Assembly (NCBI RefSeq): GCF_004365875.1
Contig: NZ_SODF01000001.1
Location: 2,232,001-2,296,000 of the forward strand
Length of the DNA: 64,000 nucleotides
Direction: 5' to 3'
From: Kribbella kalugense
GTDB taxonomy: Bacteria > Actinomycetota > Actinomycetes > Propionibacteriales > Kribbellaceae
Shown: in pieces, positions 1 to 64,000 of the stretch
Layout of the letters: every line of letters begins with the position of its first letter
Position numbering within the stretch: position 1 is the stretch's first letter
The notes under the pieces: model-generated
Told to the model about the DNA's origin: nothing
Databases searched by the model: none
What the model saw: the letters and a program-made list of their open reading frames with translations, nothing else
Program-made: the position numbers and the translations under genes

Positions 1-829
1 CCATCGCGATGTCCAGCGCCATCGCGTTCCCGAAGGCTTCCTTGGTCGCGATGTTCCGCGGCAGCACGGTCGCGTCGTCGTTGTCGTAGTACCGCTTGGT
101 GATCTGTACGACGGTCTCGCCGGCCTTCTCGTACAGCGCGCGGCGGGCGGTGTGGGTCGCGAGGACGGAACCGTTGCCCGGCAGCGAGAGGCCGATCGCC
201 TCGGTCAGGCAGTTCATCGAGTTCGCGGTGAACATGCCCGAACACGACCCGCAGGTCGGACAGGCGTTCTCCTCGATCCGCAGGATGTCGGCGTCGGAGA
301 CGTTCTCGTTGACGGCCTCGGACATCGCGTCGATCAGGTCGAGCTTGCGAACCGTTCCGTCGACCAGCGTGGCCCGGCCGGCCTCCATCGGACCGCCGGA
401 CACGAAGACGGTCGGGATGTTCAGCCGGAGTGCGGCGTTGAGCATGCCGGGGGTGATCTTGTCGCAGTTCGAGATGCAGACCAGCGCGTCCGCGCAGTGC
501 GCCTCGACCATGTACTCGACCGAGTCGGCGATCAGGTCCCGCGACGGCAGGCTGTAGAGCATGCCGCCGTGGCCCATCGCGATCCCGTCGTCGACGGCGA
601 TCGTGTTGAACTCACGCGCGATCCCACCGGCCGCATGGATCGCCTCGGAGACGATCCGACCGACCGGCGCGAGGTGCGTGTGACCCGGCACGAACTCGGT
701 GAAGCTGTTCGCCACCGCGATGATCGGCTTGCCGAAGTCCTCACGGGCTACCCCGGAGGCCTGCATGAGCGCGCGGGCGCCCGCCATGTTGCGGCCGTGG
801 GTGACAGTACGGGACCTCAGAGCAGGCAC
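1..829 (-). CDS. ilvD: Dihydroxy-acid dehydratase IlvD, 5' part (runs off the window)
   Basis: Dehydrates 2,3-dihydroxy-isovalerate and -methylvalerate in cytosolic valine/isoleucine synthesis using an iron-sulfur cluster. The first 276 residues are present; the C-terminal half lies beyond position 1. Visible family signatures are [12 protein letters not shown] and [16 protein letters not shown], which carry the cluster cysteines, plus the conserved [13 protein letters not shown] stretch. The start is taken as GTG at 829 (protein [19 protein letters not shown]), preceded by an AGGAG ribosome site 8-9 bases upstream; the nearby ATG on the same strand hits a stop at once. No neighbouring branched-chain gene is in view, so regulation cannot be judged. 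Confidence 0.96.
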
Positions 830-938
830 GACGACATCTCCTCGCAGTAGAACGACGCTACCGATGTTGCCACGCCCGTCCGGATGGCGGTACGCGGGTC
901 CCGAATCGTGGAGTGGTGATTCTGTCGGTGGTCGGATC

Positions 939-944
939 TAGCCT
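939..944 (+). promoter_or_regulatory. Candidate -10 box of the AraC-family gene (leaderless)
   Basis: TAGCCT lies 6 bases before the ATG at 951. No Shine-Dalgarno sequence is present, so transcription probably starts at or next to the start codon. A weak -35 (GTGATT, 916-921) is 17 bases upstream. Confidence 0.4.
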
Positions 945-950
945 GACTTC

Positions 951-1793
951 ATGGCAGGGATGGAGCACCACACACGACCGGTGCAGCCTGCCCTGCGCCC
1001 GTACGTCGGCGACCTCGTCGGGTACGCGTACGACGGCGATCCCCCACAGCTGCACCGCGGCCTGCCCTCGCGCTTCCTGACTCTTGTCATCACGCTGGAC
1101 GATCCGCTGGGCGTTGCCTGGCCTGGTCGACCGGTGGAGAAGTACGACGCCCTCGTCGGCGGACTGCACTCGACCGCGGTGCACATCGGCCAGACACCCA
1201 GTCGTGCCGGCGTGCAGCTCTCACTCACTCCCCCGGCCGCGCGGGCGTTGCTCGGCCTGCCGCCGGGCGAGCTCGCCAAGACGGTGATCGGCCTCGACGA
1301 GGTGCTCGGCCGCCCGGCCCGCGAGCTGACCGATCGGCTGCGCGAGGAGTCGAGCTGGCAGCGGCGGTTCGACCTCCTCGAGGTCGCGCTACTCCAGCAG
1401 CTCGGCGCGCGAGAGACAGCCACGGTCCGTCCGGAGGTCGGCTGGGTCTGGCAGCGGCTCTGCGCGTCGGGCGGTGCGATCGGCGTACAGGAGCTGGCGA
1501 CCGAGGTCGGCTGGAGCCGGCGGCATCTGACCGACCGATTCACCGCCGAGTTCGGCCTGGCGCCGAAGGTCGCGGCTCGAGTACTGCGGTTCGAACGCGT
1601 CACCGGACAGCTACGGCGACAGCCACGCACCCGGCTGGCCGATCTGTCAGCCAGCGTCGGGTACGCCGACCAGGCCCACCTGACTCGCGAGTTCCGCACC
1701 ATCGCCGGCTGCTCACCCCGCCAGTGGATGACCGAGGAACTCCCAAACCTTCAAGACTTCCCGGCCGCCGGTGACCGACAGTCGGAGGTATGA
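951..1793 (+). CDS. AraC-family transcriptional regulator
   Basis: A 280-residue regulator. The N-terminal ~140 residues form a ligand-binding-like domain without a clear family motif. The C-terminal ~100 residues carry the double helix-turn-helix of AraC/XylS proteins: the first helix set is around GVQELATEVGWSRRHLTDRF and the signature second set around LADLSASVGYADQAHLTREF followed by GCSPRQW. The start is ATG 951; an in-frame ATG at 960 is also possible. Its stop overlaps the start of the next gene (ATGA at 1790-1793), so it is translationally coupled to the VOC-family gene. The effector is unknown; regulation of the coupled gene is the likely role. Confidence 0.88.
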   Translation: MAGMEHHTRPVQPALRPYVGDLVGYAYDGDPPQLHRGLPSRFLTLVITLDDPLGVAWPGRPVEKYDALVGGLHSTAVHIGQTPSRAGVQLSLTPPAARALLGLPPGELAKTVIGLDEVLGRPARELTDRLREESSWQRRFDLLEVALLQQLGARETATVRPEVGWVWQRLCASGGAIGVQELATEVGWSRRHLTDRFTAEFGLAPKVAARVLRFERVTGQLRRQPRTRLADLSASVGYADQAHLTREFRTIAGCSPRQWMTEELPNLQDFPAAGDRQSEV

Positions 1794-2209
1794 ACACAAC
1801 AACGAACGTGATCGGCGTCTGGCCAGGGCTGCACTACCGGGACGGGCAGGCCGCGCTGAAGTTCCTCACCGAAGGCCTCGGCTTCACTGTCATCGCGTCG
1901 TACGCCGGGGTGACCGACGGGTCGATCGCCCATGCTGAGCTGGCCTGGCCGACCGGTGGCGGGATCATGATGGGATCCGCCGATGCCAAGGCAGAGCCGG
2001 ACGAATTCACCGCACTCGCCGAACGGACTCAGTCGGTCTATCTCGTCCACGACGACCCGGACAGCCTGATCGGCCGTGCGATCGGCGCGGGCGCGGTCGT
2101 CGTCCGCGGTCTGGAGGACACGGACTACGGATCGCGTGGGTTCACGGTGCGCGATCCCGAGGGCAATCTGTGGAGCGTCGGCACGTATGCCGGTGAAATC
2201 TCCAAGTAA
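1790..2209 (+). CDS. VOC-family (glyoxalase/bleomycin-resistance-like) protein
   Basis: A 139-residue protein of the vicinal oxygen chelate superfamily, one beta-alpha-beta-beta-beta module pair. Typical features are [21 protein letters not shown] at the N-terminus and the closing [16 protein letters not shown] strand with its conserved Asp-Pro-x-Gly-Asn. The glycine-rich GGGIMMGS strand resembles PhnB/YdcE-like members. Such proteins are metal-dependent enzymes or drug-binding proteins; the substrate cannot be told from sequence. It starts inside the araC-like stop codon (ATGA), implying one bicistronic message and a function tied to that regulator. Confidence 0.82.
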
Positions 2210-2255
2210 TCCACAGGCTGCGGCGATCGAGTCGGCATCCGTCGGTCGATCTCAT

Positions 2256-2261
2256 TAGACT
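2256..2261 (+). promoter_or_regulatory. Candidate -10 box of recQ (leaderless)
   Basis: TAGACT ends 7 bases before the GTG start at 2269, and no ribosome site intervenes. This is the same spacing as at several other genes in the window. No convincing -35 is seen. Confidence 0.4.
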
Positions 2262-2268
2262 CGCCGGG

Positions 2269-4104
2269 GTGAGCGAGACAACCGGACTGCCCGATTCCGA
2301 AGCCCTGCAGATCCTGCGGCGGGTCTTCGGGTACGACGCCTTTCGCGGGGAGCAGGCCGAGATCATCGACACCGTGGTCGCCGGCGGCGACGCGTTGGTG
2401 CTGATGCCGACCGGCGGCGGCAAGTCGCTCTGCTACCAGATCCCGGCCCTGGTCCGATCCGGCGTCGGCGTAGTGATCTCGCCACTGATCGCTTTGATGC
2501 AGGACCAGGTCGACGCGCTGACGGCTCTCGGCGTACGGGCGGGATTCCTCAACTCCACGCAGGACTACGAGCAGCGGCGCGAGGTCGAGCAGGCATTCCT
2601 GGCCGGCGAGCTGGACCTGTTGTACCTCGCGCCCGAGCGGCTCCGGGTCGAGGCGACCGTGCGGCTGCTCGACCAGGGCAAGATCGCGCTGTTCGCGATC
2701 GACGAGGCGCACTGTGTGTCCCAGTGGGGGCACGACTTCCGGCCGGACTACCTGATGCTGTCCGAGCTGCATGAGCGGTGGCCCGACGTACCGCGGATCG
2801 CCTTGACCGCGACGGCGACCGACGCGACCCACCAGGAGATCGCGACCCGGCTGAACCTGTCCGAGGCGAAGCACTTCGTCGCGAGCTTCGACCGGCCGAA
2901 TATCCAGTACCGGATCGTTCCGAAGGACAACCCGCAGCGGCAACTGCTCGACCTGCTCGGCACCGAGCACAAGGGTGACGCGGGCATCGTCTACTGCCTC
3001 TCCCGCAACAGCGTCGAGAAGGCCGCCGCCTTCCTGACCCAGAACGGGATCGAGGCCGTGCCCTACCACGCCGGCCTGGACAGCCGGACCCGCGCGGCCA
3101 ACCAGGCCCGGTTCCTGCGCGAGGACGGGCTGGTCGTGGTCGCGACGATCGCGTTCGGGATGGGGATCGACAAGCCGGACGTCCGGTTCGTCGCGCATCT
3201 CGATCTGCCGAAGTCGGTCGAGGGCTACTACCAGGAGACCGGCCGCGCCGGGCGGGACGGACTGCCGTCGACGGCCTGGCTCGCGTACGGCCTGCAAGAC
3301 GTCGTGCAGCAGCGGAAGATGATCGACACGTCCGAGGGTGACCTCGCGCATCGGCGCCGGCTCGGCTCACACCTGGACGCGATGCTCGCGCTGTGCGAGA
3401 CCGTCGAGTGCCGGCGGTCGCAACTGCTCGCGTACTTCGGTCAGCACGGCGAGGCTTGTGGGAACTGCGACACGTGTCTGACGCCGCCCGAGTCGTGGGA
3501 CGGGACGATCGCGGCGCAGAAGCTGTTGTCGACGGTCTATCGGCTGCAGCACGAGCGTGGGCAGAAGTTCGGCGCCGGGCAGCTGGTCGACATCCTGCTC
3601 GGCAAGGAGACCGAGAAGGTCAAGCAGTTCCGGCACGAGCAGCTGTCGGTGTTCGGGATCGGCAGCGAGTTGAAGGACACCGAGTGGCGCGGGGTGGTCC
3701 GGCAGCTGCTGGCGCTGCGGCTGCTGGCGGTCGAGGGCGACTACGGCACGCTGGTGCTGACCGAGGAGAGCACTGAGGTGCTCGGGCGGCGCCGCGAGGT
3801 GATGATGCGGCGCGAGCCGGAGCGGACTCGGTCGAGGTCTTCCTCGAGTGCGAAGAAGAAGGCGGTGGCTGATCTCGCGCCCGAGGCGGCGCCGGTGTTC
3901 GAGCGGTTGCGCGCGTGGCGGGGGGCGGCGGCGAAGGAGCAGGGCGTCCCGGCGTATGTCATCTTCCACGACGCGACGCTCCGGCAGATCGCCACCGATC
4001 TGCCGTCCTCGCTGGCCGAGTTGGGCAAGATCAGCGGCGTCGGCGACAACAAACTGGCCAAGTACGGCGAGGGAGTACTGGAAGCCCTGTCGAATTCGGA
4101 CTGA
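2269..4104 (+). CDS. recQ: ATP-dependent DNA helicase RecQ
   Basis: A 611-residue 3'-5' DNA helicase for recombination and fork repair. Order of parts: SF2 helicase core with Walker A MPTGGGKS (residues 46-53), DEAH box in [19 protein letters not shown] (145-148) and motif VI in [10 protein letters not shown]. Next comes the RecQ zinc-binding region, with cysteines in [16 protein letters not shown] and CGNCDTC. A winged-helix domain and a C-terminal HRDC domain (about 530-605) follow. Length matches E. coli-type RecQ. A basic Ser/Lys/Arg linker ([12 protein letters not shown]) separates the winged helix and the HRDC. The start is GTG 2269. Confidence 0.96.
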
Positions 4105-4163
4105 GCTCTTCGACGCGAAGGCAGGAGCACGGATCGGCCGCGCCCTCCAGAGGGAGAACGAAC

Positions 4164-4736
4164 ATGGGTTCATCGGTGCTGTTGATGTCGATGTCCGCCG
4201 ACGGCTACGTCGCCGGCCCGAACGACCGGCCGGGCAACCCGGGCGGCGACGACTTCATGCGGTTGCACGAGTGGTACCTCGACGCCGACGGCGAGGTGGG
4301 CCGGCCGGCGGGCGAGGCCGGCGTGATCTACGACGAGTTGATGGCGACCGGTGCCGTGGTGGTCGGTCGTCGTACGGCGGAACAGGTCGACTACTACGGT
4401 GGCGCCCATCACGGCGTACCCCTGTTCGTCCTCAGCAACGATCCGGCGGCGACCTCGAAGTACGAGTCGGTCACCTTCGTGAGCGACATCGAGACCGCAA
4501 TGGCCCAGGCAAAGGCTGCGGCCGGCGACAAGGACGTGCTGGTTCACGGCGCGATCACGGCCCAGACCGCACTGGCGGCCGGGGTGCTCGACGAGTTGCA
4601 GATCGACCAGGTGCCGGTGTTGTTCGGCAGCGGGATGCGGTTGTTCGACGTACTGCCGGAGCGCATCGAGCTCGAGATCGTCCGGGTGATCGACACACCG
4701 CAGGCGACCCACATCCGCTACCGGGTACGCCGCTGA
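4164..4736 (+). CDS. Dihydrofolate reductase family (RibD C-terminal-like) protein
   Basis: A 190-residue NADPH-dependent reductase fold of the RibD_C/DHFR-like family. Supporting stretches are SMSADGYVAGPNDRPGNPGG at the N-terminus, VVVGRRTAEQVDYYGG, and VLVHGAITAQTALAAGVLDELQIDQVPVLFGSGMRLFD near the C-terminus, a layout shared with actinobacterial YwjB/YyaP-like reductases. The start is ATG 4164, 7 bases after an AGGGAG ribosome site; the open frame extends upstream but without conserved sequence. The true substrate is unknown and it need not make folate or riboflavin. It converges on the next gene with no gap; the two stop codons form TGATCA. Confidence 0.85.
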   Translation: MGSSVLLMSMSADGYVAGPNDRPGNPGGDDFMRLHEWYLDADGEVGRPAGEAGVIYDELMATGAVVVGRRTAEQVDYYGGAHHGVPLFVLSNDPAATSKYESVTFVSDIETAMAQAKAAAGDKDVLVHGAITAQTALAAGVLDELQIDQVPVLFGSGMRLFDVLPERIELEIVRVIDTPQATHIRYRVRR

Positions 4737-5870
4737 TCAACCCAGCAACGGTTGCAGGGCCTTGGTCAGTTCGGCCATCACACCGTCGACGTTCTTGTTG
4801 CCGTCGGCAAGGATGAGGGAAACCGAGACCTTCTTCTCCGGGACCACGACCAGCACGCAGGTGTGATCGGACGACTCCCCACGATGGCCGTACGCCGTAC
4901 CGATACCGAACCGCTCGGAGAACAGCATCGTGCCCAGCCCGTACTCGCCGTCGCCCGTGGTCATCTGATCGACCAGCTCGGCCGGCAGCACCCGGTCGCC
5001 GTACAACTCGTAGCCCCAGCGCGCGATCGTCGGCGCATCGGCGGCCATCCCGCCGTTCGCCGCGGACAGGCTGGCGATCGCACGGCACGGCAGGTAGCCG
5101 TCGGGCTTGCCACAGGCTGCGTTGACGTCCTGAGCGGCCGGCGGTTGGGGCTTCTCCGCATCCTGGAAGGCGGCGTGCTGCAGACCGGCCGGTGCAGCCA
5201 GGTCCCGCCGGAGCACGGTGGCGAGCGGCTGACCGGTCACCTTCTCGATCATCATGCCGAGCAGCACGTAGCTGGGATTGCTGTAGCTGTAGGGACTGCT
5301 CGCTGCCCCGACAGGCATGCTGTCGTAGGACAGCGCGTCCTCGGGCGTCCAGTGCCTGCTGGGCGCAGCCTCGATGACCTTGTCCATCCGGAGGTAGTCC
5401 TCGGGTCGATAGTCCTGCACTCCCGAAGTCATCGAGAGATGCTGCCGAACGGTCGCGTTGTTGGCGGTCAGCTTGTGCTTCACGTACGTCGAGAGCGGCG
5501 CGTCGAGGTCGATCTTCTTCGCCTTCGCGAGCAGCATCACCTCCGACGCGACGAACGTCTTCGTGATGCTCGCAACGCCCATACTCGTGGTCGGCACCAA
5601 CGCCGTCCCGAGCGCATCCTTTCCCGCCGCCCCGGACCAGGCCCACTTGTCGGTGATGACCGCCGCGGTCGCGCCCCGCGCCCCTGCCGGCGAGTCCGGG
5701 AACGCGACGATCTTCGCGAGCACGTCCTGCAAGACCTTGGCCTTCGCCGGGTCCAGGGCCTCTGTCGCCGGGTTGGGAAAGCCCACCGCGGCCGGGGTTG
5801 TGCTCGTCGATCCCCCACCAGAGCAGCCCACCAACGCCAACAGCAGCATTGCCGCCCCAGCTTTTCTCAT
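4737..5870 (-). CDS. Secreted serine hydrolase lipoprotein (class C beta-lactamase/PBP-like)
   Basis: A 377-residue serine hydrolase of the beta-lactamase/AmpH/D-alanyl-D-alanine carboxypeptidase clan. A lipoprotein signal peptide ends in the lipobox LVGC (Cys16), so the enzyme should be anchored outside the membrane. The active-site set is complete: SITK (Ser-x-x-Lys), YSN (Tyr-x-Asn) and a late HRG in YGHRGESSD that replaces the Lys-Thr-Gly of true beta-lactamases. That replacement is common in esterase or peptidase members, so it should not be called a resistance gene. Its stop abuts the stop of the convergent reductase gene. Confidence 0.88.
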   Translation of the reverse strand: MRKAGAAMLLLALVGCSGGGSTSTTPAAVGFPNPATEALDPAKAKVLQDVLAKIVAFPDSPAGARGATAAVITDKWAWSGAAGKDALGTALVPTTSMGVASITKTFVASEVMLLAKAKKIDLDAPLSTYVKHKLTANNATVRQHLSMTSGVQDYRPEDYLRMDKVIEAAPSRHWTPEDALSYDSMPVGAASSPYSYSNPSYVLLGMMIEKVTGQPLATVLRRDLAAPAGLQHAAFQDAEKPQPPAAQDVNAACGKPDGYLPCRAIASLSAANGGMAADAPTIARWGYELYGDRVLPAELVDQMTTGDGEYGLGTMLFSERFGIGTAYGHRGESSDHTCVLVVVPEKKVSVSLILADGNKNVDGVMAELTKALQPLLG

Positions 5871-5912
5871 CCCTCGATCATGGCACCGCGCGGGCCAACC
5901 GGACCTGCCCGA

Positions 5913-6782
5913 TCAGGCAGTCCATCGAACGGAAGGCGCCAGGGCAGCGAAGTCTTGGATCAGGCCTGAACGGCGGGACGACATCCAGGCGAGGCAGACG
6001 CTGTTCTGGGCGAGATTGCTGACCGGGACCGTGACCACGTCGGGACGTTGGTAGAACGTGGCGACCGACAACGGGATGATCGAGATCCCACGGCCGGTGG
6101 CAACGTGTTCCAGCTTCTCCTCGACGCTGCGCATGACCGGCACCGGTTTCGCGGTCCGGGTGCGGAGCTCGAGGGCGATATCGCGCCACTCCGGTACGGC
6201 GTCCGGGTCCTGCAGCAGGTGCTCGTCGGCCAAGTCGGTGATGTCGATGACCGGTTTGCCGGCCAGCCGATGATCGGCGGGCAACGTCGCGACCCGCGGC
6301 TCCTCGAACAGCGGGCGGACGGTCAGCCCGGCCTGATCGATCGGCAACCGGACGACACTCACATCGACCCGGCCGTCGTGCAGTACGGCGACCTGGTCGA
6401 ACCAGGTGGTCCGGATCAGCTCGACCTCGAGGTCGGGATGCGTCGCCCCGAAGGACCGGACCGCCTCGGTGACGGTCAGCCCCGGCATGAACCCGATGGT
6501 GAACGTCTTCGATCCCCTGGTCGCCTGAGCAACCCGTCTGCGCGTCGCGTCCGCGGCTGCGAGCAGCGGGCGAGCGTCGTCGAGCAGCTGCCGACCGGCC
6601 GGAGTCAGCTCGGTGGCGCGCTTGGTACGGACGAACAGCTGAGCCCGCAGCTCGTCCTCGAGGGCCCTGATCTGCCGCGACAGCACCGGCTGCGCGATGT
6701 GCAGTCGCTCCGCCGCCCGGCCGAAGTGCAGTTCCTCGGCGACGGCCACGAAGTACCGGAGCTTGCGGAGATCGAGGTCCAT
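5913..6782 (-). CDS. LysR-family transcriptional regulator
   Basis: A 289-residue LysR regulator. The N-terminal winged helix-turn-helix is LRYFVAVAEELHFGRAAERL followed by QPVLSRQIRALEDEL (residues 7-45). A linker helix follows, then the two-lobed effector domain from about residue 90. It is divergent from a short-chain dehydrogenase gene. A perfect inverted repeat (6782-6800) overlaps its start codon and ribosome site (GAAGG), which fits autorepression together with control of the SDR. The effector is unknown. Confidence 0.93.
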   Translation of the reverse strand: MDLDLRKLRYFVAVAEELHFGRAAERLHIAQPVLSRQIRALEDELRAQLFVRTKRATELTPAGRQLLDDARPLLAAADATRRRVAQATRGSKTFTIGFMPGLTVTEAVRSFGATHPDLEVELIRTTWFDQVAVLHDGRVDVSVVRLPIDQAGLTVRPLFEEPRVATLPADHRLAGKPVIDITDLADEHLLQDPDAVPEWRDIALELRTRTAKPVPVMRSVEEKLEHVATGRGISIIPLSVATFYQRPDVVTVPVSNLAQNSVCLAWMSSRRSGLIQDFAALAPSVRWTA

Positions 6783-6800
6783 AATACCTTCAGGGTATTA
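6782..6800. promoter_or_regulatory. LysR operator between lysR and the SDR gene
   Basis: TAATACC-TTCAG-GGTATTA is a perfect 7-bp inverted repeat with a 5-base spacer. It contains a T-N11-A LysR box (T6785 to A6797). It covers the first base of the lysR start codon and its ribosome site and lies 82 bases before the divergent SDR start. Confidence 0.65.
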
Positions 6801-6882
6801 CAGCGGCCCGAACAGGTCTTGGACGGCGGCCGCCCGGCGACCGCATCGTGGAAGGGAATCCCCACCACGAAAGGCAGTCCCC

Positions 6883-7602
6883 ATGACTCTGCAGGATCAG
6901 CGCGTCGTCCTCCTCGGCGGTACGTCGGGGATCGGCCTCGCCACCGCTCAGCTCGCCGCCGCCCAGGGCGCGACCGTGATCGTTGCCTCCAGCAACCCTG
7001 AGTCGGTGAAGCGAGCGCTGGACGCACTGCCCGCGACCGCGTCCGGCGAGGCGGTCGACCTCACCGACGCCGCGGCGGTCAAGGCGTTCTTCGACGGCCT
7101 CGACCCGTTCGACCACCTCGTCTACACCGCGGGTGAGTCGCTCGCCCTGATCGAGGTCGCGTCGATGGACCTGGCCCGCGCTCGCAAGGCGTTCGAGCTC
7201 CGCTACTTCGGCGCACTCGGTGCGGTCAGCGCCGCGGCGGCCAAGATCCGGCCAGGCGGTTCCGTCGTACTCACCACCGGTGCCGCCGGCGACCGACCGA
7301 GCCCAGGCTGGTCAGTGGCGGCCAGCATCTGCGGCGCGGTCGACTCCCTCGTCCGCGCACTAGCCGTCGAACTCGCCCCGCTGCGCGTCAACGCGGTCAA
7401 GCCCGGCGTGGTCCGCTCGCCGCTGTGGTCGAACATGCCCGTCGAGGACCAGGAGACGTTGTACGACGAGACATCGCGGCTGCTCCCCGTCGGCCGGGTC
7501 GGTGAGGTCACGGACATCGCCGCGGCGTACGTCTACCTGATGAACCAGGGCTACGCGACGGGCACGATCGTGACCGTCGACGGCGGCCATGTCCTGGTGT
7601 GA
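6883..7602 (+). CDS. SDR-family oxidoreductase
   Basis: A 239-residue short-chain dehydrogenase. The cofactor-binding signature GGTSGIG sits at residues 12-18, and the C-terminal family motif appears as YATGTIVTVDGG. The catalytic Tyr-x-x-x-Lys is not in its usual form: the region reads WSVAASICGAVDSLVRALA, so the tyrosine and lysine seem replaced. This suggests a degenerate or atypical SDR. The start is ATG 6883 with a weak AAAGG site; upstream codons are not conserved. It is divergent from the LysR gene, its probable regulator, and is followed after 6 bases by another SDR. Confidence 0.85.
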   Translation: MTLQDQRVVLLGGTSGIGLATAQLAAAQGATVIVASSNPESVKRALDALPATASGEAVDLTDAAAVKAFFDGLDPFDHLVYTAGESLALIEVASMDLARARKAFELRYFGALGAVSAAAAKIRPGGSVVLTTGAAGDRPSPGWSVAASICGAVDSLVRALAVELAPLRVNAVKPGVVRSPLWSNMPVEDQETLYDETSRLLPVGRVGEVTDIAAAYVYLMNQGYATGTIVTVDGGHVLV

Positions 7603-7608
7603 GGCAGA

Positions 7609-8379
7609 GTGGGTCTCGTGACACGCATTCTGATCACCGGTTCCGCGGACGGGCTCGGGCAGATGGTTGCCCGAGAGCTGGTTACGCAAGGACATGAGGT
7701 CGTGCTGCATGCTCGCAACCAGGAGCGTGCCGACGATGCTCTTCGTGCCGTACCCGAAGCGACTGCTGTGCTCGTCGGCGATCTCGCGAGCATCGACGAG
7801 ACGCGGGACGTGGCTCGGCAGGCTAACGAGTCGGGGCGGTTCGACGTGGTCGTCCACAACGCGGCCGTCGGATATCAGGAGCCGCGGATCGAGACCGTGG
7901 ACGGGTTGGAGCACGTGTTCGCGATCAACGCGCTGGCGCCGTACCTGCTGACCGCGTTGATCGACCGGCCGGAGCGGCTGATCTATCTCAGCTCGGGCAT
8001 GCACGAGGGCGGTGACGTCGTACTCGACGATCTGCAGTGGGTACGGCGGCGGTGGCGCGGAGCGCAGGCGTACTCGGACTCCAAGCTCCACGACGTGATC
8101 CTGGCGTTCGCCGTCGCCCGGCTCTGGCCGGACGTGCTGTCGAACGCGGTGGATCCGGGCTGGGTTGCGACGAAGATGGGCGGTCGAGGCGCGCCGGGCG
8201 ATCTCAGTCGGGCGCATCTGACGCAGGTCTGGCTGGCAATCGCGCCGAGTACGCCGAGCGGTGGGTACTACTACCACCGGCAGCTGCACCGGACGAATCC
8301 GGCGGCGTCGGATCGCGAGACGCAGGACGCCTTCCTCGACGCCTGCGCCTCGCTCACCGGAGTACAACTTCCGAGCTGA
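7609..8379 (+). CDS. SDR-family NAD(P)-dependent oxidoreductase
   Basis: A 256-residue short-chain dehydrogenase. The nucleotide-binding motif is TGSADGLG (about residues 10-17), the NAG-type motif is HNAAVGY, and the catalytic serine region LIYLSSGMH is followed by YSDSK (Tyr-x-x-x-Lys). It is closer to the retinol-dehydrogenase/WW-domain oxidoreductase-like SDRs than its upstream neighbour. GTG 7609 is the chosen start; GTG 7618 is an alternative. It follows the other SDR by 6 bases and is probably co-transcribed. Its stop abuts the stop of the convergent VOC gene, giving TGATCA. Confidence 0.87.
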   Translation: MGLVTRILITGSADGLGQMVARELVTQGHEVVLHARNQERADDALRAVPEATAVLVGDLASIDETRDVARQANESGRFDVVVHNAAVGYQEPRIETVDGLEHVFAINALAPYLLTALIDRPERLIYLSSGMHEGGDVVLDDLQWVRRRWRGAQAYSDSKLHDVILAFAVARLWPDVLSNAVDPGWVATKMGGRGAPGDLSRAHLTQVWLAIAPSTPSGGYYYHRQLHRTNPAASDRETQDAFLDACASLTGVQLPS

Positions 8380-8760
8380 TCAGCCCTCGGAGATGTAGAG
8401 CCGATTTCCGTCTTGGTCGCGGAGGCTGAACATCGGCGGGATGCCCGGCCACTCGAGCAGCTCGTCGGTGTCGACACCGACGTCGAGGAAATGCTGATGC
8501 GCCGCCTTGGCGTCCGGGCTGCCCATCCGGATCCCGGTGTCGACACCGGCCGGGTTGCCGTCGCTCGCCGGTACGAGCGCAACGCTTCCGGACGCGCCCG
8601 CCGAGCCGGCCGGGGCGACGACGATCCACCGGCCGCCGAACTGCGGCAGCGGAGCGTCCATCAGCAGCTCGAACCCCAGCGTCTCGGTGTAGAACGTCAC
8701 CGCGCGGTCCTGGTCGGTCACCGGTACGCCGACGGTCCGGATCTCGCTGATGTGATTCAT
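8380..8760 (-). CDS. VOC-family (glyoxalase-like) protein
   Basis: A 126-residue glyoxalase/extradiol-dioxygenase superfamily protein. It starts with VGVPVTDQDRAVTFYTETLGFEL, the usual first beta-alpha unit, and ends with MFSLRDQDGNRLYISEG, the conserved final strand. The start is ATG 8758-8760, preceded by an AAGGAG ribosome site. Open frame continues upstream but lies outside the family. Function beyond the fold is unknown. Confidence 0.85.
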   Translation of the reverse strand: MNHISEIRTVGVPVTDQDRAVTFYTETLGFELLMDAPLPQFGGRWIVVAPAGSAGASGSVALVPASDGNPAGVDTGIRMGSPDAKAAHQHFLDVGVDTDELLEWPGIPPMFSLRDQDGNRLYISEG

Positions 8761-8838
8761 CGTGGTTCTCCTTGGTTGTGAAGAGGTGCTTTCACCAAGA
8801 GGTAGAACCCGATCCGGCCTTTTCGACATCACCCAGCA

Positions 8839-8870
8839 AAGAAGCCCCGGACGAGTGTCCGGGGCTTCTT
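8839..8870 (-). terminator. Rho-independent-type terminator after the DUF3352 gene
   Basis: A perfect 14-bp stem, AAGAAGCCCCGGAC / GTCCGGGGCTTCTT, with a GAGT loop. It lies 12 bases after the DUF3352 stop. On the minus strand the stem ends in TTCTTTG, a short U-rich run. Confidence 0.75.
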
Positions 8871-8881
8871 CGGCGAGCTGA

Positions 8882-10657
8882 CTACTTGGCGACGACTCGC
8901 AGGCTGAACTCGGCCTGGCCGTCACCCGTCGAGCGGGCCACGATGCCCGCCGAACGGAGCGCTGCCAGATCCTTGTCCTCGGCGAACCGCTGACTGAGCG
9001 AGCCGGCCGCCTCGAAGTCGACGTACCCGATCATCACCGCGCCCTTGGTGTCGGGCAGCGCCTGCTTGAAGTTCTCCGCCTGGCCGAGGTTGCCGCCCTT
9101 CAGCACCTGGTCGGCGTAGTCCTTGCTGGTCGAGACGACGAAGGTGTCGTCGTCCTTCGCGGTCTCGATCGGGATGTTGGCCGACGAACGCTGGCGCAGC
9201 AGCGTGGTCAGCTTCTGCACGACCGTCTCGGCCTTCGCCGGGTCGGTCTCCATCCGGGCCGCGATCTTCGGGCCGTTCGCGGCGTCCTTGTCGACCGCGA
9301 CCGCGAGGTTCTTGCCGACCAGGCTCTTCAGGTCGTCCGGCAGGGTCAGGCCGGTCTCCTCGGTGATCTGGTCGATCATCGGCTTGAGCTTGTCGCCGCC
9401 GGTCTTCTGCAGCTGCTGCCAGGCGGTGTCGATCAGGCTGTCGCCGCCCGAGATCGCGATCGCGCCGGCCGTGCTGTCCGGCAGCTTCGAGACCAGGTCG
9501 CCGGCGTCGGCCGCCGAGTTCACCTTGATGCTCTTGTCGCCCTGGCCGATGCCCTTCAGCTCGACGTACGACGCGTCGAACCGCAGCGCGACCGCCGTGG
9601 TGGCGTCGCCGAGGCCGGCCAGCTGACCGGAGTCGACCTTGCCGGTCATCGTGGCGATGCCCTTCATGTCCGCCCAGCCCGACAGGAAGCCCTGCTCGCC
9701 GAGCTTGTCCATGTCCGCGCTGAACTTGGCGTTCTTGGTCAGCGGGTTGTCCTTGGCGGTGGCGACGGCCGAGTCGACGGTGGCCTGGTCGTCGGACAGC
9801 AGCACGTACCCGTTACTGAACGCTCGGCCGGGCTTCTTGTCCTCGTTCGCCATCAGCTTGTCGAGGCCCTTGTTGGCGGCGTCCTGGTTCTTCACCTGGA
9901 CCGCGACCACGGGGACCGGGTCGTCCTTGCCGTCAGCGGGCGGTAGCAGAGCGACGCCGGCCCGATCGCCGAGCCACGGCTTGATGTCCTTGTCGTAGTC
10001 GACAGTCGCAAGATCGTCGCCGGCGGACTTCTTGATCTGCTCGAACAGCTTCTGCCGCAGGTCGTCCTGGTCACCGGTGAGGCCGAGCTTGTCCTTCACC
10101 GACGGGAACTTCATCATGAACCGGATCGCCGCGACCTTCTGGCCGGCGGACGGGTTCAGGTCAATCCGTGCGTACGCCACGGCGGTGCCGGGCAGCACGT
10201 CGGCCGGCTGCTTACCGCCGGCAAGCTTGCCGTAGGCAAAGATTCCGCCGCCGGCCAGGACCAGCACCATCGCGAGTGCGGCGACGATCGGGATCAGCTT
10301 GCCGCGCTTCTTCTTCGGCTCCGGCTGCCACTGCGGCTGACCGCCGTACCCGGGGCCTTGCGGCGGCTGACCACCGACATGCATCTGCTCGTACGACGCC
10401 TGTCCAGGCTGCCCGTACTGCGGCCCGCCCTGCTGAGGACCGCCGTACTGGGGTCCGCTCTGCTGCGAGGCGCCATACTGCTGGCCACCCTGCTGAGGAC
10501 CACCCTGGTGCGGGGCGCCGTACTGCTGACCCTGCTGTGGACCCTGTGGCCTGCCCTGCTGTGGCCAAGGGTTCTGGCCTTGGGGTTGACCGTACTGCGG
10601 CTGCGGACCGCCGGCGCCTGGGTACTGCGGGTTGGGCGGTTGGTTCTGGTCGGACAT
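8882..10657 (-). CDS. DUF3352 membrane-anchored protein with Gln/Gly/Pro-rich N-terminus
   Basis: A 591-residue protein. Residues 1 to about 118 are a low-complexity Pro/Gly/Gln/Tyr region with repeated GPQYG and PQQGG units. A basic KKKRGK stop-transfer and one membrane segment (IPIVAALAMVLVLAGGGIFAYG) follow. The rest is an extracytoplasmic DUF3352 domain starting ADVLPGTAVAYARIDLNPSAGQKVAAIRF. Function is unknown. The start is ATG 10657 with a GGGAG ribosome site; upstream in-frame sequence (from 10702) is not conserved. It follows the small membrane gene by 48 bases and may share a message with dnaE. A strong terminator closes it. Confidence 0.88.
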   Translation of the reverse strand: MSDQNQPPNPQYPGAGGPQPQYGQPQGQNPWPQQGRPQGPQQGQQYGAPHQGGPQQGGQQYGASQQSGPQYGGPQQGGPQYGQPGQASYEQMHVGGQPPQGPGYGGQPQWQPEPKKKRGKLIPIVAALAMVLVLAGGGIFAYGKLAGGKQPADVLPGTAVAYARIDLNPSAGQKVAAIRFMMKFPSVKDKLGLTGDQDDLRQKLFEQIKKSAGDDLATVDYDKDIKPWLGDRAGVALLPPADGKDDPVPVVAVQVKNQDAANKGLDKLMANEDKKPGRAFSNGYVLLSDDQATVDSAVATAKDNPLTKNAKFSADMDKLGEQGFLSGWADMKGIATMTGKVDSGQLAGLGDATTAVALRFDASYVELKGIGQGDKSIKVNSAADAGDLVSKLPDSTAGAIAISGGDSLIDTAWQQLQKTGGDKLKPMIDQITEETGLTLPDDLKSLVGKNLAVAVDKDAANGPKIAARMETDPAKAETVVQKLTTLLRQRSSANIPIETAKDDDTFVVSTSKDYADQVLKGGNLGQAENFKQALPDTKGAVMIGYVDFEAAGSLSQRFAEDKDLAALRSAGIVARSTGDGQAEFSLRVVAK

Positions 10658-10705
10658 AAGCTCCCTCGCTGGCTCCGGTGGCCTCACCCGCCGGACCTGC
10701 AAAGG

Positions 10706-11326
10706 TTAGTGGACCGGTGGCGCAGGGTCTGACGCAGCAGGTTGCGAAGTGGTTGCAACCGGGTCCGCGCGCCACGTCGTGGCAGCGATCACAGCGCAAA
10801 CCAATGCGGCGCCGACCAGCCAAGACACCAGAGGCGTCCACGTGTGCAGCTCGAGTGGAGCCGCGACCAGATCACCCGGCCGAGCCGCCCGCAACCGCGC
10901 ATCCAGCGGGTCGTGCCCGAGCAGCATGCCGACACCCCAGCAGACCCCGCCGCCCAGACAGGCGCCGAGGGCAACGATCGCCACCGACCACGGACCGTAG
11001 TTGCGCAGCCACAAGAACAGCGCCCCGCCGAGCACCACCGCGGCAATGAACCCGATCGCAGTGAACGTCCCGTCCGGCCCGAAGATCTGGGTCATCTGCT
11101 CCTCACCGAGCGACCCGCCCTGCGCGTCCACGGTGTACTGCGCCAACGGCGAGAACTGCTGCCACGCCCAGCCGGCCACCACTCCGGCGACCAGGAACAC
11201 CGCCACAGTCACCAGCACAGCCTTCGCCCACGGCAACGCCCGCTCCGCCACCGGCGGCGCCCCGAACGGGTTCATCGAAGGCGGCGCCACATACGGCGAA
11301 GACTGAGGAGACTGATCCTGACTCAC
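10706..11326 (-). CDS. Putative four-helix membrane protein, function unknown
   Basis: About 206 residues. A short cytoplasmic N-terminus rich in Ser/Pro/Gln is followed by four hydrophobic stretches: AVLVTVAVFLVAGVVAGWAW, FIAAVVLGGALFLWL, VAIVALGACLGGGVCWGVGML and LVSWLVGAALVCAVIAATTW. This resembles DUF2567-like actinobacterial proteins, but I am not certain of the family. The start could be GTG 11326 (MSQDQSPQSS) or ATG 11344; neither has a clear ribosome site, and the serine-rich start was preferred. It lies 33 bases downstream of dnaE on the same strand. Confidence 0.7.
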   Translation of the reverse strand: MSQDQSPQSSPYVAPPSMNPFGAPPVAERALPWAKAVLVTVAVFLVAGVVAGWAWQQFSPLAQYTVDAQGGSLGEEQMTQIFGPDGTFTAIGFIAAVVLGGALFLWLRNYGPWSVAIVALGACLGGGVCWGVGMLLGHDPLDARLRAARPGDLVAAPLELHTWTPLVSWLVGAALVCAVIAATTWRADPVATTSQPAASDPAPPVH

Positions 11327-11359
11327 GCCGCCAGTGTGCCGCATCCGTCCCAGCACCCG

Positions 11360-14300
11360 TCAGCTGGCCAGGCAGGACGGGCCCAGGAGGGCTTTCAGGT
11401 CGGCCATCAGGGACGAGGTCGGGGTCACGCGGAAGCGGTCGCCGATGCGCATGACTGTGGTCTTCTGGCGGGCTTGGAGGCGTAGGTGGACCTCGGTCAT
11501 GCCGGGGTGTGACGTCAGGATGTCGCGCAGCTGATCGACGACCGGTGGGGTGCAGCGGTTGACCGGCATCGTCAGGACGACCGGGCCGCTCGGGCCTTCG
11601 GTCAGGTCGGGTACGACGACCTCGTCGCCGCTCAGCTCGAGCCGGTCCTCACGACGGCGTACCCGGCCCTTCATCAGGATGATCGCGTCGTTGCTGAGCA
11701 GGTGCGCGTGCAGCTGGTACGCCGAGGAGAACATCATCACCTCGAGCGAACCTTCCAGGTCCTCGATGGTGACAATCGCGTAGATGTCGCCGCGCTTGTT
11801 CACCTTCCGCTGGACTGCGGTCACCAGGCCACCGATCGTCACCCGGCTGCCGTCCGGACGGTCCTCGTCGGCGAGCAGCTGACCGATCGTGCAGTCGGTG
11901 CCGTTGGTGAGCACGTGCTCGACCCCGAACAGCGGGTGGTCGGACACGTACAACCCCAGCATGTCCCGCTCGTGCGCGAGCTTGGTCGCCTTGTCCCACT
12001 CCTCGATCTCGGGGACCGTGACGGTGAGGCGGCTGTTCCCCTCGCCCTCCTCGGCGTCGTCACCCATCGAGAACAGGTCGAACTGCCCGTGCGCCTCGTT
12101 CCGCTTGAGGTCGATGGCCTCGTCGACGGCCTGCTCGTGCACCGCGACGATCGCCCGCCGGGCGTGGTTCATCGAGTCGAACGAGCCGGCCTTGCCCAGC
12201 GACTCGATCACTCGCTTGTTGCAGACCGGCAGCGGCACCTTGTCGATGAAGTCGACGAAGTCAGCGAACCGGCCCTTCTCCTCGCGGGCGCCGACGATCT
12301 CGGCGACCACGTTCACGCCGACGTTGCGGATCGCGGACAGGCCGAAGCGGATGTCGGTGCCGACCGGGGTGAAGTTCGAGTCGGACTCGTTCACGTCCGG
12401 CGGCAGCACCTTGATGCCCATCCGGCGGCACTCGTTCAGGTAGATGGCCATCTTGTCCTTGTCGTCCTTCACCGACGTCAGGACAGCGGCCATGTACTCC
12501 GCCGGGTAGTTCGCCTTCAGGTACGCCGTCCAGTAGGACACCAGACCGTACGCCGCGGAGTGCGCCTTGTTGAACGCGTAGTCGGAGAACGGGACCAGGA
12601 TGTCCCACAACGTCTTGATCGCGGCCGCGCTGAACCCGCTGTCCTTCATGCCGGCCTCGAAGCCGACGTACTCCGCGTCGAGCACCTCGCGCTTCTTCTT
12701 ACCCATCGCCTTGCGGAGCAGATCCGCTTTGCCCAGGCTGTAGCCGGCCAGCTCCTGGGCGATCCGCATCACCTGCTCCTGGTAGACGATCAGCCCGTAG
12801 GTCGGGCCCAGGATCGGCTTCAGCGACTCTTCGAGCTCCGGGTGCAGGTAGCTGATCTCCTGCTGACCGTTCTTCCGCAGGGCGTAGTTGGTGTGCGAGT
12901 TCGCACCCATCGGGCCCGGCCGGTAGAGCGCGCCGACAGCGGAGATGTCCTCGAAGTTGTCCGGCTTCATCAGCCGCAGCAGCGCTCGCATCGGACCGCC
13001 GTCGAACTGGAAGACGCCGAGGGTGTCACCGCGCCCGAGCAGCTCGAAGGTCGGGCCGTCGTCGAGGCTGTGGCTGAGCGCGTCGAGGTCGACGGTGAAG
13101 CCGTGGCTTGCCTCGATGTTCTTGACCGCGTCGTCCATGATCGTCAGGTTGCGCAGACCCAGGAAGTCCATCTTGACCAGGCCGAGCGTCTCGCAGCTCG
13201 GGTAGTCGAACTGGGTGATGATCTGGCCGTCCTGGTCGCGGCGCATGATCGGGATCAGGTCGATCAGCGGCTCGCTGGACATGATCACGCCGGCCGCGTG
13301 CACACCCCACTGGCGCTTCAGGTTCTCCAGGCCGCGGGCGGTGTCGACGATCTTGCGGACGTCCTGATCGGCCTCGTACAGCTGGCGGAACTCGCCGGCC
13401 TCGGAGTACCGCTTGTGGGAAGAATCGAAGATGCCGGACAGCGGCACGTCCTTGCCCATCACCGCGGGTGGCATCGCCTTGGTAATCCGGTCGCCCATCG
13501 CGAACGGGTAGTCGAGCACCCGGCCGGCGTCCTTGATCGCCTGCTTGGCCTTGATCGTGCCGTAGGTGACGATCATCGCGACCCGGTCGTCGCCGTACTT
13601 CTCGGTGACGTACCGGATCACCTCGGGGCGGCGGCGGTCGTCGAAGTCGATGTCGAAGTCGGGCATCGACATCCGCTCCGGGTTCAGGAAGCGCTCGAAG
13701 ATCAGCCCGTGCCGCAGCGGCTCGAGGTCGGTGATCCGCATCGCGTACGCGCAGATCGAACCGGCGCCGGAACCACGGCCCGGACCGACCCGGATGCCAT
13801 GCTTCTTGGCCCAGTTGATGAAGTCGGCGACGACCAGGAAGTAGCCGGCGTACCCCTTCGAGACGACGATCTCGATCTCGTAGTCGGCCCGCTTGCGGAT
13901 CTCGTCGGTGATCCCACCGGGGTAGCGCTCGTGCAGCCCGACCTCGACCTGGTTGACGAACCAGGACTCCTCGTTCTCCCCCTCCGGGCAGGGGAAGCGC
14001 GGCATGAACCGGCCCTCGCCCTCGGTGAAGCTGACGTCGCACTGCTCGGCGATCAGCAGCGTGTTGTCACACGCCTCGGGATGGTCCCGGAACAGGTCGC
14101 GCATCTGCTCCGGCGACTTGAGATAGAACTCGTCGCCGTCGAACTTGAACCGGTTCGGGTCGGACAGGGTCGATGCGGACTGGACGCACAGCAACGCGGC
14201 ATGCGCAGGGGCGTGTTCCTTGTGCGTGTAGTGCAGATCGTTGGTCGCTACCAGCGGCAGGTTGAGATCTTTGGCGAGTCGGAGCAGGTCCTCCTGTGTC

Positions 14301-14908
14301 CGCCGCTCGATGTCGATACCGTGGTCCATCACTTCGCAGTAGAAGTTCTCCGCGCCGAAAATGTCCCGGAACTCCGCTGCCGCCTCGACGGCCTCCTTGT
14401 ACTGGCCGAGCCGCAGCCGGGTTTGCACCTCCCCGCCGACGCACCCGGTCGTCGCGATCAGGCCCTTGCCGTAGGTCTGCAGCAGCTCTCGATCCATCCG
14501 AGGCTTGAAGTAGTAGCCCTCGAGGCTGGCCAGCGACGCCATCTTGAAGAGGTTGTGCATACCCCCGGTGTTCTTCGCGAGCAGGGTCATGTGCGTGTAG
14601 GAGCCACCGCCCGATACATCCTCACTGCTGTTGTTGCTGGCGTCTCCCCACTTCACTCGGCGCCGCTCGGTCCGATGGGTCCCCGGCGTGAGGTACGCCT
14701 CGCAGCCGATGATCGGCTTGACGTCGTACTTCTTCGCGGTCCGCCAGAACTCATACGCACCGAAGACGAAGCCATGGTCCGTCGTCGCCAGGGCCGGCAT
14801 GCCCTGCTCGGCTGCGGCTTTGAACAACTCGTCGATCCGCGCGGCGCCGTCCAGCATGGAGTACTCAGTGTGGTTGTGCAGGTGGACGAAACTGTCGCTG
14901 GACCCCAT
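11360..14908 (-). CDS. dnaE: DNA polymerase III subunit alpha
   Basis: An 1182-residue replicative polymerase of the DnaE1 type. The N-terminal PHP domain begins VHLHNHTEYSMLDG (residues 8-21). The catalytic palm carries PDFDIDFDD (about 410-418), and fingers motifs such as GRGSGAGSICAYAM and AYGLVSYWTAYLKANYPAEYMAA are present. A C-terminal OB fold covers about residues 1000-1080. Length and domain order match replicative DnaE1 rather than the shorter error-prone DnaE2. ATG 14908 follows a GGGAGG ribosome site. It heads a probable transcription unit with the two membrane genes downstream. Confidence 0.97.
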   Translation of the reverse strand: MGSSDSFVHLHNHTEYSMLDGAARIDELFKAAAEQGMPALATTDHGFVFGAYEFWRTAKKYDVKPIIGCEAYLTPGTHRTERRRVKWGDASNNSSEDVSGGGSYTHMTLLAKNTGGMHNLFKMASLASLEGYYFKPRMDRELLQTYGKGLIATTGCVGGEVQTRLRLGQYKEAVEAAAEFRDIFGAENFYCEVMDHGIDIERRTQEDLLRLAKDLNLPLVATNDLHYTHKEHAPAHAALLCVQSASTLSDPNRFKFDGDEFYLKSPEQMRDLFRDHPEACDNTLLIAEQCDVSFTEGEGRFMPRFPCPEGENEESWFVNQVEVGLHERYPGGITDEIRKRADYEIEIVVSKGYAGYFLVVADFINWAKKHGIRVGPGRGSGAGSICAYAMRITDLEPLRHGLIFERFLNPERMSMPDFDIDFDDRRRPEVIRYVTEKYGDDRVAMIVTYGTIKAKQAIKDAGRVLDYPFAMGDRITKAMPPAVMGKDVPLSGIFDSSHKRYSEAGEFRQLYEADQDVRKIVDTARGLENLKRQWGVHAAGVIMSSEPLIDLIPIMRRDQDGQIITQFDYPSCETLGLVKMDFLGLRNLTIMDDAVKNIEASHGFTVDLDALSHSLDDGPTFELLGRGDTLGVFQFDGGPMRALLRLMKPDNFEDISAVGALYRPGPMGANSHTNYALRKNGQQEISYLHPELEESLKPILGPTYGLIVYQEQVMRIAQELAGYSLGKADLLRKAMGKKKREVLDAEYVGFEAGMKDSGFSAAAIKTLWDILVPFSDYAFNKAHSAAYGLVSYWTAYLKANYPAEYMAAVLTSVKDDKDKMAIYLNECRRMGIKVLPPDVNESDSNFTPVGTDIRFGLSAIRNVGVNVVAEIVGAREEKGRFADFVDFIDKVPLPVCNKRVIESLGKAGSFDSMNHARRAIVAVHEQAVDEAIDLKRNEAHGQFDLFSMGDDAEEGEGNSRLTVTVPEIEEWDKATKLAHERDMLGLYVSDHPLFGVEHVLTNGTDCTIGQLLADEDRPDGSRVTIGGLVTAVQRKVNKRGDIYAIVTIEDLEGSLEVMMFSSAYQLHAHLLSNDAIILMKGRVRRREDRLELSGDEVVVPDLTEGPSGPVVLTMPVNRCTPPVVDQLRDILTSHPGMTEVHLRLQARQKTTVMRIGDRFRVTPTSSLMADLKALLGPSCLAS

Positions 14909-15013
14909 ATCGGCGCGGACCTCCCAGGGCGTAAGTGAGGGTGACTGGAGCAGCCTAGTTCGAGCCTCGGACAGTTTCCGAACGGGCTCTCCGGGGAGTC
15001 CTCAACCCGCCCG

Positions 15014-15664
15014 CTATCCGGTCAGTCGAAGCACTCGGACGGCGAGCGGCACGACGCAGAGCGAGACCAGCACGAGAGCGAAACGCTGGGCCAGGCCCTG
15101 GACCGCGGTGCCGCCGGTGAACGCCGTCACGGCCAGCGCCGCGATGATGACGAAGCCGGCGATCCGGGTCGGTCCGGCCAGCTCCCGCCAGCCGTCGATC
15201 GCGCGCATCCGTCGGGACAGCAGGAACGGCGCGATCACCGTCGCCACGCCCGCGACCACGTACGAAGTGATGTGCACCTTGCCGTGCCACGACTCGAAGG
15301 ACGCCGTCGACACACACCAGGCGTCCGCGTTCCGGCAGTCGAGTCGGAAGAACGCGTCGCTGACGTTGTCCCAACCGGCGAGCGAGAAGGCAACCAGCCA
15401 GGCGCCGACGGACTCGTGACCATCGGCAGTACGCAGAGCAGGCCGCAGTACCAGCAGCGCGAACGCGATCGTGAGGACGCCGGCGATACCGAGGCTGAGA
15501 CGGGCCAAGGTCGCGTGGTGCGCCGTGAGCGCCGCCAGGTCGCTGATGTCGTCGCGCGCGACGTTGTACCCGTGTCCCTCGATCACGCTGCCGACTGCCA
15601 CGCCGACGATGAAGACTCCCTGCCCCGCAATGGCAGCGATCGCCAACGCCCGGCGGGCACTCAC
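15014..15664 (-). CDS. DUF998-family multi-pass membrane protein
   Basis: A 216-residue protein with about six hydrophobic helices (for example [56 protein letters not shown]). The arrangement and the [19 protein letters not shown]-type loop fit DUF998. Function is unknown. The start is GTG 15664, overlapping the rluD stop (GTGA at 15661-15664), so it is translationally coupled to rluD. Longer open frame upstream lies inside rluD and is not coding for this protein. Confidence 0.8.
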
Positions 15665-16587
15665 TGGGCGTCGACGAGCAGGTCCAGAGCCTGATCCAGG
15701 TCGTCGGGGTACTTCGAGGTGAACTCGACGTACTCGCCGGTGCCGGGGTGGTTGAAGCCGAGCCGCATCGCGTGCAGCCATTGGCGGTTGAGGCCGAGGC
15801 GCTCGGCCAGGACCGGGTCGGCGCCGTAGGTGAGGTCGCCGCAGCACGGGTGGCCGATCGCGGACATGTGCACGCGGATCTGGTGAGTGCGGCCGGTCTC
15901 GAGGGTGATCTCCAGGAGGGTCGCGTACCGGAAGGCCTCGAGGGTCTCGTAGTGCGTGACACTCGGCTTGCCTCCGGCGACCACGCCGAACTTGTAGTCG
16001 TGGTTCGGGTGCCGGTCGATCGGCGCGTCGACGGTGCCGGTGAACGGATCCGGATGGCCCTGCACGAGCGCGTGGTAGATCTTCTTGACCGTCCGCTCCT
16101 TGAAGGCGCGCTTGAGCACGGTGTACGAGTACTCAGTCTTCGCGACCACCATCAGCCCCGACGTACCGACGTCGAGGCGATGCACGATCCCCTTGCGCTC
16201 CGCCGCGCCACTCGTGGAGATGTTGAACCCAGCTCCGGCCAGATGACCGATCACGGTCGGCCCGGTCCAGCCAGGGGACGGATGGGCGGCGACGCCGACC
16301 GGCTTGTCGACCACGATGATCTCGTCGTCGTCGTACACGATCCGCAGGTTGTCCACGGTCTCCGGTACGACGGTCACCTCGGTCGGCGGCGCCGGCAGCT
16401 CGACATCGAGCAGTACGCCGGCCGCGACCCGAGACGACTTCGGTGCGGGTACGCCGTCCACCTGGACCAGGCCGGACTCGATCATCTCGACGGCCTTGGT
16501 CCGGGACACGCCGAACAGCCGGGACAGCGCCGCGTCCAGCCGCTCCCCCGCAAGACCGTCCGGCACCATCACGGTCCGGGCAGTCAC
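15661..16587 (-). CDS. rluD: RluD-type ribosomal pseudouridine synthase
   Basis: A 308-residue RluA-family enzyme that isomerises uridines in 23S rRNA. An N-terminal S4 RNA-binding domain ([21 protein letters not shown]) precedes the catalytic domain, whose active-site motif is [15 protein letters not shown] (catalytic Asp in RLD). The family motif [16 protein letters not shown] is present. The start is GTG 16587, whose first bases overlap the lspA stop (GTGA, 16584-16587). The lspA-rluD order is common across bacteria and supports one operon. Confidence 0.93.
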
Positions 16588-17195
16588 TTGCGCTGCTCCC
16601 TGGTCCCGTCGAGCTTGATCCCACGCAGCGTTTGGATCACCAGCAGTACGGCGGCCGTCGACACCGCCATGTCCGCGACGTTGAAGATCGCCCAGTGCGG
16701 CGTCTGCAGGAAGTCGACCACGTGCCCGTGGAACGCCGACGGCTCCCGGAAGATCCGGTCGATGATGTTCCCGACCGCGCCGCCGAACAGCAGCCCGAAC
16801 GCGACTGCCCAACCCGCCGACCCGAGTCGTCGGGACAGATAGATGACACCGATCGCGACGATGATCTGGACCGCCGAGATGTACGGCGTGTAACTGGTCC
16901 CGAGGCTGAACGCGGCGCCCGGATTCCGGATCAGGTTGAACTTGAGCAGCGACCCGACCACGTTCACCGGCTCCCCCGGCGTCAGATGCGCCAGAGCCAA
17001 AGCTTTCGTGATCTGGTCGATCACCAGAATCACCAGCCCGACCCCACCGAACAACCCGATCCATTTCCAGGACCGGCCATCCGGGGACGACGGAGAACCG
17101 GCCGACGGTTCGTCGGCCGGTTCCGGTGAGTCTGCGTCCTCCACCTGATGGGACGAGGCGGGGTCGTTCAGCGGCGTTCCTGGCGTTCTTTGCAT
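16584..17195 (-). CDS. lspA: Lipoprotein signal peptidase (signal peptidase II)
   Basis: About 203 residues; cleaves signal peptides of diacylglyceryl-modified lipoproteins in the membrane. Four transmembrane segments are visible. Both catalytic aspartates are in family context: GNIIDR and FNVADM. A hydrophilic N-terminal extension of about 45 residues, acidic and rich in Pro/Ser, precedes the first helix; such tails occur in actinobacterial LspA. ATG 17195 ([11 protein letters not shown]) or GTG 17204 would start the gene inside the dksA-like gene, a 28-37-base overlap; a later start at the VEDADSPEP valine would remove it. Upstream gene: dksA/traR. Confidence 0.92.
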
Positions 17196-17857
17196 GACAC
17201 GCACAGTGTCGCACGCGGGAACGCCTGCAGCCGACCCTTGCCGATCGCGTTGCCGCAGTTCTCACAGACGCCGTACGTGCCGTCGTCGATCCGGGCCAGC
17301 GCGAACTCGATCTGGTTCAGCATGTCGCGGGCGTTGTTGGCCACCGACAGCTCGTGGTACCGCTCCAGCGTGGTCGAGCCGACGTCCGCCTGGTCGTTGC
17401 CGGCGCCGTCGCTGCCGTCCCGGAACAGCCCCGCGATCTCCTGCTCGGCGTCGCGGATCTCCTCCTTGAGGTGCTCGACCTCACTCTCCAGCTCGGTACG
17501 CAGCTCGGCGATCTCGGCCGCGGTCCACGGGTCCTCGCCCGGCTTCACCTTGAAGGTCTCGGCCGTGTGTGCAGCGGACTTCCCCGGCGCCGTCGCCGGA
17601 GTCCTGTTCTCGTTCGTCTTCATGGCCACCCTCTTCGTCTGGGCTTCCTTGGCAGGGGTCTTAGCCGCTGTACCTTTTTTCGCGGTGGTGGTCGTCGTCG
17701 ACTTCTTCACCGCGGAAGTCTTCTCGGCCGGCGAGGTCCTCGCCGGCGCTTTCCGTGCCGTCGTCTTCTGGACCGGCTCGGACGTTTTCTTTGCGGCACT
17801 CTTCTTGGCCGCAGCAGAACGTTGGGGGGCGGACTTCTTGGGTGCCGATGTAGCCAT
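17168..17857 (-). CDS. TraR/DksA family zinc-finger protein with histone-like N-terminal tail
   Basis: A 229-residue protein. Residues 1 to about 78 are Lys/Ala/Thr/Pro-rich with KK-A repeats like histone H1 or actinobacterial HupB tails. Residues 110-190 form a coiled-coil-like helical domain ([23 protein letters not shown]). A DksA-type zinc finger CENCG-x(16)-CVSC follows (198-222). DksA/TraR proteins enter the RNA polymerase secondary channel; this one lacks the DxxDxA tip of E. coli DksA in recognisable form, so its exact action is uncertain. ATG 17857 follows AGGGGG; an internal ATG at 17623 (MKTNENRTP), after AGAGGG, could give a tail-less 151-residue form. Confidence 0.86.
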
Positions 17858-18146
17858 GGTCAGCTACCCCCTGCCTTCGTCGGAGACTGAAGCGGACTGG
17901 TCGCAAGACAGTAGGCCACGTGTTGACCACGTGCCAGCCCGACGCGCAGACCGTGGACATACGGTAGTCGGTTCTTCAAGTCCGCTCGATGTTCCGCGCG
18001 TCACAGCCCTGTCTCAGCCGTTACCGTCAGTCACCTGAAGCTCAACTCCCCCTCACTTCTGAACCCTCTGAACGCAGCAGCATTGTGCGCAGAGAACCGC
18101 GAACTGACCATCGATTAACGATTCGTAGTCATGCGGTACGACGCCG

Positions 18147-18152
18147 TACACT
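18147..18152 (+). promoter_or_regulatory. Candidate -10 of the ileS leader promoter
   Basis: TACACT lies just upstream of the first structured part of the T-box leader and would place the RNA start near 18159. The -35 region (about 18124-18129, CGTAGT) is weak. Confidence 0.35.
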
Positions 18153-18159
18153 GACAACT

Positions 18160-18365
18160 GCGATCCGCAAGGCAACGATGGGGCTATCACCCCGGAGCCG
18201 CCGGAAGAACGGTCCGCAAGGACCTATTAGAACCGGCAGCGGGTGGTTAAGGAAGTGGGTGACCGCACTCTGGGTCATCAAGGAGGGTGGTACCGCGCGG
18301 TAGCCGGGTAAAGTCCCGGCACTTCGTCCCTCGTCCGGCAGCAGGACGCGACGAAGGACGCAGAG
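18160..18365 (+). promoter_or_regulatory. Translational T-box riboswitch controlling ileS
   Basis: An ultrashort Stem I, GGGG-CTATCA-CCCC (18180-18193), shows the isoleucine specifier ATC at 18186-18188. The conserved T-box AGGGTGGTACCGCG (18284-18297) contains the TGGT bulge that pairs with the ACCA end of uncharged tRNA-Ile. A GCCGGG/CCCGGC hairpin follows (18303-18320). CTTCGTC (18322-18328) can pair with GACGAAG (18350-18356), and CGTCC (18332-18336) with GGACG (18344-18348), burying the ribosome site GAAGGA (18353-18358). Alternatively GAGGG (18283-18287) pairs with CCCTC (18328-18332), freeing it. This is the translation-controlling, short-Stem-I type known for actinobacterial ileS leaders. 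Confidence 0.9.
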
Positions 18366-21300
18366 ATGGCGGCAGATACCCCCTGGCGGCAGGTTCCGGC
18401 CCAGGTCGACTTCCCGGCACTGGAGCGCGAGGTGCTCGCGCTCTGGGACGAGCACGACACGTTCGCCAAGAGCCTCGAGCAGTCCGCCGGCGGACAGCCG
18501 TGGACGTTCTTCGAAGGCCCGCCGACGGCGAACGGCATGCCCGGCACCCACCACATCGAGGCCCGCGTCTTCAAGGACGTGTTCCCGCGCTACCGGACCA
18601 TGAAGGGTTTCTGGGTCGAGCGCAAGGCCGGCTGGGACTGCCACGGCCTCCCGGTCGAGGTCGCGGTCGAGAAAGAGCTCGGCTTCAGCGGCAAGAACGA
18701 CATCGAGGCGTACGGCATCGCCGCGTTCAACGACAAGTGCCGCGAGTCCGTACTGCGGCATGTCGACGCGTTCAACGAGCTGACCGTCCGGATGGGCTAC
18801 TGGGTCGACCTCGAGCACCCGTACAAGACGATGGACCCGGAGTACGTCCAGTCGGTCTGGTGGTCGCTCAAGCAGATCCACGACAAGGGCCTGCTGGTCG
18901 AGGACTACCGCATCACGCCGTACTGCCCGCGCTGCGGCACCGGCCTGTCCGACCACGAGCTCGCCCAGGGCTACGAGACAGTCGTCGACCCGTCGGTCTA
19001 CGTCCGCTTCCCGCTGACCTCCGGCCCGCTCGCCGGCAAGGCGTCGCTCCTGGTCTGGACGACGACCCCGTGGACACTCGTTTCAAACACCGCGGTCGCC
19101 GTACACCCGGATGTCGAGTACGTCGTCGCCACCGACGGCAACGAGTCACTAGTAGTCGCCAAGCCGCTGCTCGACAAGCTCGGTGAAGGCTGGACGGTCA
19201 CCAACGAGTACGTCGGCCGCGAGATGGAGCTGTGGACGTACCAGCGTCCGTTCGAGCTGGTCGAGTTCGACGAGCCGGCGCACTACGTCGTACTGGCGGA
19301 CTACGTCACCACTGAGGACGGCACGGGTCTGGTGCACCAGTCCCCCGCGTTCGGTGCGGACGACCTCGCGGTCGGCCGCGAGTACAACCTGCCGGTGGTG
19401 AACCCGGTCGACACGACCGGTCACTTCAACACCGACGTACCGCTGGTCGGGGGCCAGTTCTTCAAGAAGGCCGACGAGGACCTGGTCAAGGACCTCAAGG
19501 ACCGCGGCGTCCTGTTCAAGCACGTCCCGTACGAGCACCCGTACCCGCACTGCTGGCGCTGCCACACGCCAGTCATGTACTACGCGCTCCCGTCCTGGTA
19601 CATCCGCACCACCCAGGTGAAGGACGCACTGCTCCGCGAGAACGAGAAGACCAACTGGTACCCGGACTCGGTCAAGTGGGGCCGGTACGGCGACTGGCTG
19701 CGGAACAACATCGACTGGGCGGTCTCCCGCTCTCGCTTCTGGGGTACGCCGCTGCCGATCTGGCGCTGCGACGAGGACCACCAGGTCTGCGTCGGCTCGC
19801 TGGCCGAGCTCGGCGAGCTGGCCGGCCGGGACCTGAGCTCCACCGACCCGCACCGGCCGTTCGTCGACGACATCACCTTCGACTGCCCGACGTGTGGCGC
19901 CGAGTCACACCGGGTGCCCGAGGTGATCGACGCCTGGTACGACTCGGGTTCGATGCCGTTCGCGCAGTGGGGCTACCCGTGGGCGGAGGGCTCGGAGGAG
20001 AAGTTCGCCAAGACCTACCCGGCCGACTTCATCTCCGAGGCGATCGACCAGACCCGCGGCTGGTTCTACACGCTGATGGCGATCGGCACGCTGGTCTTCG
20101 ACGAGTCGTCGTACCGCAATGTCGTCTGCCTCGGGCACATCCTGGCCGAGGACGGCCGGAAGATGTCCAAGCACCTGGGCAACATCCTCGAGCCGATCCC
20201 GCTGATGGACAATCACAGCGCGGACGCGGTGCGCTGGTTCATGGCCGCGTCCGGGTCGCCGTGGAAGGCGCGCGGCATCGGGCCGAACGTGCTGAACGAG
20301 ATCACCCGGAAGGTGCTGCTCACCTACTGGAACACGGTCGCGTTCCACGCGCTGTATGCGCGGCTGTCCGATTGGTCGCCTGCCGACGCTCCTGCGGTCG
20401 AGGACCGCTCGGTGCTGGATCGCTGGTTGGTCAGCGAGACGCACCGGCTGGTCCGGGACACGGACGCGGCGTACGCCGAGTTCGACACGCAACGGCTCGG
20501 CGTACTGATCAACTCGTTCGTCGACGTGCTCTCGAACTGGTACGTACGCCGTTCGCGCCGCCGGTTCTGGTCCGGTGACGCGAGTGCGCTCGCGACCCTG
20601 CACGAGACACTCGACGTACTCACCCGGGTGATGGCGCCGCTGATGCCGTTCGTCACCGAGCGGGTCTGGCAGGACGTATTCCGCCCAGTCACGCCCGGGC
20701 TGCCCGAGTCCGTCCACCTGACCAGCTTCCCGACGTACGACGAGACGCTGATCGACGACGTGCTCGCGCAGCATGTGTCGATGGCGCGGCGCGTCGTCGA
20801 GCTCGGCCGGTCGGCCCGCGCCGAGGCGAAGGTGAAGATCCGGCAGCCGCTGGCCCGTGCCCTGGTCGGGTCGGCCGCGATCGCGGACCTGTCGCCGGAA
20901 CTGCTGCAGGAGATCGCCGACGAGCTCAACGTGGGCACGGTCGAGCCGCTGTCCGCCGCGGGTGCGGACCTGGTCGAGTTCTCAGCCAAGGGCAACTTCC
21001 GTGAGCTGGGCAAGCGGTTCGCCAAGCAGACGCCGGTGGTCGCGGCCGCGATCGCCGCCGCCGACGCCGGCGGGCTCGCGGTCGAGCTGAAGGAGACCGG
21101 GTCGGCAAGCGTCGTCGTCGACGGCGAGGACGTCCGGGTGAGCGAGGCCGAGGTACTGCTGTCCGAGCGACCGAAGGAAGGCTGGTCGGTGGTCAACGAG
21201 CAGGGCGAGACCGTTGCCCTCGACCTCGAGGTCACGCCGGAACTGCGGCAGGCCGGCCTGGCCCGCGAGGTGGTCCGAACGTTGCAGGAGGCCCGGAAGA

Positions 21301-21512
21301 ACGCCGGCCTCGAGGTGTCGGACCGGATCAAGGTCTGGCTGACCTCGACCGACCCTGAGCTGGCCGATGCCCTCGGCAAGCACGCCGACGAGATCGCCCG
21401 CGAGGTCCTCGCCGTCAACCTCGCCCAGTCGGCCCCGTCCGAACCCCTGGTCGACGTTGCCGAAGGCACCGAAGAGGACCTCCAACTCACCTACTGGCTC
21501 ACCAAGGCCTAA
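18366..21512 (+). CDS. ileS: Isoleucyl-tRNA synthetase
   Basis: A 1048-residue class I synthetase charging tRNA-Ile in the cytosol. The HIGH-type motif appears as GTHH (residues 60-63) within FFEGPPTANGMPGTHHIEARVFKD and the second signature KMSKH at 599-603. The editing CP1 domain lies between, with zinc-binding cysteines (CPRCG, CWRCH, CPTCG). The C-terminal anticodon-binding domain has DUF5915-like end sequence. This is the eukaryotic-like ileS2 size class, larger than the ~930-residue form; that class is often associated with mupirocin tolerance, a family property not testable here. ATG 18366 follows the sequestered GAAGGA site of the T-box. Confidence 0.97.
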   Translation: MAADTPWRQVPAQVDFPALEREVLALWDEHDTFAKSLEQSAGGQPWTFFEGPPTANGMPGTHHIEARVFKDVFPRYRTMKGFWVERKAGWDCHGLPVEVAVEKELGFSGKNDIEAYGIAAFNDKCRESVLRHVDAFNELTVRMGYWVDLEHPYKTMDPEYVQSVWWSLKQIHDKGLLVEDYRITPYCPRCGTGLSDHELAQGYETVVDPSVYVRFPLTSGPLAGKASLLVWTTTPWTLVSNTAVAVHPDVEYVVATDGNESLVVAKPLLDKLGEGWTVTNEYVGREMELWTYQRPFELVEFDEPAHYVVLADYVTTEDGTGLVHQSPAFGADDLAVGREYNLPVVNPVDTTGHFNTDVPLVGGQFFKKADEDLVKDLKDRGVLFKHVPYEHPYPHCWRCHTPVMYYALPSWYIRTTQVKDALLRENEKTNWYPDSVKWGRYGDWLRNNIDWAVSRSRFWGTPLPIWRCDEDHQVCVGSLAELGELAGRDLSSTDPHRPFVDDITFDCPTCGAESHRVPEVIDAWYDSGSMPFAQWGYPWAEGSEEKFAKTYPADFISEAIDQTRGWFYTLMAIGTLVFDESSYRNVVCLGHILAEDGRKMSKHLGNILEPIPLMDNHSADAVRWFMAASGSPWKARGIGPNVLNEITRKVLLTYWNTVAFHALYARLSDWSPADAPAVEDRSVLDRWLVSETHRLVRDTDAAYAEFDTQRLGVLINSFVDVLSNWYVRRSRRRFWSGDASALATLHETLDVLTRVMAPLMPFVTERVWQDVFRPVTPGLPESVHLTSFPTYDETLIDDVLAQHVSMARRVVELGRSARAEAKVKIRQPLARALVGSAAIADLSPELLQEIADELNVGTVEPLSAAGADLVEFSAKGNFRELGKRFAKQTPVVAAAIAAADAGGLAVELKETGSASVVVDGEDVRVSEAEVLLSERPKEGWSVVNEQGETVALDLEVTPELRQAGLAREVVRTLQEARKNAGLEVSDRIKVWLTSTDPELADALGKHADEIAREVLAVNLAQSAPSEPLVDVAEGTEEDLQLTYWLTKA

Positions 21513-21985
21513 CGAGGCGGCCGGACGGCGCGGGCCCGCAACGACGGGCTCGCGCCGAGGTGGTTGATGATGTCGATCATCAGTAGGCGGGCCTTTTCGA
21601 CCTTGGCGTCGCCGAGGGTTTGGCGGAGTTCGGCATCGAGGGCGGCTCGGTGTTTGCGGGCGGCCTCGATGACCGCCTGACCACGGTCGGTCAGTACGAC
21701 GATGCGGGCGCGGGCGTCGGCCGGGTCGGGGCGGCGACTGACGTAGCCGCGGTTCGACAGGTCGGCGATCGACTTCGAAGCCGCTTGCTGTGTGACGCCG
21801 AGCTTCTCGGCGAGTGTGCTGATCGTCACCGGGCCGGCGACCAGATGCTGGAACACCACGCCGTCCGCGAACCGCGAGTCCTCGAAGCCGTCGGCAGCAA
21901 GTCGGCGCTGGAGCTCGTCGGCCAACGCCCAGCCGGCGAACAGTGATGCCAGGGACAGGTCGGCATCAGCCGGATCGAACTCCAT
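21509..21985 (-). CDS. MarR-family transcriptional regulator
   Basis: A 158-residue winged-helix regulator. The DNA-binding helices are VTISTLAEKLGVTQQAASKSIADLSNRGYVSRRPDPADARARIVVLTDRG, the classic MarR recognition helix plus wing. It is divergent from the pyridoxamine-oxidase-like gene. Two copies of a 14-bp palindrome lie in the 47-base gap and are its likely operators. Its own candidate -10 TATAGT (21994-21999 on the opposite strand) overlaps the first palindrome, so autoregulation is likely. Its end overlaps the ileS stop by 4 bases, tail to tail. Confidence 0.92.
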   Translation of the reverse strand: MEFDPADADLSLASLFAGWALADELQRRLAADGFEDSRFADGVVFQHLVAGPVTISTLAEKLGVTQQAASKSIADLSNRGYVSRRPDPADARARIVVLTDRGQAVIEAARKHRAALDAELRQTLGDAKVEKARLLMIDIINHLGASPSLRARAVRPPR

Positions 21986-21998
21986 GCCGGCAAACTAT

Positions 21999-22012
21999 AC
22001 AACCATGGTTGT
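21999..22012. promoter_or_regulatory. MarR operator, copy 1
   Basis: Perfect 14-bp palindrome ACAACCATGGTTGT. It touches the marR -10 (TATAGT, 21994-21999) and the -35 region of the divergent gene. Confidence 0.7.
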
Positions 22013-22020
22013 GCATCGAC

Positions 22021-22026
22021 TAACCT
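22021..22026 (+). promoter_or_regulatory. Candidate -10 of the pyridoxamine-oxidase-like gene (leaderless)
   Basis: TAACCT lies 6 bases upstream of ATG 22033, with no ribosome site between. It sits between the two operator palindromes. Confidence 0.45.
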
Positions 22027-22040
22027 ACAACCATGGTTGT
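22027..22040. promoter_or_regulatory. MarR operator, copy 2 (covers the start codon)
   Basis: A second identical palindrome ACAACCATGGTTGT, 28 bases after the first. The ATG start codon (22033-22035) of the downstream gene is its centre, so repressor would sit on the transcription start. Confidence 0.7.
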
Positions 22041-22608
22041 GCAAAAGGAGTTTCTCGAGAGAGCGCACCGCATCGTGTGGTGCACGGTCGCGACGGTCGG
22101 TCCGGACAACCGGCCGCGGAGCCGGATCCTGCACCCGATCTGGGAGCTCGACGATCAGCTGACCGGATGGATCGTCACCCGGGCGACGCCGGTCAAGGTG
22201 CGGCACCTCAGTTACAGCCCGTATCTGAGCTGCAGCTACTGGGAGCCCGGTCATGAAGTGGCCATCGCCGACTGCGAGGCGGAGTGGGTCACCGATGCCG
22301 CGACGCGGCAACGAGTCTGGGAGCTGTACCGCGACGCTCCAGCCCCACTCGGCTACGACTTCTGGAGTGTGTTCCCCGCTGGACCGGCCCCGGTCGTGGG
22401 GCCTCCCGGCCTGGACCGAGGAGCGCAGGGAGCGAAGCGACCGGAGCGACGAGGGAAGGCCGGGAGTAACAGCCCCACGACCCGCCGCGCCGGAGGCGCG
22501 GCATTCAATACAGAGTCACCCTCACTCCTACGGCTTGCGCCGTACCGGCTTCGGCTTGCTGATGTCGAGACGCTCAGCGGCCGGAAGGAACCTCGGGTCT
22601 GGCCCTGA
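22033..22608 (+). CDS. Pyridoxamine 5'-phosphate oxidase family protein with an in-frame insertion
   Basis: 191 residues; split-barrel flavin-binding fold typical of F420/FMN-dependent oxidoreductase-like proteins. Residues 1-118 are normal family sequence (AHRIVWCTVATVGPDNRPRSRILHPIWE, VKVRHLSYSPYLSCSYW, YDFWSVFPAG), and 165-180 resume with LLRLAPYRLRLADVETL. Between them, about residues 120-162, is a Gly/Arg/Pro/Lys-rich stretch encoded by a palindromic element (22392-22502) that keeps the frame open. The ATG at 22033 lies within an operator, 6 bases after a -10 box; there is no ribosome site. Probably repressed by the divergent MarR. Whether the enlarged protein folds is unknown. Confidence 0.82.
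   Translation: MVVQKEFLERAHRIVWCTVATVGPDNRPRSRILHPIWELDDQLTGWIVTRATPVKVRHLSYSPYLSCSYWEPGHEVAIADCEAEWVTDAATRQRVWELYRDAPAPLGYDFWSVFPAGPAPVVGPPGLDRGAQGAKRPERRGKAGSNSPTTRRAGGAAFNTESPSLLRLAPYRLRLADVETLSGRKEPRVWP
22392..22502. repeat. Palindromic element inserted in a coding gene
   Basis: Outer arms GGTCGTGGGGC (22392-22402) and GCCCCACGACC (22472-22482) pair perfectly. Inner arms TCCCGGCC (22404-22411) and GGCCGGGA (22458-22465) also pair perfectly, with a GAGCG-repeat core between them. A second hairpin GCCGCGCC-gga-GGCGCGGC follows (22484-22502). The length and structure suggest a short non-autonomous palindromic repeat. It is in frame in the host gene. No second copy was noticed in this window. 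Confidence 0.7.
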
Positions 22609-22626
22609 CTCCCCGTTACCGGGAAG

Positions 22627-22648
22627 GGACCCTGAGTCAAAAGGGTCC
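22627..22648. terminator. Hairpin after the pyridoxamine-oxidase-like gene
   Basis: GGACCCT and AGGGTCC pair (7 bp) around an 8-base loop, 19 bases after the stop codon. It has no U-run and is the first of two stems between the convergent genes. Confidence 0.45.
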
Positions 22649-22662
22649 AGACATGCCGAAGA

Positions 22663-22687
22663 GGCGGTGCTGCCGGAAAGCACCGCC
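22663..22687. terminator. Probable bidirectional terminator between the oxidase-like gene and divIVA
   Basis: GGCGGTGCT / AGCACCGCC is a perfect 9-bp GC-rich stem with a 7-base loop. It lies 48 bases after the divIVA stop and 55 bases after the convergent gene's stop. Confidence 0.6.
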
Positions 22688-22734
22688 CCCTCGAGGGATG
22701 AAACGCGACTCCGAGGTTTTACGACACCGAGTCT

Positions 22735-23493
22735 TTAAACGCCGTGACCGTGAGCCTGGGCGCGGGCCTCCGGGCGGAAGCCGTTGCGCGGGCTGAGCGT
22801 GTCGTCGCCGTTGCCGAGCGCCTTCAGCTGCTCGGTGAAGTACGTCTTCAGGCGGCTGCGGTACTCACGCTCGTACGCGTGCAGGTCGTCGATCGTGCGC
22901 TCGAGCTGACCCTTCTGCTTCTCCAGCGTGCCGAGCATCTGAGCGCGACGCTCGGCGATCTCGCCGTCGAGCTTCTCGGCGCGGGCGCGAGCCTCACCGG
23001 TCATCCGGTCGGCCTTGCCACGCGCCTCGTTCTCGAGCCGCTCGGCCTTGGCGCGGGCCTCGCCGATGATCTTGTCGGCGGTGTCCTTCGCCTCCTGGAC
23101 CAGGTCGTCGGAGTGCTTGGTGGCCATCTCCAGCAGCCGAACGGCCGAGCTGGAGGCGTCACCGACCGAGCCGGCCGCAGCAGCTGCACCAGCAGCCGCG
23201 ACCACCGGCATCACCGGCGGCTTCTCCTCGACCTTCTCGACCACGACCGGGGGCTTGGGCTGCTGCACGACTGGCGGCAGCGCGGCGGTCTGGTCGACCG
23301 GCCGCTGCTGGTCCGCGCCCGCGCGCTGAGCCGCCGCGAGCTTGGCCCGCAGCTCCTCGTTCTCGGCGAGAAGTCGCTCGAGCTCTGCCTCGACCTCGTC
23401 GAGGAAGGAGTCGACCTCTGTGACGTCGTAGCCCTCCCGTAGTCGGACGGGCGTGAACTGCTTCGAGCGGACGTCATCCGGCGTCAGCGGCAT
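22735..23493 (-). CDS. divIVA: DivIVA-domain polar growth/septum protein (Wag31-like)
   Basis: A 252-residue coiled-coil scaffold. The N-terminal DivIVA membrane-binding domain is FTPVRLREGYDVTEVDSFLDEVEAELERLL (residues 13-42). A Pro/Val/Ala-rich flexible linker covers about 65-110. A long second coiled coil with Ala/Lys/Glu/Arg heptads (AKAERLENEARGKADRM) extends to about 215. In actinobacteria DivIVA marks poles and septa and recruits wall-synthesis enzymes. It sits downstream of yggT and sepF, the usual order near ftsZ, but 197 bases separate it from yggT, so it likely has its own promoter. Confidence 0.93.
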   Translation of the reverse strand: MPLTPDDVRSKQFTPVRLREGYDVTEVDSFLDEVEAELERLLAENEELRAKLAAAQRAGADQQRPVDQTAALPPVVQQPKPPVVVEKVEEKPPVMPVVAAAGAAAAAGSVGDASSSAVRLLEMATKHSDDLVQEAKDTADKIIGEARAKAERLENEARGKADRMTGEARARAEKLDGEIAERRAQMLGTLEKQKGQLERTIDDLHAYEREYRSRLKTYFTEQLKALGNGDDTLSPRNGFRPEARAQAHGHGV

Positions 23494-23690
23494 CTTTCAC
23501 CTCGTTTGTCTGTGTCTTGGCGGAGTCCCCGTGGTGCTACACCCCGGCGACTCAGTAGATCACGTTATCGCTTCGTTGTCTTATGACGGAATCCGGGCGG
23601 GTGACAACGGTCCTGCCCGGTGGAGCGGCCCCGTAGACACAGCCCCGTTTTTCCGAGTCTCCACCTACCCAGTCCGCGCCTTCCTCACCC

Positions 23691-23996
23691 TTACAACGAG
23701 CGTAAAGCCGTTGAGTTGATGGACATCGCCACCGAAACGATGACGAACAACATCAGCATGGACAGGTCGATCCGCACCCCACCGGCCCCGATCGGGGGCA
23801 GGATCCGGCGCAGCGGCCGCAGCAGCGGATCGGTGACCGAGTAGATCAACTCGAAGAACAGCAGCAGCGGTCCCTTCGGATGCCACTGCGGCGCGAACAT
23901 GACGATCAGACTGAGCACGAACCTCGCCACCAGGATCAGGAAGAAGGCGAGCAGCACCCAGCTGAGAACACTGAGGACGAGCGCTAGAGCAACCAT
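23691..23996 (-). CDS. YggT-family membrane protein
   Basis: A 101-residue protein with two hydrophobic helices (LVLSVLSWVLLAFFLILVARFVLS and SMLMLFVIVSVAMSI) separated by the conserved loop SVTDPLLRPLRRILPPIGAGGVRIDLS, the YggT signature. Members are implicated in division-site or osmotic functions and sit between sepF and divIVA in most Gram-positive genomes, as here. The spacing of 50 bases from sepF suggests co-transcription. Confidence 0.92.
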   Translation of the reverse strand: MVALALVLSVLSWVLLAFFLILVARFVLSLIVMFAPQWHPKGPLLLFFELIYSVTDPLLRPLRRILPPIGAGGVRIDLSMLMLFVIVSVAMSINSTALRSL

Positions 23997-24046
23997 GTCG
24001 TCAATGAGTGTAGAAGACGGCGGAAGGGTGTTGACCAGCCAGAGCG

Positions 24047-24592
24047 TCAGCTCTGGTTGTAGAACCCGTCCGCGGCGATCTTCTCCTTCTCCTCGGCGGC
24101 GACCGTGACGTTCGGCGGGCAGACCAGGAACACCTTGGTGGTGATCCGCTCGATCGAGCCACGGCAGCAGAAGATCAGCCCGGCCGCGAAGTCGACCAGC
24201 CGCTTGGCGTCGGCGTGGTCCATCTCGGTCAGGTTCATGATGACGGGCGTGCCGTCGCGGAAATGCTCACCGATGACGCGCGCTTCGTTGTAACTGCGCG
24301 GGTGCACGGTGGTGATGCGGGCCAACTCGGTTACCTCCGGGGACGGCGCGACCCCGCGCCGGTCTGGGAACTTGCTGACCGTGGCGCCGCTCGGGGTCTC
24401 GCGGTCCTCGCGAGACTCGCGGCTCTCCCGGCCGGCAGGTACCGGCTCGGTCTCGTGGGAGTCCCCGTCGACGGCGTCGTCGTCGTACTCTTCGTACTCG
24501 TCGTCGTACGTGTCGTCGTACCGCGCGTTGTAGCGCTCCCCGTCCTCGACCAAGCCGAGGTAGACACCCATCTTGCGCAGCGCGCCGCTCAT
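24047..24592 (-). CDS. sepF: Cell division protein SepF
   Basis: A 181-residue FtsZ-binding membrane anchor. The N-terminal amphipathic helix [17 protein letters not shown] is followed by a very acidic, disordered linker with Asp/Glu/Tyr repeats (about 22-46). The conserved C-terminal SepF dimer/filament domain runs from about 95 ([53 protein letters not shown]). In actinobacteria, which lack FtsA, SepF tethers the Z ring. ATG 24592 follows a GGAGGG ribosome site. It lies in the expected place after yggS. Confidence 0.95.
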
Positions 24593-24662
24593 GGCCCTCC
24601 AGCACCTCGATCCGGTTCGACGACAACAGTGAGCCGGAAGCTAAACCCGCTCGATGTCGACA

Positions 24663-25376
24663 CTAACCCAGTGGAGTGCGCGTACCGAGTAATGCGCGCC
24701 CGAGCCGAACGTGTGTCGCACCGTGCTTGATCGCCGCCTCCAGATCAGCGGTCATCCCGGCCGAGATCCAGTCGGCACCAGGGTGTTCGGAGCGTAGCCG
24801 GGACGCTACGTCGTGCAGTCCGGCAAAGGCTTCCTCCGGGTCCGAACCCAACGGCGCAACCGCCATCACTCCCCCGAGCTCCAGCCCGTCCGCGGCCGCG
24901 ATCTCCGCAGCCAACTCCGGTACGGCGGAAGGCTCGACGCCACCCCGGCCGGCACCGGTCGCCGCCTCCGCCGATCCGTACGCGGCAAGGCTCACCTGGA
25001 TCAGGCAGCGCACCGTCTTCTCTTCGCCGACTGCGGCCTTGGACAACGCTTCAACGAGTGACGACCGATCGACCGAGTGCACGACCGAAGCGTTCCGCAC
25101 AACCGACCGGGCCTTCTTCGACTGCAACTGGCCGACGAAGTGCCAGATGAGGTCCGGGCACTCCGGCGCCTTCACCTTGAGCTCCTGCTCGCGGTTCTCC
25201 CCGACGTCGCGGACACCGAGGGCCGCCAGCGCCCGTACATCGCTGACTGGGAAGGTTTTAGTGATCGCCACGAGGTTGACCTCGTCCCGCGCTCTCCCGG
25301 CCGCCTGACAGGCCTTCTCGATCCGTTCCTGAACCTGCAGCAAGTTGTCGCGCAGCTCATTCGCGCGGTCACTCAT
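24663..25376 (-). CDS. YggS/PLPBP-family pyridoxal phosphate homeostasis protein
   Basis: A 237-residue single-domain PLP-binding protein with an alanine-racemase-like barrel. The PLP lysine lies in LVAITKTFPVSDVRALAALG; other family marks are DVGENREQEL, WHFVGQLQSKK and the phosphate-binding RLGRALLGTR near the C-terminus. It buffers cellular PLP and affects amino-acid metabolism. Its ATG overlaps the pgeF stop (ATGA, 25373-25376), so translation is coupled. The order pgeF-yggS-sepF-yggT-divIVA downstream of ftsZ is standard in Gram-positive bacteria. Confidence 0.93.
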   Translation of the reverse strand: MSDRANELRDNLLQVQERIEKACQAAGRARDEVNLVAITKTFPVSDVRALAALGVRDVGENREQELKVKAPECPDLIWHFVGQLQSKKARSVVRNASVVHSVDRSSLVEALSKAAVGEEKTVRCLIQVSLAAYGSAEAATGAGRGGVEPSAVPELAAEIAAADGLELGGVMAVAPLGSDPEEAFAGLHDVASRLRSEHPGADWISAGMTADLEAAIKHGATHVRLGRALLGTRTPLG

Positions 25377-26098
25377 TGCGTCACCAGTCTGATCAGTCCG
25401 GCCATCCGGCCGCTCATCGGCCCTTCGCGACGGTACGAGTACAGGCTGTCCGATTCGATCGTGCACGCGGTCGCGTCGACAACCTCGACGTCGAGCTCGA
25501 CGAGTTGTGACTTCACACCAGCGGCCACGTCGAGTGCGGGAGTGCCCCAACTCGTTTCGGAGTACGCCGCCGGCACGCGCTGCGCGACCTCGGCCCGCAT
25601 GTCTTCGGGAACCTCGTAGCACTTCCCACACGCATACGGTCCGAGTACGGCGGTGATCCGCGATGCACCGAGGTCCCGCATCGCGTCGACAGTCGCCGGC
25701 ACGATGCCGACGTACATGCCCTTGCGGCCGGAATGCGCCGCACCGATGACGCCGTCGCCGACCAGCAGCACCGGCAGGCAATCGGCGGCACGTACGGCGA
25801 GCACAACATCGGATCGCGTCGTGACGAGCCCGTCCGCCTTCGGATTCCGATCGAGCGGCAGGTCGTCGTCCGGACCGATCACGTGGACCTCGCGGCCGTG
25901 GACCTGGCTGACCCGGACGACCGCCTCGGGCGCCACCTCGAACGCGGTGGCGACCCGGCGGAAGTTCTCAGCGATCCGCTCGGCGTCCTCGCCGTACCCA
26001 CCGAGATTGAATTCGCCGTACGGCGGCTTGCTGGCCCCGCCGTACCGATCGGTGAACGCGACCCGGGCAGCGGAAAGTACCTCGTCGTAGCCGAACAC
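25373..26098 (-). CDS. pgeF: Peptidoglycan editing factor PgeF (multicopper polyphenol oxidase/YfiH family)
   Basis: A 241-residue laccase-domain protein thought to remove non-alanine residues from UDP-MurNAc precursors. Metal or active-site positions are in place: His in RVSQVHGREV, Cys in RAADCLPVLL and His in GAAHSGRKGM (the E. coli HAGWRG motif is here HSGRKG). GPYACGKCYEV is the second cysteine-rich conserved loop. GTG 26098 is 6 bases after a -10-like TAACCT (26105-26110) with no ribosome site, so it may be leaderless. It is coupled to yggS by ATGA. Confidence 0.92.
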   Translation of the reverse strand: MFGYDEVLSAARVAFTDRYGGASKPPYGEFNLGGYGEDAERIAENFRRVATAFEVAPEAVVRVSQVHGREVHVIGPDDDLPLDRNPKADGLVTTRSDVVLAVRAADCLPVLLVGDGVIGAAHSGRKGMYVGIVPATVDAMRDLGASRITAVLGPYACGKCYEVPEDMRAEVAQRVPAAYSETSWGTPALDVAAGVKSQLVELDVEVVDATACTIESDSLYSYRREGPMSGRMAGLIRLVTQ

Positions 26099-26104
26099 GA
26101 CTGA

Positions 26105-26110
26105 AGGTTA
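26105..26110 (-). promoter_or_regulatory. Candidate -10 of pgeF (leaderless), inside the end of the S41 gene
   Basis: On the minus strand the sequence reads TAACCT, then 6 bases, then GTG. The hexamer shares bases with the stop codon of the upstream protease gene (26108-26110). No clear -35 is present. Confidence 0.4.
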
Positions 26111-27013
26111 CCCAGCGAAAGCCAGCGCCCGCTGATAGGCCACTTCGAACGCCTCGTCCGCGGGTACGTCGAGGTCGGGAGCGACACCGGTGCCCTCCCA
26201 GTTCGTCCCCGAGATCGCGTTCTCCGAACGCGCCACCGGCACCGTTGCCTCGAGCTGCTCGTGCACCTTGAAACCCTGCCGCGGATGCGCACCGCCCTTC
26301 GTCCGCTCGCCGACGATCACCGCCCGGCCGAGCTGCTGCAGGTCGTACGCCAACTCTTCACCGCCGGAGAACGTCGCCGAACTGGTCAGCACCCAGATCG
26401 GCTTGATGCCGCCGAACCGCGGACCTGGCACGTACGGCGTGGTCCAGAACTGCCGCCTGGTTCCGTCGGACCGAGTAATCAGATCCTGCAGATGGACCGG
26501 CTCGCCGGGCTCGACCAGATGACTGCAGACGAAGGCGACCTGATCGGGCGAGCCGCCGACGCAGCGGCGCAGGTCGATCAACAGCGCGTCGGTCGAGGCG
26601 AGCAGCGTCATCGCCGCGGTGAAGGCCGCGCCGGCGTGGTTGGGGTCGTACAGCAACGGGCGGATGTCCAGTAGCCCGATGTTGCCGTCGAGCCGTTCGA
26701 CCCGGGCGATCCCGCCGCCGTCGCGCTCGGCCTGACGACGCCAGTGCAGTTCCTCGGCGATCGGATCGGTCTCGTCCGGCGGGCCGTCGGGGTGGAACTT
26801 CAGCCGGAGGTGCTTGTCCTGGTTGCCGACCTGGAGGTCGGTCGTGACTCGCTCGGCGAGCTGGTCCGGCGATTGGAGTTCGTCGTACCGGCCGTCGGCC
26901 GAGTGCTTGGCGAGACGGTCGGCCACCTCACGGCCGGTCTCGGGAAAGACGTAGTGCTCGGCGACAAGTTCGCCCAGGCGGCCGATGACGGCGCGGATCT
27001 CTTCGGTCTGCAT
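26108..27013 (-). CDS. S41-family (C-terminal processing peptidase-like) serine protease
   Basis: A 301-residue protein with an IRBP/tail-specific-protease core. An N-terminal helical bundle (GRLGELVAEHYVFPETGREVADRL) is followed by the core; DALLIDLRRCVGGSPDQV is the oxyanion/beta segment and LTSSATFSGGEELAYDLQQLGRAVIVGERTKGGAHP carries the nucleophile Ser in SSATFSGGE. No signal peptide or PDZ domain is visible, so it may act in the cytosol. It is divergent from an ArsR-type regulator across a 57-base gap that contains a palindromic operator, suggesting control by it. Confidence 0.87.
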   Translation of the reverse strand: MQTEEIRAVIGRLGELVAEHYVFPETGREVADRLAKHSADGRYDELQSPDQLAERVTTDLQVGNQDKHLRLKFHPDGPPDETDPIAEELHWRRQAERDGGGIARVERLDGNIGLLDIRPLLYDPNHAGAAFTAAMTLLASTDALLIDLRRCVGGSPDQVAFVCSHLVEPGEPVHLQDLITRSDGTRRQFWTTPYVPGPRFGGIKPIWVLTSSATFSGGEELAYDLQQLGRAVIVGERTKGGAHPRQGFKVHEQLEATVPVARSENAISGTNWEGTGVAPDLDVPADEAFEVAYQRALAFAG

Positions 27014-27035
27014 GCGGAGGAGTGAAGCATGCGGA

Positions 27036-27064
27036 TTGACAAAGCGTCAAGAATTCTCGACGCT
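27036..27064 (+). promoter_or_regulatory. Promoter of the arsR-type gene (leaderless)
   Basis: TTGACA (27036-27041), a 17-base spacer, GACGCT (27059-27064), 6 bases, then ATG 27071. The -35 is a perfect consensus and the -10 matches except its first base. There is no ribosome site. Confidence 0.6.
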
Positions 27065-27065
27065 T
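27042..27065. promoter_or_regulatory. ArsR/SmtB-type operator in the promoter spacer
   Basis: AAGCGTC and GACGCTT (27042-27048 and 27059-27065) form an inverted repeat around the central palindrome AGAATTCT (27050-27057); one base pair is mismatched. It lies exactly between the -35 and -10 of the plus-strand promoter and 29 bases before the divergent protease start. Confidence 0.65.
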
Positions 27066-27070
27066 GATTC

Positions 27071-27592
27071 ATGACCGAGATCCGGGACCAGCTGGAGGTG
27101 TCGACGGCCGCACAGTTCAAGGCCCTCGGGCACCCGTTGCGGCATCGCTTGCTGTTCGCAGTCGGACAGGAGGCGGCCACGATCAGCCAGCTGGCCGTCG
27201 CGCTCGGGACTGCCAAGGGCAACGTCGCCCACCACCTCGGCGTACTGCGTGATGCCGGGATGGTGCACGTGGCCGAGACGAGGCAGGTGCGCGGCGGGAC
27301 CGAGCAGTACTACCGACGGTCCGCGGAGCGGTTCAGCTTCGTCGGCGAAGGCGCGCGGGCGAACAACACCATCGCGCTGCAAGCGGTCGCGGCCGAGCTA
27401 GAGACCGCCGACCCCGACCCGATGTTCACCCTGCGAAACATCCGCCTCACCGCCGACCAGGCCACCGAACTCACCGAGACCCTCGAACGAATGGTCCGCA
27501 ACCTCACCGACGCCGGCCCCGGCGAATCGCGCTACGGCGTAGTCATCTCCGTCTACCAACCCCGCCAACCCCAACCACCCACCCAGGGCTGA
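27071..27592 (+). CDS. ArsR-family winged-helix regulator
   Basis: A 173-residue regulator. The DNA-binding region is FKALGHPLRHRLLFAVGQEAATISQLAVALGTAKGNVAHHLGVLRDAGMVHVAETRQVRGG, a typical ArsR/helix_turn_helix_20-like domain. The C-terminal half lacks a metal-binding cysteine set, so a metal sensor is unlikely. ATG 27071 is 6 bases after the -10 and without a ribosome site. It is divergent from the S41 protease, with which it shares an operator. The last residues (QPRQPQPPTQG) are Pro/Gln-rich. Confidence 0.9.
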   Translation: MTEIRDQLEVSTAAQFKALGHPLRHRLLFAVGQEAATISQLAVALGTAKGNVAHHLGVLRDAGMVHVAETRQVRGGTEQYYRRSAERFSFVGEGARANNTIALQAVAAELETADPDPMFTLRNIRLTADQATELTETLERMVRNLTDAGPGESRYGVVISVYQPRQPQPPTQG

Positions 27593-27671
27593 GCCAACTC
27601 CCGGCCCAGCCACCCACCGAACCTTGACCCACCTCCCGCCCACCGCCGTACAGCGCGGAGCCGGCCGGGGG

Positions 27672-27762
27672 ACGTTTCAGGGGTCAACCCCGGAGATGGT
27701 CGGTTGCGGACGGAGAATCCGGGTCCGCAACCGTCCAGCTGGGGGGTTGACCCCTGAAACGT
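27672..27762. repeat. 91-bp nested palindrome between arsR and ftsZ
   Basis: Outer arms ACGTTTCAGGGGTCAACCCC (27672-27691) and its exact complement (27743-27762) form a 20-bp perfect stem. Inner arms GGTTGCGGAC (27702-27711) and GTCCGCAACC (27723-27732) form a second perfect 10-bp stem with an 11-base loop. Each outer arm also contains a small GGGGT/ACCCC hairpin. It sits 48 bases after the ftsZ stop and 80 bases after the arsR-type gene's stop. It may stop transcription from both sides or be a repeat element. Confidence 0.8.
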
Positions 27763-27809
27763 TCGCTCTTGATTACGTGGGTTCGCGCTCGATTGCTGGA
27801 GGGCGGGGA

Positions 27810-29387
27810 TTACTTGAGGAAGTCGGGGATGTCGAGGTCTTCTTCGGGCTCCGGCTTCTTCGGGCGGCTGGCTGCGCCCGGCTGACCCGACTGCGCCGGC
27901 TGGCTGGATTGACCAGGCTGACCGGACTGCGTGGGGCCGTTGGACGGGGTGCCGGATGAGCTGGGGCCGTGGGTGGGCCAGGAGTGCGGGGTCGACGGGG
28001 AGGCCGGGGTGTGTGGTGCCGGCTGGGCCGACTGCTGACCGGACTGCACCGTACGGACCGGGTCGCCAGCCGGCGGGCGTGCGGAGTTCGTCGTACCGAC
28101 GCCGGAACGCGGCTCGGTCGGTGCGGGCACCGGAACCGTGTCGTCGGTCGGCGCCGGCGGGTTCCCCGGCGCCGCGTTGACGGCCGGCGCACCCTGCTGA
28201 CCGGGGACGGCCGGCTGACTCGGGGTCTGCGCAGGCTGACCCGCACCCTGCTGACCGCCCGAGAACTGCCCACCAGGCTGGCCGCCTTGCTGACCACCCG
28301 AAGCTTGCCCACCCGAACCCTGTCCACCGGACTGGTTTCCAGGCTGACTGGAGCCTGACATCGGCGCCGAGTAGTTCTGCGCTCCCGACCGGGACGATTG
28401 CGGCCGAGCCTGGTTCATCGCCTGCTCGCGCCGCTTCGGCATCCCGCCGTCAAAACCCGCCGCGATCACCGTCACCCGCACCTCGTCACCGAGAGCGTCG
28501 TCGATCACCGCGCCGAAGATGATGTTCGCGTCGGTGTGCGCGGACTCCGACACCAGCTGCGCCGCCTCGTTGATCTCGAACAGCCCCAGGTCGGAGCCGC
28601 CCGCGATCGACAGCAGTACGCCGTGCGCACCCTCGATGCTTGCCTCGAGCAACGGAGACGAAATCGCCGCCTCGGCCGCCGCAACCGCGCGGTCCTCGCC
28701 GCGGGACGAGCCGATGCCCATCAGCGCCGAACCGGCGTTCGACATGACCGCCTTGACGTCGGCGAAGTCAACGTTGATCAGACCCGGTGTGGTGATCAGG
28801 TCGGTGATGCCGGAAACACCTTGCAGCAGCACCTGGTCGGCCTGCTTGAACGCGTCCAGCACGGACACGGCGCGGTCGGAGATGGTCAGCAGCCGGTCGT
28901 TCGGGATGACGATCAGCGTGTCGACCTCTTCGCGGAGGGCGGCGATGCCGTCCTCGGCCTGGGTCGCACGGCGCTTGCCCTCGAACGAGAACGGCCGGGT
29001 CACGACGCCGATCGTCAGCGCACCGAGCGAACGCGCGATCCGGGACACGACGGGCGCGCCACCGGTGCCGGTGCCACCACCCTCACCTGCCGTGACGAAG
29101 ACCATGTCGGCGCCCTTGAGCGCCTCCTCGATCTCCTCGCCGTGGTCCTCGGCGGCCTTCTGCCCGATCGCCGGGTTCGCGCCGGCGCCGAGGCCCCGGG
29201 TCTCCTCCCGGCCGATGTCGAGCTTGACGTCCGCGTCGCTCATCAGCAGCGCTTGCGCGTCGGTGTTGATGGCGATGAACTCAACGCCCTTCAGACCGTG
29301 CTCGATCATCCGGTTGACAGCGTTCACGCCGCCGCCGCCGATGCCCACGACCTTGATGAGTGCCAGGTAGTTCTGCGGTGCCGCCAC
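27810..29387 (-). CDS. ftsZ: Cell division protein FtsZ with long Gly/Gln/Pro linker
   Basis: A 525-residue tubulin-like GTPase forming the Z ring. The tubulin signature GGGTGTG is at residues 103-109, the first glycine loop is [15 protein letters not shown], and the T7 loop is around [12 protein letters not shown]. The folded part ends near residue 320. About 190 residues of disordered Gly/Gln/Pro/Ser-rich linker follow, then the conserved C-terminal peptide [11 protein letters not shown]. Most FtsZ linkers are far shorter. GTG 29387 follows GAGAGG; the upstream in-frame codons from 29444 overlap the promoter. It closes the dcw cluster. Confidence 0.96.
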
Positions 29388-29438
29388 GTCCGCGCCTCTC
29401 GCCTCGTTCGTTTCCCGTTGTCCAGCGAAAAGACTGAA

Positions 29439-29467
29439 CCTCAAGTGAATGCTTAGACTTATGTCAA
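29439..29467 (-). promoter_or_regulatory. Candidate promoter in the ftsQ-ftsZ gap
   Basis: On the minus strand TTGACA (29467-29462) is a perfect -35. Seventeen bases later is TTGAGG (29444-29439), a poor -10. The AT-rich stretch around it (29439-29480) stands out in this GC-rich genome. It lies within the 160-base gap, which is otherwise featureless, and would give ftsZ its own transcription. Confidence 0.4.
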
Positions 29468-29547
29468 CTTTAGATTACGACGCACGGTACGGGACGCTCC
29501 GAGCCAAAGTCCACGCGCCTCGCCGCAGGCGTCCGGGATGTGATCAG

Positions 29548-30288
29548 TCACCGCTTTTCCCCTTTTGTCACAGGGAGATCGGGCGCCGACACGTCGTACA
29601 CCTTGGCCTTCCGCTTCATCAGCACGCTCAGTACCCCGGCCTTGCGCGCACTGTCATCGGAACTACCCCAAACGACCTTGACCCCACTGCTGAGGTTGAG
29701 GGTGATCGAGTCCGGTGAGGCCGCCGTGATCGAGGACACCTGGGCTCGCAGACTCTCCGGCAAGGCTGCCGACACGGTCACGACCGAGTGCACCGTGACG
29801 TCTCGCCGTACCCCGGTCACCTTCGCCTCCGGCAGCCCGGCCGGCCGGTCCGGCACCGTGCGGTACGTCGTACCTGTCGCGTCGACCAGCTCGTACCGCG
29901 AACCGTCGGTGACGACCACGACCGGAACCCGTTCGGTGACGACGATCACGATCTTGCGCGGCCACGCCCGCGTCACCTGAGCGTCCGCGACCGCCGGGAT
30001 CGACCGCACCCGGTCCGCGATCGACCGCAGGTCCACCTTGGCCAGCGGCGTACCTATCGGTGCGGCCGCCGTTTGCTCGATCGTTGCCAGCGGCACCGTG
30101 TCCGCGCCACTGATCCGGACGCCGGAAACCGCGAGTACGGAGGAGAAGTAGAACAACCAGACGACTAGCCCGGCCAGGACGACCAGTCCGCCGCCGATAG
30201 CCCACGGCAACCAACTCCGCCAGCGCACCAGCCGTTGCCGGCGCGCGAACCGCTGCTGTGCCCGAGCCAGATCAACGCTCTGGCTCAT
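29548..30288 (-). CDS. ftsQ: Cell division protein FtsQ/DivIB
   Basis: A 246-residue bitopic divisome protein. A basic cytoplasmic N-terminus (ARAQQRFARRQRLVRWRSW) and one membrane helix (IGGGLVVLAGLVVWLFYF) precede the POTRA domain (VSGVRISGADTVPLATIEQTAAAPIGTPLAKVD) and the FtsQ domain with VVTERVPVVVV and ARKAGVLSVLM. It recruits and controls the FtsW/FtsI synthase from outside the membrane. It lies 18 bases after murC; the 160-base gap to ftsZ holds a candidate promoter. Confidence 0.94.
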   Translation of the reverse strand: MSQSVDLARAQQRFARRQRLVRWRSWLPWAIGGGLVVLAGLVVWLFYFSSVLAVSGVRISGADTVPLATIEQTAAAPIGTPLAKVDLRSIADRVRSIPAVADAQVTRAWPRKIVIVVTERVPVVVVTDGSRYELVDATGTTYRTVPDRPAGLPEAKVTGVRRDVTVHSVVTVSAALPESLRAQVSSITAASPDSITLNLSSGVKVVWGSSDDSARKAGVLSVLMKRKAKVYDVSAPDLPVTKGEKR

Positions 30289-30306
30289 TCAACAAACCCC
30301 ACCCTT

Positions 30307-31767
30307 TTACTCCACCACAGGTGTGCGCGATGCCTCGGAAGGCTCGCGGGCGGCAGCGCGTTCGGCCAGCAAACCAACGATTTCCGGGCCGATCAGCGTC
30401 ACGTCGCCCGCGCCCAGCGTCACGACCAGGTCGCCCGGCTCGGCCAGATCCGCGACCAGCTGCGGTACTGCGGACCACGACGGCTCGAACCGTACCTGTT
30501 CAGGCTTCAGCGGCACGTGGTTCGCGATCAGGGCCCCGGTCACACCGGGCTCCGGGTCCTCGCGGGCCGCGAACACGTCCATCACCACGACCTCGTCGGC
30601 CAGCGCCAACGCCTCGGAGAACTCGGTGGCGAAGATCCGGGTCCGGCTGAACAGATGCGGCTGGAAGCACGCGATCACGCGCCCCTCCCCCGCCACCTGA
30701 CGGGCCGCGGTCAGGTCGACGGCCAGCTCGGTCGGGTGGTGCGCGTACGAGTCGAACACCCGCACGCCGTCCTCGAGACCCTTGAACTCGAACCGCCGGC
30801 CGGTACCGGTGAACGCCGCCAGCCCTTCGGCCAGATCGACCGCGGAGAACCCGAGCCCGAGCCCGACCGTCAGCGCCGCCGACGCGTTCAGCACGTTGTG
30901 CTTGCCCGCCTGCTGCAGATTCACGACCGGCAGCTTCCGCCCGTGGTACACCGGGACGAACGACTGCGTCGCCCCGGTCGCGGTGATCTCGGTGACATGC
31001 AGATCCGCGTCCTCGGACTCGCCGTACGTCCGTACGTCGATGCCGCGGTCCCGCGCGTACTCCGCCAGCCGCCGGGCGCCCGTGTCGTCCTGGCAGATCA
31101 CCATGAAGCCCTCGGGCTGCACGCGGTCGCAGAACTCGACGAACGCCTGCCGGTAGTTGGCCTCGGTCCCGTAGTTGTCCAGGTGGTCCGGCTCGACCGA
31201 CGTGACGATCGACACCTCGGGCGTGTAGGTCAGGAACGACTTGTCCGACTCGTCGGCCTCGGCGACGAACAGGTCGCCGGTTCCGTCGTGGGCGTTCGAG
31301 CCGGATTCGTTCAGGTTGCCGCCGATCGCGTACGACGGGTCGGCGCCGCAGTGCTGCAGCGCGACCGTCAGCATCGACGTCGTGGTGGTCTTGCCGTGCG
31401 TCCCAGCGACCGCGATCGTCCGGCGGCCGACCATCACCGAGGCGAGCGCGGCGGCCCGGGGCAGGATCGGGATCCCGGCCTGGCGGGCAGCGACCACCTC
31501 GGGGTTGGTCTCGCGGATCGCGGTCGACACCACCACGGTGTCGACGTCCTTGACGTGCTCGGCGGCATGACCGACCCAGCAGGTCGCGCCGAGCGCGCGG
31601 AGGGCGGCGAGCACCTTGCCGTCCTTGGCGTCGGACCCGGACACCTCGATACCGCGGGAGGCCATGATCCGGGCGATACCGGACATGCCGGCTCCGCCGA
31701 TACCAACGAAGTGCACCTTGCCCAGCTTTTCGGCAGGCAGGAGCGTGTCAGGAGCGGTGACGATCAC
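30307..31767 (-). CDS. murC: UDP-N-acetylmuramate-L-alanine ligase MurC
   Basis: A 486-residue cytosolic ligase adding L-Ala to UDP-MurNAc. The N-terminal Rossmann motif is GIGGAGMSGIARIM, the ATP loop GTHGKTTTTSML, and the metal-binding and ligase region EADESDKSFL. The C-terminal domain has YAHHPTELAVDL. GTG 31767 overlaps the murG stop (GTGA at 31764-31767), a coupling seen repeatedly in this cluster. Length and motif order are those of the family. Confidence 0.97.
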   Translation of the reverse strand: MIVTAPDTLLPAEKLGKVHFVGIGGAGMSGIARIMASRGIEVSGSDAKDGKVLAALRALGATCWVGHAAEHVKDVDTVVVSTAIRETNPEVVAARQAGIPILPRAAALASVMVGRRTIAVAGTHGKTTTTSMLTVALQHCGADPSYAIGGNLNESGSNAHDGTGDLFVAEADESDKSFLTYTPEVSIVTSVEPDHLDNYGTEANYRQAFVEFCDRVQPEGFMVICQDDTGARRLAEYARDRGIDVRTYGESEDADLHVTEITATGATQSFVPVYHGRKLPVVNLQQAGKHNVLNASAALTVGLGLGFSAVDLAEGLAAFTGTGRRFEFKGLEDGVRVFDSYAHHPTELAVDLTAARQVAGEGRVIACFQPHLFSRTRIFATEFSEALALADEVVVMDVFAAREDPEPGVTGALIANHVPLKPEQVRFEPSWSAVPQLVADLAEPGDLVVTLGAGDVTLIGPEIVGLLAERAAAREPSEASRTPVVE

Positions 31768-32852
31768 GAAGCAGACCTCACCACATCCAGGATGATCCGC
31801 GCCAATCGCTCGTCGGCATCGGTCCGGATCACACCTCGGGCAGCTGTGGACATGGCTGTCAGACGCTCGCGGTCGTGCAGAAGTTGCGGGACATTCGCCC
31901 GGACCCAGTCAACGGACAGCTCGGCGTTGTCGATCAGCACCCCGCCGCCCACGTCGACCACCGGCTTCGCGTTCAGCTTTTGCTCACCGTTACCGATCGG
32001 CAGCGGGACGTAGATGGCCGGCAGCCCGACGCCGGACACCTCGGTGACGGTGTTCGCACCCGAGCGGCAGACGACCAGGTCGGCGGCCGCGTAGGCGAGA
32101 TCCATCCGGTCGATGTAGTTCAGCACGACGTACGGATACCGGCCGGTCTGCGGTACTTCGAGGCTGTTCTTCGGCCCGATCGCGTGCAGGACCTGGATCC
32201 CGGCCGCCTGCAGATCCGCGGCGGCGCCGGAGATCGAGTCGTTGATCCGCTGCGCGCCCTGTGACCCACCGGTCACGAACAGCGTCGGCGCGTCCGGGTC
32301 CAGGCCGAAGAACTGGCGCGCCTCGGCCCGGAGCGCGGCCCGGTCCAGCGTCGAGATCGCGCGCCGGATCGGCAGCCCGACGTACTCCGCGTGCGGCAGC
32401 TCGGTGCCCGGGAACGAGGTCTTCACGTGATGGGTGCAGTAGCGGGCGGCGAACTTGTTCGCGATCCCCGGTACGGCGTTGCCCTCGTGCACCACGATCG
32501 GCGTCTTCCGCCGCCAGGCCGCGACGTACGCCGGGGTGGAGACGTAGCCGCCGAATCCGACCAGGACGTCGGCCTTGGCCTCGTCGAGAACCCGCCGGGC
32601 CGCGCTGACCGAGGCCAGCATCTTCCCCGGCACGGCGAGCAGGGCCGGGGTGGGCTTACGCGGCAGCGGCACCGGCGGGATCAGCTCCAGCCGGTAGCCG
32701 GCCTCGGGAACGACGCGGGTCTCGAGGCCGCGCTCGGTCCCGAGGGCCAGGATCTCGACGGTCGGGTCGATCCGGCGCAGGGCGTCGGCGGTGGCGATCA
32801 GGGGTGAGGTGTGGCCGGCGCTTCCGCCTCCGGCCAGGACGATGCTGGGCAC
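31764..32852 (-). CDS. murG: UDP-GlcNAc:undecaprenyl-pyrophosphoryl-MurNAc-pentapeptide transferase MurG
   Basis: A 362-residue GT28 glycosyltransferase making lipid II from lipid I at the inner membrane face. The acceptor-binding GGGSAGHTSPLIATADAL is at the N-terminus, and the UDP-GlcNAc motif FVTGGSQGAQRIN and late SGANTVTEVSGVGLPAIYVPLPIGNGEQKLNA are present. GTG 32852 (MPSIVLAGGG) was preferred; an upstream TTG at 32861 (MKAVPS) also has nearby GGGAG. It overlaps murC by four bases and follows ftsW by about 20 bases. Confidence 0.95.
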   Translation of the reverse strand: MPSIVLAGGGSAGHTSPLIATADALRRIDPTVEILALGTERGLETRVVPEAGYRLELIPPVPLPRKPTPALLAVPGKMLASVSAARRVLDEAKADVLVGFGGYVSTPAYVAAWRRKTPIVVHEGNAVPGIANKFAARYCTHHVKTSFPGTELPHAEYVGLPIRRAISTLDRAALRAEARQFFGLDPDAPTLFVTGGSQGAQRINDSISGAAADLQAAGIQVLHAIGPKNSLEVPQTGRYPYVVLNYIDRMDLAYAAADLVVCRSGANTVTEVSGVGLPAIYVPLPIGNGEQKLNAKPVVDVGGGVLIDNAELSVDWVRANVPQLLHDRERLTAMSTAARGVIRTDADERLARIILDVVRSAS

Positions 32853-32874
32853 AGCTTTCAACGCTCCCGCGGGT

Positions 32875-34125
32875 TCATTTGTAGTGCGGCGTACGCCGCG
32901 AAGGCAGCCACCCGAACCGGGGCCGCCGAGTCTCTTTCAAGGCGGCCTGCGCGCCGGGCTCGGCCTTCGCGAAGGACAACAGCATGCCGATCGCGATCAG
33001 CGTCGGCAGCAGTGCGGAACCACCGTACGACAAAAGCGGGAGCGGGATACCCACGATGGGTAGCAGTCCGATCACGGCACCCAGGTTGACCAGCGTCTGG
33101 GCCATGATCCAGATGGTGATTCCGGCCGCCGCATAGCGGACGAACGGCTCGGTGTTCCGGGTCGCGATCCGCACCCCGGCGTACGCCATCACCAGGAACA
33201 GCGCGAGCACCGTGAGCGACCCGACCAGGCCGAGCTCCTCACCGATCACCGAGAAGATGAAGTCGGTGTGAGCCTCCGGCAGGTTGCTCCACTTCTGCCG
33301 GCTGTTGCCGATCCCGACGCCCCACCAGCCGCCGGTCGAGAGCGCGTAGAACGAGTGGTACGCCTGCCACCCGACACCCCTCGGGTCCGAGAACGGGTCC
33401 AGGAACGACGTGACCCGCTCCATCCGGTACTTCTCCGCGTTGACGAAGTACGTCGCCACCGCGCCGACCACTGCGATCGTCGCGACGAACAACCGGGTCG
33501 GTGCGCCGACGATCCAGATCATGCCGATCATCACGGCCATCAGAACCAGCGCCGTACCCAGGTCGTGCTGGCCGACGACGAGCGCGATCACCAGACCGCA
33601 GACCGGGACCATCGGGACGAGCAAGTGCTTCCACTGGGTGAGCAGCTGCTCCTTGCGTGCATAGAGGTCCGCGCACCACATCACCATCGCCAGCTTGGCG
33701 AACTCACTCGGCTGGATCTGCAGCGGTCCGCCGAGGTTCAGCCAGTTGGTGTTGCCGTTCACGCCGACGCCGAGGCCCGGGATGTAGGTGAGCACGAGCA
33801 GGAACATCGAGCCGAGCAACGCGACGTACGCGAGCATGCGGAAGTGCCGCGGCGTCATCCGGGAGGCGACGTACGCCATCGGTAGGCCGACGACCACCCA
33901 GATCAGCTGGCGGACGAAGATCGTGTAGCTGTTCCCGTTCACCCGCAGCGACAGCACACTCGATGCCGACAGCACCATCATCAGGCCGAGCACAAGCAGC
34001 AGCCCGGTCGCGCCGAGGACGATGTGGTACGACGTCAGCGGCCGGTCGAGCACATCCCGGATCGCCGCGACCCAGGCCCGCTCGCCACTCTTCCTGTCTT
34101 CGGACTGATCCGCGATCGACGTCAC
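32875..34125 (-). CDS. ftsW: Cell division/SEDS glycosyltransferase FtsW
   Basis: A 416-residue SEDS-family polymerase with about ten membrane helices. Signature stretches: GGPLQIQPSEFAKLAMVMWCA, the catalytic aspartate loop SFLDPFSDPRGVGWQAYHS, HTDFIFSVIGEELGLVGS, and the ending LPLLSYGGSALLPTLIAIG. It polymerises glycan strands together with the FtsI transpeptidase. A GTG start at 34125 follows a GAGGTGATC ribosome-site-like stretch. It is 14 bases from murD, in the usual dcw order. Confidence 0.96.
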   Translation of the reverse strand: MTSIADQSEDRKSGERAWVAAIRDVLDRPLTSYHIVLGATGLLLVLGLMMVLSASSVLSLRVNGNSYTIFVRQLIWVVVGLPMAYVASRMTPRHFRMLAYVALLGSMFLLVLTYIPGLGVGVNGNTNWLNLGGPLQIQPSEFAKLAMVMWCADLYARKEQLLTQWKHLLVPMVPVCGLVIALVVGQHDLGTALVLMAVMIGMIWIVGAPTRLFVATIAVVGAVATYFVNAEKYRMERVTSFLDPFSDPRGVGWQAYHSFYALSTGGWWGVGIGNSRQKWSNLPEAHTDFIFSVIGEELGLVGSLTVLALFLVMAYAGVRIATRNTEPFVRYAAAGITIWIMAQTLVNLGAVIGLLPIVGIPLPLLSYGGSALLPTLIAIGMLLSFAKAEPGAQAALKETRRPRFGWLPSRRTPHYK

Positions 34126-34139
34126 GCGATCACCTCGGA

Positions 34140-35576
34140 TCAGTTGGCCAGCGAGCCGACGGCTTCGGCGAAGGCGTCCCCGCGGGCTCCGTAGTTGGCG
34201 AACATGTCCCAGGACGCGCAGCCAGGCGCGAGCAGCACGGTGTCACCCACCTGTGCGAGCTTCGCCGCCTCCCCCACCACGATCTGCATGGCTCCAGTGT
34301 CCGTTGACTCGACGACGATCCTCGGAACATCCGGTGCGTGTCGCTCGAGAGCTTCGGCGATCACGTCCTTGTCCTGTCCCAGCAGTACGACGGCGCGCAA
34401 CCGTTCTTTGGCTGCGATCACGAGGTCGTCGAAGGTCGCGCCCTTGGCCTGACCGCCGGCAATCCAGACCACGTGTTCGTACGCGAGCAGCGAAGCCTGC
34501 GCGGCATGCGGGTTGGTCGCCTTCGAGTCGTCGACATAGTTGACTCCGGCAACCTCCGCGACGTGTGCGATCCGGTGCTTGTCCGGCCGGAAGCCACGCA
34601 GCCCGTCGCGAACCGCGGTCGCGGGTACGCCGAATGCCCGGGCCAATGCCGCCGCGGCCAGCGCGTTGGCCACGTTGTGCGGCGCCGCCGGCGTGACGTC
34701 GGACAAGCTCGCGAGCTCCAGCGCCGAGGTCGCGCGCTGCTCGACGAACGCCCGGTCCACCAGCAGGTCGTCGACCAGGCCGACCATGGAAAGTCCCGGC
34801 GTACCAAGGGTGAAACCGACCGCGCGGCAGCCCTCGATCACGTCGGCTTCCTCGACCAGGTGCTCGGTCTCCGGGTCCGCGACGTTGTACACGCACGCGA
34901 CCTGGCAGTTCTCGTAGATGCGGCCCTTGTCCAGGGTGTACGCCGCCATCGAGCCGTGCCAGTCGACATGGTCCGGCGCGATGTTCAGTACGGCGGCCGA
35001 GTGCGCCGACATCGACTGCGTGAAGTGCAGCTGGTACGACGAGAGCTCGACCGCGATCACGTCGTACGGCTCGGGGTCCATCACGACCTCGAGCAACGGC
35101 AGCCCAACGTTGCCCGCGGCAACGGCCCGGTGACCGGCAGCCTGCAGGATCGCGGTCAGCATCTGAACCGTCGTGGTCTTGCCGTTGGTGCCGGTGATGC
35201 ACAACCAGGGCGCGGCGTTGGCCGGGTCGCGCAACCGCCAGGCCAGCTCGATCTCGCTCCAGATCGGCACGTCCCGCTCGGCCGCCTGCGCGAGCAGCGG
35301 CGCATGCGGCGGTACGCCGGGAGATGTCACGACGACGTCGACCTCTTTGGGCAATTCCGCAGTGCTGCCCGGGCCAAGGGTGATCGTGGCACCGAGCGTC
35401 TCGAGGATCTGCGCCTTCTCCCGCAGCGCCTCGTTGTCCCGATCGTCGAGTACGACGAGATGCTCGGCGCCGGCCTGGATCAGCGAGTCGGCGCAGGCGT
35501 AACCCGCCGTACCGAATCCGAGAACGACGAACCGGGTCGTCGCCCAGCCGTCCGACGTACGCGTCTCGAGAGTCAT
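34140..35576 (-). CDS. murD: UDP-N-acetylmuramoyl-L-alanine-D-glutamate ligase MurD
   Basis: A 478-residue cytosolic ligase adding D-Glu. The N-terminal nucleotide fold is [16 protein letters not shown], the ATP loop [12 protein letters not shown], the metal/ligand segment [14 protein letters not shown], and the C-terminal domain carries [22 protein letters not shown] and [26 protein letters not shown] 35576 ([10 protein letters not shown]) overlaps the mraY stop (ATGA, 35573-35576); an in-frame ATG at 35588 is less likely. Confidence 0.96.
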
Positions 35577-36655
35577 GAAGCTACCCATTCCGCATAGAAG
35601 ATCCCGAGGCCGATCACCACGCACAGGCCCTGAATGATCCAGAACCGGATCACGATGTTGACCTGTTCCCAGCCGAGCATCTCGAAGTGGTGCTGCAGCG
35701 GCGCCATTCGGAACATTCGTTTACCGACACCGGTGGCACGTTTGGTGACCTTGAAGTAGCCGACCTGCAGGATCACCGAGGCGGTGATGATGACGAACAG
35801 GCCGCCGATCAGCAGCACCAGCAGCTCGGTCCGGGTCATCACGGCCATGCCGGCCAGCGCGCCACCCAGCGACAGCGAACCGGTGTCACCCATGAAGATC
35901 TTGGCCGGCGACGCGTTCCACCAGAGGAAGCCGAACAGCGCACCGGTCAGTGAAGCGGCGACGACGGCGAGGTCGTGCGGATCTCGTACTTCGTAACACT
36001 TGGCGCCGACGCCCTGCGCGGTCGCGCAGCTCTGGTTGAACTGCCAGATGCAGATCAGCGTGTAGGCGCCGAACACCATCATCGACGCGCCGGTGGCCAG
36101 ACCGTCCAGGCCGTCGGCCAGGTTCACGCCGTTCGACATACCGGCGATCAGCAGCAGGATCCAGATGATGACCAGGATCGCCGGCAGCTCCAGCCAGCCG
36201 ATGTCGCGGATGAACGAGATGAACGGCGACGCCGGCCGCTGCCCGCGGTCGTCCGGGAACTGCAGCGCGAGCACCGCGAAGATCACCGCGACCAAGGTCT
36301 GACCGGCCAGTTTCGCCTTGCTGCGCAGGCCGAGGCTGCGCTGCCGGAAGATCTTGATGAAGTCGTCCAGGAAGCCGACCGCGCCCATTCCGGCGAACAG
36401 GAACAGCACCAGCAGCGCCGAGGCGCTCGGCGGCGTCATCGTGAACAGCTTCGCCGCGAAGTACCCGATGATGGTCGCCGTGATGAATACGGTGCCGCCC
36501 ATCGTCGGCGTACCGCGTTTGGTGTGGTGCGAGGCCGGGCCGTCGTCGCGGATCTCCTGGCCGTACCCGCGTTTGGCGAGCCACAGGATCGCCCAGCGGG
36601 TGCCGATCAGCGTCAGCACCATCGAGACGGCGCCACCGAACAGGATCGAGATCAC
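35573..36655 (-). CDS. mraY: Phospho-MurNAc-pentapeptide translocase MraY
   Basis: A 360-residue integral membrane enzyme with about ten helices that makes lipid I on undecaprenyl phosphate. Family signatures: [15 protein letters not shown], the catalytic DDFIKI loop ([16 protein letters not shown]), [37 protein letters not shown] and the HHFE in [16 protein letters not shown] 36655 overlaps the murF stop (GTGA, 36652-36655); longer upstream frame lies inside murF and was rejected. Confidence 0.97.
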
Positions 36656-38043
36656 TGCACGTCCTCCAGCAGGGCGTCGGCCAAGCTCCGCAGTTTCGAG
36701 CCCTTGGATGACTTCACCAGTACGACGTCCCCCGCGCGCAGCTCGGATCTGAGCAGCTCGAGCGCGTCCGGGATCGTGTCGACGTACGTGGATTCGTTGC
36801 CCCACGAGCCTTCCAGCGAGGCACCGAGGTGGATCGGTTTCGCGCCGGCGCCGACCACGACCAGCCGGTTCACGTCCAGCCGAACGACGAGCCGGCCGAT
36901 CGCGTCGTGCTCGTCGGCCGAGGCGTCGCCGAGCTCGAGCATCTCGCCGAGCACCGCCCAGGTCCGCGCGCCGCGGGACCGACCGATGGCGACCAGAGAC
37001 TTGAGCGCCGCTCGGGTCGAGTCCGGGTTGGCGTTGAAGGCATCGTTGATGATCGTCACGCCATCCGCGCGCTCGGTCAGCTCCATGCGCGCCGCAGACA
37101 CCCGGGTGGCGGCGTTCAGGCCGTCGGCGATCTGTTCCGGCGTCAACCCGACCGCTGAGGCGACGGCGGCCGCGGCCAGCGCGTTCGAGACGTAGTGCTC
37201 GCCGATGAACTGCAGCTGGACGTTCCCGCTGAAACCGCCGAGGTGCAGCATGAACGCGGGCCGTCCCTCCGCATCAAGCTTCACGTCCGCGGCCCGGACA
37301 TCGGCCTCCGGCGACTCCCCGAAGGTCAGCACCTTCTCCTGTGTCCGGCTCCGCATCCCGGCGACGCGGTGGTCGTCCGCGTTCAGGATGGCCGTGCCGC
37401 CCGCGGTGACAGCCTCGATCAGCTCGCCCTTGGCGACGGCGATGTTGTCCTGCGTCCCGAACTCGCCGATGTGCGACGTACCGACGTTCACCACCAGACC
37501 GATGGTCGGCGGCGTGATCCCGGTCAGGTAGGTGATGTCGCCCTGGTGCCGCGCGCCCATCTCCGCGATCAGGTACTTCGTCGTTGCAGAAGCCTGCAGC
37601 GCCGTGAGCGGGTGCCCGATCTCGTTGTTGAACGAGCCTTCCGGCGACACCGTCTCGCCGTACGGGCGGATCAGCTGGGCGATCAGGTCCTTGGTGCTGG
37701 TCTTGCCGGACGAACCGGTCAGCGCGATCACGGTCAGGTCGGGAAGCCGGTCGACCACGAACCGGGCCAGGTCGCCGAGTGCCCGCTGCGGATCGTCGAC
37801 GACGATGCAGGGGCTGCCCTCGATCGGCCGGGCCGTCAGCGACACCGTGACGCCGGCCCAGGTCGCCGTACCGACGAAGTCGTGCCCGTCGACGCGCTCA
37901 CCGGGCAGGGCGACGAACAGCCCACCCGGTTCCGCGGCCCGCGAGTCGATCACCACCGGGCCGTCCACGACCGCTGACGGGTCGACGCCCGCCAACTGCC
38001 CGTGGACGACGTCGGCGATCTCGCCGCAACTGACAGGGATCAC
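36652..38043 (-). CDS. murF: UDP-MurNAc-tripeptide:D-Ala-D-Ala ligase MurF
   Basis: A 463-residue cytosolic ligase completing the pentapeptide. The ATP loop is [16 protein letters not shown], followed by [14 protein letters not shown] and the [14 protein letters not shown] metal-binding segment. [17 protein letters not shown] marks the C-terminal domain. GTG 38043 ([12 protein letters not shown]) overlaps the murE stop (GTGA, 38040-38043). It ends overlapping mraY in the same way. Confidence 0.96.
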
Positions 38044-39617
38044 CGGTCTGCCTCCAACAGCTCACGCACGGTTTCGCGGTCGTCGAACGGGTGGATCACA
38101 CCGCCGACGTCCTGGCCGGTCTCATGGCCCTTGCCCAGTACGACGACCGTGTCGCCGGGACCGGCCAGCTCGATCGCGGTCGCGATGGCCTGCCGGCGGT
38201 CGCCGATCTCGTGCAGGTCGGCATCAGGTACGGCCTCCCGGGCGCCGGCCAGCGCGGTCGCACGGATCGCGGCCGGGTCCTCGCTGCGGGGATTGTCGTC
38301 GGTGACGATCACGACGTCCGCGGCCCGGGCCGCCGCGGCGCCCATCGCCGGCCGCTTGCCGGGATCGCGATCGCCGCCGCAGCCGACGACGGCGAACAGC
38401 TTGCCCTTGGTCGCGCTGCGCGCGGCCTTCAGCGCCAGCGCGACCGCGTCCGGCGTGTGCGCGTAGTCCACGATCACCGCCAGACCGTCCTGCCGGGTGA
38501 ACGTCTCCATCCGCCCCGGTACGGCCGCGGTCCGCAGACCGGCCGCGATCGCCTCGGCGGGTACGTCGAGTTGCCGGAGCATCGCGGTCGCGAGCAGCGC
38601 GTTGGCGACGTTGAAGTCACCCGGCAGCGCGATCTCCACGGTCAGCGTCTCCCCCGGCCCCTGAATATCCAGGACCGTGGTGCCGTGCTCGGACCGATGC
38701 CGATTGGCCACAGTCCAGTCGGCATCGCCCAGCGTCGACACGGTGACCAGCGGTACGACGGCCTGCGCCGCCAGCCGGCGTCCGTACTCGTCGTCGATCG
38801 TCACCACGGCCACATCACACCGCTCCGGGGTGAATAACGAGGCCTTCGCCTGGAAGTAGTCCTCGAACGTCTTGTGGAAGTCGAGATGGTCCTGGGTGAG
38901 ATTGAGGAACCCCGCGACCGCGAAACGAGCCCCGTCGACCCGGCCCATCGCCAGCGCGTGGCTCGACACCTCCATCGCGCACCAGGCGACCGCCTGCTCC
39001 CGCATCACCGCGAACAGCGCCTGCAGGTCGGTGGCCTCCGGCGTGGTCCGGACGCTCTTCACGACCTCGTCCCCAACGCGCGTTTGAATCGTCCCGATCA
39101 ACGCCGTCCGGCCGACGTGACGCAGTACGGAGTCCAGCAGGAAGCTGGTCGTGGTCTTGCCGTTGGTGCCGGTCACCCCGAGCAGCCGCAGCTCACTGGT
39201 CGGCTCGCCGTAAATCCGGGACGCGACCGCGCCGAGAACACTCCGCGGCTTGTCGACCACCAGCACCGGCAGACCGCTCGCTGCGGCGCGCTCGGCGCCC
39301 GTCGGGTCGGTCAGTACGGCGACAGCGCCCGCCTGCTGGGCTTTCGCGACGAACTCCGCGCCGTGCGTGACCGCACCGGGCAGAGCGGCGTACAGATCAC
39401 CGGGAAAGATCGAGCGCGAGTCGAGGGAGACGCCGGTGACGTTCACAGAGCTGCCGGGAGACGCGGCGTGCGCGACGCTCGCGATCTCGTCGAGGCCGAC
39501 CGGTACGACATGCCGTGGCCTGATCGCGGCTACGGCGCCGCCCGCGGCGGTAGGGGTGGACACGGGCCCTGAGGCTACCGCTCCGGACCCTGTGACTCCT
39601 ACCTGACCCTGCGTCAC
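38040..39617 (-). CDS. murE: UDP-MurNAc-L-Ala-D-Glu:2,6-diaminopimelate ligase MurE
   Basis: A 525-residue cytosolic ligase adding the third residue of the stem peptide. The ATP loop is [12 protein letters not shown]; the substrate-specificity motif is DNPR in TDDNPRSEDP, which marks diaminopimelate rather than lysine use. About 30 extra Gly/Ala/Thr/Val residues precede the domain at the N-terminus. VDYAHTPDAVALAL marks the C-terminal domain. GTG 39617 overlaps the ftsI stop (GTGA). Whether LL- or meso-DAP is used cannot be decided from this motif. Confidence 0.96.
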   Translation of the reverse strand: MTQGQVGVTGSGAVASGPVSTPTAAGGAVAAIRPRHVVPVGLDEIASVAHAASPGSSVNVTGVSLDSRSIFPGDLYAALPGAVTHGAEFVAKAQQAGAVAVLTDPTGAERAAASGLPVLVVDKPRSVLGAVASRIYGEPTSELRLLGVTGTNGKTTTSFLLDSVLRHVGRTALIGTIQTRVGDEVVKSVRTTPEATDLQALFAVMREQAVAWCAMEVSSHALAMGRVDGARFAVAGFLNLTQDHLDFHKTFEDYFQAKASLFTPERCDVAVVTIDDEYGRRLAAQAVVPLVTVSTLGDADWTVANRHRSEHGTTVLDIQGPGETLTVEIALPGDFNVANALLATAMLRQLDVPAEAIAAGLRTAAVPGRMETFTRQDGLAVIVDYAHTPDAVALALKAARSATKGKLFAVVGCGGDRDPGKRPAMGAAAARAADVVIVTDDNPRSEDPAAIRATALAGAREAVPDADLHEIGDRRQAIATAIELAGPGDTVVVLGKGHETGQDVGGVIHPFDDRETVRELLEADR

Positions 39618-41818
39618 CAGGTGAGCGGAATCTCGGGCTGCTTCGCGCCGGTCGGCGGGACGACGTACTTCTGCAGCGCGTAGCTCATCACGTCACGGAA
39701 CACCGGTCCTCCTTGCAGACCACCACCCCGAACGCCGTCGCTCGGGTCGTGCAGTACGACGTACGTCACGAACCGTGGGTTGTCGGCCGGAGCAAATCCG
39801 GCGAAAGAAGTGGCCCATTTGCCGTAGCGGCCGGTCTTCGGGTCGACCTCCTGCGCCGTACCGGTCTTGCCGGCGACCAGGTAGCCGTCGATCGCGGCCT
39901 GCGGTGCAGTGCCCTTCTTCGCGGTCACCGCCTCCATCATGGTGGCGACCTCCTTGGCGGCCTTCGCGCTGACCACCCGGTGCGGCGCGGCCGCCTGGTT
40001 CGGCGTGACTGTGCCGTTCGCGTCGATGTAGTTGCGGACCAGCTTCGGCGGCATGTAGACGCCACCGTTGGCGACCGTGTTGACCGCGGCGGCCATCTGG
40101 ACCGCGTTGGCGGACAGTCCCTGGCCGAAGGCGACGTTCGACCGGGTGATCTCCGGCCACTCGTCGCCCTGCATCAGCCGGCCCTGGCTCTCGCCCGGGA
40201 AGTTCAGCCCGGTCGGCTCGCCGAAACCGAAGTCGTGCAGGTACTTCACGAACTGCGGGATCCGCATCTGCTGCGCGGCCATGATCGTGCCGACGTTCGA
40301 CGACTTCGCGACCACGCCGGCGATGGTCAGGTTCATCGGGCCGTGGTCCCAGTGGTCCTTGATCGTCCGCCGCTGCACCTCGATGCTGCCCGGCACCCGG
40401 AGCTTGGTGTTCAGGTCGATCAGGCCGGCGTCGGCCAGCGCCGCCATGGTCGCGACCTTCTGCACGCTGCCGGGCTCGTAGGTGGTCTCCAGCGCGGGGT
40501 TGTTCAGGTCCTTGGAGGTGTACGGCTTGTTCGGGTCGAACGTCGGGTAGTTGGCCATCGCCATCAGCTCGCCGGACTTCACGTCCATCACGACCACCGT
40601 GCCGGAGCTGGCCTTGTACTGCTCGACCGCCTGCTGGATCCGCTTCTCCGCGAAGTACTGCAGGTCGGTGTCCAGGGTCAGCTGCACACTGACACCGGGC
40701 TTCGGCTCCTCGACCGTGTGGTTCGCGTTCGGGATCTTGTTGCCCTTGGTGTCGACCTCGTACATCGCCTTGCCGTCGTGGCCGGACAGCTTGTCGTTCA
40801 GGCCGTACTCGAGCCCGGACAGACCCTTGCCGTCGGCACCGGTCACGCCCACCACGGTCGCGGCGATGCTGCCGTTCGGGTGGCTCCGGATCGGGTCGTC
40901 CTCGGTGTAGAGGCCGAGCAGCAGCGGGGCCGCCTGGTCCAGCGGCTTGGTCTTGTTCTGCTGGGCGATGGTCGCGTTCGCAGCCTTCATCTCGGCCTGG
41001 ATCGTGGTCCAGGTCGTCGGGCTCACCTGGTGCGCGAGGTAGGTGAAGCGGCCCTTGCCGGTCATCGCGGCGACCAGCTTCGCGTACGTCGTACCGGCGA
41101 CCTTCGGCGCCAGGATCGCCGCGAGCTGCTGCGCGACAGGCTTGGTCTGGCTCGGGTCGGCGGTGATCGCGACCGCGTCCTCGGAGACCGCCAGCTCGAC
41201 GCCGTTCCGATCGGTGATGCTGCCGCGGGACGCGTGCAGGATGGACGGCTGGGTGTTCTCCCTGGTCGCGGCCTGCGCGTAGCTGTCCGGGTCGACACCC
41301 TGCAGCAGGATGAGCCGGCCGGCGAACAGCGACAGTACGAACGCCATCACGCCGAACGTCATCCGCAGCCGTACGGCGGGGCGGCCGAGCCGCAGCATCC
41401 GCGGTGGCTTGTGCACCTTCCGCTTCTTCGGCCGGGGCTGCGGCCGATTCTGCGGCGGGCGCTTGCGCGCGGACGCAGTCTTCTTGACCGGCCGCTTCGC
41501 AGTGCTCTTGACCGGCGCCTTCTTAGCGGGTGCCTTGTTAGCTGGTGCTTTCTTAGCCGGAGCCTGCTTGCGAGGTGCCGCGCCGCTAGGAGCAGGCCGC
41601 TTCGCCGCTGCCTTCTTCACCGGACGTGGAGTCGGCCCCTGCTGTTCGGCGCGCGCCTGGCGGAGCAGGCGGTCGCGGGTGGACTCGGGGCGTTGCGGGG
41701 TGGTGCGACCACTGTCTGTAGCGGACGGACGACGGGGTTGAGCCTTGCGCGGCGGGTTCTCCCGGCCCGCTGCGGAACCACGCTTGCGTGGCGGCTCGTT
41801 TCCCCGTCGATCCGTCAT
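39614..41818 (-). CDS. ftsI: Divisome transpeptidase FtsI (class B PBP) with long basic N-terminus
   Basis: A 734-residue class B penicillin-binding protein. Residues 1-140 are an unusually long basic, Ala/Lys/Pro-rich cytoplasmic tail with PAKKAP repeats. A single membrane helix follows (153-173), then the pedestal domain starting SILHASRGSITDRNG. The transpeptidase domain has Ser in SVQK (about 449), SSN in VAKSSNVG (about 508) and KTG in VAGKTGTAQE (about 649), the full active-site triad. It crosslinks septal peptidoglycan with FtsW. Its stop overlaps the murE start. Confidence 0.96.
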   Translation of the reverse strand: MTDRRGNEPPRKRGSAAGRENPPRKAQPRRPSATDSGRTTPQRPESTRDRLLRQARAEQQGPTPRPVKKAAAKRPAPSGAAPRKQAPAKKAPANKAPAKKAPVKSTAKRPVKKTASARKRPPQNRPQPRPKKRKVHKPPRMLRLGRPAVRLRMTFGVMAFVLSLFAGRLILLQGVDPDSYAQAATRENTQPSILHASRGSITDRNGVELAVSEDAVAITADPSQTKPVAQQLAAILAPKVAGTTYAKLVAAMTGKGRFTYLAHQVSPTTWTTIQAEMKAANATIAQQNKTKPLDQAAPLLLGLYTEDDPIRSHPNGSIAATVVGVTGADGKGLSGLEYGLNDKLSGHDGKAMYEVDTKGNKIPNANHTVEEPKPGVSVQLTLDTDLQYFAEKRIQQAVEQYKASSGTVVVMDVKSGELMAMANYPTFDPNKPYTSKDLNNPALETTYEPGSVQKVATMAALADAGLIDLNTKLRVPGSIEVQRRTIKDHWDHGPMNLTIAGVVAKSSNVGTIMAAQQMRIPQFVKYLHDFGFGEPTGLNFPGESQGRLMQGDEWPEITRSNVAFGQGLSANAVQMAAAVNTVANGGVYMPPKLVRNYIDANGTVTPNQAAAPHRVVSAKAAKEVATMMEAVTAKKGTAPQAAIDGYLVAGKTGTAQEVDPKTGRYGKWATSFAGFAPADNPRFVTYVVLHDPSDGVRGGGLQGGPVFRDVMSYALQKYVVPPTGAKQPEIPLTW

Positions 41819-41822
41819 CCGA

Positions 41823-42449
41823 TCATCCCCGTGTGGTCGTGGCGGGTGGCTTCGTCGTGGCCGGCGGCTTCGTCGTCCCCGTCGGCGGCTTGGTCGTCCC
41901 TGTCGTCTTGGTTGTGCCAGTCGTCTTGGTTGTGCCAGTCGGCTTAACCGGTGGTTTGACCGGTGTCTTCGTCGTCGGCTTCACGACGGGCGGCTTCTTG
42001 GTGGCGGTGCCGGTCGGCGTACCTGGGCCGAACATCGCCGTACCCGTGCCGGCCTTACCTTCCGCCGGTACGCCGAGCACGCGGCCGTCGGACAGCCTCA
42101 GGAACACCGGGTTCGGGTTTGGCACCATGCCCATCCGCAGTGCGTTGTCGGACAGGTTCTGCGGCGACTCCAGCGTCCGGACCTGCTTCTCCAGCTGCTC
42201 CTGCTGGGCGCGCAGCTGATCGGCCTGGCCGCTCAGCCGGGTGATGTCGAACGTCCCGCTCTGCAGCTGCGTGTTCAGCAGCAGCAGACCGACCAGTCCG
42301 GCGGCCAGCAACGACACCACGAAAATGACGAACGGCATCCGCGGCGGCCGGAACGGCGCCCCGTACACAACTCGCAGTCGCGGTTCGGAGCGCTTCTTCG
42401 CCGGGACGGGCGTCACCCGCGCCTTCTGCGGGCTGAAGACAGTACTCAT
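41823..42449 (-). CDS. ftsL: FtsL-like septum formation protein with Thr/Pro/Lys-rich tail
   Basis: A 208-residue bitopic protein between rsmH and ftsI, the expected ftsL position. A basic N-terminus is followed by one membrane helix (residues 39-59) and a short coiled coil (QADQLRAQQEQLEKQVRTLES, 75-95). The tail from about 140 is repetitive (TTKTTG, TTKPPAT) and probably wall-spanning. FtsL proteins evolve fast, so identity rests on position, topology and coiled coil. Its ATG overlaps the rsmH stop by one base (TGATG). Confidence 0.88.
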   Translation of the reverse strand: MSTVFSPQKARVTPVPAKKRSEPRLRVVYGAPFRPPRMPFVIFVVSLLAAGLVGLLLLNTQLQSGTFDITRLSGQADQLRAQQEQLEKQVRTLESPQNLSDNALRMGMVPNPNPVFLRLSDGRVLGVPAEGKAGTGTAMFGPGTPTGTATKKPPVVKPTTKTPVKPPVKPTGTTKTTGTTKTTGTTKPPTGTTKPPATTKPPATTTRG

Positions 42450-43414
42450 CAGGCCACCAGTCCCTTCTCCCGGATTCGTTCGGCCGCTCGCACGCGAGCG
42501 GAGGCGGCCCGCGGGTTCACCGCGACCTCCTCGTCGGTCGGCCGTTCGGCTCCCCGGGTCAGCAATTTCAGATACGGCTCATGCCCGGCCGGAATCACCG
42601 GCAGGTCGTCGGGTACGTCGGACTTCGTCACCGCGGCGAACGCCTGCTTGGTGATCCGGTCCTCCAGCGACTGGTAACTCATCACGACGATCCGTCCGTG
42701 CAGCGCCAGCGATCGGATGGCAGCCGGCAGGGCACGACGCAGTACCTCGAGCTCGCCGTTCACCTCGATCCGCAACGCCTGGAACGTCCGCTTCGCCGGG
42801 TGTCCCCCGGTACGACGGGCCGCCTGCGGGATCGCGTTCCGGACGAGCTCGGACAGTCGCGCGCTGTTCGTGAACGGCTCGGTCTCCCGCTCCCGGACGA
42901 TCCGATCCGCGATCCGGCGGGCGAACTTCTCCTCGCCGTACTGGAACAGGACCCGGGCCAGGTCGGCCGCGCTGTAGGTGTTGACGATGTCGGCCGCCGT
43001 GGTCGGGCCGGTCGAGTCCATCCGCATGTCCAGCGGCGCGTCCTGCGCGTAGGCGAAGCCGCGGTCGGCCTCGTCCAGCTGCATCGACGAGACACCGAGG
43101 TCGAACAGGATCCCGTCGATCGCCGGCACACCGAGATCCGCGAGTGCTCGCGGCAGCTCGTCGTACACGGCGTGTACGAGAGTGATCCGCTCCTCGTACG
43201 GCGCCAGTCGCTCACCGGCCAGCCGCAGTGCGGCCGGATCCCGGTCGAAGCCGATCAGCCGGAGGTCGGGGAACTGCTGCAGAAAGGCCTCGGAGTGACC
43301 ACCGAGGCCGAGGGTCGCGTCGACCAGGACCGCGCCGGAATGCGCGAGTGCCGGCGCCAGCAGCGCGACCACGCGCTCCAGCATCACCGGCACATGCCGC
43401 TCCGCAGCGTTCAT
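42449..43414 (-). CDS. rsmH: 16S rRNA (cytosine1402-N4)-methyltransferase RsmH
   Basis: A 321-residue SAM methyltransferase (MraW) modifying the ribosomal P site. Motifs: [13 protein letters not shown] at the start, the SAM loop [39 protein letters not shown], and the late catalytic region [20 protein letters not shown] and [15 protein letters not shown] 43414 is preceded by a GAAGGGTCGAGG region. It is separated from mraZ by 265 bases, in which I see no gene and no convincing promoter. Confidence 0.97.
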
Positions 43415-43679
43415 CCTCGACCCTTCCCGTCGCCGCGGGAGCGACCCTGCCCCCGCAGGTCTTCTGTGGTGCGGTGGTGCAAGTTGTCGATGGGTACGGC
43501 CGGAGACGACTCCGTCCGGTCAGATCGCGGGTACGCCTTCCGGGGAAGTACCTCGAAGCCTTGGCGCCGGGGAAGTGGCGTCAACACTCTTGGTCGGAAG
43601 TCGGACCCGTGATCTCACCGGACGGCCGATGTGCTCGCGGTACCGCTCGTCCACTCGTTTGCTGGAAAGTCTGTCGCGT
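43415..43679 (-). other. 265-base gap between mraZ and rsmH
   Basis: No open frame with family resemblance is present. The only hint on the minus strand is a lone TTGACG without a matching -10. The gap is longer than elsewhere in this tightly packed cluster and may carry an untranslated leader or an unrecognised promoter. Confidence 0.4.
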
Positions 43680-44111
43680 TCAGAAGATGCCTGGCAGCAC
43701 TTCCTCGGAGAGGTCGGCGAACGCCTGCTCCTGCTCCGCGGAGTACCGGTTCCAGTTCTCCGTGTTCCAGATCTCCACCCGGTTCATCGCCCCGATGACG
43801 ACACAGTCGCGATCCAGTGACGCGTAATCGCGCAGCATCGGCGGGATGGTGACCCGGCCCTGCTTGTCCGGCATCTCGTTGGAGGCACCGGCGAACAACA
43901 TCCGTAGGTAGTCCCGCGCACCCTTGTTGGTGATCGGAGCCTGCTTCAACTGCTCGGTCAGCTGGACGAACTCACGCTCCGGCCACACGGACAGCGATCG
44001 CTCCTGCCCACGCGTGATCACCAGACCGTCGGCCAGTTCGTCCCGGAACTTGGCCGGCAGGAACAGCCGTCCCTTGTCGTCGAGCTTGGGGAAGTGAGTT
44101 CCGAGGAACAC
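43680..44111 (-). CDS. mraZ: Transcriptional regulator MraZ
   Basis: A 143-residue protein with two SpoVT-AbrB-like MraZ domains: [20 protein letters not shown] (first) and [22 protein letters not shown] (second). MraZ forms a ring and represses its own dcw operon by binding short direct repeats. GTG 44111 follows a GGAGGTGGAG ribosome site. Just upstream, three TCCAC boxes at exact 10-bp steps (44169-44193) look like its operator. Confidence 0.97.
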
Positions 44112-44154
44112 GCTCCACCTCCCCGTTGCGGACTCTCCGACTCAGGCGGGTGTT

Positions 44155-44200
44155 TCCACCACTTCAGTTCCACTGCGCTCCACCTTACTCCACTTTCCAC
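44155..44200. promoter_or_regulatory. MraZ box cluster, promoter-proximal
   Basis: TCCAC (GTGGA on the mraZ strand) occurs at 44155, 44169, 44179, 44189 and 44196. The three at 44169, 44179 and 44189 are spaced exactly 10 bp. E. coli-type MraZ operators are TGGGN repeats at 10-bp spacing, so this matches in layout though not in exact bases. The cluster lies 44-89 bases before the mraZ start codon. Confidence 0.65.
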
Positions 44201-44297
44201 CACCGTCAACCAACTTCCGCCCCATTCCGCCCCCGCGCCGCCTGAATCCGCAGGCGCAAACCTGCGTGTCGCTGCCGCCTCAGCCGTTGCGCGTTCC

Positions 44298-44370
44298 TCC
44301 ATTTCGCTCCACCGGGCCGGATCTCCTCCACTTCGCTCCACTGCGCCGGATCTCCTCCACTTCGCTCCAC
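44298..44370. promoter_or_regulatory. Distal MraZ-like box array in 29-bp tandem repeats
   Basis: TCCAT at 44298 and TCCAC at 44308, 44327, 44337, 44356 and 44366: pairs 10 bp apart, repeated every 29 bp. The repeat unit includes GGATCTCCTCCACTTCGCTC. This adds six box halves 187-259 bases before the mraZ start and 167 bases before the first possible moxR start. Confidence 0.6.
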
Positions 44371-44443
44371 CGAGCCGGCCTCGGAGGGTGAGGTTGAACC
44401 GCTCGGGAGGATTGGTCGTGAACCTTCTGGGTGGACAGAACGT

Positions 44444-44478
44444 CGTACGGGCCGCGCAGTGCTTTTCCCGCCCGTACG
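44444..44478. promoter_or_regulatory. Inverted repeat upstream of moxR
   Basis: CGTACGGGC (44444-44452) and GCCCGTACG (44470-44478) form a 9-bp inverted repeat with a 17-base spacer. A -10-like TACGCT (44475-44480) overlaps its right arm. No -35 is evident. It may be an operator or an mRNA hairpin. Confidence 0.35.
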
Positions 44479-44638
44479 CTTGGAGGGACGCGACAGCTGC
44501 ACACCACAGACCGACCCGCCGTGAGGGCGTGCGCCGATGAACATCGAAACGTCAGGTAACGAAACCCCCGCCGGACTAGGCCCGACCCCTACAGCGGGTG
44601 AGAATGTGTCGGCAGTCAACGAATGGGGAGGACACAGA

Positions 44639-45631
44639 GTGAGCACCACCGCGACCAGCTCGCCGCTGGCAGGAGCCGGGGACTTCGACGAGCTGTCCGA
44701 GGTGGCGGGCCGCGTCCGCCGGGCCATGGAGCAGGTGATCGAGGGCAAACCCGACGTGGTCGAGGTCGCCATCACCGTCCTGCTGGCCGAAGGACATCTG
44801 CTGATCGAGGACGTGCCGGGCGTCGGCAAGACGATGCTGGCGAAGGCGCTGGCGAAGTCGATCGACTGCACCGTGCGCCGGATCCAGTTCACGCCGGACC
44901 TGCTGCCGTCGGACATCACCGGCGTCTCCGTGTTCAACCAGGAAATCCGCGACTTCGAGTTCAAGCCCGGCGCGGTGTTCGCGAACATCGTGGTCGGCGA
45001 CGAGATCAACCGCGCCTCGCCGAAGACCCAGGCCGCGCTGCTGGAGTCGATGGAGGAGCGCCAGGTCACCGTCGACACCACGACGTACCACCTCGAAGCG
45101 CCGTTCATGGTCATCGCGACCCAGAACCCGATCGAGATGGAAGGCACCTACCCGCTGCCGGAAGCGCAGCGCGACCGGTTCATGGCCCGGGTCTCGATGG
45201 GCTACCCCGAGCCGGCCGCCGAGCTGCGGATGCTGGACGGGCACGCCGCCAACGACCCACTGCTGAGCCTGCAGCCGGTCACCGACGGACAGCAGATCCT
45301 CCGCCTGGTGAAGACAGTGCAGTCCGTGCACGTGTCCGAGTCGGTGAAGGAGTACGCCGTCGCTCTGGTCGGTGCGACGCGCCGCTCGCAGGAGCTCCGG
45401 CTCGGCGCCAGCCCGCGGTCGACGCTGCACCTGATCCGAGCAGCTCGTGCGGCAGCCGCACTGGACGCACGCGAGTTCGTACTGCCGGACGACATCCAGG
45501 AGCTCGCGGTGCCGGTCCTCGCGCACCGGGTGCTTCCAGCGGCTGAAGCGCATCTCGGTGGGCGCGGTGCAGCCGACATCATCTCCGGGTTGGTGTCCAG
45601 CGTGGCCCTCCCCCGTACTCGCCGGGACTGA
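44639..45631 (+). CDS. MoxR-family AAA+ ATPase
   Basis: 330 residues from GTG 44639, preceded by a strong GGGGAGG site; an upstream ATG at 44537 would add 34 poorly conserved residues (MNIETSGNETPAG). Walker A is IEDVPGVGKTMLAKALAKS, Walker B VVGDEINRASPKTQAALLESMEE, sensor region MVIATQNPIEMEGTYPLPEAQRDRFMA. MoxR ATPases act as chaperones for partner complexes and usually sit with DUF58 proteins, as here. It is divergent from the dcw cluster and the first of a three-gene operon. Confidence 0.93.
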   Translation: MSTTATSSPLAGAGDFDELSEVAGRVRRAMEQVIEGKPDVVEVAITVLLAEGHLLIEDVPGVGKTMLAKALAKSIDCTVRRIQFTPDLLPSDITGVSVFNQEIRDFEFKPGAVFANIVVGDEINRASPKTQAALLESMEERQVTVDTTTYHLEAPFMVIATQNPIEMEGTYPLPEAQRDRFMARVSMGYPEPAAELRMLDGHAANDPLLSLQPVTDGQQILRLVKTVQSVHVSESVKEYAVALVGATRRSQELRLGASPRSTLHLIRAARAAAALDAREFVLPDDIQELAVPVLAHRVLPAAEAHLGGRGAADIISGLVSSVALPRTRRD

Positions 45632-45634
45632 GAC

Positions 45635-46921
45635 ATGCGGCAGGCAATGCGCGGACTGACCACCAGGGGGCGGGCGTTCGTCGCGGCCGGTCTCACTGCT
45701 TCGCTGTGCGCACTGCTGCTCGGCCAGAAGGACCTGCTCCGGGTCGGCATCCTGCTGGCGGCACTGCCAATCGTGGCGGCTCTTGTCGTCGGCCGGACCC
45801 GGCTGCGGCTGCAGGTACGACGCAGTCTGGCGCCGGACCAGGTCCCGGTCGGGACGCAGGCCACCGTCGAGCTGACCCTCAGCAACCAGGGCCGGATGCC
45901 CGCCGGTCTGCTGCTGCTTGAGGACCGTATTCCTTACGTGCTCGGTCACCGGCCGCGGTTCGTCGTCGATCGGGTCAGTCCGAACTGGCGTCGTACCGTC
46001 ACCTATCCGGTCAAGTCCGACGTACGGGGGTTGTTCCAGGTCGGGCCGTTGATGCTGACGGTCGCCGACCCGTTCGGGCTGGTCGAGACGAGCCGGACGT
46101 TCACCCGTAGCCAGCATCTGCTGGTCACGCCGCGGGTCTACCGGCTGCCCGAGATCCGGTTGGGTGCGGACCGGGCCGGCTCGGGCGAGAACCGGCCGCG
46201 GGCGATCGCGTCGGCCGGTGAAGAGGACGCGACAGTCCGCGAGTACCGGGACGGCGACGACCTGCGCCGGGTGCACTGGCGGTCGACCGCACGGCGCGGC
46301 GAGCTGATGGTCCGCCGCGAGGAGCAGCCTTGGCAGAGCCGGTGCGCGCTGTTCCTGGACGCGCGGACGATCTCGCACCACGGGCACGGACCGTCGTCGA
46401 GTCTGGAGTGGGCGGTCAGCGCTGCTGCGTCGGCCGGCATCGACAGGATCCGGCGCGGTTATGTCACCACCATGCTTGGCGGACCGACCACGCTGTCCGC
46501 CATCACCCACCGCACTTCCGCGTCGGTGCACCAGCCGCTCACCCAGCAGCAACTGCTGACCGAGTGCGCGACCGTCGAGGAACATAAGTACGCCGAGATC
46601 GCCCCGCTCCTCACCGTCGACCGGCATGCGCAGGAGCCGAGTCTGGTGATCGCGATCCTCGGCGCGTGCACTTCTGATGACGTGACTGCCCTGAACCGGT
46701 GGCGGACCAGCCAGGCGACCGGCGTCGCACTGCTGCTGGACGCGGCCAGCTGGGCGGTCGGCGCCGAGGCGACCGAGAAGGCGGCCCGGCTGACCGCCGC
46801 CACGGACGTCACCGAGAACGAGCTGCGTCGGAACGGCTGGCGAGTAGTCAGAGTCCGCCGCGGCGACCACCTGCCGACAGTGTGGTCCGGCCTAGGACTA
46901 CGGAGCGGAAGAATCGCATGA
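45635..46921 (+). CDS. DUF58-domain membrane protein
   Basis: A 428-residue protein. Two N-terminal hydrophobic helices (GRAFVAAGLTASLCALLLG, VGILLAALPIVAALVV) are followed by a large cytosolic domain with the DUF58 core motif TVREYRDGDDLRRVHWRSTARRGELMVRREE. A vWA-like fold follows (CALFLDARTI). It partners the MoxR ATPase in metal- or envelope-related assembly complexes in other bacteria. The spacing is 3 bases after moxR, and its end overlaps the transglutaminase start (ATGA, 46918-46921). Confidence 0.92.
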   Translation: MRQAMRGLTTRGRAFVAAGLTASLCALLLGQKDLLRVGILLAALPIVAALVVGRTRLRLQVRRSLAPDQVPVGTQATVELTLSNQGRMPAGLLLLEDRIPYVLGHRPRFVVDRVSPNWRRTVTYPVKSDVRGLFQVGPLMLTVADPFGLVETSRTFTRSQHLLVTPRVYRLPEIRLGADRAGSGENRPRAIASAGEEDATVREYRDGDDLRRVHWRSTARRGELMVRREEQPWQSRCALFLDARTISHHGHGPSSSLEWAVSAAASAGIDRIRRGYVTTMLGGPTTLSAITHRTSASVHQPLTQQQLLTECATVEEHKYAEIAPLLTVDRHAQEPSLVIAILGACTSDDVTALNRWRTSQATGVALLLDAASWAVGAEATEKAARLTAATDVTENELRRNGWRVVRVRRGDHLPTVWSGLGLRSGRIA

Positions 46922-49278
46922 CAGGACATGCCAGGCTCTCTATCGCTGCATGGGGAGCGACCGTACTTGGGTCGCTTGTTCTGACGCCGGTGTTCTCCGG
47001 GCCGTTCCTGTTCATCAGTGCGTTCCTGTGCGCCGTGGTGACCGGGACCGGCGTCCTGCTGCAGAACCTGCGCACCCCGCGGATCGTCGTACCGATCGTC
47101 CAGCTGTTTGTGCTGGTGGAGCTGCTGTCGCTGTTCTTCCTGCACGGGACGATGAAGTTCGGGCTGATCCCCTGGAAGGGCACCGTCGTCGAGTTCAACT
47201 CGCAGATGGTCGATGCGATGGACTCGATCAACCGGTTCAGCGCGCCGCTGCCGCAGGACACGCATCTGACGCTGTTCGCGGTCTCGGTGATCGCCGCGAC
47301 CGGGTTCCTGGTCCACGTCATCGCCGTACAGCTGCGACAGGCTGCGTGGTCCGGTTTGCTGCTGCTGATCATGTACACCGTTCCGGCCGCGACCGTGCAC
47401 GGCGGTCTGCCGGCTCTGTTGTTCATCCCGCCGGCGATCGGCTACATCGTCCTGCTGTCCGCGGAAGGCCGCAGCCGGCTCAGCCGCTGGGGCCGCCGGA
47501 TCTCCGGCGTCTCGCACCTCGACGCGGCCGAGCCCGTCGAGGCATCGGCGCTCGGGCAGGCCGGACGACGGATCGGGCTGACCGTGGTCGCGATCGCCGC
47601 GCTGCTGCCCGCCTTGCTGCCGGCGCTGCCGGAAGGCGTGATCGGCAACGGTCTGGCCGGCGGCGGTACCGGCAACGGCATCGGGGCTTCGATCTCGTCG
47701 ACCGATCCGATGCTGGACATGGGCAAGAACCTGAAGCGCGGCGACAACGTCGTCGCCCTGACCTACAAGGGTGGTCCGTCGGGCGGCTCGTACCTGCGGC
47801 TGACCGCACTCGACCTCTTCGACGGCAACACCTGGCGGATCGCGCCGCGCTCCGACGGGCACAAGATCAGCGGCGACCTGACACCGCCGCCCGGCTACAC
47901 CGGTGACCTGACCAAGGTCCCGCAGACCTCGATGGAGATCGACGTCACCCGGACCTTCCGGTCCCAGTTCGTCCCGGTCCCCTACCCGCTGCGCTCCATC
48001 TCGCTGAAGAAAGACTGGCAGTACGACGCGGGCTCGCTCGACGTGGTCTCGACGAACGGCTCGATCGTCGGCGGCAAGAAGTACAAGCTGACGTCGTACG
48101 ACCTGGAGCCGACACCGGAGCAGCTGCACGACTCGATCACCACTGGCGCGCCAGACGAGTACACGCTCACCGTTCCGCAGAAGACGCCGCAGGACATCAA
48201 GCAGAAGACCTACGAGATCACCGGCGCGGCCGCGAACAACAAGTTCGAGGCGGCCGTGCTGATCCAGAACTGGTTCCGCAGCGGCGGTGGCTTCACCTAC
48301 AGCACCGCGAACGCCAAGGGCAGCGGCATGTCCGCGCTCGAGGACTTCCTGCTGAAGAACAAGGAAGGGTACTGCGAGCAGTTCGCGACCGGGATGGCGC
48401 TGATGGCCCGGATCATCGGGATCCCGTCCCGGGTCGGGATCGGCTTCCTGCCCGGGCAGGCCGGCAAGGACGGCGAGTACACGGTCCGGATGCACGACAT
48501 GCACGCCTGGCCGGAGCTGTACTTCGAGGGCATCGGCTGGGTCCGGTTCGAGCCGACGCCTTCCGCCCGGGTCTCGGCCACGCCGAACTGGACCGTCACC
48601 ACCAGCGGAGATCCGACCAGCCCGACGACCGCGCCGACCAGCGTCGCGACGACGCCCGGCGGTGCGGAGACTCCGGGGATCGACAAGCCGCGGCACGACC
48701 CGAACCTGCCGGACCAGAGCGGCATCCCGATCGTTGGCTCCGGCAACTGGTTCACCAACGGCGGCGGTCAGGTGATAGCCGGGGGGCTCGGCGTGATCCT
48801 GCTGCTGTGCATCCCGTGGCTGATCCGGGTACTGACCCGCCGACGGCGGTTCCTGAGACCTCCTGGCCGGCAAGCGGCCGAGGGCTTGTGGGCCGAGGTC
48901 CGGGACACCGCGCGCGACCTGGGCCTGGACTGGTCCGAGGTCTCGACGCCACGGCAGACCGGTCAATGGCTGATGACGAAGCTCCCGGAGGAGACGCATC
49001 CGGCCGCGCGCAGATTGGCGCGCGGAATCGAAGGACTGCGGTACGCCGGTAACGCGAACCTCGACATCGACCTCCGCCCCGAGGCAACCGCCGTACGCAC
49101 GGCCCTCTGGAGCCAAGCGCCGGCCCGCCGCCGCTGGCGGGCGCGCTTGCTGCCGCCGTCGTGGCGCTGGTACCTAAGCCGAGGCTCCACCGAAGCCTCC
49201 GACCTCCTCGACGAGTTCGACCTGCTCCTAGCCCGCCTCCGCTCCCTAGCCCTCCCCAAACGCCCCCACACCAACTAG
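46918..49278 (+). CDS. Transglutaminase-like membrane protein (TgpA/DUF3488 family)
   Basis: A 786-residue protein. The N-terminal ~220 residues hold several membrane helices (DUF3488). An exported transglutaminase-like core follows, with Cys in EGYCEQFATGMALMARIIGIPSRVGIGF (about residue 486) and His in MHDMHAWPELYFEGIGWVRFEPTP (about 529), the cysteine-protease-like triad. A Thr/Pro-rich spacer, one more membrane helix (IAGGLGVILLLCIPWLIRVL) and a DUF4129-like tail complete it. ATG 46918 is inside the DUF58 stop, so the three moxR-DUF58-tgpA genes form one coupled operon. The substrate is unknown. Confidence 0.9.
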   Translation: MTGHARLSIAAWGATVLGSLVLTPVFSGPFLFISAFLCAVVTGTGVLLQNLRTPRIVVPIVQLFVLVELLSLFFLHGTMKFGLIPWKGTVVEFNSQMVDAMDSINRFSAPLPQDTHLTLFAVSVIAATGFLVHVIAVQLRQAAWSGLLLLIMYTVPAATVHGGLPALLFIPPAIGYIVLLSAEGRSRLSRWGRRISGVSHLDAAEPVEASALGQAGRRIGLTVVAIAALLPALLPALPEGVIGNGLAGGGTGNGIGASISSTDPMLDMGKNLKRGDNVVALTYKGGPSGGSYLRLTALDLFDGNTWRIAPRSDGHKISGDLTPPPGYTGDLTKVPQTSMEIDVTRTFRSQFVPVPYPLRSISLKKDWQYDAGSLDVVSTNGSIVGGKKYKLTSYDLEPTPEQLHDSITTGAPDEYTLTVPQKTPQDIKQKTYEITGAAANNKFEAAVLIQNWFRSGGGFTYSTANAKGSGMSALEDFLLKNKEGYCEQFATGMALMARIIGIPSRVGIGFLPGQAGKDGEYTVRMHDMHAWPELYFEGIGWVRFEPTPSARVSATPNWTVTTSGDPTSPTTAPTSVATTPGGAETPGIDKPRHDPNLPDQSGIPIVGSGNWFTNGGGQVIAGGLGVILLLCIPWLIRVLTRRRRFLRPPGRQAAEGLWAEVRDTARDLGLDWSEVSTPRQTGQWLMTKLPEETHPAARRLARGIEGLRYAGNANLDIDLRPEATAVRTALWSQAPARRRWRARLLPPSWRWYLSRGSTEASDLLDEFDLLLARLRSLALPKRPHTN

Positions 49279-49358
49279 GCCATCCGAGGCGCTCCGGCCC
49301 AGCCGGCCGCTGACCCCAGGTCTCCGGCCAGCCGACGGCCGCCGCCTCGGCACCCCGG

Positions 49359-49510
49359 CATTTGGCTGGCTGACCCACCAAGTTGGCTGGCTGACCCAGC
49401 AAATTGGCTGGCTGACCCAGCAAATTGGCTGGCTGACCCACCAAGTTGGGGGTTCCTGACCCTGAATCACGGTCAGGAACCCACGAGCTCGTGGGTCAAC
49501 CAGCCAAATG
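49359..49510. repeat. Compound inverted/tandem repeat element after the tgpA operon
   Basis: The ends CATTTGGCTGGCTGACCCAC (49359-49378) and GTGGGTCAACCAGCCAAATG (49491-49510) pair over 20 bp with one mismatch. Inside are four 21-bp tandem units starting TTGGCTGGCTGACCCA (49362-49445; units 1 and 4 are alike, 2 and 3 are alike). A 12-bp hairpin GGGTTCCTGACC/GGTCAGGAACCC (49450-49482) and a 16-bp perfect palindrome CCCACGAGCTCGTGGG (49480-49495) follow. It is noncoding and fills the gap between the transglutaminase gene and DUF3040. Confidence 0.8.
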
Positions 49511-49563
49511 GGACACGGCTCACGGGCACACCGGGAACGCGGCGTGGTTCTTGGGTGTAGAAA

Positions 49564-49600
49564 CGACCACACCCGTCCCACCAGGGCACGGGTGTGGTCG
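49564..49600 (-). terminator. Terminator after the DUF3040 gene
   Basis: CGACCACACCCGT / ACGGGTGTGGTCG is a perfect 13-bp stem with an 11-base loop. It lies 26 bases after the DUF3040 stop and is followed on the minus strand by TTTCT. Confidence 0.7.
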
Positions 49601-49626
49601 AAGAGTTGGGTGCGCTCAGGCGCGGG

Positions 49627-50043
49627 TCAGAGGTCCTCGTCGCGGCGGCGGCGCCAGCGGTCTTCCATCCGCTCCATGAAGCTGCCGGACGAGTCGTGTT
49701 TTGTCCGGTGCCGTTTGGTCGGCGGGGGCGGCGGGATGTCGTCGGACTCCCCCGCGTTGCTGATCCGCTTCATGCTGAGCGCCGCGATGTACAGACACGC
49801 GACCATCATCACGAAGCCGATGACGCCGATAATGGTGTTCGGGATGATCGCGCCGGTCATCAGCACGACGATGCCCAGCACGAATCCAACGCCGGCAAGC
49901 ACTGCCCGCCGCTTGTAGTACAAGCGCACATTGGTCCCACGCATGGCGGAAACGAACTTCGGGTCTTCCGCAGCAAGGGCGCGTTCGAGCTGCTCGAACT
50001 GGCGCTGCTCTTCTTCCGAGAGGGGCACCGTCGATCCCTCCAT
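49627..50043 (-). CDS. DUF3040 membrane protein
   Basis: A 138-residue actinobacterial protein. It begins MEGSTVPLSEEEQRQFEQLERALAAEDPKFVSAMRG, the DUF3040 signature, followed by two membrane helices (AVLAGVGFVLGIVVLMTGAII and IIGVIGFVMMVACLYIAAL) and a charged cytosolic tail with a proline run and many Arg residues. Function is unknown. The start is ATG 50043; a start at the V of VPLSEEE is possible. A candidate -10 TAGACT lies upstream on the minus strand. A terminator follows the gene. Confidence 0.9.
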   Translation of the reverse strand: MEGSTVPLSEEEQRQFEQLERALAAEDPKFVSAMRGTNVRLYYKRRAVLAGVGFVLGIVVLMTGAIIPNTIIGVIGFVMMVACLYIAALSMKRISNAGESDDIPPPPPTKRHRTKHDSSGSFMERMEDRWRRRRDEDL

Positions 50044-50307
50044 GATGAGCGCGATCTCGATAGGCCGCCTTCAGTCTAGGCCGCGCGTGCCTGACACGAA
50101 ACCCTGACCGGCTGTCCAGCGCGTCACGGTCCCGCAACTGCCCCAACTGGACCGGTCCCAAACTCGTGTACTTCGGCGTGTCGCTCACAGCCGGTAGACA
50201 GGAATCACCACCTGACCGTGCCACAGGTAGCCCACCCGTCACCCTCCGTCGCAACCACCTCCGGTACGCCGGCATCCGCCGCACCACTCAGCGTGGCGAG
50301 AATCTGG

Positions 50308-51054
50308 TCAGCGGGTGGCGAGGATGTGGAGTTGGGTGGCTAGGGCTCGGAATGCGGGGTGCTGGCTGGCGGCGCGCTCGAGTTCGGCGAGGGAGTCGGC
50401 GGCTCCGGGCTCGGAGTCTACGAACGCGGAAGGCACCAGGTCGGCGAACGTGCGCACACCGTGGACCGTGTGCACCATGAACCCGGCGTCGGCGAGCTGC
50501 GCCGTGATCCCGGCCTCGTCGAACCGCCGCGGCATCGGATCGGTCGCACCCCAGCGCCCGTCCGGATCCTGCAGCGCGATCCGCGCCTCGGCCAGGTGAC
50601 CGGCCAGCGCACGAGCCAGCACCACGGCGTTGCGCTGGGCAACGAGCAGACTGAGTACGCCGCCTTCTCGTAATACCGACGCCATCGCCTGCAAAGCCTG
50701 CACCGGATCGTCGACGACCTCGAGCACTCCATGGCACAGTACGGCGTCCGCACTCGACTCCCCTGCCAGCCCGGGCAGCTCGGTCGCGTCACCCTGCACG
50801 CCGCGGACCAACTTGCTCACACCTTCGTCACTGGCCCGTCGCTCCAGCGACGCCAGCGCATCCGGGCTCGGGTCGACCACTGTCACCCGATGCCCTTCGA
50901 CTGCCAACGGAACCGCGAACCCACCGGTCCCGCCGCCAAGGTCGACGATGTCCAGTCCCGCTCCCGGATCGGTACGTCCTCGTCCGGCCAACGCAACGCG
51001 CAACGCCTCGCCCACCAACGCGGTCCGAACGCTTCGCCGTCGCCGATCCACCAT
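50308..51054 (-). CDS. Class I SAM-dependent methyltransferase
   Basis: A 248-residue methyltransferase. The SAM loop is IVDLGGGTGGFAVPLAVEGHRVTVVDPSPDALASLERRA, followed by VQGDATELPGL and the ADAVLCHGVLEVVDDPVQAL motif, characteristic of ubiquinone/biotin-type (UbiE/BioC-like) Methyltransf_11 enzymes. ATG 51054 follows GGAGGG; the in-frame extension upstream is not conserved. It is oriented with the DUF3040 gene downstream (264-base gap, in which no other gene is seen). The substrate is not predictable. Confidence 0.88.
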   Translation of the reverse strand: MVDRRRRSVRTALVGEALRVALAGRGRTDPGAGLDIVDLGGGTGGFAVPLAVEGHRVTVVDPSPDALASLERRASDEGVSKLVRGVQGDATELPGLAGESSADAVLCHGVLEVVDDPVQALQAMASVLREGGVLSLLVAQRNAVVLARALAGHLAEARIALQDPDGRWGATDPMPRRFDEAGITAQLADAGFMVHTVHGVRTFADLVPSAFVDSEPGAADSLAELERAASQHPAFRALATQLHILATR

Positions 51055-51159
51055 CAACCCTCCAGCCGATCCCCCATCACCACCCCACCGCGCCACACCC
51101 TACTTCCACCCCAACCCCGCGGATTGCTCCCGGGTCGCATGCCTGAGGTCAGCTGCTGA

Positions 51160-52371
51160 TCACGCGGGCTTGCGGGCGACGACGTACAGGCGGCGCGTGG
51201 TTTCGGAGCGACTGGTGATCGGCCCGCGGAGGTACCACTCGACGTCGGTCAGGCCGGCGGCCTCTACGACGTTCACGATCTGACTCGGCTCGTACAGGAC
51301 GTAGTCGAGGTTGACCTCCTGGCCGAGGAACTCCTCGACGTGGCGGACCTCGGCGCCGGCGTGGAGGGCGAGCACCAGCCAACCATCGGGGTCGAGCGGA
51401 CGGCTGAGTGCGGCGATCGCATCCGGTAGTTCCGACGCGGCCAAGTGGATGAGCGAGTACCAACCGAGAACGGCCGCCCAACCGGAACTCGTCCGTGGGC
51501 GACCAAGCCGACGGAGGTCTCCGACCTCGAAGCTGCGGTCGGGGAAGCGTCGCCGCGCCTCGGCGACCATCTCCGGCGAGAGATCGATGCCGGTGGCATC
51601 CGCATCACGATCGGCCAGGTATGCCGTGATGTGGCCGGGACCCGAACCGACCTCGATCACTGGGCGACCGTCGGCGTGGGCGATCACCCGGTCGAGCAGC
51701 CACCTCTCGAACGGCAGCCCGTCGAGCTCGTCCAGCAACTCATCCGCGTACGTCGTCGCCACAGCGTCGTACGCCGAACGCACCCGAGCGTCACGCACTT
51801 CGGTGCCGTCGGCGATGACCGTGTCGCGGTCGACAGACTCGATGACCGCTACTGCTTCCTCCTCGGGAATCGGACCGAGGAGGTGGATCCAGCGACGGTC
51901 GTGCTGACCGGCGCGGCGCTCCAGCTCACGCACTAGCGGTTCGGGGCGGGCGGCCATCCGCCGCAGGCACGCCTCGACATCGGACCGGTCGTCGAACTTG
52001 TGGAGCCGCTCGGTCCGGGTCCGCAGTTCGCCGGGCGCCTGTGCGCCGCGCAGCAGCAAGACCGTGATCAGCGCCCGCTCGTCGACCTCGAGTCCGAGCT
52101 TCTCGTCCAGGGTCTGGTGGTACTTGAGCGTCCGACGGCCGGTGTCGACCCAGACGATCCGCAACAGCTCCCGATCCCGAAGCGACCGCGCGGCCCGCTC
52201 TACGGTCCCTTGGTCGTATTCGACGACAGGGTCGCGGTTGCTGGCTTGATTGCACGCCATCCGGAGTGCGTTGGCTGTCAGGGGGTACGACGCAGGAACT
52301 GTGGACTGCTTCTCCAGCAGACTCCCGAGCACCCGCTGATCCTCAGCATCCAGAACAGGAAGATCACTCAC
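51160..52371 (-). CDS. YceH (DUF480) fused to a class I methyltransferase
   Basis: A 403-residue fusion. Residues 1 to about 180 are a YceH/DUF480 winged-helix pair: LPVLDAEDQRVLGSLLEKQSTVPASYPLTANALRMACNQASNRDPVVEYD and GRRTLKYHQTLDEKLGLEVDERALITVLLLRGAQAPGELRTRTERLHKF. Residues about 220-400 are a SAM methyltransferase (VIEVGSGPGHITAYLADRDADATGIDLSPEMV, ending in EWYLRGPITSRSETTRRLYVVARKPA). GTG 52371 (MSDLPVLDAED) is preferred over ATG 52392 (MGTRVGRVSD). The role of the fusion is unknown. Confidence 0.85.
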   Translation of the reverse strand: MSDLPVLDAEDQRVLGSLLEKQSTVPASYPLTANALRMACNQASNRDPVVEYDQGTVERAARSLRDRELLRIVWVDTGRRTLKYHQTLDEKLGLEVDERALITVLLLRGAQAPGELRTRTERLHKFDDRSDVEACLRRMAARPEPLVRELERRAGQHDRRWIHLLGPIPEEEAVAVIESVDRDTVIADGTEVRDARVRSAYDAVATTYADELLDELDGLPFERWLLDRVIAHADGRPVIEVGSGPGHITAYLADRDADATGIDLSPEMVAEARRRFPDRSFEVGDLRRLGRPRTSSGWAAVLGWYSLIHLAASELPDAIAALSRPLDPDGWLVLALHAGAEVRHVEEFLGQEVNLDYVLYEPSQIVNVVEAAGLTDVEWYLRGPITSRSETTRRLYVVARKPA

Positions 52372-52462
52372 CCGCCCGACCCTAGTTCCCATCCGGGCCG
52401 AGCGAGCCATCCGAACGGCTCGAACCCTCAGCCGCGCCGGTAGGTGAGTGACTCGAACCCGA

Positions 52463-52711
52463 TCAGCCGGGTTGATAGGTCTCTGGGAGGGTGAGGGGCT
52501 CGAAGGCGGTGCCGTTGCAGGCGGGGCAGAGGGCGTCGGACTGGATGCCGGAGCCGGCGCACTGGGTGCACAGGCCGTCGTGCCAGGCTTCACCGGAAAG
52601 GGCGTGGTGCGGGCGGGGGTAGTGAGTGTCCGGCAGGTAGCACTCGGCTCCGGTGAGGGCATGCACGCGACCACACAGGTCCGTACCCAGTCCTCTCGAG
52701 GTTTCGCTCAC
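52463..52711 (-). CDS. Small zinc-ribbon protein, last gene of the HEPN operon
   Basis: An 82-residue protein. Its C-terminal half has two CxxC pairs, CTQCAGSG and CPACNGTAFEPL, like a DnaJ-type zinc ribbon, and the N-terminal half has further Cys/His residues (LCGRVHALTGAECYLPDTHYPRPHHALSGEAWHDGL). GTG 52711 follows GAGGAG. It lies 49 bases after the HEPN gene, same strand, so it is probably in the LexA-linked operon. Function is unknown; metal binding is inferred. Confidence 0.75.
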   Translation of the reverse strand: MSETSRGLGTDLCGRVHALTGAECYLPDTHYPRPHHALSGEAWHDGLCTQCAGSGIQSDALCPACNGTAFEPLTLPETYQPG

Positions 52712-52760
52712 GGTCGGGATCTCCTCAGTGCTGGTGAAGACGCTGGTGAAGGCTGGTGGG

Positions 52761-53234
52761 TCAGCTGGCTTGCATCCAGGGTTGGGTCAGGACGGACTGC
52801 GGGTCGGTGGTGGCGGTGAGCACCGGGGTCGTGGACAGCCGCAGGCTGGCCTCCACCTGGTCGTAGAACATGTCGGCCGCGCGGATCAGGTCGTCCGCCT
52901 CGCGAGTGGTGACGGCACGTGCCAGGCCCGCCTCGGCCGCGGCGCGCTGGGCGGCGCCGGCAGCGAAGAACGCTGCCCATTCGCCGAACTCCGGCGCGAC
53001 CTCGGCCAGCAGCACCCAGGCGTTGCGCTGAACCCGACGGCGGCTGCCCGAGCGGACCGGGCGAGCCCGGACTGCGAGCACCGCGGCCGCGACCCGGAGC
53101 GCCGCGACGTGGGCGCTCGAGTAGCGGAGCAGGTGGTCGGTCGTCTCCGTGGCCTCGGTCAATGCGGCACGAGCCCGGAACAGCTCTCGGCTGGCCGCGC
53201 CGGCGGCAGCCGGCGACACCGGTGAAACAGTCAT
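52761..53234 (-). CDS. SAV_6107-type HEPN-domain protein
   Basis: A 157-residue, almost wholly helical protein (AAGAASRELFRARAALTEATETTDHLLRYSSAHVAALRVAAAVLAVRARP, then GEWAAFFAAGAAQRAAAEAG and READDLIRAADMFYDQVEASLRL). This resembles the actinobacterial SAV_6107 HEPN family. The Rx4-6H catalytic motif of RNase HEPN toxins is not seen (QRNAWVLLAEVAPEF has no His), so an RNase role is doubtful. ATG 53234 overlaps the DUF6504 stop (ATGA, 53231-53234), coupling the two. Confidence 0.84.
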   Translation of the reverse strand: MTVSPVSPAAAGAASRELFRARAALTEATETTDHLLRYSSAHVAALRVAAAVLAVRARPVRSGSRRRVQRNAWVLLAEVAPEFGEWAAFFAAGAAQRAAAEAGLARAVTTREADDLIRAADMFYDQVEASLRLSTTPVLTATTDPQSVLTQPWMQAS

Positions 53235-53764
53235 CGGTCGGTCACCCTCTCCAGTTGCCAACGACCCGAGTCCGGGTCGTGGGCGAGATCGAACAACTCA
53301 CGGCGGCCGTGCCGGCCGCATCCTGCTTCGACCCGGAACACCGTGCGCTCCGGTCCCCAATCCGCATCCAGCACCCCGACCGCCGCCGGGCTCGTGTCCA
53401 CAACTGCGGGGTATCCGGAGGAGAGCGTGGCGGCGGCACGCGAACGGGGGGTCGCTGCCGCCGCCACGCCGGCCGAGTGAGTCCGGGCAGGACGGGTGGT
53501 GCGCACTCCCGAGCAGGCCTCGGCGACCATGGCCGCGTCGATCCGGGCCGGCAGCACTTCGGGCTGCGCGGGGCGCTGGGCGCGCGGGTCGTGGATGGCA
53601 CCGGCGCCGATGATGCCGCGCTCCCACCAGGCGGCGGTCTCGGTCCACTGGGACCTGAGCGCGCAGACCCGCCAGAGGCGACCGCGCCAGAGGAACTGGT
53701 CCGGGGTCTCGATGCCGTCCACGAACACCGAGTGCACCTCGACAGCGTCGTCGAACTCCCACAT
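53231..53764 (-). CDS. DUF6504-family protein
   Basis: A 177-residue protein starting MWEFDDAVEVHSVFVDGIETPDQFLWRGRLWRVCALRSQWTETAAWW, a compact beta-rich domain of DUF6504 type. An Ala/Thr/Pro-rich middle is followed by a second part ending VFRVEAGCGRHGRRELFDLAHDPDSGRWQLERVTDR. ATG 53764 is downstream of GAGGAGG. I recall DUF6504 proteins beside translesion-polymerase genes in other actinobacteria, which would fit the LexA box upstream, but no such polymerase is in this window and I could not verify the association. Confidence 0.82.
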   Translation of the reverse strand: MWEFDDAVEVHSVFVDGIETPDQFLWRGRLWRVCALRSQWTETAAWWERGIIGAGAIHDPRAQRPAQPEVLPARIDAAMVAEACSGVRTTRPARTHSAGVAAAATPRSRAAATLSSGYPAVVDTSPAAVGVLDADWGPERTVFRVEAGCGRHGRRELFDLAHDPDSGRWQLERVTDR

Positions 53765-53973
53765 GTTCCATCGCCTCCTCTGATTACGCTTCCCCTGTTT
53801 GACGGCTGAGTCGACGGCCCGGCGGGTAGGCACGGGGTGGGGGTCGAGGTCCACCCCGGTGCCCGGCCCGCCGGGACCACCGGATTCCGATGCGGCCGCA
53901 ACTCCGCACCGGAGCCGTCCAGCTGTCCGGCTCACCTCGGCCCGGTCTCCCGACGAAACCGGACCCGAGGTAA

Positions 53974-53989
53974 TCGAACATCTGTTCGA
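53974..53989. promoter_or_regulatory. LexA (SOS) operator
   Basis: TCGAACATCTGTTCGA is a perfect match to the actinobacterial SOS-box layout TCGAAC-N4-GTTCGA. It is 210 bases before the DUF6504 start (minus strand) and 178 bases before the ybaK start (plus strand). The ybaK promoter lies 164 bases further on, so the DUF6504-HEPN operon is the better candidate target. Confidence 0.75.
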
Positions 53990-54153
53990 ACACTGGAAGC
54001 GTATCGCCGCCCACCGACAATCGTCAACGGCCGGGCCGCCCGGCGCGCCGGGCTCACGAGGCGATCTCTCCATCTGCACGTGAGTCATGCTTCCGGACGC
54101 CACCGACAGTTTCCGCAGAGCGAAACCGGGATGCCCGGCAGAGAGCGTCCGCA

Positions 54154-54159
54154 TAGGCT
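54154..54159 (+). promoter_or_regulatory. Candidate -10 of ybaK (leaderless)
   Basis: TAGGCT is 7 bases before GTG 54167 and no ribosome site intervenes. No -35 is convincing. Confidence 0.4.
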
Positions 54160-54166
54160 GCGAAGG

Positions 54167-54637
54167 GTGAGCAGTCATCCCAATGTGCAGAAGGTGGCCG
54201 ACGCCCTGGCGGCGGCCGGAGCCACCGGCGAGATCGTGATCCTGGACGAGGCGGTGCCGACCGCGGCCGCCGCGGCGGCGGAGCTCGGCTGCGAGGTCGG
54301 CGCAATCGCCAACAGCCTGATCTTCGCCGGCGACGGCGCCCCGGTTCTCATCCTCACCTCAGGCGCGCATCGCGTCGACACGGCGAAGGTCGCGGCCGAG
54401 CTCGGGATCGGGAAGCTGAAGCGGGCCACGCCGGAGTTCGTGAAGGAGCACACCGGTCAGTCGATCGGCGGTGTCGCCCCGGTCGGGCACCCGGGCAGGG
54501 TCCCGACCTACGTCGACAGCGCCCTGGAGCAGTACGACGTGATCTGGGCTGCCGCCGGCATCCCGCACTCGGTCTTCCCGACGACGTACGCCGAGCTGCT
54601 GAAGCTCACCGAGGGCACGCCGATCACGGTCAACTGA
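54167..54637 (+). CDS. YbaK/ProX-family aminoacyl-tRNA deacylase
   Basis: A 156-residue protein of the YbaK/EbsC editing family. Stretches HPNVQKVADALAAAGATGEIVILDEAVPTAAAAAAELGCEVGAIANSLIF and the SGAHRVDTAKVAAELG and TGQSIGGVAPVGHP motifs (with the catalytic-pocket GxxPxGH) are typical. Such enzymes hydrolyse mischarged Cys- or Ala-tRNA(Pro). The GTG start at 54167 is 7 bases after a -10-like TAGGCT. It overlaps the convergent nucleotidyltransferase by 8 bases. Confidence 0.88.
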   Translation: MSSHPNVQKVADALAAAGATGEIVILDEAVPTAAAAAAELGCEVGAIANSLIFAGDGAPVLILTSGAHRVDTAKVAAELGIGKLKRATPEFVKEHTGQSIGGVAPVGHPGRVPTYVDSALEQYDVIWAAAGIPHSVFPTTYAELLKLTEGTPITVN

Positions 54638-55355
54638 GTACGGCGGGAATCGCCGTACGCACGAATCGTCGGGTCAGCCCGGCGCGGGTGTGCCGCCACC
54701 ACGGCCCGGTCCGGACCTCCGGCCCGTAGCGGCGGCGCCTGATGTCCTCGACGACGTCCGCGGGCGCGCCGAGATGGGGCAGCACGTCGAACGCCACGCG
54801 CTTGGTGATCAGGTCGCCCGTGGCCAGCGTGACGTGCGCGCGGGCGATCGTGAGCAGGCTGAGGTCGACCCAGATGTCGGCGTACCAGTTCGCCCGTTTC
54901 CGGGTGACCGGGAGCCAGAAGTCGCGCAGGTCGCGGCGGATGAACTCGAACAGCTCCTCGTCGGTGGTTGCCGGTAGCAACTCCGACGGCGGCGGGCCGA
55001 ACAGCGTGCGGTTGCCGATGGCAAGCTCTCGCCGGGTCACCGGAGTCACCGGACGGTCGAAGTACCGCTCGTGAGCGAAGGTCGGGTGCCGGACCGAGAG
55101 GTCGGCCAGGTCGGTCATGTACGAGCAATGGAGTTTCGCGGCGAGCGGGAAGTCGCGGATCAGTTGGCGGTGCACATCGGCGACCGCGTCGGGTGGTGGC
55201 GTCGACGCCACCACGATCACGTCCAGGTCGCTGCGTCCCAGCTGGTAGTCGCCCAGTGCGAGCGAGCCGTGCAGCCAGACCGCCTCGACAGCAGCCACTT
55301 TGCGCACTGACGTGACGAAGCCGTCCAGCACCTGCTGGACGGCTTCGTCGATCAC
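54630..55355 (-). CDS. Nucleotidyltransferase-fold protein (aminoglycoside adenylyltransferase-like)
   Basis: A 241-residue protein. GSLALGDYQLGRSDLDVIVV (residues 30-49) is the nucleotidyltransferase motif Gly-Ser-x(n)-Asp-x-Asp with aspartates at 43 and 45. A helical C-terminal domain (ADIWVDLSLLTIARAHVTLATGDLITKRVAFDVLPHLG) resembles the DUF4111 part of aminoglycoside adenylyltransferases. Antibiotic modification cannot be claimed from sequence. GTG 55355 lies 7 bases after TAATCT, suggesting a leaderless gene. Its 3' end overlaps ybaK by 8 bases. Confidence 0.82.
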   Translation of the reverse strand: MIDEAVQQVLDGFVTSVRKVAAVEAVWLHGSLALGDYQLGRSDLDVIVVASTPPPDAVADVHRQLIRDFPLAAKLHCSYMTDLADLSVRHPTFAHERYFDRPVTPVTRRELAIGNRTLFGPPPSELLPATTDEELFEFIRRDLRDFWLPVTRKRANWYADIWVDLSLLTIARAHVTLATGDLITKRVAFDVLPHLGAPADVVEDIRRRRYGPEVRTGPWWRHTRAGLTRRFVRTAIPAVLS

Positions 55356-55362
55356 GGCAACC

Positions 55363-55368
55363 AGATTA
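55363..55368 (-). promoter_or_regulatory. Candidate -10 of the nucleotidyltransferase gene (leaderless)
   Basis: On the minus strand TAATCT, 7 bases, then GTG 55355. It shares bases with the amidase stop codon (55366-55368). Confidence 0.4.
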
Positions 55369-57303
55369 GATGGCTGGTCGCACGTCCACGTCGGCAGCCC
55401 GTACGTAGGCCATCCGGTGGCCGAACCAGATCTCGTAGTACTTGTCCTTGCCGAGCACCTGGACGTGGTCGGTCGGCGGCTGCCCGTCGAACGTCACGGC
55501 CCGGTAGTAGTCGGTCTCGATGTTCAGGTCAGCGGCCGGGTAGGCCTGACCCGCGCTGATCGAGTACTGCAGCGGCGTCACCGTCTGGTACGGAATACCG
55601 GTGGGGTACGCCGCCTGCTCCGGATACGCACGCCCGTAGACCGGCACCGACGTCTTCCCCGCCTTCGGCTTCACGACCAGACCGGGCTTCGAGAACGCAT
55701 CCGGATGGGCTGCCGGGCTCTTGAACCACCCCAGCGCGCCCAGGTACCAAACGGCCACCCAGTCGCCCTGACGCTGCGCCACGACGTACTGCGAACCCGC
55801 TGCGGCCCGTGAGCCCATGTCGGAGACGTCTGTGGTGCCGTCGATCCCGGTCGGGTGCAGTCCGATGTCCTTGACCAGCGGAGCGTTGTCGTCCGGCGAC
55901 TGGCGCAGGTAGACGAAGTTCGTGCCCTGCGGCGTGCAGGTGGTGGCCGGGGCGTCACAGTTGCTGACGACCTGGACGTTGTCCTTGAAGCCCGGCTTGA
56001 TCGTGACGATCGAGCCGGCGCGGACCGGCAGTACGGACTTGCCCCAGATCGGCGCACCGAGCAGGTCGAAGTAGTGCTCCCAGTCCCAGTAGGGTCCCGG
56101 GTCCCAGTGCATGCCGGCGACCGTCGACGGGACCGTGCCCGGCACCTGGTCGTGCCCGATGATGTGGGCCCGGTCGAGCGGGATGTTGTTCTTGACGGAC
56201 AGGTACTTCACCAGCTTGGCCGAGTTGCGGTACATCGACTCGGTGAACCAGGTCGCGCCCTGCGGGGCGAAGCCCTCGTGCTCGATGCCGATGCTGTGCA
56301 TGTTCACGTACCAGTTGCCGGCGTGCCAGGCGACGTCCTTGGCCTTCACGTGCTGCCAGGTGTGCCCGTCGGACGACCGCATGGTGTAGTTCCAGCTCAC
56401 GTACGTCGGGTCCTGCACCAGGTTCAGCACGCCCTGCCAGGTGCCCTCGGTGTCGTGGATGACGATGTAGTCGATCTTGCCGGTCTTCGGCCGGTTGGCG
56501 AGGTCGTGGTTGCCGTAGTCACCCGTCGTACCGAAGGTCGAGTACGGCGCCGGCAGCCACTCGCAGTCGAGTGACGCCGGGCACTCCACGTCCGACTTCG
56601 ACGGCTGCACTCCGGCCGGCAGCGAGAGCTTGTTGACCTGCGCCTTGTCCGGCTTGGCGGCGGCTGCGACGGCCGGCATCACGATCTGCTGGCCGGTGTT
56701 CGTCGTACGGGCCGCACCCTTGGCCATGATCGAGTAGACGTCGTCGGCGAACCCAGCGGCACCGACCTTGTCCCCCGACTCGGCGTACGACGCCACAGCG
56801 CCGTACCACTCGGCCGGGGAGGTCGTCGCACCAAGCGGCAGGCCGAGCGACTTCTGGTACGACGCCAGCACCGCAGCGCCACCGGTGATGTTCGCAGTGA
56901 TGTCGGTGCGCAGCGCGGTGGCGTCAAGGCCGGTCAGCTTGGACGCCTTGTCCAGCGTCTGCAGCGACTCGGCCGTGGCGACCTTCTGCTTGCCGGAAAG
57001 GTCCGCGACCTCCGACGCACCCAGTGCGGTGAGGTGCATGGGGCCGTAGCCACCTGACGTGCTCGGCGCGCCGGCGTGGTCGTCCCAGCGCGACTCGGCG
57101 TACGAGACGGCCAGCAGGACGGACTCCGGTACGCCGTACTTCGCAGCGGCCGCGCTGTACGCAGTCGCGGCCACAGCCGACGGCGCGGACGGCGCCGGCG
57201 CCGGGGAGGCCTCGGCGGGTGGACCTCCCAACGACACGCCGACCAGGGCGGCCGGCAGCGCTACCGCAGCTAGTGCGGCAAGAATCTTCGGACGACGCAG
57301 CAT
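55366..57303 (-). CDS. Secreted N-acetylmuramoyl-L-alanine amidase with extra lysozyme-like and C-terminal domains
   Basis: A 645-residue exported protein. A signal peptide (KILAALAAVALPAALVGVSL, ending near EASPAPAP) is followed by a lysozyme/transglycosylase-like part (VPESVLLAVSYAESRWDDH and GYGPMHLTALG, about 58-95). The amidase_2 domain begins at DYIVIHDTEGTWQGVLNL (about residue 280); its other zinc/catalytic residues are in HSIGIEHEGF and IIGHDQVPGT. The C-terminal ~200 residues include SH3-like strands (YLRQSPDDNAPLV, PVYGRAYPEQ) and may bind wall polymer. It cuts or remodels peptidoglycan outside the cell. Confidence 0.9.
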   Translation of the reverse strand: MLRRPKILAALAAVALPAALVGVSLGGPPAEASPAPAPSAPSAVAATAYSAAAAKYGVPESVLLAVSYAESRWDDHAGAPSTSGGYGPMHLTALGASEVADLSGKQKVATAESLQTLDKASKLTGLDATALRTDITANITGGAAVLASYQKSLGLPLGATTSPAEWYGAVASYAESGDKVGAAGFADDVYSIMAKGAARTTNTGQQIVMPAVAAAAKPDKAQVNKLSLPAGVQPSKSDVECPASLDCEWLPAPYSTFGTTGDYGNHDLANRPKTGKIDYIVIHDTEGTWQGVLNLVQDPTYVSWNYTMRSSDGHTWQHVKAKDVAWHAGNWYVNMHSIGIEHEGFAPQGATWFTESMYRNSAKLVKYLSVKNNIPLDRAHIIGHDQVPGTVPSTVAGMHWDPGPYWDWEHYFDLLGAPIWGKSVLPVRAGSIVTIKPGFKDNVQVVSNCDAPATTCTPQGTNFVYLRQSPDDNAPLVKDIGLHPTGIDGTTDVSDMGSRAAAGSQYVVAQRQGDWVAVWYLGALGWFKSPAAHPDAFSKPGLVVKPKAGKTSVPVYGRAYPEQAAYPTGIPYQTVTPLQYSISAGQAYPAADLNIETDYYRAVTFDGQPPTDHVQVLGKDKYYEIWFGHRMAYVRAADVDVRPAI

Positions 57304-57465
57304 GATGTTCTCCTGAACCCGAGGGCGGGATGCCGGTCACACAGACTGGCAGCCTAGTCACTGTGAGTCGAGGCGACGCGGAAGTCAACGGTTAACCAAA
57401 ACTCACGTAACAAGGTTCGATACTGACTAAATCACGCGGCCACTGACGGTTACGGAGCAGAATCG

Positions 57466-58077
57466 ATGGAAGCGCTGCCGCTGGCGGTCACGGCCGGCTG
57501 GGCCAGTGGCGTGAATGCCTATGCCTGCGTGCTGATTCTCGGTCTGCTGGGCCGGTTCGCGGGGGCCGACGACGTGCCGCACTCGCTGACCACGACGCCG
57601 GTGCTGATCGCAGCGGGTGTGCTGTTCGCGTTCGAGTTCGTCGCGGACAAGATCCCGTACGTCGACTCCGCCTGGGACGCGATCTCGACCGTCATCCGGC
57701 CGACCATCGGCGCCATCCTGGCCGCGCTGCTCTCCGGCCAGGCGAGCACGCTGCACCAGGCGATCATCGCGACCACCGGCGGTCTGGTGGCGCTGCTCTC
57801 GCACAGCGTGAAGGCGAGTCTGCGGCTCGCGATCAACACCTCCCCCGAGCCAGTCACGAACATCGCCGCGTCTTCCGGAGAGGATGTGGCGGTCGCGGGT
57901 GTGATGTCGCTGGCCGCCTTCCATCCGGTGGCCGCGCTCATCATCGCCGGCATCCTGCTGATCCTCGGACTGATCGCGGTGTACTTCGCGTTCCGGTTCA
58001 TCCGACGCGGTTATCGCAGATTCAAAGCCTGGCGCGAGAAACGAAGTACCCCTGCAACCGGAAGCAGTGCTGCCTGA
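57466..58077 (+). CDS. DUF4126 membrane protein
   Basis: A 203-residue multi-pass protein of the DUF4126 family: MEALPLAVTAGWASGVNAYACVLILGLLGRFAGADDVPHSLTTTPVL at the start, then VLFAFEFVADKIPYVDSAWDAISTVIRPTIGAILAALLSG, the family signature. Three or four helices follow, ending in a basic cytosolic tail. Function is unknown. Its stop and the next start share bases (TGATG, 58075-58079), coupling it to the FAD oxidoreductase. The 162-base gap to the divergent amidase shows AT-rich stretches but no clear promoter. Confidence 0.85.
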   Translation: MEALPLAVTAGWASGVNAYACVLILGLLGRFAGADDVPHSLTTTPVLIAAGVLFAFEFVADKIPYVDSAWDAISTVIRPTIGAILAALLSGQASTLHQAIIATTGGLVALLSHSVKASLRLAINTSPEPVTNIAASSGEDVAVAGVMSLAAFHPVAALIIAGILLILGLIAVYFAFRFIRRGYRRFKAWREKRSTPATGSSAA

Positions 58078-59384
58078 TGGCCAATGTGATCGTCGTCGGA
58101 GCTGGCCTGGCCGGTCTGGCCAGTGCTGTTCGTCTGGCCAAGCTCGGCCACGAGGTGACCATCTGCGAACAGAACGAGCATCTCGGTGGAGTCCTCGGCC
58201 GCATCGAGGCAGACGGCTTCAGCTGGGATGCCGGTGCGGCGAGCACGACGCTTCCGGCCGCACTGCGCGACCTGTTCCGCAAGAGTGGCCGTCCGATCGA
58301 GAGTCTGGTCCAACTGGAGCCGGTGACCGAGCCGCGCCGCCACATGTTCTCTGACGGCTCTGTGCTCGACCTGCCGGTCAGTGACCGCGGCGCGCAGGAG
58401 GAGGCCTGGACAGACCTCGCCGGTGTTGCTGTGGCCGAGCAGTGGACCGCACTGGTCGACGCGTACGGCGACACCTGGCAGCTACTCCGGAAGACCTCAC
58501 TAGAGCCACCGCTCGAGGACAAGCTGCCCATCAAGACCATCCGCGCTCTCAAGCCCTGGCAGTCGCTGGAGAAGGTTGCACAGCGCGAGCTGAGCGACGA
58601 ACGGGCCCGTGCGGTACTGCGGCACTTCGCAGCGCAAGGTGGTTCGGACGCGACCCTCACGCCGGGGTACGTCGGTGTCTGGTCATACCTGGAACGCACG
58701 TTCGGCCGCTGGACGATCGCAGGTGGCTTCGGTGCACTCGCGGACGCTCTGGTGCAGCGGGCCAGCGAACGGAAGATCACCGTCCGCACCAGCGCGGAGG
58801 TGGTCGCTGTAACGACGTCCGCCGGCGCAGTGACGGGCGTGCGGCTCGCTGACGGCACCGAGCTGGCGGCCGACATCGTTGTGAGCGACGTCGACCCACG
58901 CGTGCTGTACGAGACCTTCGTCGACGACCCGGTGGCCAAGAAGGCCCGCAAGAAGGTCCTGACGACCCACCAGGCCCAGGCGGCGTACGTCGTACATCTC
59001 GGGCTGAAGGACCCTGTTCCGGAGCTGCCGTTCGAGACCGTGCTGCACGGTACGCCGACCGTAGTCGTCCGGACTGGTGGTACGGCGCCGGCCGGGCACA
59101 CAGCGTGGTCGGTGCTGGTCCACGGCTACCCCACCGACGACGTACTGGACCTGCTGGTCGCGCGCGGCCTGCCTGTCCGGGACAACGTGGTGTCGCGGCA
59201 GACGTCGCCGTCCTGGTGGGCCGGAGTGGCCTGGGAGGGCTACCGGACCGCCCGCCGGCGGGCCTCGAACGTGTCTCCGGTGAAAGGTCTGTACTGCGTC
59301 GGCGCGGGTGCGCACCCGGGCTCCGGTGTGCCCGCCACCACACTCGGCGCGGCGATTGTGGCCGACGCAATCGGTAAGGCCTGA
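58077..59384 (+). CDS. FAD-dependent oxidoreductase (phytoene desaturase-like)
   Basis: A 435-residue flavoprotein. The dinucleotide fold VIVVGAGLAGLASAVRLAKLGHEVTICEQNEHLGGVLG and the second FAD motif GLYCVGAGAHPGSGVPATTLGAAIVADAI near the C-terminus match the crtI/NAD(P)-FAD amine-oxidase superfamily. In between are the substrate-domain stretches GVWSYLERTFGRWTIAGGFGALADALV and LADGTELAADIVVSDVDPRVLYE. There are no carotenoid genes next to it, so a carotenoid role is unproven. It is coupled to DUF4126 by TGATG. Confidence 0.86.
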   Translation: MANVIVVGAGLAGLASAVRLAKLGHEVTICEQNEHLGGVLGRIEADGFSWDAGAASTTLPAALRDLFRKSGRPIESLVQLEPVTEPRRHMFSDGSVLDLPVSDRGAQEEAWTDLAGVAVAEQWTALVDAYGDTWQLLRKTSLEPPLEDKLPIKTIRALKPWQSLEKVAQRELSDERARAVLRHFAAQGGSDATLTPGYVGVWSYLERTFGRWTIAGGFGALADALVQRASERKITVRTSAEVVAVTTSAGAVTGVRLADGTELAADIVVSDVDPRVLYETFVDDPVAKKARKKVLTTHQAQAAYVVHLGLKDPVPELPFETVLHGTPTVVVRTGGTAPAGHTAWSVLVHGYPTDDVLDLLVARGLPVRDNVVSRQTSPSWWAGVAWEGYRTARRRASNVSPVKGLYCVGAGAHPGSGVPATTLGAAIVADAIGKA

Positions 59385-59475
59385 GACCCCGGTGGGGTTG
59401 GACACGGAAGCCAACTAAGATTGGTTGTTCCTGTGTTCTGTGTCGGGGTGGTTCCCGGCGGTAGAGAGGACCTCG

Positions 59476-61689
59476 GTGGATCAAACCCCCACATCGGCCG
59501 ATCACGACAACCCTGACAGCGTGGAGCGGGCGGAGCTGGCGGCTGAGCAGCAACACGTCGACCGGGTGTACGGCCGGGTCGAGGAAGCCGCCCGGTCGGC
59601 GTCACGAATCGCCGTCGAGGGTCACCAGCGTGGCCAGGCGCAGAACGTCGGCCGCGTCCGTGACGAAGAGCAGACCGGTCTGTACGAGCGGGATGTGCTC
59701 GTGTTCGCCGCTGCCCGCCGGATCGCCGAGCTCGACGCCGAGCACGAGGGCCTGGTCTTCGGCCGGCTCGACTCCGACCAGGGTGACGACCAGCCGCCGG
59801 TCGCGGCCGCGAGCGAGCTCGACAAGCTGTACGTCGGCCGGATCGGTGTCCGGGACGCGGAGTACGAGCCGCTGGTGATCGACTGGCGCGCCCCCGCGGC
59901 CGAGCCGTTCTACCGGGCCACCCCGACCGACCGGCAGAAGGTCGTCCGGCGCCGAGTACTGCGGAACAAGGGTCCGCGGATCGCCGGTCTCGAGGACGAC
60001 CTGCTGGCGCCGGAGCGGGCGCCGGAGGACCTGCCGGTGATGGGTGAGGGCGCGCTGATGGCCTCGCTGTCCCGCGCCCGCGGTCACACGATGCGCGACA
60101 TCGTCGCCACGATCCAGGCCGAGCAGGACGAGGCGATCCGGGCACCAGCACGCGGTGTCACCGTCATCGGTGGTGGACCGGGCACCGGAAAGACCGTGGT
60201 CGCGCTGCACAGGGCGGCGTACCTGCTCTACAGCGACCGGCGTCGCTTCGAACGTGGCGGCGTACTGGTCGTCGGACCGTCCGCTGCGTTCATGGCGTAC
60301 ATCGAGCGGGTCCTGCCGAGCCTTGGTGAGAACACGGTGTCGCTGCGGGCAGTCGGTGAGCTGGTCGACGGTGTGAAGGCCACTGCGGTCGACGAGGCCG
60401 TGGCTGCGTCGGTCAAGGGCTCTCTGCGGATGCGCGCCATACTGGCGCGAGCTGCCCGCGACCGGGTGCCGAACGCGCCGACCACGCTGCGCGTGTACAT
60501 CGGTGGCGCCACGGTCGAGCTCGACACCAACCAGCTCGACAACGTACGCCGGAACGCGCTGCGGCGTACTGCACGCAACCGGGCCGGTGCCGACGCGCGG
60601 AAGGGGCTGATCGCCGCACTGTGGCAGCGGTTCCCCGAAGACCTGCGAAATGGGCCATTCGGCGACCGTGAGTCGTTCGGCGACCGCGTTGGCGACACTC
60701 CGGCGTTCCGGACGTTCTTCAGTCAGTGGTGGCCGATGCTGACGCCTGAGGCGGTACTGCGCTGGCTCGGCGACCCACGCCGGCTGCAGCGCTGGGCCCG
60801 GAACGACCTGACCCCGGCAGAGGTCGACGCACTCGCCACGGCGATCCGGTCGACGGACGAGTTCACCATTGCCGACGTTGCGTTGCTGGACGAGCTGACC
60901 ACGTTCCTCGGCCTCCCGCCGGCGGTGGAGAACACCGATGAGGAGTTCGACTGGCTGGAAGGCCTGAGCGACGGCGTCAACGAGGTGCTGACCACCTCCG
61001 AGCGCCGAGCCCGCGCTGCGGCGGCGCGGGACGCGGAGGAGCCGGAGGAGTACGCGCACGTGCTGGTGGACGAGGCACAGGACCTCTCCCCCATGCAGTG
61101 GCGGATGGTCACCCGGCGCGGGCCGCAGGCCAGCTGGACGATCGTCGGCGACCCGGCGCAGAGCTCCTGGCCGGACCCGGATGAGGCACGGGCCGCGATG
61201 GACTCGATGCTGTCGCACCTGCAGCGGCACACGTTCCGGCTGTCCACGAACTACCGGAACTCGGCGGAGATCTACGCGTTCGCCGGTGAGGTGATCCGGC
61301 AGTCCATCCCAGACGCGGATCTGCCGAACGCAGTCCGCAGTACCGGAGTGGAGCCGGAGCACCGGATCTTCGACGACGGCAAGGTCGCGGAGGCCGCCGG
61401 TGATGCGGCCGCCGAGCTGCGCCAGCTGGTCGAGGGCACGGTCGGCGTCATCGTGCCGCCGAAGCTGCGCCCCGCTGTCGACCAGGTGCTCGCAGAGCTG
61501 GGCGACCCACGGGTGGTGTCGGTCACGCCGTTGGAGTCCAAGGGCCTCGAGTACGACGCTGTGGTGGTCGTCGAGCCGGACCGCATCGTCAGCGACACGC
61601 TAGGCGGCGTCCGCGCCCTCTACGTTGCCCTGACCCGAGCCACCCAACGCCTCATCACCGTCAACAGCACCACCCACTGGCTGCCTTAG
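59476..61689 (+). CDS. helD: HelD/UvrD-like RNA-polymerase-associated ATPase
   Basis: A 737-residue SF1-type ATPase. The N-terminal coiled-coil region (ERAELAAEQQHVDRVYGRVEEAARSASRIAVEG) is the arm that enters RNA polymerase in HelD proteins. VIGGGPGTGKTVVALHRAAYLLY carries Walker A (about 234-241), VLVDEAQDLSPMQWRMV is Walker B (about 532-540), and FRLSTNYRNSAEI and SVTPLESKGLEYDAVVVVEP are later motifs. It probably removes stalled polymerase. GTG 59476 follows GAGAGGA. The 5-bp hairpin ACCCC/GGGGT upstream is weak, and no rifamycin-associated element was seen. Confidence 0.88.
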   Translation: MDQTPTSADHDNPDSVERAELAAEQQHVDRVYGRVEEAARSASRIAVEGHQRGQAQNVGRVRDEEQTGLYERDVLVFAAARRIAELDAEHEGLVFGRLDSDQGDDQPPVAAASELDKLYVGRIGVRDAEYEPLVIDWRAPAAEPFYRATPTDRQKVVRRRVLRNKGPRIAGLEDDLLAPERAPEDLPVMGEGALMASLSRARGHTMRDIVATIQAEQDEAIRAPARGVTVIGGGPGTGKTVVALHRAAYLLYSDRRRFERGGVLVVGPSAAFMAYIERVLPSLGENTVSLRAVGELVDGVKATAVDEAVAASVKGSLRMRAILARAARDRVPNAPTTLRVYIGGATVELDTNQLDNVRRNALRRTARNRAGADARKGLIAALWQRFPEDLRNGPFGDRESFGDRVGDTPAFRTFFSQWWPMLTPEAVLRWLGDPRRLQRWARNDLTPAEVDALATAIRSTDEFTIADVALLDELTTFLGLPPAVENTDEEFDWLEGLSDGVNEVLTTSERRARAAAARDAEEPEEYAHVLVDEAQDLSPMQWRMVTRRGPQASWTIVGDPAQSSWPDPDEARAAMDSMLSHLQRHTFRLSTNYRNSAEIYAFAGEVIRQSIPDADLPNAVRSTGVEPEHRIFDDGKVAEAAGDAAAELRQLVEGTVGVIVPPKLRPAVDQVLAELGDPRVVSVTPLESKGLEYDAVVVVEPDRIVSDTLGGVRALYVALTRATQRLITVNSTTHWLP

Positions 61690-62225
61690 CCGCGCGGTAC
61701 GACGTACGACACGAGGTCGGCATCGTCGGCTGACAGGTCGAGCCAGCGGCAGGTGAGGTGGAGGACGGTGAGGCCAGAGGTGGGGTACTTCTGGGTGAGC
61801 TCGACTCGCTCGGGGCTGGTGCCGTCGAGGGCGAGCTCGTCGGCCAGCCACGGGATGCCGGGGGCGTGGCCGACGACGATCACGGTGCGGGCCTCGGGCG
61901 GGGCGTCGTGGATGACGTCGAGGAGCTCTTCCGTGCTGGCATCGTAGATCCGCTTGTCGTACCAGACGTCGGTCGCGGTCACGCCGGCGTCGGCAACCTG
62001 CTTCCAGGTCTCGCGGGTGCGCTTCGACGGCGAGCACAGGACCAGGTCCGCTTCGATGCCTTGGGCAACGAGATAGCGGCCGGCCGCGCTGGCGTCGGCA
62101 CGGCCGCGATCGGCCAGCGGTCGGTCGAAGTCCGGCGACTGGGGCATCGACTCCGGTGGCACCGCCTTGGCGTGCCGGAGCAGGACGAGAGTGCGGTCGA
62201 TCAGCAGGTCCGACGGGTCAGCCAT
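61686..62225 (-). CDS. sixA: SixA-like histidine phosphatase
   Basis: A 179-residue phosphoglycerate-mutase-fold phosphatase. The RHxK-type active site is RHAK in TLVLLRHAKAVPP (residues 17-20) with the second His in VVGHAPGIPWLADEL (about 120). This RHA(K) form fits SixA/phosphohistidine phosphatases rather than mutases. ATG 62225 is 6 bases after TATCCT (minus strand), suggesting a leaderless start. It lies 4 bases after metF and overlaps the helD end by 4 bases. Confidence 0.88.
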   Translation of the reverse strand: MADPSDLLIDRTLVLLRHAKAVPPESMPQSPDFDRPLADRGRADASAAGRYLVAQGIEADLVLCSPSKRTRETWKQVADAGVTATDVWYDKRIYDASTEELLDVIHDAPPEARTVIVVGHAPGIPWLADELALDGTSPERVELTQKYPTSGLTVLHLTCRWLDLSADDADLVSYVVPRG

Positions 62226-62229
62226 TGCG

Positions 62230-63147
62230 TCAGGATACGACCGATGACGTGAGGTTCAGGAAGACCTGTCGGGTTGCTGTGGATCTGTTCAAGGTAATGA
62301 AATGAATGCCCGGTGCTCCGCCGGCCAGCAGGCGTTCGCACAGCTCGGTCGCGAGCTCGATACCGACCTCGCGGACTGCCGTCGGCTCGTCCTCGACGGC
62401 GAGCAGCCGATCGGTGACGGCCGTCGGCAACGCCATACCGGTCAGCTCGGCCATCCGCTGGATCTGCTTGATGTTGGTGACCGGCATGATGCCCGGCAGC
62501 ACCGGCATGTCGCAGCCGAGCGCCGCGGCCCGATCGACCAGCCGGAAGTAGTCGTCGGCGCCGAAGAACATCTGGGTGATCGCGTAGTCGGCGCCGGCCT
62601 GTGACTTGGCGGCGAGCACCTGCGCGTCCGCCTCCAGCGAAGCCGCCTCCGGATGCTTGTCCGGGAAGGCGGCGACACCGACGCAGAAGTCGCCGAGGGA
62701 CCGGATCAGCTCGACCAGCTCGACCGCGTGGTTCAGGCCCTCAGGGTGCGCGACCCAGGGCTGGTTCGGTCCGCCGGGCGGGTCGCCGCGGAGCGCGAGC
62801 ATGTTGCGTACGCCGGCGCCGGCATACGCACCGACCACCGAACGCAGCTCGTCGCGGGAGTGCGCGACGCAGGTCAGGTGACCGAGCGGAGTGAGGGACG
62901 TGTCCTGCGCAACCCGCTCGGTGACCCGGATCGTGCCGTCCCGAGTCGTCCCGCCGGCGCCGTACGTGATCGAGACGAAGGTCGGCCGCAGCTGCTCGAT
63001 CTCACGGATCGACCGCCACAGCACCTCCTCGGCCTCGGGCGTCTTCGGTGGGAAGAACTCGAACGAGAAGGACCGGTCTCCGGACGCGAGCAGCTCACGG
63101 ATCGTCGGCGTACCGCCGGGAAGCGTCGAGGGAAGACCATTGGCCAT
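62230..63147 (-). CDS. metF: Methylenetetrahydrofolate reductase MetF
   Basis: A 305-residue flavoenzyme making 5-methyltetrahydrofolate for methionine synthesis. Family stretches: FSFEFFPPKTPEAEEVLW at the N-terminus, FVSITYGAGGTTRDGTIRV, the AGVRNMLALRGDPPGG turn, and ITQMFFGADDYFRLVDRAAALGCDMPVLPGIMPVTNIKQI. The active-site glutamate is in FEFFPPK. The ATG 63147 start follows TAACCT by 7 bases, with no ribosome site, so it looks leaderless. It is divergent from the polyprenyl synthase gene across a 58-base gap. Confidence 0.95.
   Translation of the reverse strand: MANGLPSTLPGGTPTIRELLASGDRSFSFEFFPPKTPEAEEVLWRSIREIEQLRPTFVSITYGAGGTTRDGTIRVTERVAQDTSLTPLGHLTCVAHSRDELRSVVGAYAGAGVRNMLALRGDPPGGPNQPWVAHPEGLNHAVELVELIRSLGDFCVGVAAFPDKHPEAASLEADAQVLAAKSQAGADYAITQMFFGADDYFRLVDRAAALGCDMPVLPGIMPVTNIKQIQRMAELTGMALPTAVTDRLLAVEDEPTAVREVGIELATELCERLLAGGAPGIHFITLNRSTATRQVFLNLTSSVVS
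62232..62237 (-). promoter_or_regulatory. Candidate -10 of sixA (leaderless), inside the metF end
   Basis: On the minus strand TATCCT, 6 bases, then ATG 62225. It shares one base with the metF stop codon. No clear -35 is present. Confidence 0.35.
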
Positions 63148-63154
63148 GCCGCTC

Positions 63155-63183
63155 AGGTTACCCGCGGTGGCCCTTCCCGTCAG
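63155..63183 (-). promoter_or_regulatory. Candidate metF promoter (leaderless)
   Basis: On the minus strand CTGACG (63183-63178), a 17-base spacer, TAACCT (63160-63155), 7 bases, then ATG 63147. The gap to the divergent gene is only 58 bases and must serve both. Confidence 0.5.
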
Positions 63184-63192
63184 CCCACCGAC

Positions 63193-63198
63193 TACGCT
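63193..63198 (+). promoter_or_regulatory. Candidate -10 of the polyprenyl synthase gene (leaderless)
   Basis: TACGCT, 7 bases, then GTG 63206; no ribosome site. No good -35 is seen. Confidence 0.4.
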
Positions 63199-63205
63199 CC
63201 GAGAC

Positions 63206-64000
63206 GTGGATGGCGATGTGGACATTGCGGCCGAGGTCCAGCGGGCGCTGAGCGGGTTCCTCGACCGGCAGGAGGAGCGGCTGGCGGCGATCGGGCCGGA
63301 GCTGTCCGAGCAGGTGCAGGCCGCGCGGGACGCGACCAGCGGCGGCAAGCGGCTGCGTCCGTCCTTCTGTTACTGGGGTTTCCGGGCCGCGGGCGGTGAT
63401 CCGGCGCTGCCGATTCTGACCGCCGCGGCGAGCCTGGAGATGCTGCACGTCAGCGCCCTGGTCCACGACGACGTGATGGATTCTTCCGACGTACGCCGGG
63501 GTGCACCGGCTGCTCATCGCCGGTTCGAGGCCTTGCAGCGTGAGCGGGCCGAGAAGACCGGGCATGGTGCTGATCCGGTCGGTTTCGGAATTGGTGCGGC
63601 GATCCTGCTCGGGGATCTGTGTCTGATCTGGGCCGACGAGCTGCTCCACACCTCCGGATTCGACGCGGCTGCCTTGGCGCGAGCCGAGCAGTACTTCGAC
63701 GCGGTCCGGGTCGAAGTGACGGCTGGGCAGTACCTCGATCTGCTCGCGCAGGCGAGTGGTGAGTCGGACATGGATCTGGCCCTGCGAGTACTGCGGTACA
63801 AGTCGGCGACGTACACGATCGAGCGGCCGCTGCATGTCGGGGCGGCGTTGGCCGGGGCGGACTCGCGGTTGATCTCGGCGCTGTCGGGTTATGGGCTGCC
63901 GTTGGGCGAGGCGTTCCAGTTGCGGGACGATCTGCTCGGTGTGTTCGGTGATCCGGCGCTGACGGGCAAGCCGGCCGGGGACGATCTCCGCGAGGGCAAG
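63206..64000 (+). CDS. Polyprenyl (geranylgeranyl-type) diphosphate synthase, 5' part
   Basis: The first 265 residues of an all-helical isoprenyl diphosphate synthase; the C-terminus runs off the window. The first aspartate-rich motif is HDDVMD (about 88-92) in ALVHDDVMDSSDVRRGAPAAH, and the second is RDDLLGVFGD (about 241-250) after AFQL. SGGKRLRPSFCYW is the substrate-pocket motif. Bulky residues before the first motif (SLEMLHVSAL) will set chain length but do not decide it here. GTG 63206 follows a -10-like TACGCT. It is divergent from metF. Confidence 0.93.
   Translation, partial: MDGDVDIAAEVQRALSGFLDRQEERLAAIGPELSEQVQAARDATSGGKRLRPSFCYWGFRAAGGDPALPILTAAASLEMLHVSALVHDDVMDSSDVRRGAPAAHRRFEALQRERAEKTGHGADPVGFGIGAAILLGDLCLIWADELLHTSGFDAAALARAEQYFDAVRVEVTAGQYLDLLAQASGESDMDLALRVLRYKSATYTIERPLHVGAALAGADSRLISALSGYGLPLGEAFQLRDDLLGVFGDPALTGKPAGDDLREGK

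Follow-up and report, generated by a model that had tools for sequence, protein, structure and literature searches.

The palindromic element inside a pyridoxamine-5'-phosphate-oxidase (PNPOx)-like gene of Kribbella kalugense is very probably one copy of a mobile, structured Kribbella repeat family whose copies normally sit at the start codons of genes. This reading is built on the positions and ends of the copies, the empty sites, the reading frame, the Shine-Dalgarno sequence and the covarying stems, all of which were established by sequence comparison. In the window (the whole 64,000-nt stretch of DNA that was analysed), covariance model R1, built from 64 element copies, gave a sole match at 22392-22519 on the minus strand (128 bp, 130.4 bits, E 5.7e-28), which is the element's own sense. 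The palindrome reported in the preliminary description was confirmed as a real observation; its left end stands, and its right end, placed there at 22502, is carried by the model to 22519. The outer stem pairs 22392-22402 with 22472-22482 over 11 perfect bp as described, the inner stem (22403-22412 with 22457-22466) is perfect over 10 bp instead of the reported 8 bp, and the third stem is present as a separate perfect 8-bp hairpin at 22484-22502 (arms 22484-22491/22495-22502), on the 5' side in the element sense. The types of hairpin vary among element copies. Folded as RNA, the window strand of 22385-22510 reached -79.4 kcal/mol (z -5.6 vs dinucleotide shuffles), and the sense strand folded with its flanks was barely better than shuffles (z -1.1, two folds).

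BLAST of the host genome (8.32 Mb, 5 contigs) detected 24 copies at E <= 2e-16, the window copy counted, with 75-100% identity across most of the query; beyond these, a search at E <= 1 gave just seven short chance-level matches. The element had been proposed to be a dispersed, apparently mobile repeat, and this was borne out by the 23 copies found besides the window copy and by the lack of the insert in 16 of 20 orthologues of the interrupted gene. Neither outcome named beforehand as refuting it, an insert shared by all close homologues or the lack of any further copy, occurred. Within Kribbella, 28 of 38 genomes (host counted) carry copies and 10 do not. Carriers have between 1 and 65 copies each; the total of 594 includes related copies and comes from scoring no more than 92 candidates in any one genome. 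A pattern scan of genomes found at least 80 loci, all of them Kribbella among the matches listed; these copies were selected by their 3' end and therefore give no independent support for it. The length is mostly 125-128 bp. At locus L045 of genome G034, tandem and partial copies lie in a row around 1492-1720, resembling a variable-number tandem repeat. Among open-access titles and abstract beginnings, no description of the Kribbella element was found, in agreement with the initial remark that no such case was known from this lineage.

In 20 of the 24 host copies, the terminal NTGACC of the element is itself the start of an ORF no shorter than 159 codons; the window copy (L001), L016, L018 and L019 depart from this arrangement. 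Pfam matches 17 of the 20 downstream products (for L023 from residue 1), which include transport permeases and ATPases, an FAD-binding protein, biotin carboxylase, malate/lactate dehydrogenase, cation efflux proteins, GntR and MarR regulators, and others; the products downstream of L006, L009 and L015 have no Pfam match. The FAD-binding product is presumably NadB-like. In a strict automatic gene-start test, 17/24 host copies passed vs 115/1118 control NTGACC sites outside elements, together with 19/30 copies from relatives and 57/91 pattern-scan copies (one of the 91 unscorable). L021, L022 and L023 fail this test, yet their gene starts are supported by Pfam. On the other side of the element, the 5' TGA is the exact end of an upstream coding ORF (at least 100 codons) in 8 of the 17 host copies with a 5' NTGAC, and these eight copies sit at operon junctions.

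In its own sense the element starts with NTGAC, carries a mini-ORF some 40 codons long and closes with GGAGG-CCCC-NTGACC, the 3' end reading ...GGGAGGCCCC-NTGACC. The mini-ORF runs from the first NTG to the TGA inside the terminal ATGA, so that it overlaps the next start codon by 4 nt. NTGAC was found at both ends in 85 of 147 distinct copies of the combined set, the other 62 not being measurable at both ends; the 147 copies share ancestry and hence are not independent events. Two of the 85 were mis-measured, and of the remaining 83 measurable copies 76 have a spacing that keeps the mini-ORF in frame (101, 104, 119, 122, 131) and 7 have an out-of-frame spacing (117, 118, 120). GGAGG followed after 3-6 nt by [ATG]TGAC is present in 26/30 copies from relatives and in 23/24 host copies, the sole host exception being the window copy. 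Both the Shine-Dalgarno sequence and the start codon lie within the stem. We do not claim a conserved mini-ORF peptide, because the conserved loops are common to related elements elsewhere. In the window copy, the 5' end motif GTGAC, at the site of the mini-ORF start and target (22515-22519, minus strand), and the family Shine-Dalgarno GGAGG (22402-22406, minus strand) are retained; the mini-ORF stops at codon 5 (GTG ACT CTG TAT TGA), and the start codon has decayed to ACG (22395-22397, minus strand), a position at which each of the remaining 23 host copies (of 24) shows ATG, GTG or TTG with AC after it.

For the empty-site comparison, nine host copies were followed into 16 Kribbella genomes, and 90 of 142 matched loci were read. 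The element was absent from 86 of the 90 orthologous gene starts and present at 4 (three at a dehydrogenase gene, one at a deacetylase gene). Forty empty loci were expected, because ten of the 16 genomes had been picked for having no element; the other six genomes have the element at different loci, and of the 50 orthologous loci read in them 46 were empty. At the nadB-like gene, the empty allele reads GGTCGCGGG-ATGACCGGACCC and the filled allele reads GGTCGCGGG-ATGAC-element-GTGACCGGACCC; NTGAC is therefore present once before insertion and twice after it. The 3' NTGAC pairs with the 5' stem arm, and both change together in several copies. This covariation favours the view that one copy of NTGAC may move along with the element, over a duplication of the target. 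Several start sites are occupied in more than one species. At three of them (L012/L046, L014/L088 and L005/L054) the same gene start carries different hairpin types in different Kribbella species, which points to insertion having recurred there or to copies having converted one another. Just upstream of an empty start of an ABC-2 transporter gene (L259, genome G013) lies ATGACAGTACTCGATTTACAGGAAGG, whose beginning resembles the 5' end of the element; it may be a deletion remnant or a chance likeness.

Taken together in the element's own sense, these features would fit the following course. The element would insert at NTGAC and leave NTGAC at both ends; the 5' NTGAC, a former start codon or operon-junction TGA, would then open the mini-ORF of about 40 codons, while the mini-ORF TGA overlaps the start codon of the interrupted gene by 4 nt (ATGA) and the element provides a stem-held GGAGG just upstream of that start codon. 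We infer that ribosomes on the mini-ORF open the stem and then move onto the gene, and insertion at a start codon would therefore be nearly harmless. The mini-ORF would in this way be translationally coupled to the gene that follows it.

The element might instead descend, as a non-autonomous MITE or REP-like form, from a transposon of the IS200/IS605 (Y1) or IS110 type, which we consider unlikely. IS200/IS605 elements insert beside a short fixed motif and carry subterminal hairpins. The Kribbella element also adjoins a short fixed motif, has subterminal hairpins and shows no obvious terminal inverted repeats: none was seen by eye on the alignments, and the ends outside NTGAC are not mutually inverted, unlike those of a MITE of a DDE transposon. 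It shares hairpins and a short fixed motif at the insertion point with REP/RAYT and IS200/IS605-derived repeats, but unlike the situation for these repeats, no Y1 transposase (PF01797) was detected in the 32 Kribbella genomes tested (24 plus 8 more). Outside Kribbella, eight genomes with related elements were tested and five of them do contain a Y1 transposase, yet Y1_Tnp had no match in G402, G323 and G409, all of which carry related elements. IS110 transposases were found in 23/38 Kribbella genomes; however, at E <= 1e-10 none was detected in the host (G000) or in G017, G002 and G005, genomes that hold 24-35 copies. The host BLAST at E <= 1 also yielded no longer element with shared ends. 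Among individual candidates, IS200/IS605 or RAYT mobilisation in Kribbella was rejected on the PF01797 result in those 32 genomes, IS110 was rejected for its absence from several many-copy genomes, the host included, and so was an autonomous host parent sharing the element's ends, with only the seven chance-level matches beyond the 24 copies. Carriage by plasmids or phages was dismissed as well, with no match of the window copy to plasmids or of the L012 copy to phages.

Next we consider the RNA structure and the wider relatives of the mobile family. In a sample of the class, 21/394 genomes gave a match, host counted; in the order, 38/293 genomes did so, comprising 28 Kribbella genomes (host counted) and 10 others. 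The non-Kribbella copies have different stem sequences that still pair, and CTTCCCTCGTCG and CTCCTCAGTCCAG are among the loop motifs that recur in them; related elements with different but complementary stems are present in other actinobacterial families. Covariation was measured on 40 distinct sequences, three from the host and the remainder from other genera, in an alignment that was fitted to the tested structure and is thus biased in its favour. Standard pairs made up 92.4% of pair cells, and both partners had changed in 16 of 19 pairs. The covariation score was 0.564, vs 0.142 in shuffles and <= 0.097 on sliding; further pair types numbered 36 vs 32.0, a count attained by 30/500 shuffles. 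In Kribbella alone the covariation was modest (5/19 pairs changed on both sides, term -0.33 kcal/mol). Among 31 non-Kribbella copies examined, a Shine-Dalgarno sequence plus start was found in 2, both in G402 and each leading into an ORF (230 and 303 codons). No element match at gathering score was found in Rfam (window stretch and 10 loci), and identity with a known RNA family was rejected on this ground. In other genera, two or three related elements lie within a few hundred to a few thousand bases of each other at L293, L306 and L310-L313; near the two at L293 there is a SAM-IV riboswitch (1675-1790, 104.5 bits).

The strong covariation, a start codon and Shine-Dalgarno sequence held within a stem, and start sites filled in more than one species could also be explained by a fixed cis-regulatory leader (an attenuator or translational switch) that is retained for regulation and is not a selfish mobile element. 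This explanation appears improbable, however, in view of the unrelated downstream genes, the 46 of 50 orthologous loci that are empty in six carrying genomes, the range from 0 to 65 copies per genome and the one copy that lies antisense inside a gene. Regulation could have been acquired secondarily at some copies. Returning to the mobile family, we see about even prospects for a broader proposal: an actinobacterial superfamily of undescribed structured mobile elements, with conserved loop motifs and freely changing complementary stems, whose Kribbella branch would have gained a built-in Shine-Dalgarno sequence and start and so become a self-contained translation-initiation cassette that invades start codons without silencing genes. 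On this proposal the mobilising enzyme would lie outside the transposase families tested, and antisense copies could be domesticated as protein segments.

The interrupted gene is a PNPOx-like ORF of 191 aa (22033-22608, plus strand), with Pfam PNPOx_N spanning aa 6-99 and the element lying antisense inside it at residues about 120-163. The ORF has no stop across the element, so the claim of an in-frame insertion was upheld. In the alignment of homologues, 20 orthologues reach the site; the insert is carried by four of them (G000, G014, G016 and G018) and is missing from 16. The latter have a short form, for example FWSVFPDGPAGESPSLLRL, and in some cases the gene appears to be partial or frame-shifted. 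G000 and G014 share one insert frame, and G016 and G018 use another. The G000 frame is open in 1/24 host copies, namely the window copy, in 0/30 copies from relatives and in 4/91 pattern-scan copies; the window copy is open because the family-consensus TGA is CGA there (22417-22419, plus strand), and the G014 insert likewise has CGA. The G016/G018 frame is open in 20/24 host copies with no change needed. Between G000 and G014, pS and pN were 0.36 and 0.06 in the N-terminal part and 0.13 and 0.10 in the insert (14 insert changes); between G016 and G018 the values were 0.43/0.09 and 0.08/0.06, respectively (9 insert changes). With these few changes, the pN/pS of the insert was 0.73 and 0.78 vs 0.10-0.28 elsewhere in the gene. 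The residues thus give no sign of constraint at the protein level, and the insert appears to have diverged less than the gene around it. The window copy shows a reading frame under selection, with residues not visibly so. A local tree was built from 16 orthologues, four of the 20 being omitted as too short or unmatched; in it, G000 groups with G016 (support 87/87), G014 with four non-carriers (94/95) and G018 with one non-carrier (100/99). A single simple origin of the insert was unsupported, the four carriers being scattered on this tree, although all four have an unusual GPAP left junction in common. Its history may have involved recurrent insertion, exchange of genes or repeated loss.

The likeness to Rickettsia palindromic elements (RPEs) that was drawn at first did not survive the copy positions. 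RPEs are reported often within ORFs, as fusions, in the part of the source available (PMC10969869), and in that respect the window copy, a palindromic repeat of similar size sitting in frame within a gene that has insert-free homologues, is alike; the RPE pattern fits the window copy alone among the host copies placed (all but L016, L018 and L019), unlike the family as a whole, which is found at start codons. A repeat spreading chiefly within coding sequence and retained because it adds a tolerated peptide would agree with the in-frame window copy, with the 16/20 orthologues lacking the insert and with the 20/24 host copies open in the one window-strand frame of G016 and G018, but it is highly improbable and largely refuted, since 20/24 host copies are at gene start codons in the opposite orientation with their own mini-ORF, Shine-Dalgarno sequence and start, the window frame is open in just 1/24, and the insert residues are without visible constraint in frames that differ between species. 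The related suggestion of a mobile repeat able to add protein segments holds in part: the insert is in frame and absent from 16/20 orthologues, but coding sequence is an atypical site for the family and the added residues show no visible constraint.

As a member of the start-codon family, the window copy would represent an antisense off-site insertion in the PNPOx-like gene. Its minus-strand target was an imperfect GTGATT, as seen in empty alleles and in G018. After insertion, the start codon and mini-ORF would have decayed while the reading frame of the PNPOx-like gene stayed open.

Among described systems, the closest analogue is the mycobacterial MIRU rather than the RPE. In the accessible portion of a 2025 review, MIRUs are presented as apparently mobile repeats that enter genes at the start codon and couple an internal ORF to the gene, overlapping its start with a spacing of -4 nt (PMC12548453, citing Supply et al. 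1997); in that of another, their length is 40-100 bp (PMC2734929). As far as these partial sources go, the Kribbella family resembles MIRUs in being a short, apparently mobile repeat at start codons or stop/start junctions (20/24 host copies; 8/17 with an upstream ORF ending at the 5' TGA; empty sites), in an internal ORF that overlaps the next start by 4 nt (76/83 measurable Kribbella copies in frame) and in tandem copies (L045). It differs in length, mostly 125-128 bp against the 40-100 bp of the partial source (PMC2734929), in belonging to another genus and order, and in the one copy antisense inside a gene. The Kribbella element also has a long covarying stem, a separate hairpin and a conserved Shine-Dalgarno sequence, in a comparison where MIRUs enter by description only. 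The Kribbella family may be regarded as a second example of MIRU-like start-codon invasion, in a different actinobacterial order, where copies run into the hundreds, empty sites are numerous and covariation is clear. In these harmless soil bacteria it becomes testable whether coupling makes start codons a safe harbour and which enzyme moves the elements, and the window copy illustrates how a stray antisense copy may turn into a protein segment.

Two minor observations concern the PNPOx-like gene itself. In one relative (L075, G009) it is apparently split by a frame shift. In the window, two perfect ACAACCATGGTTGT palindromes lie between the MarR-type and PNPOx-like genes, at 21999-22012 and 22027-22040, the second covering the PNPOx-like start codon; these palindromes are likely MarR operators.
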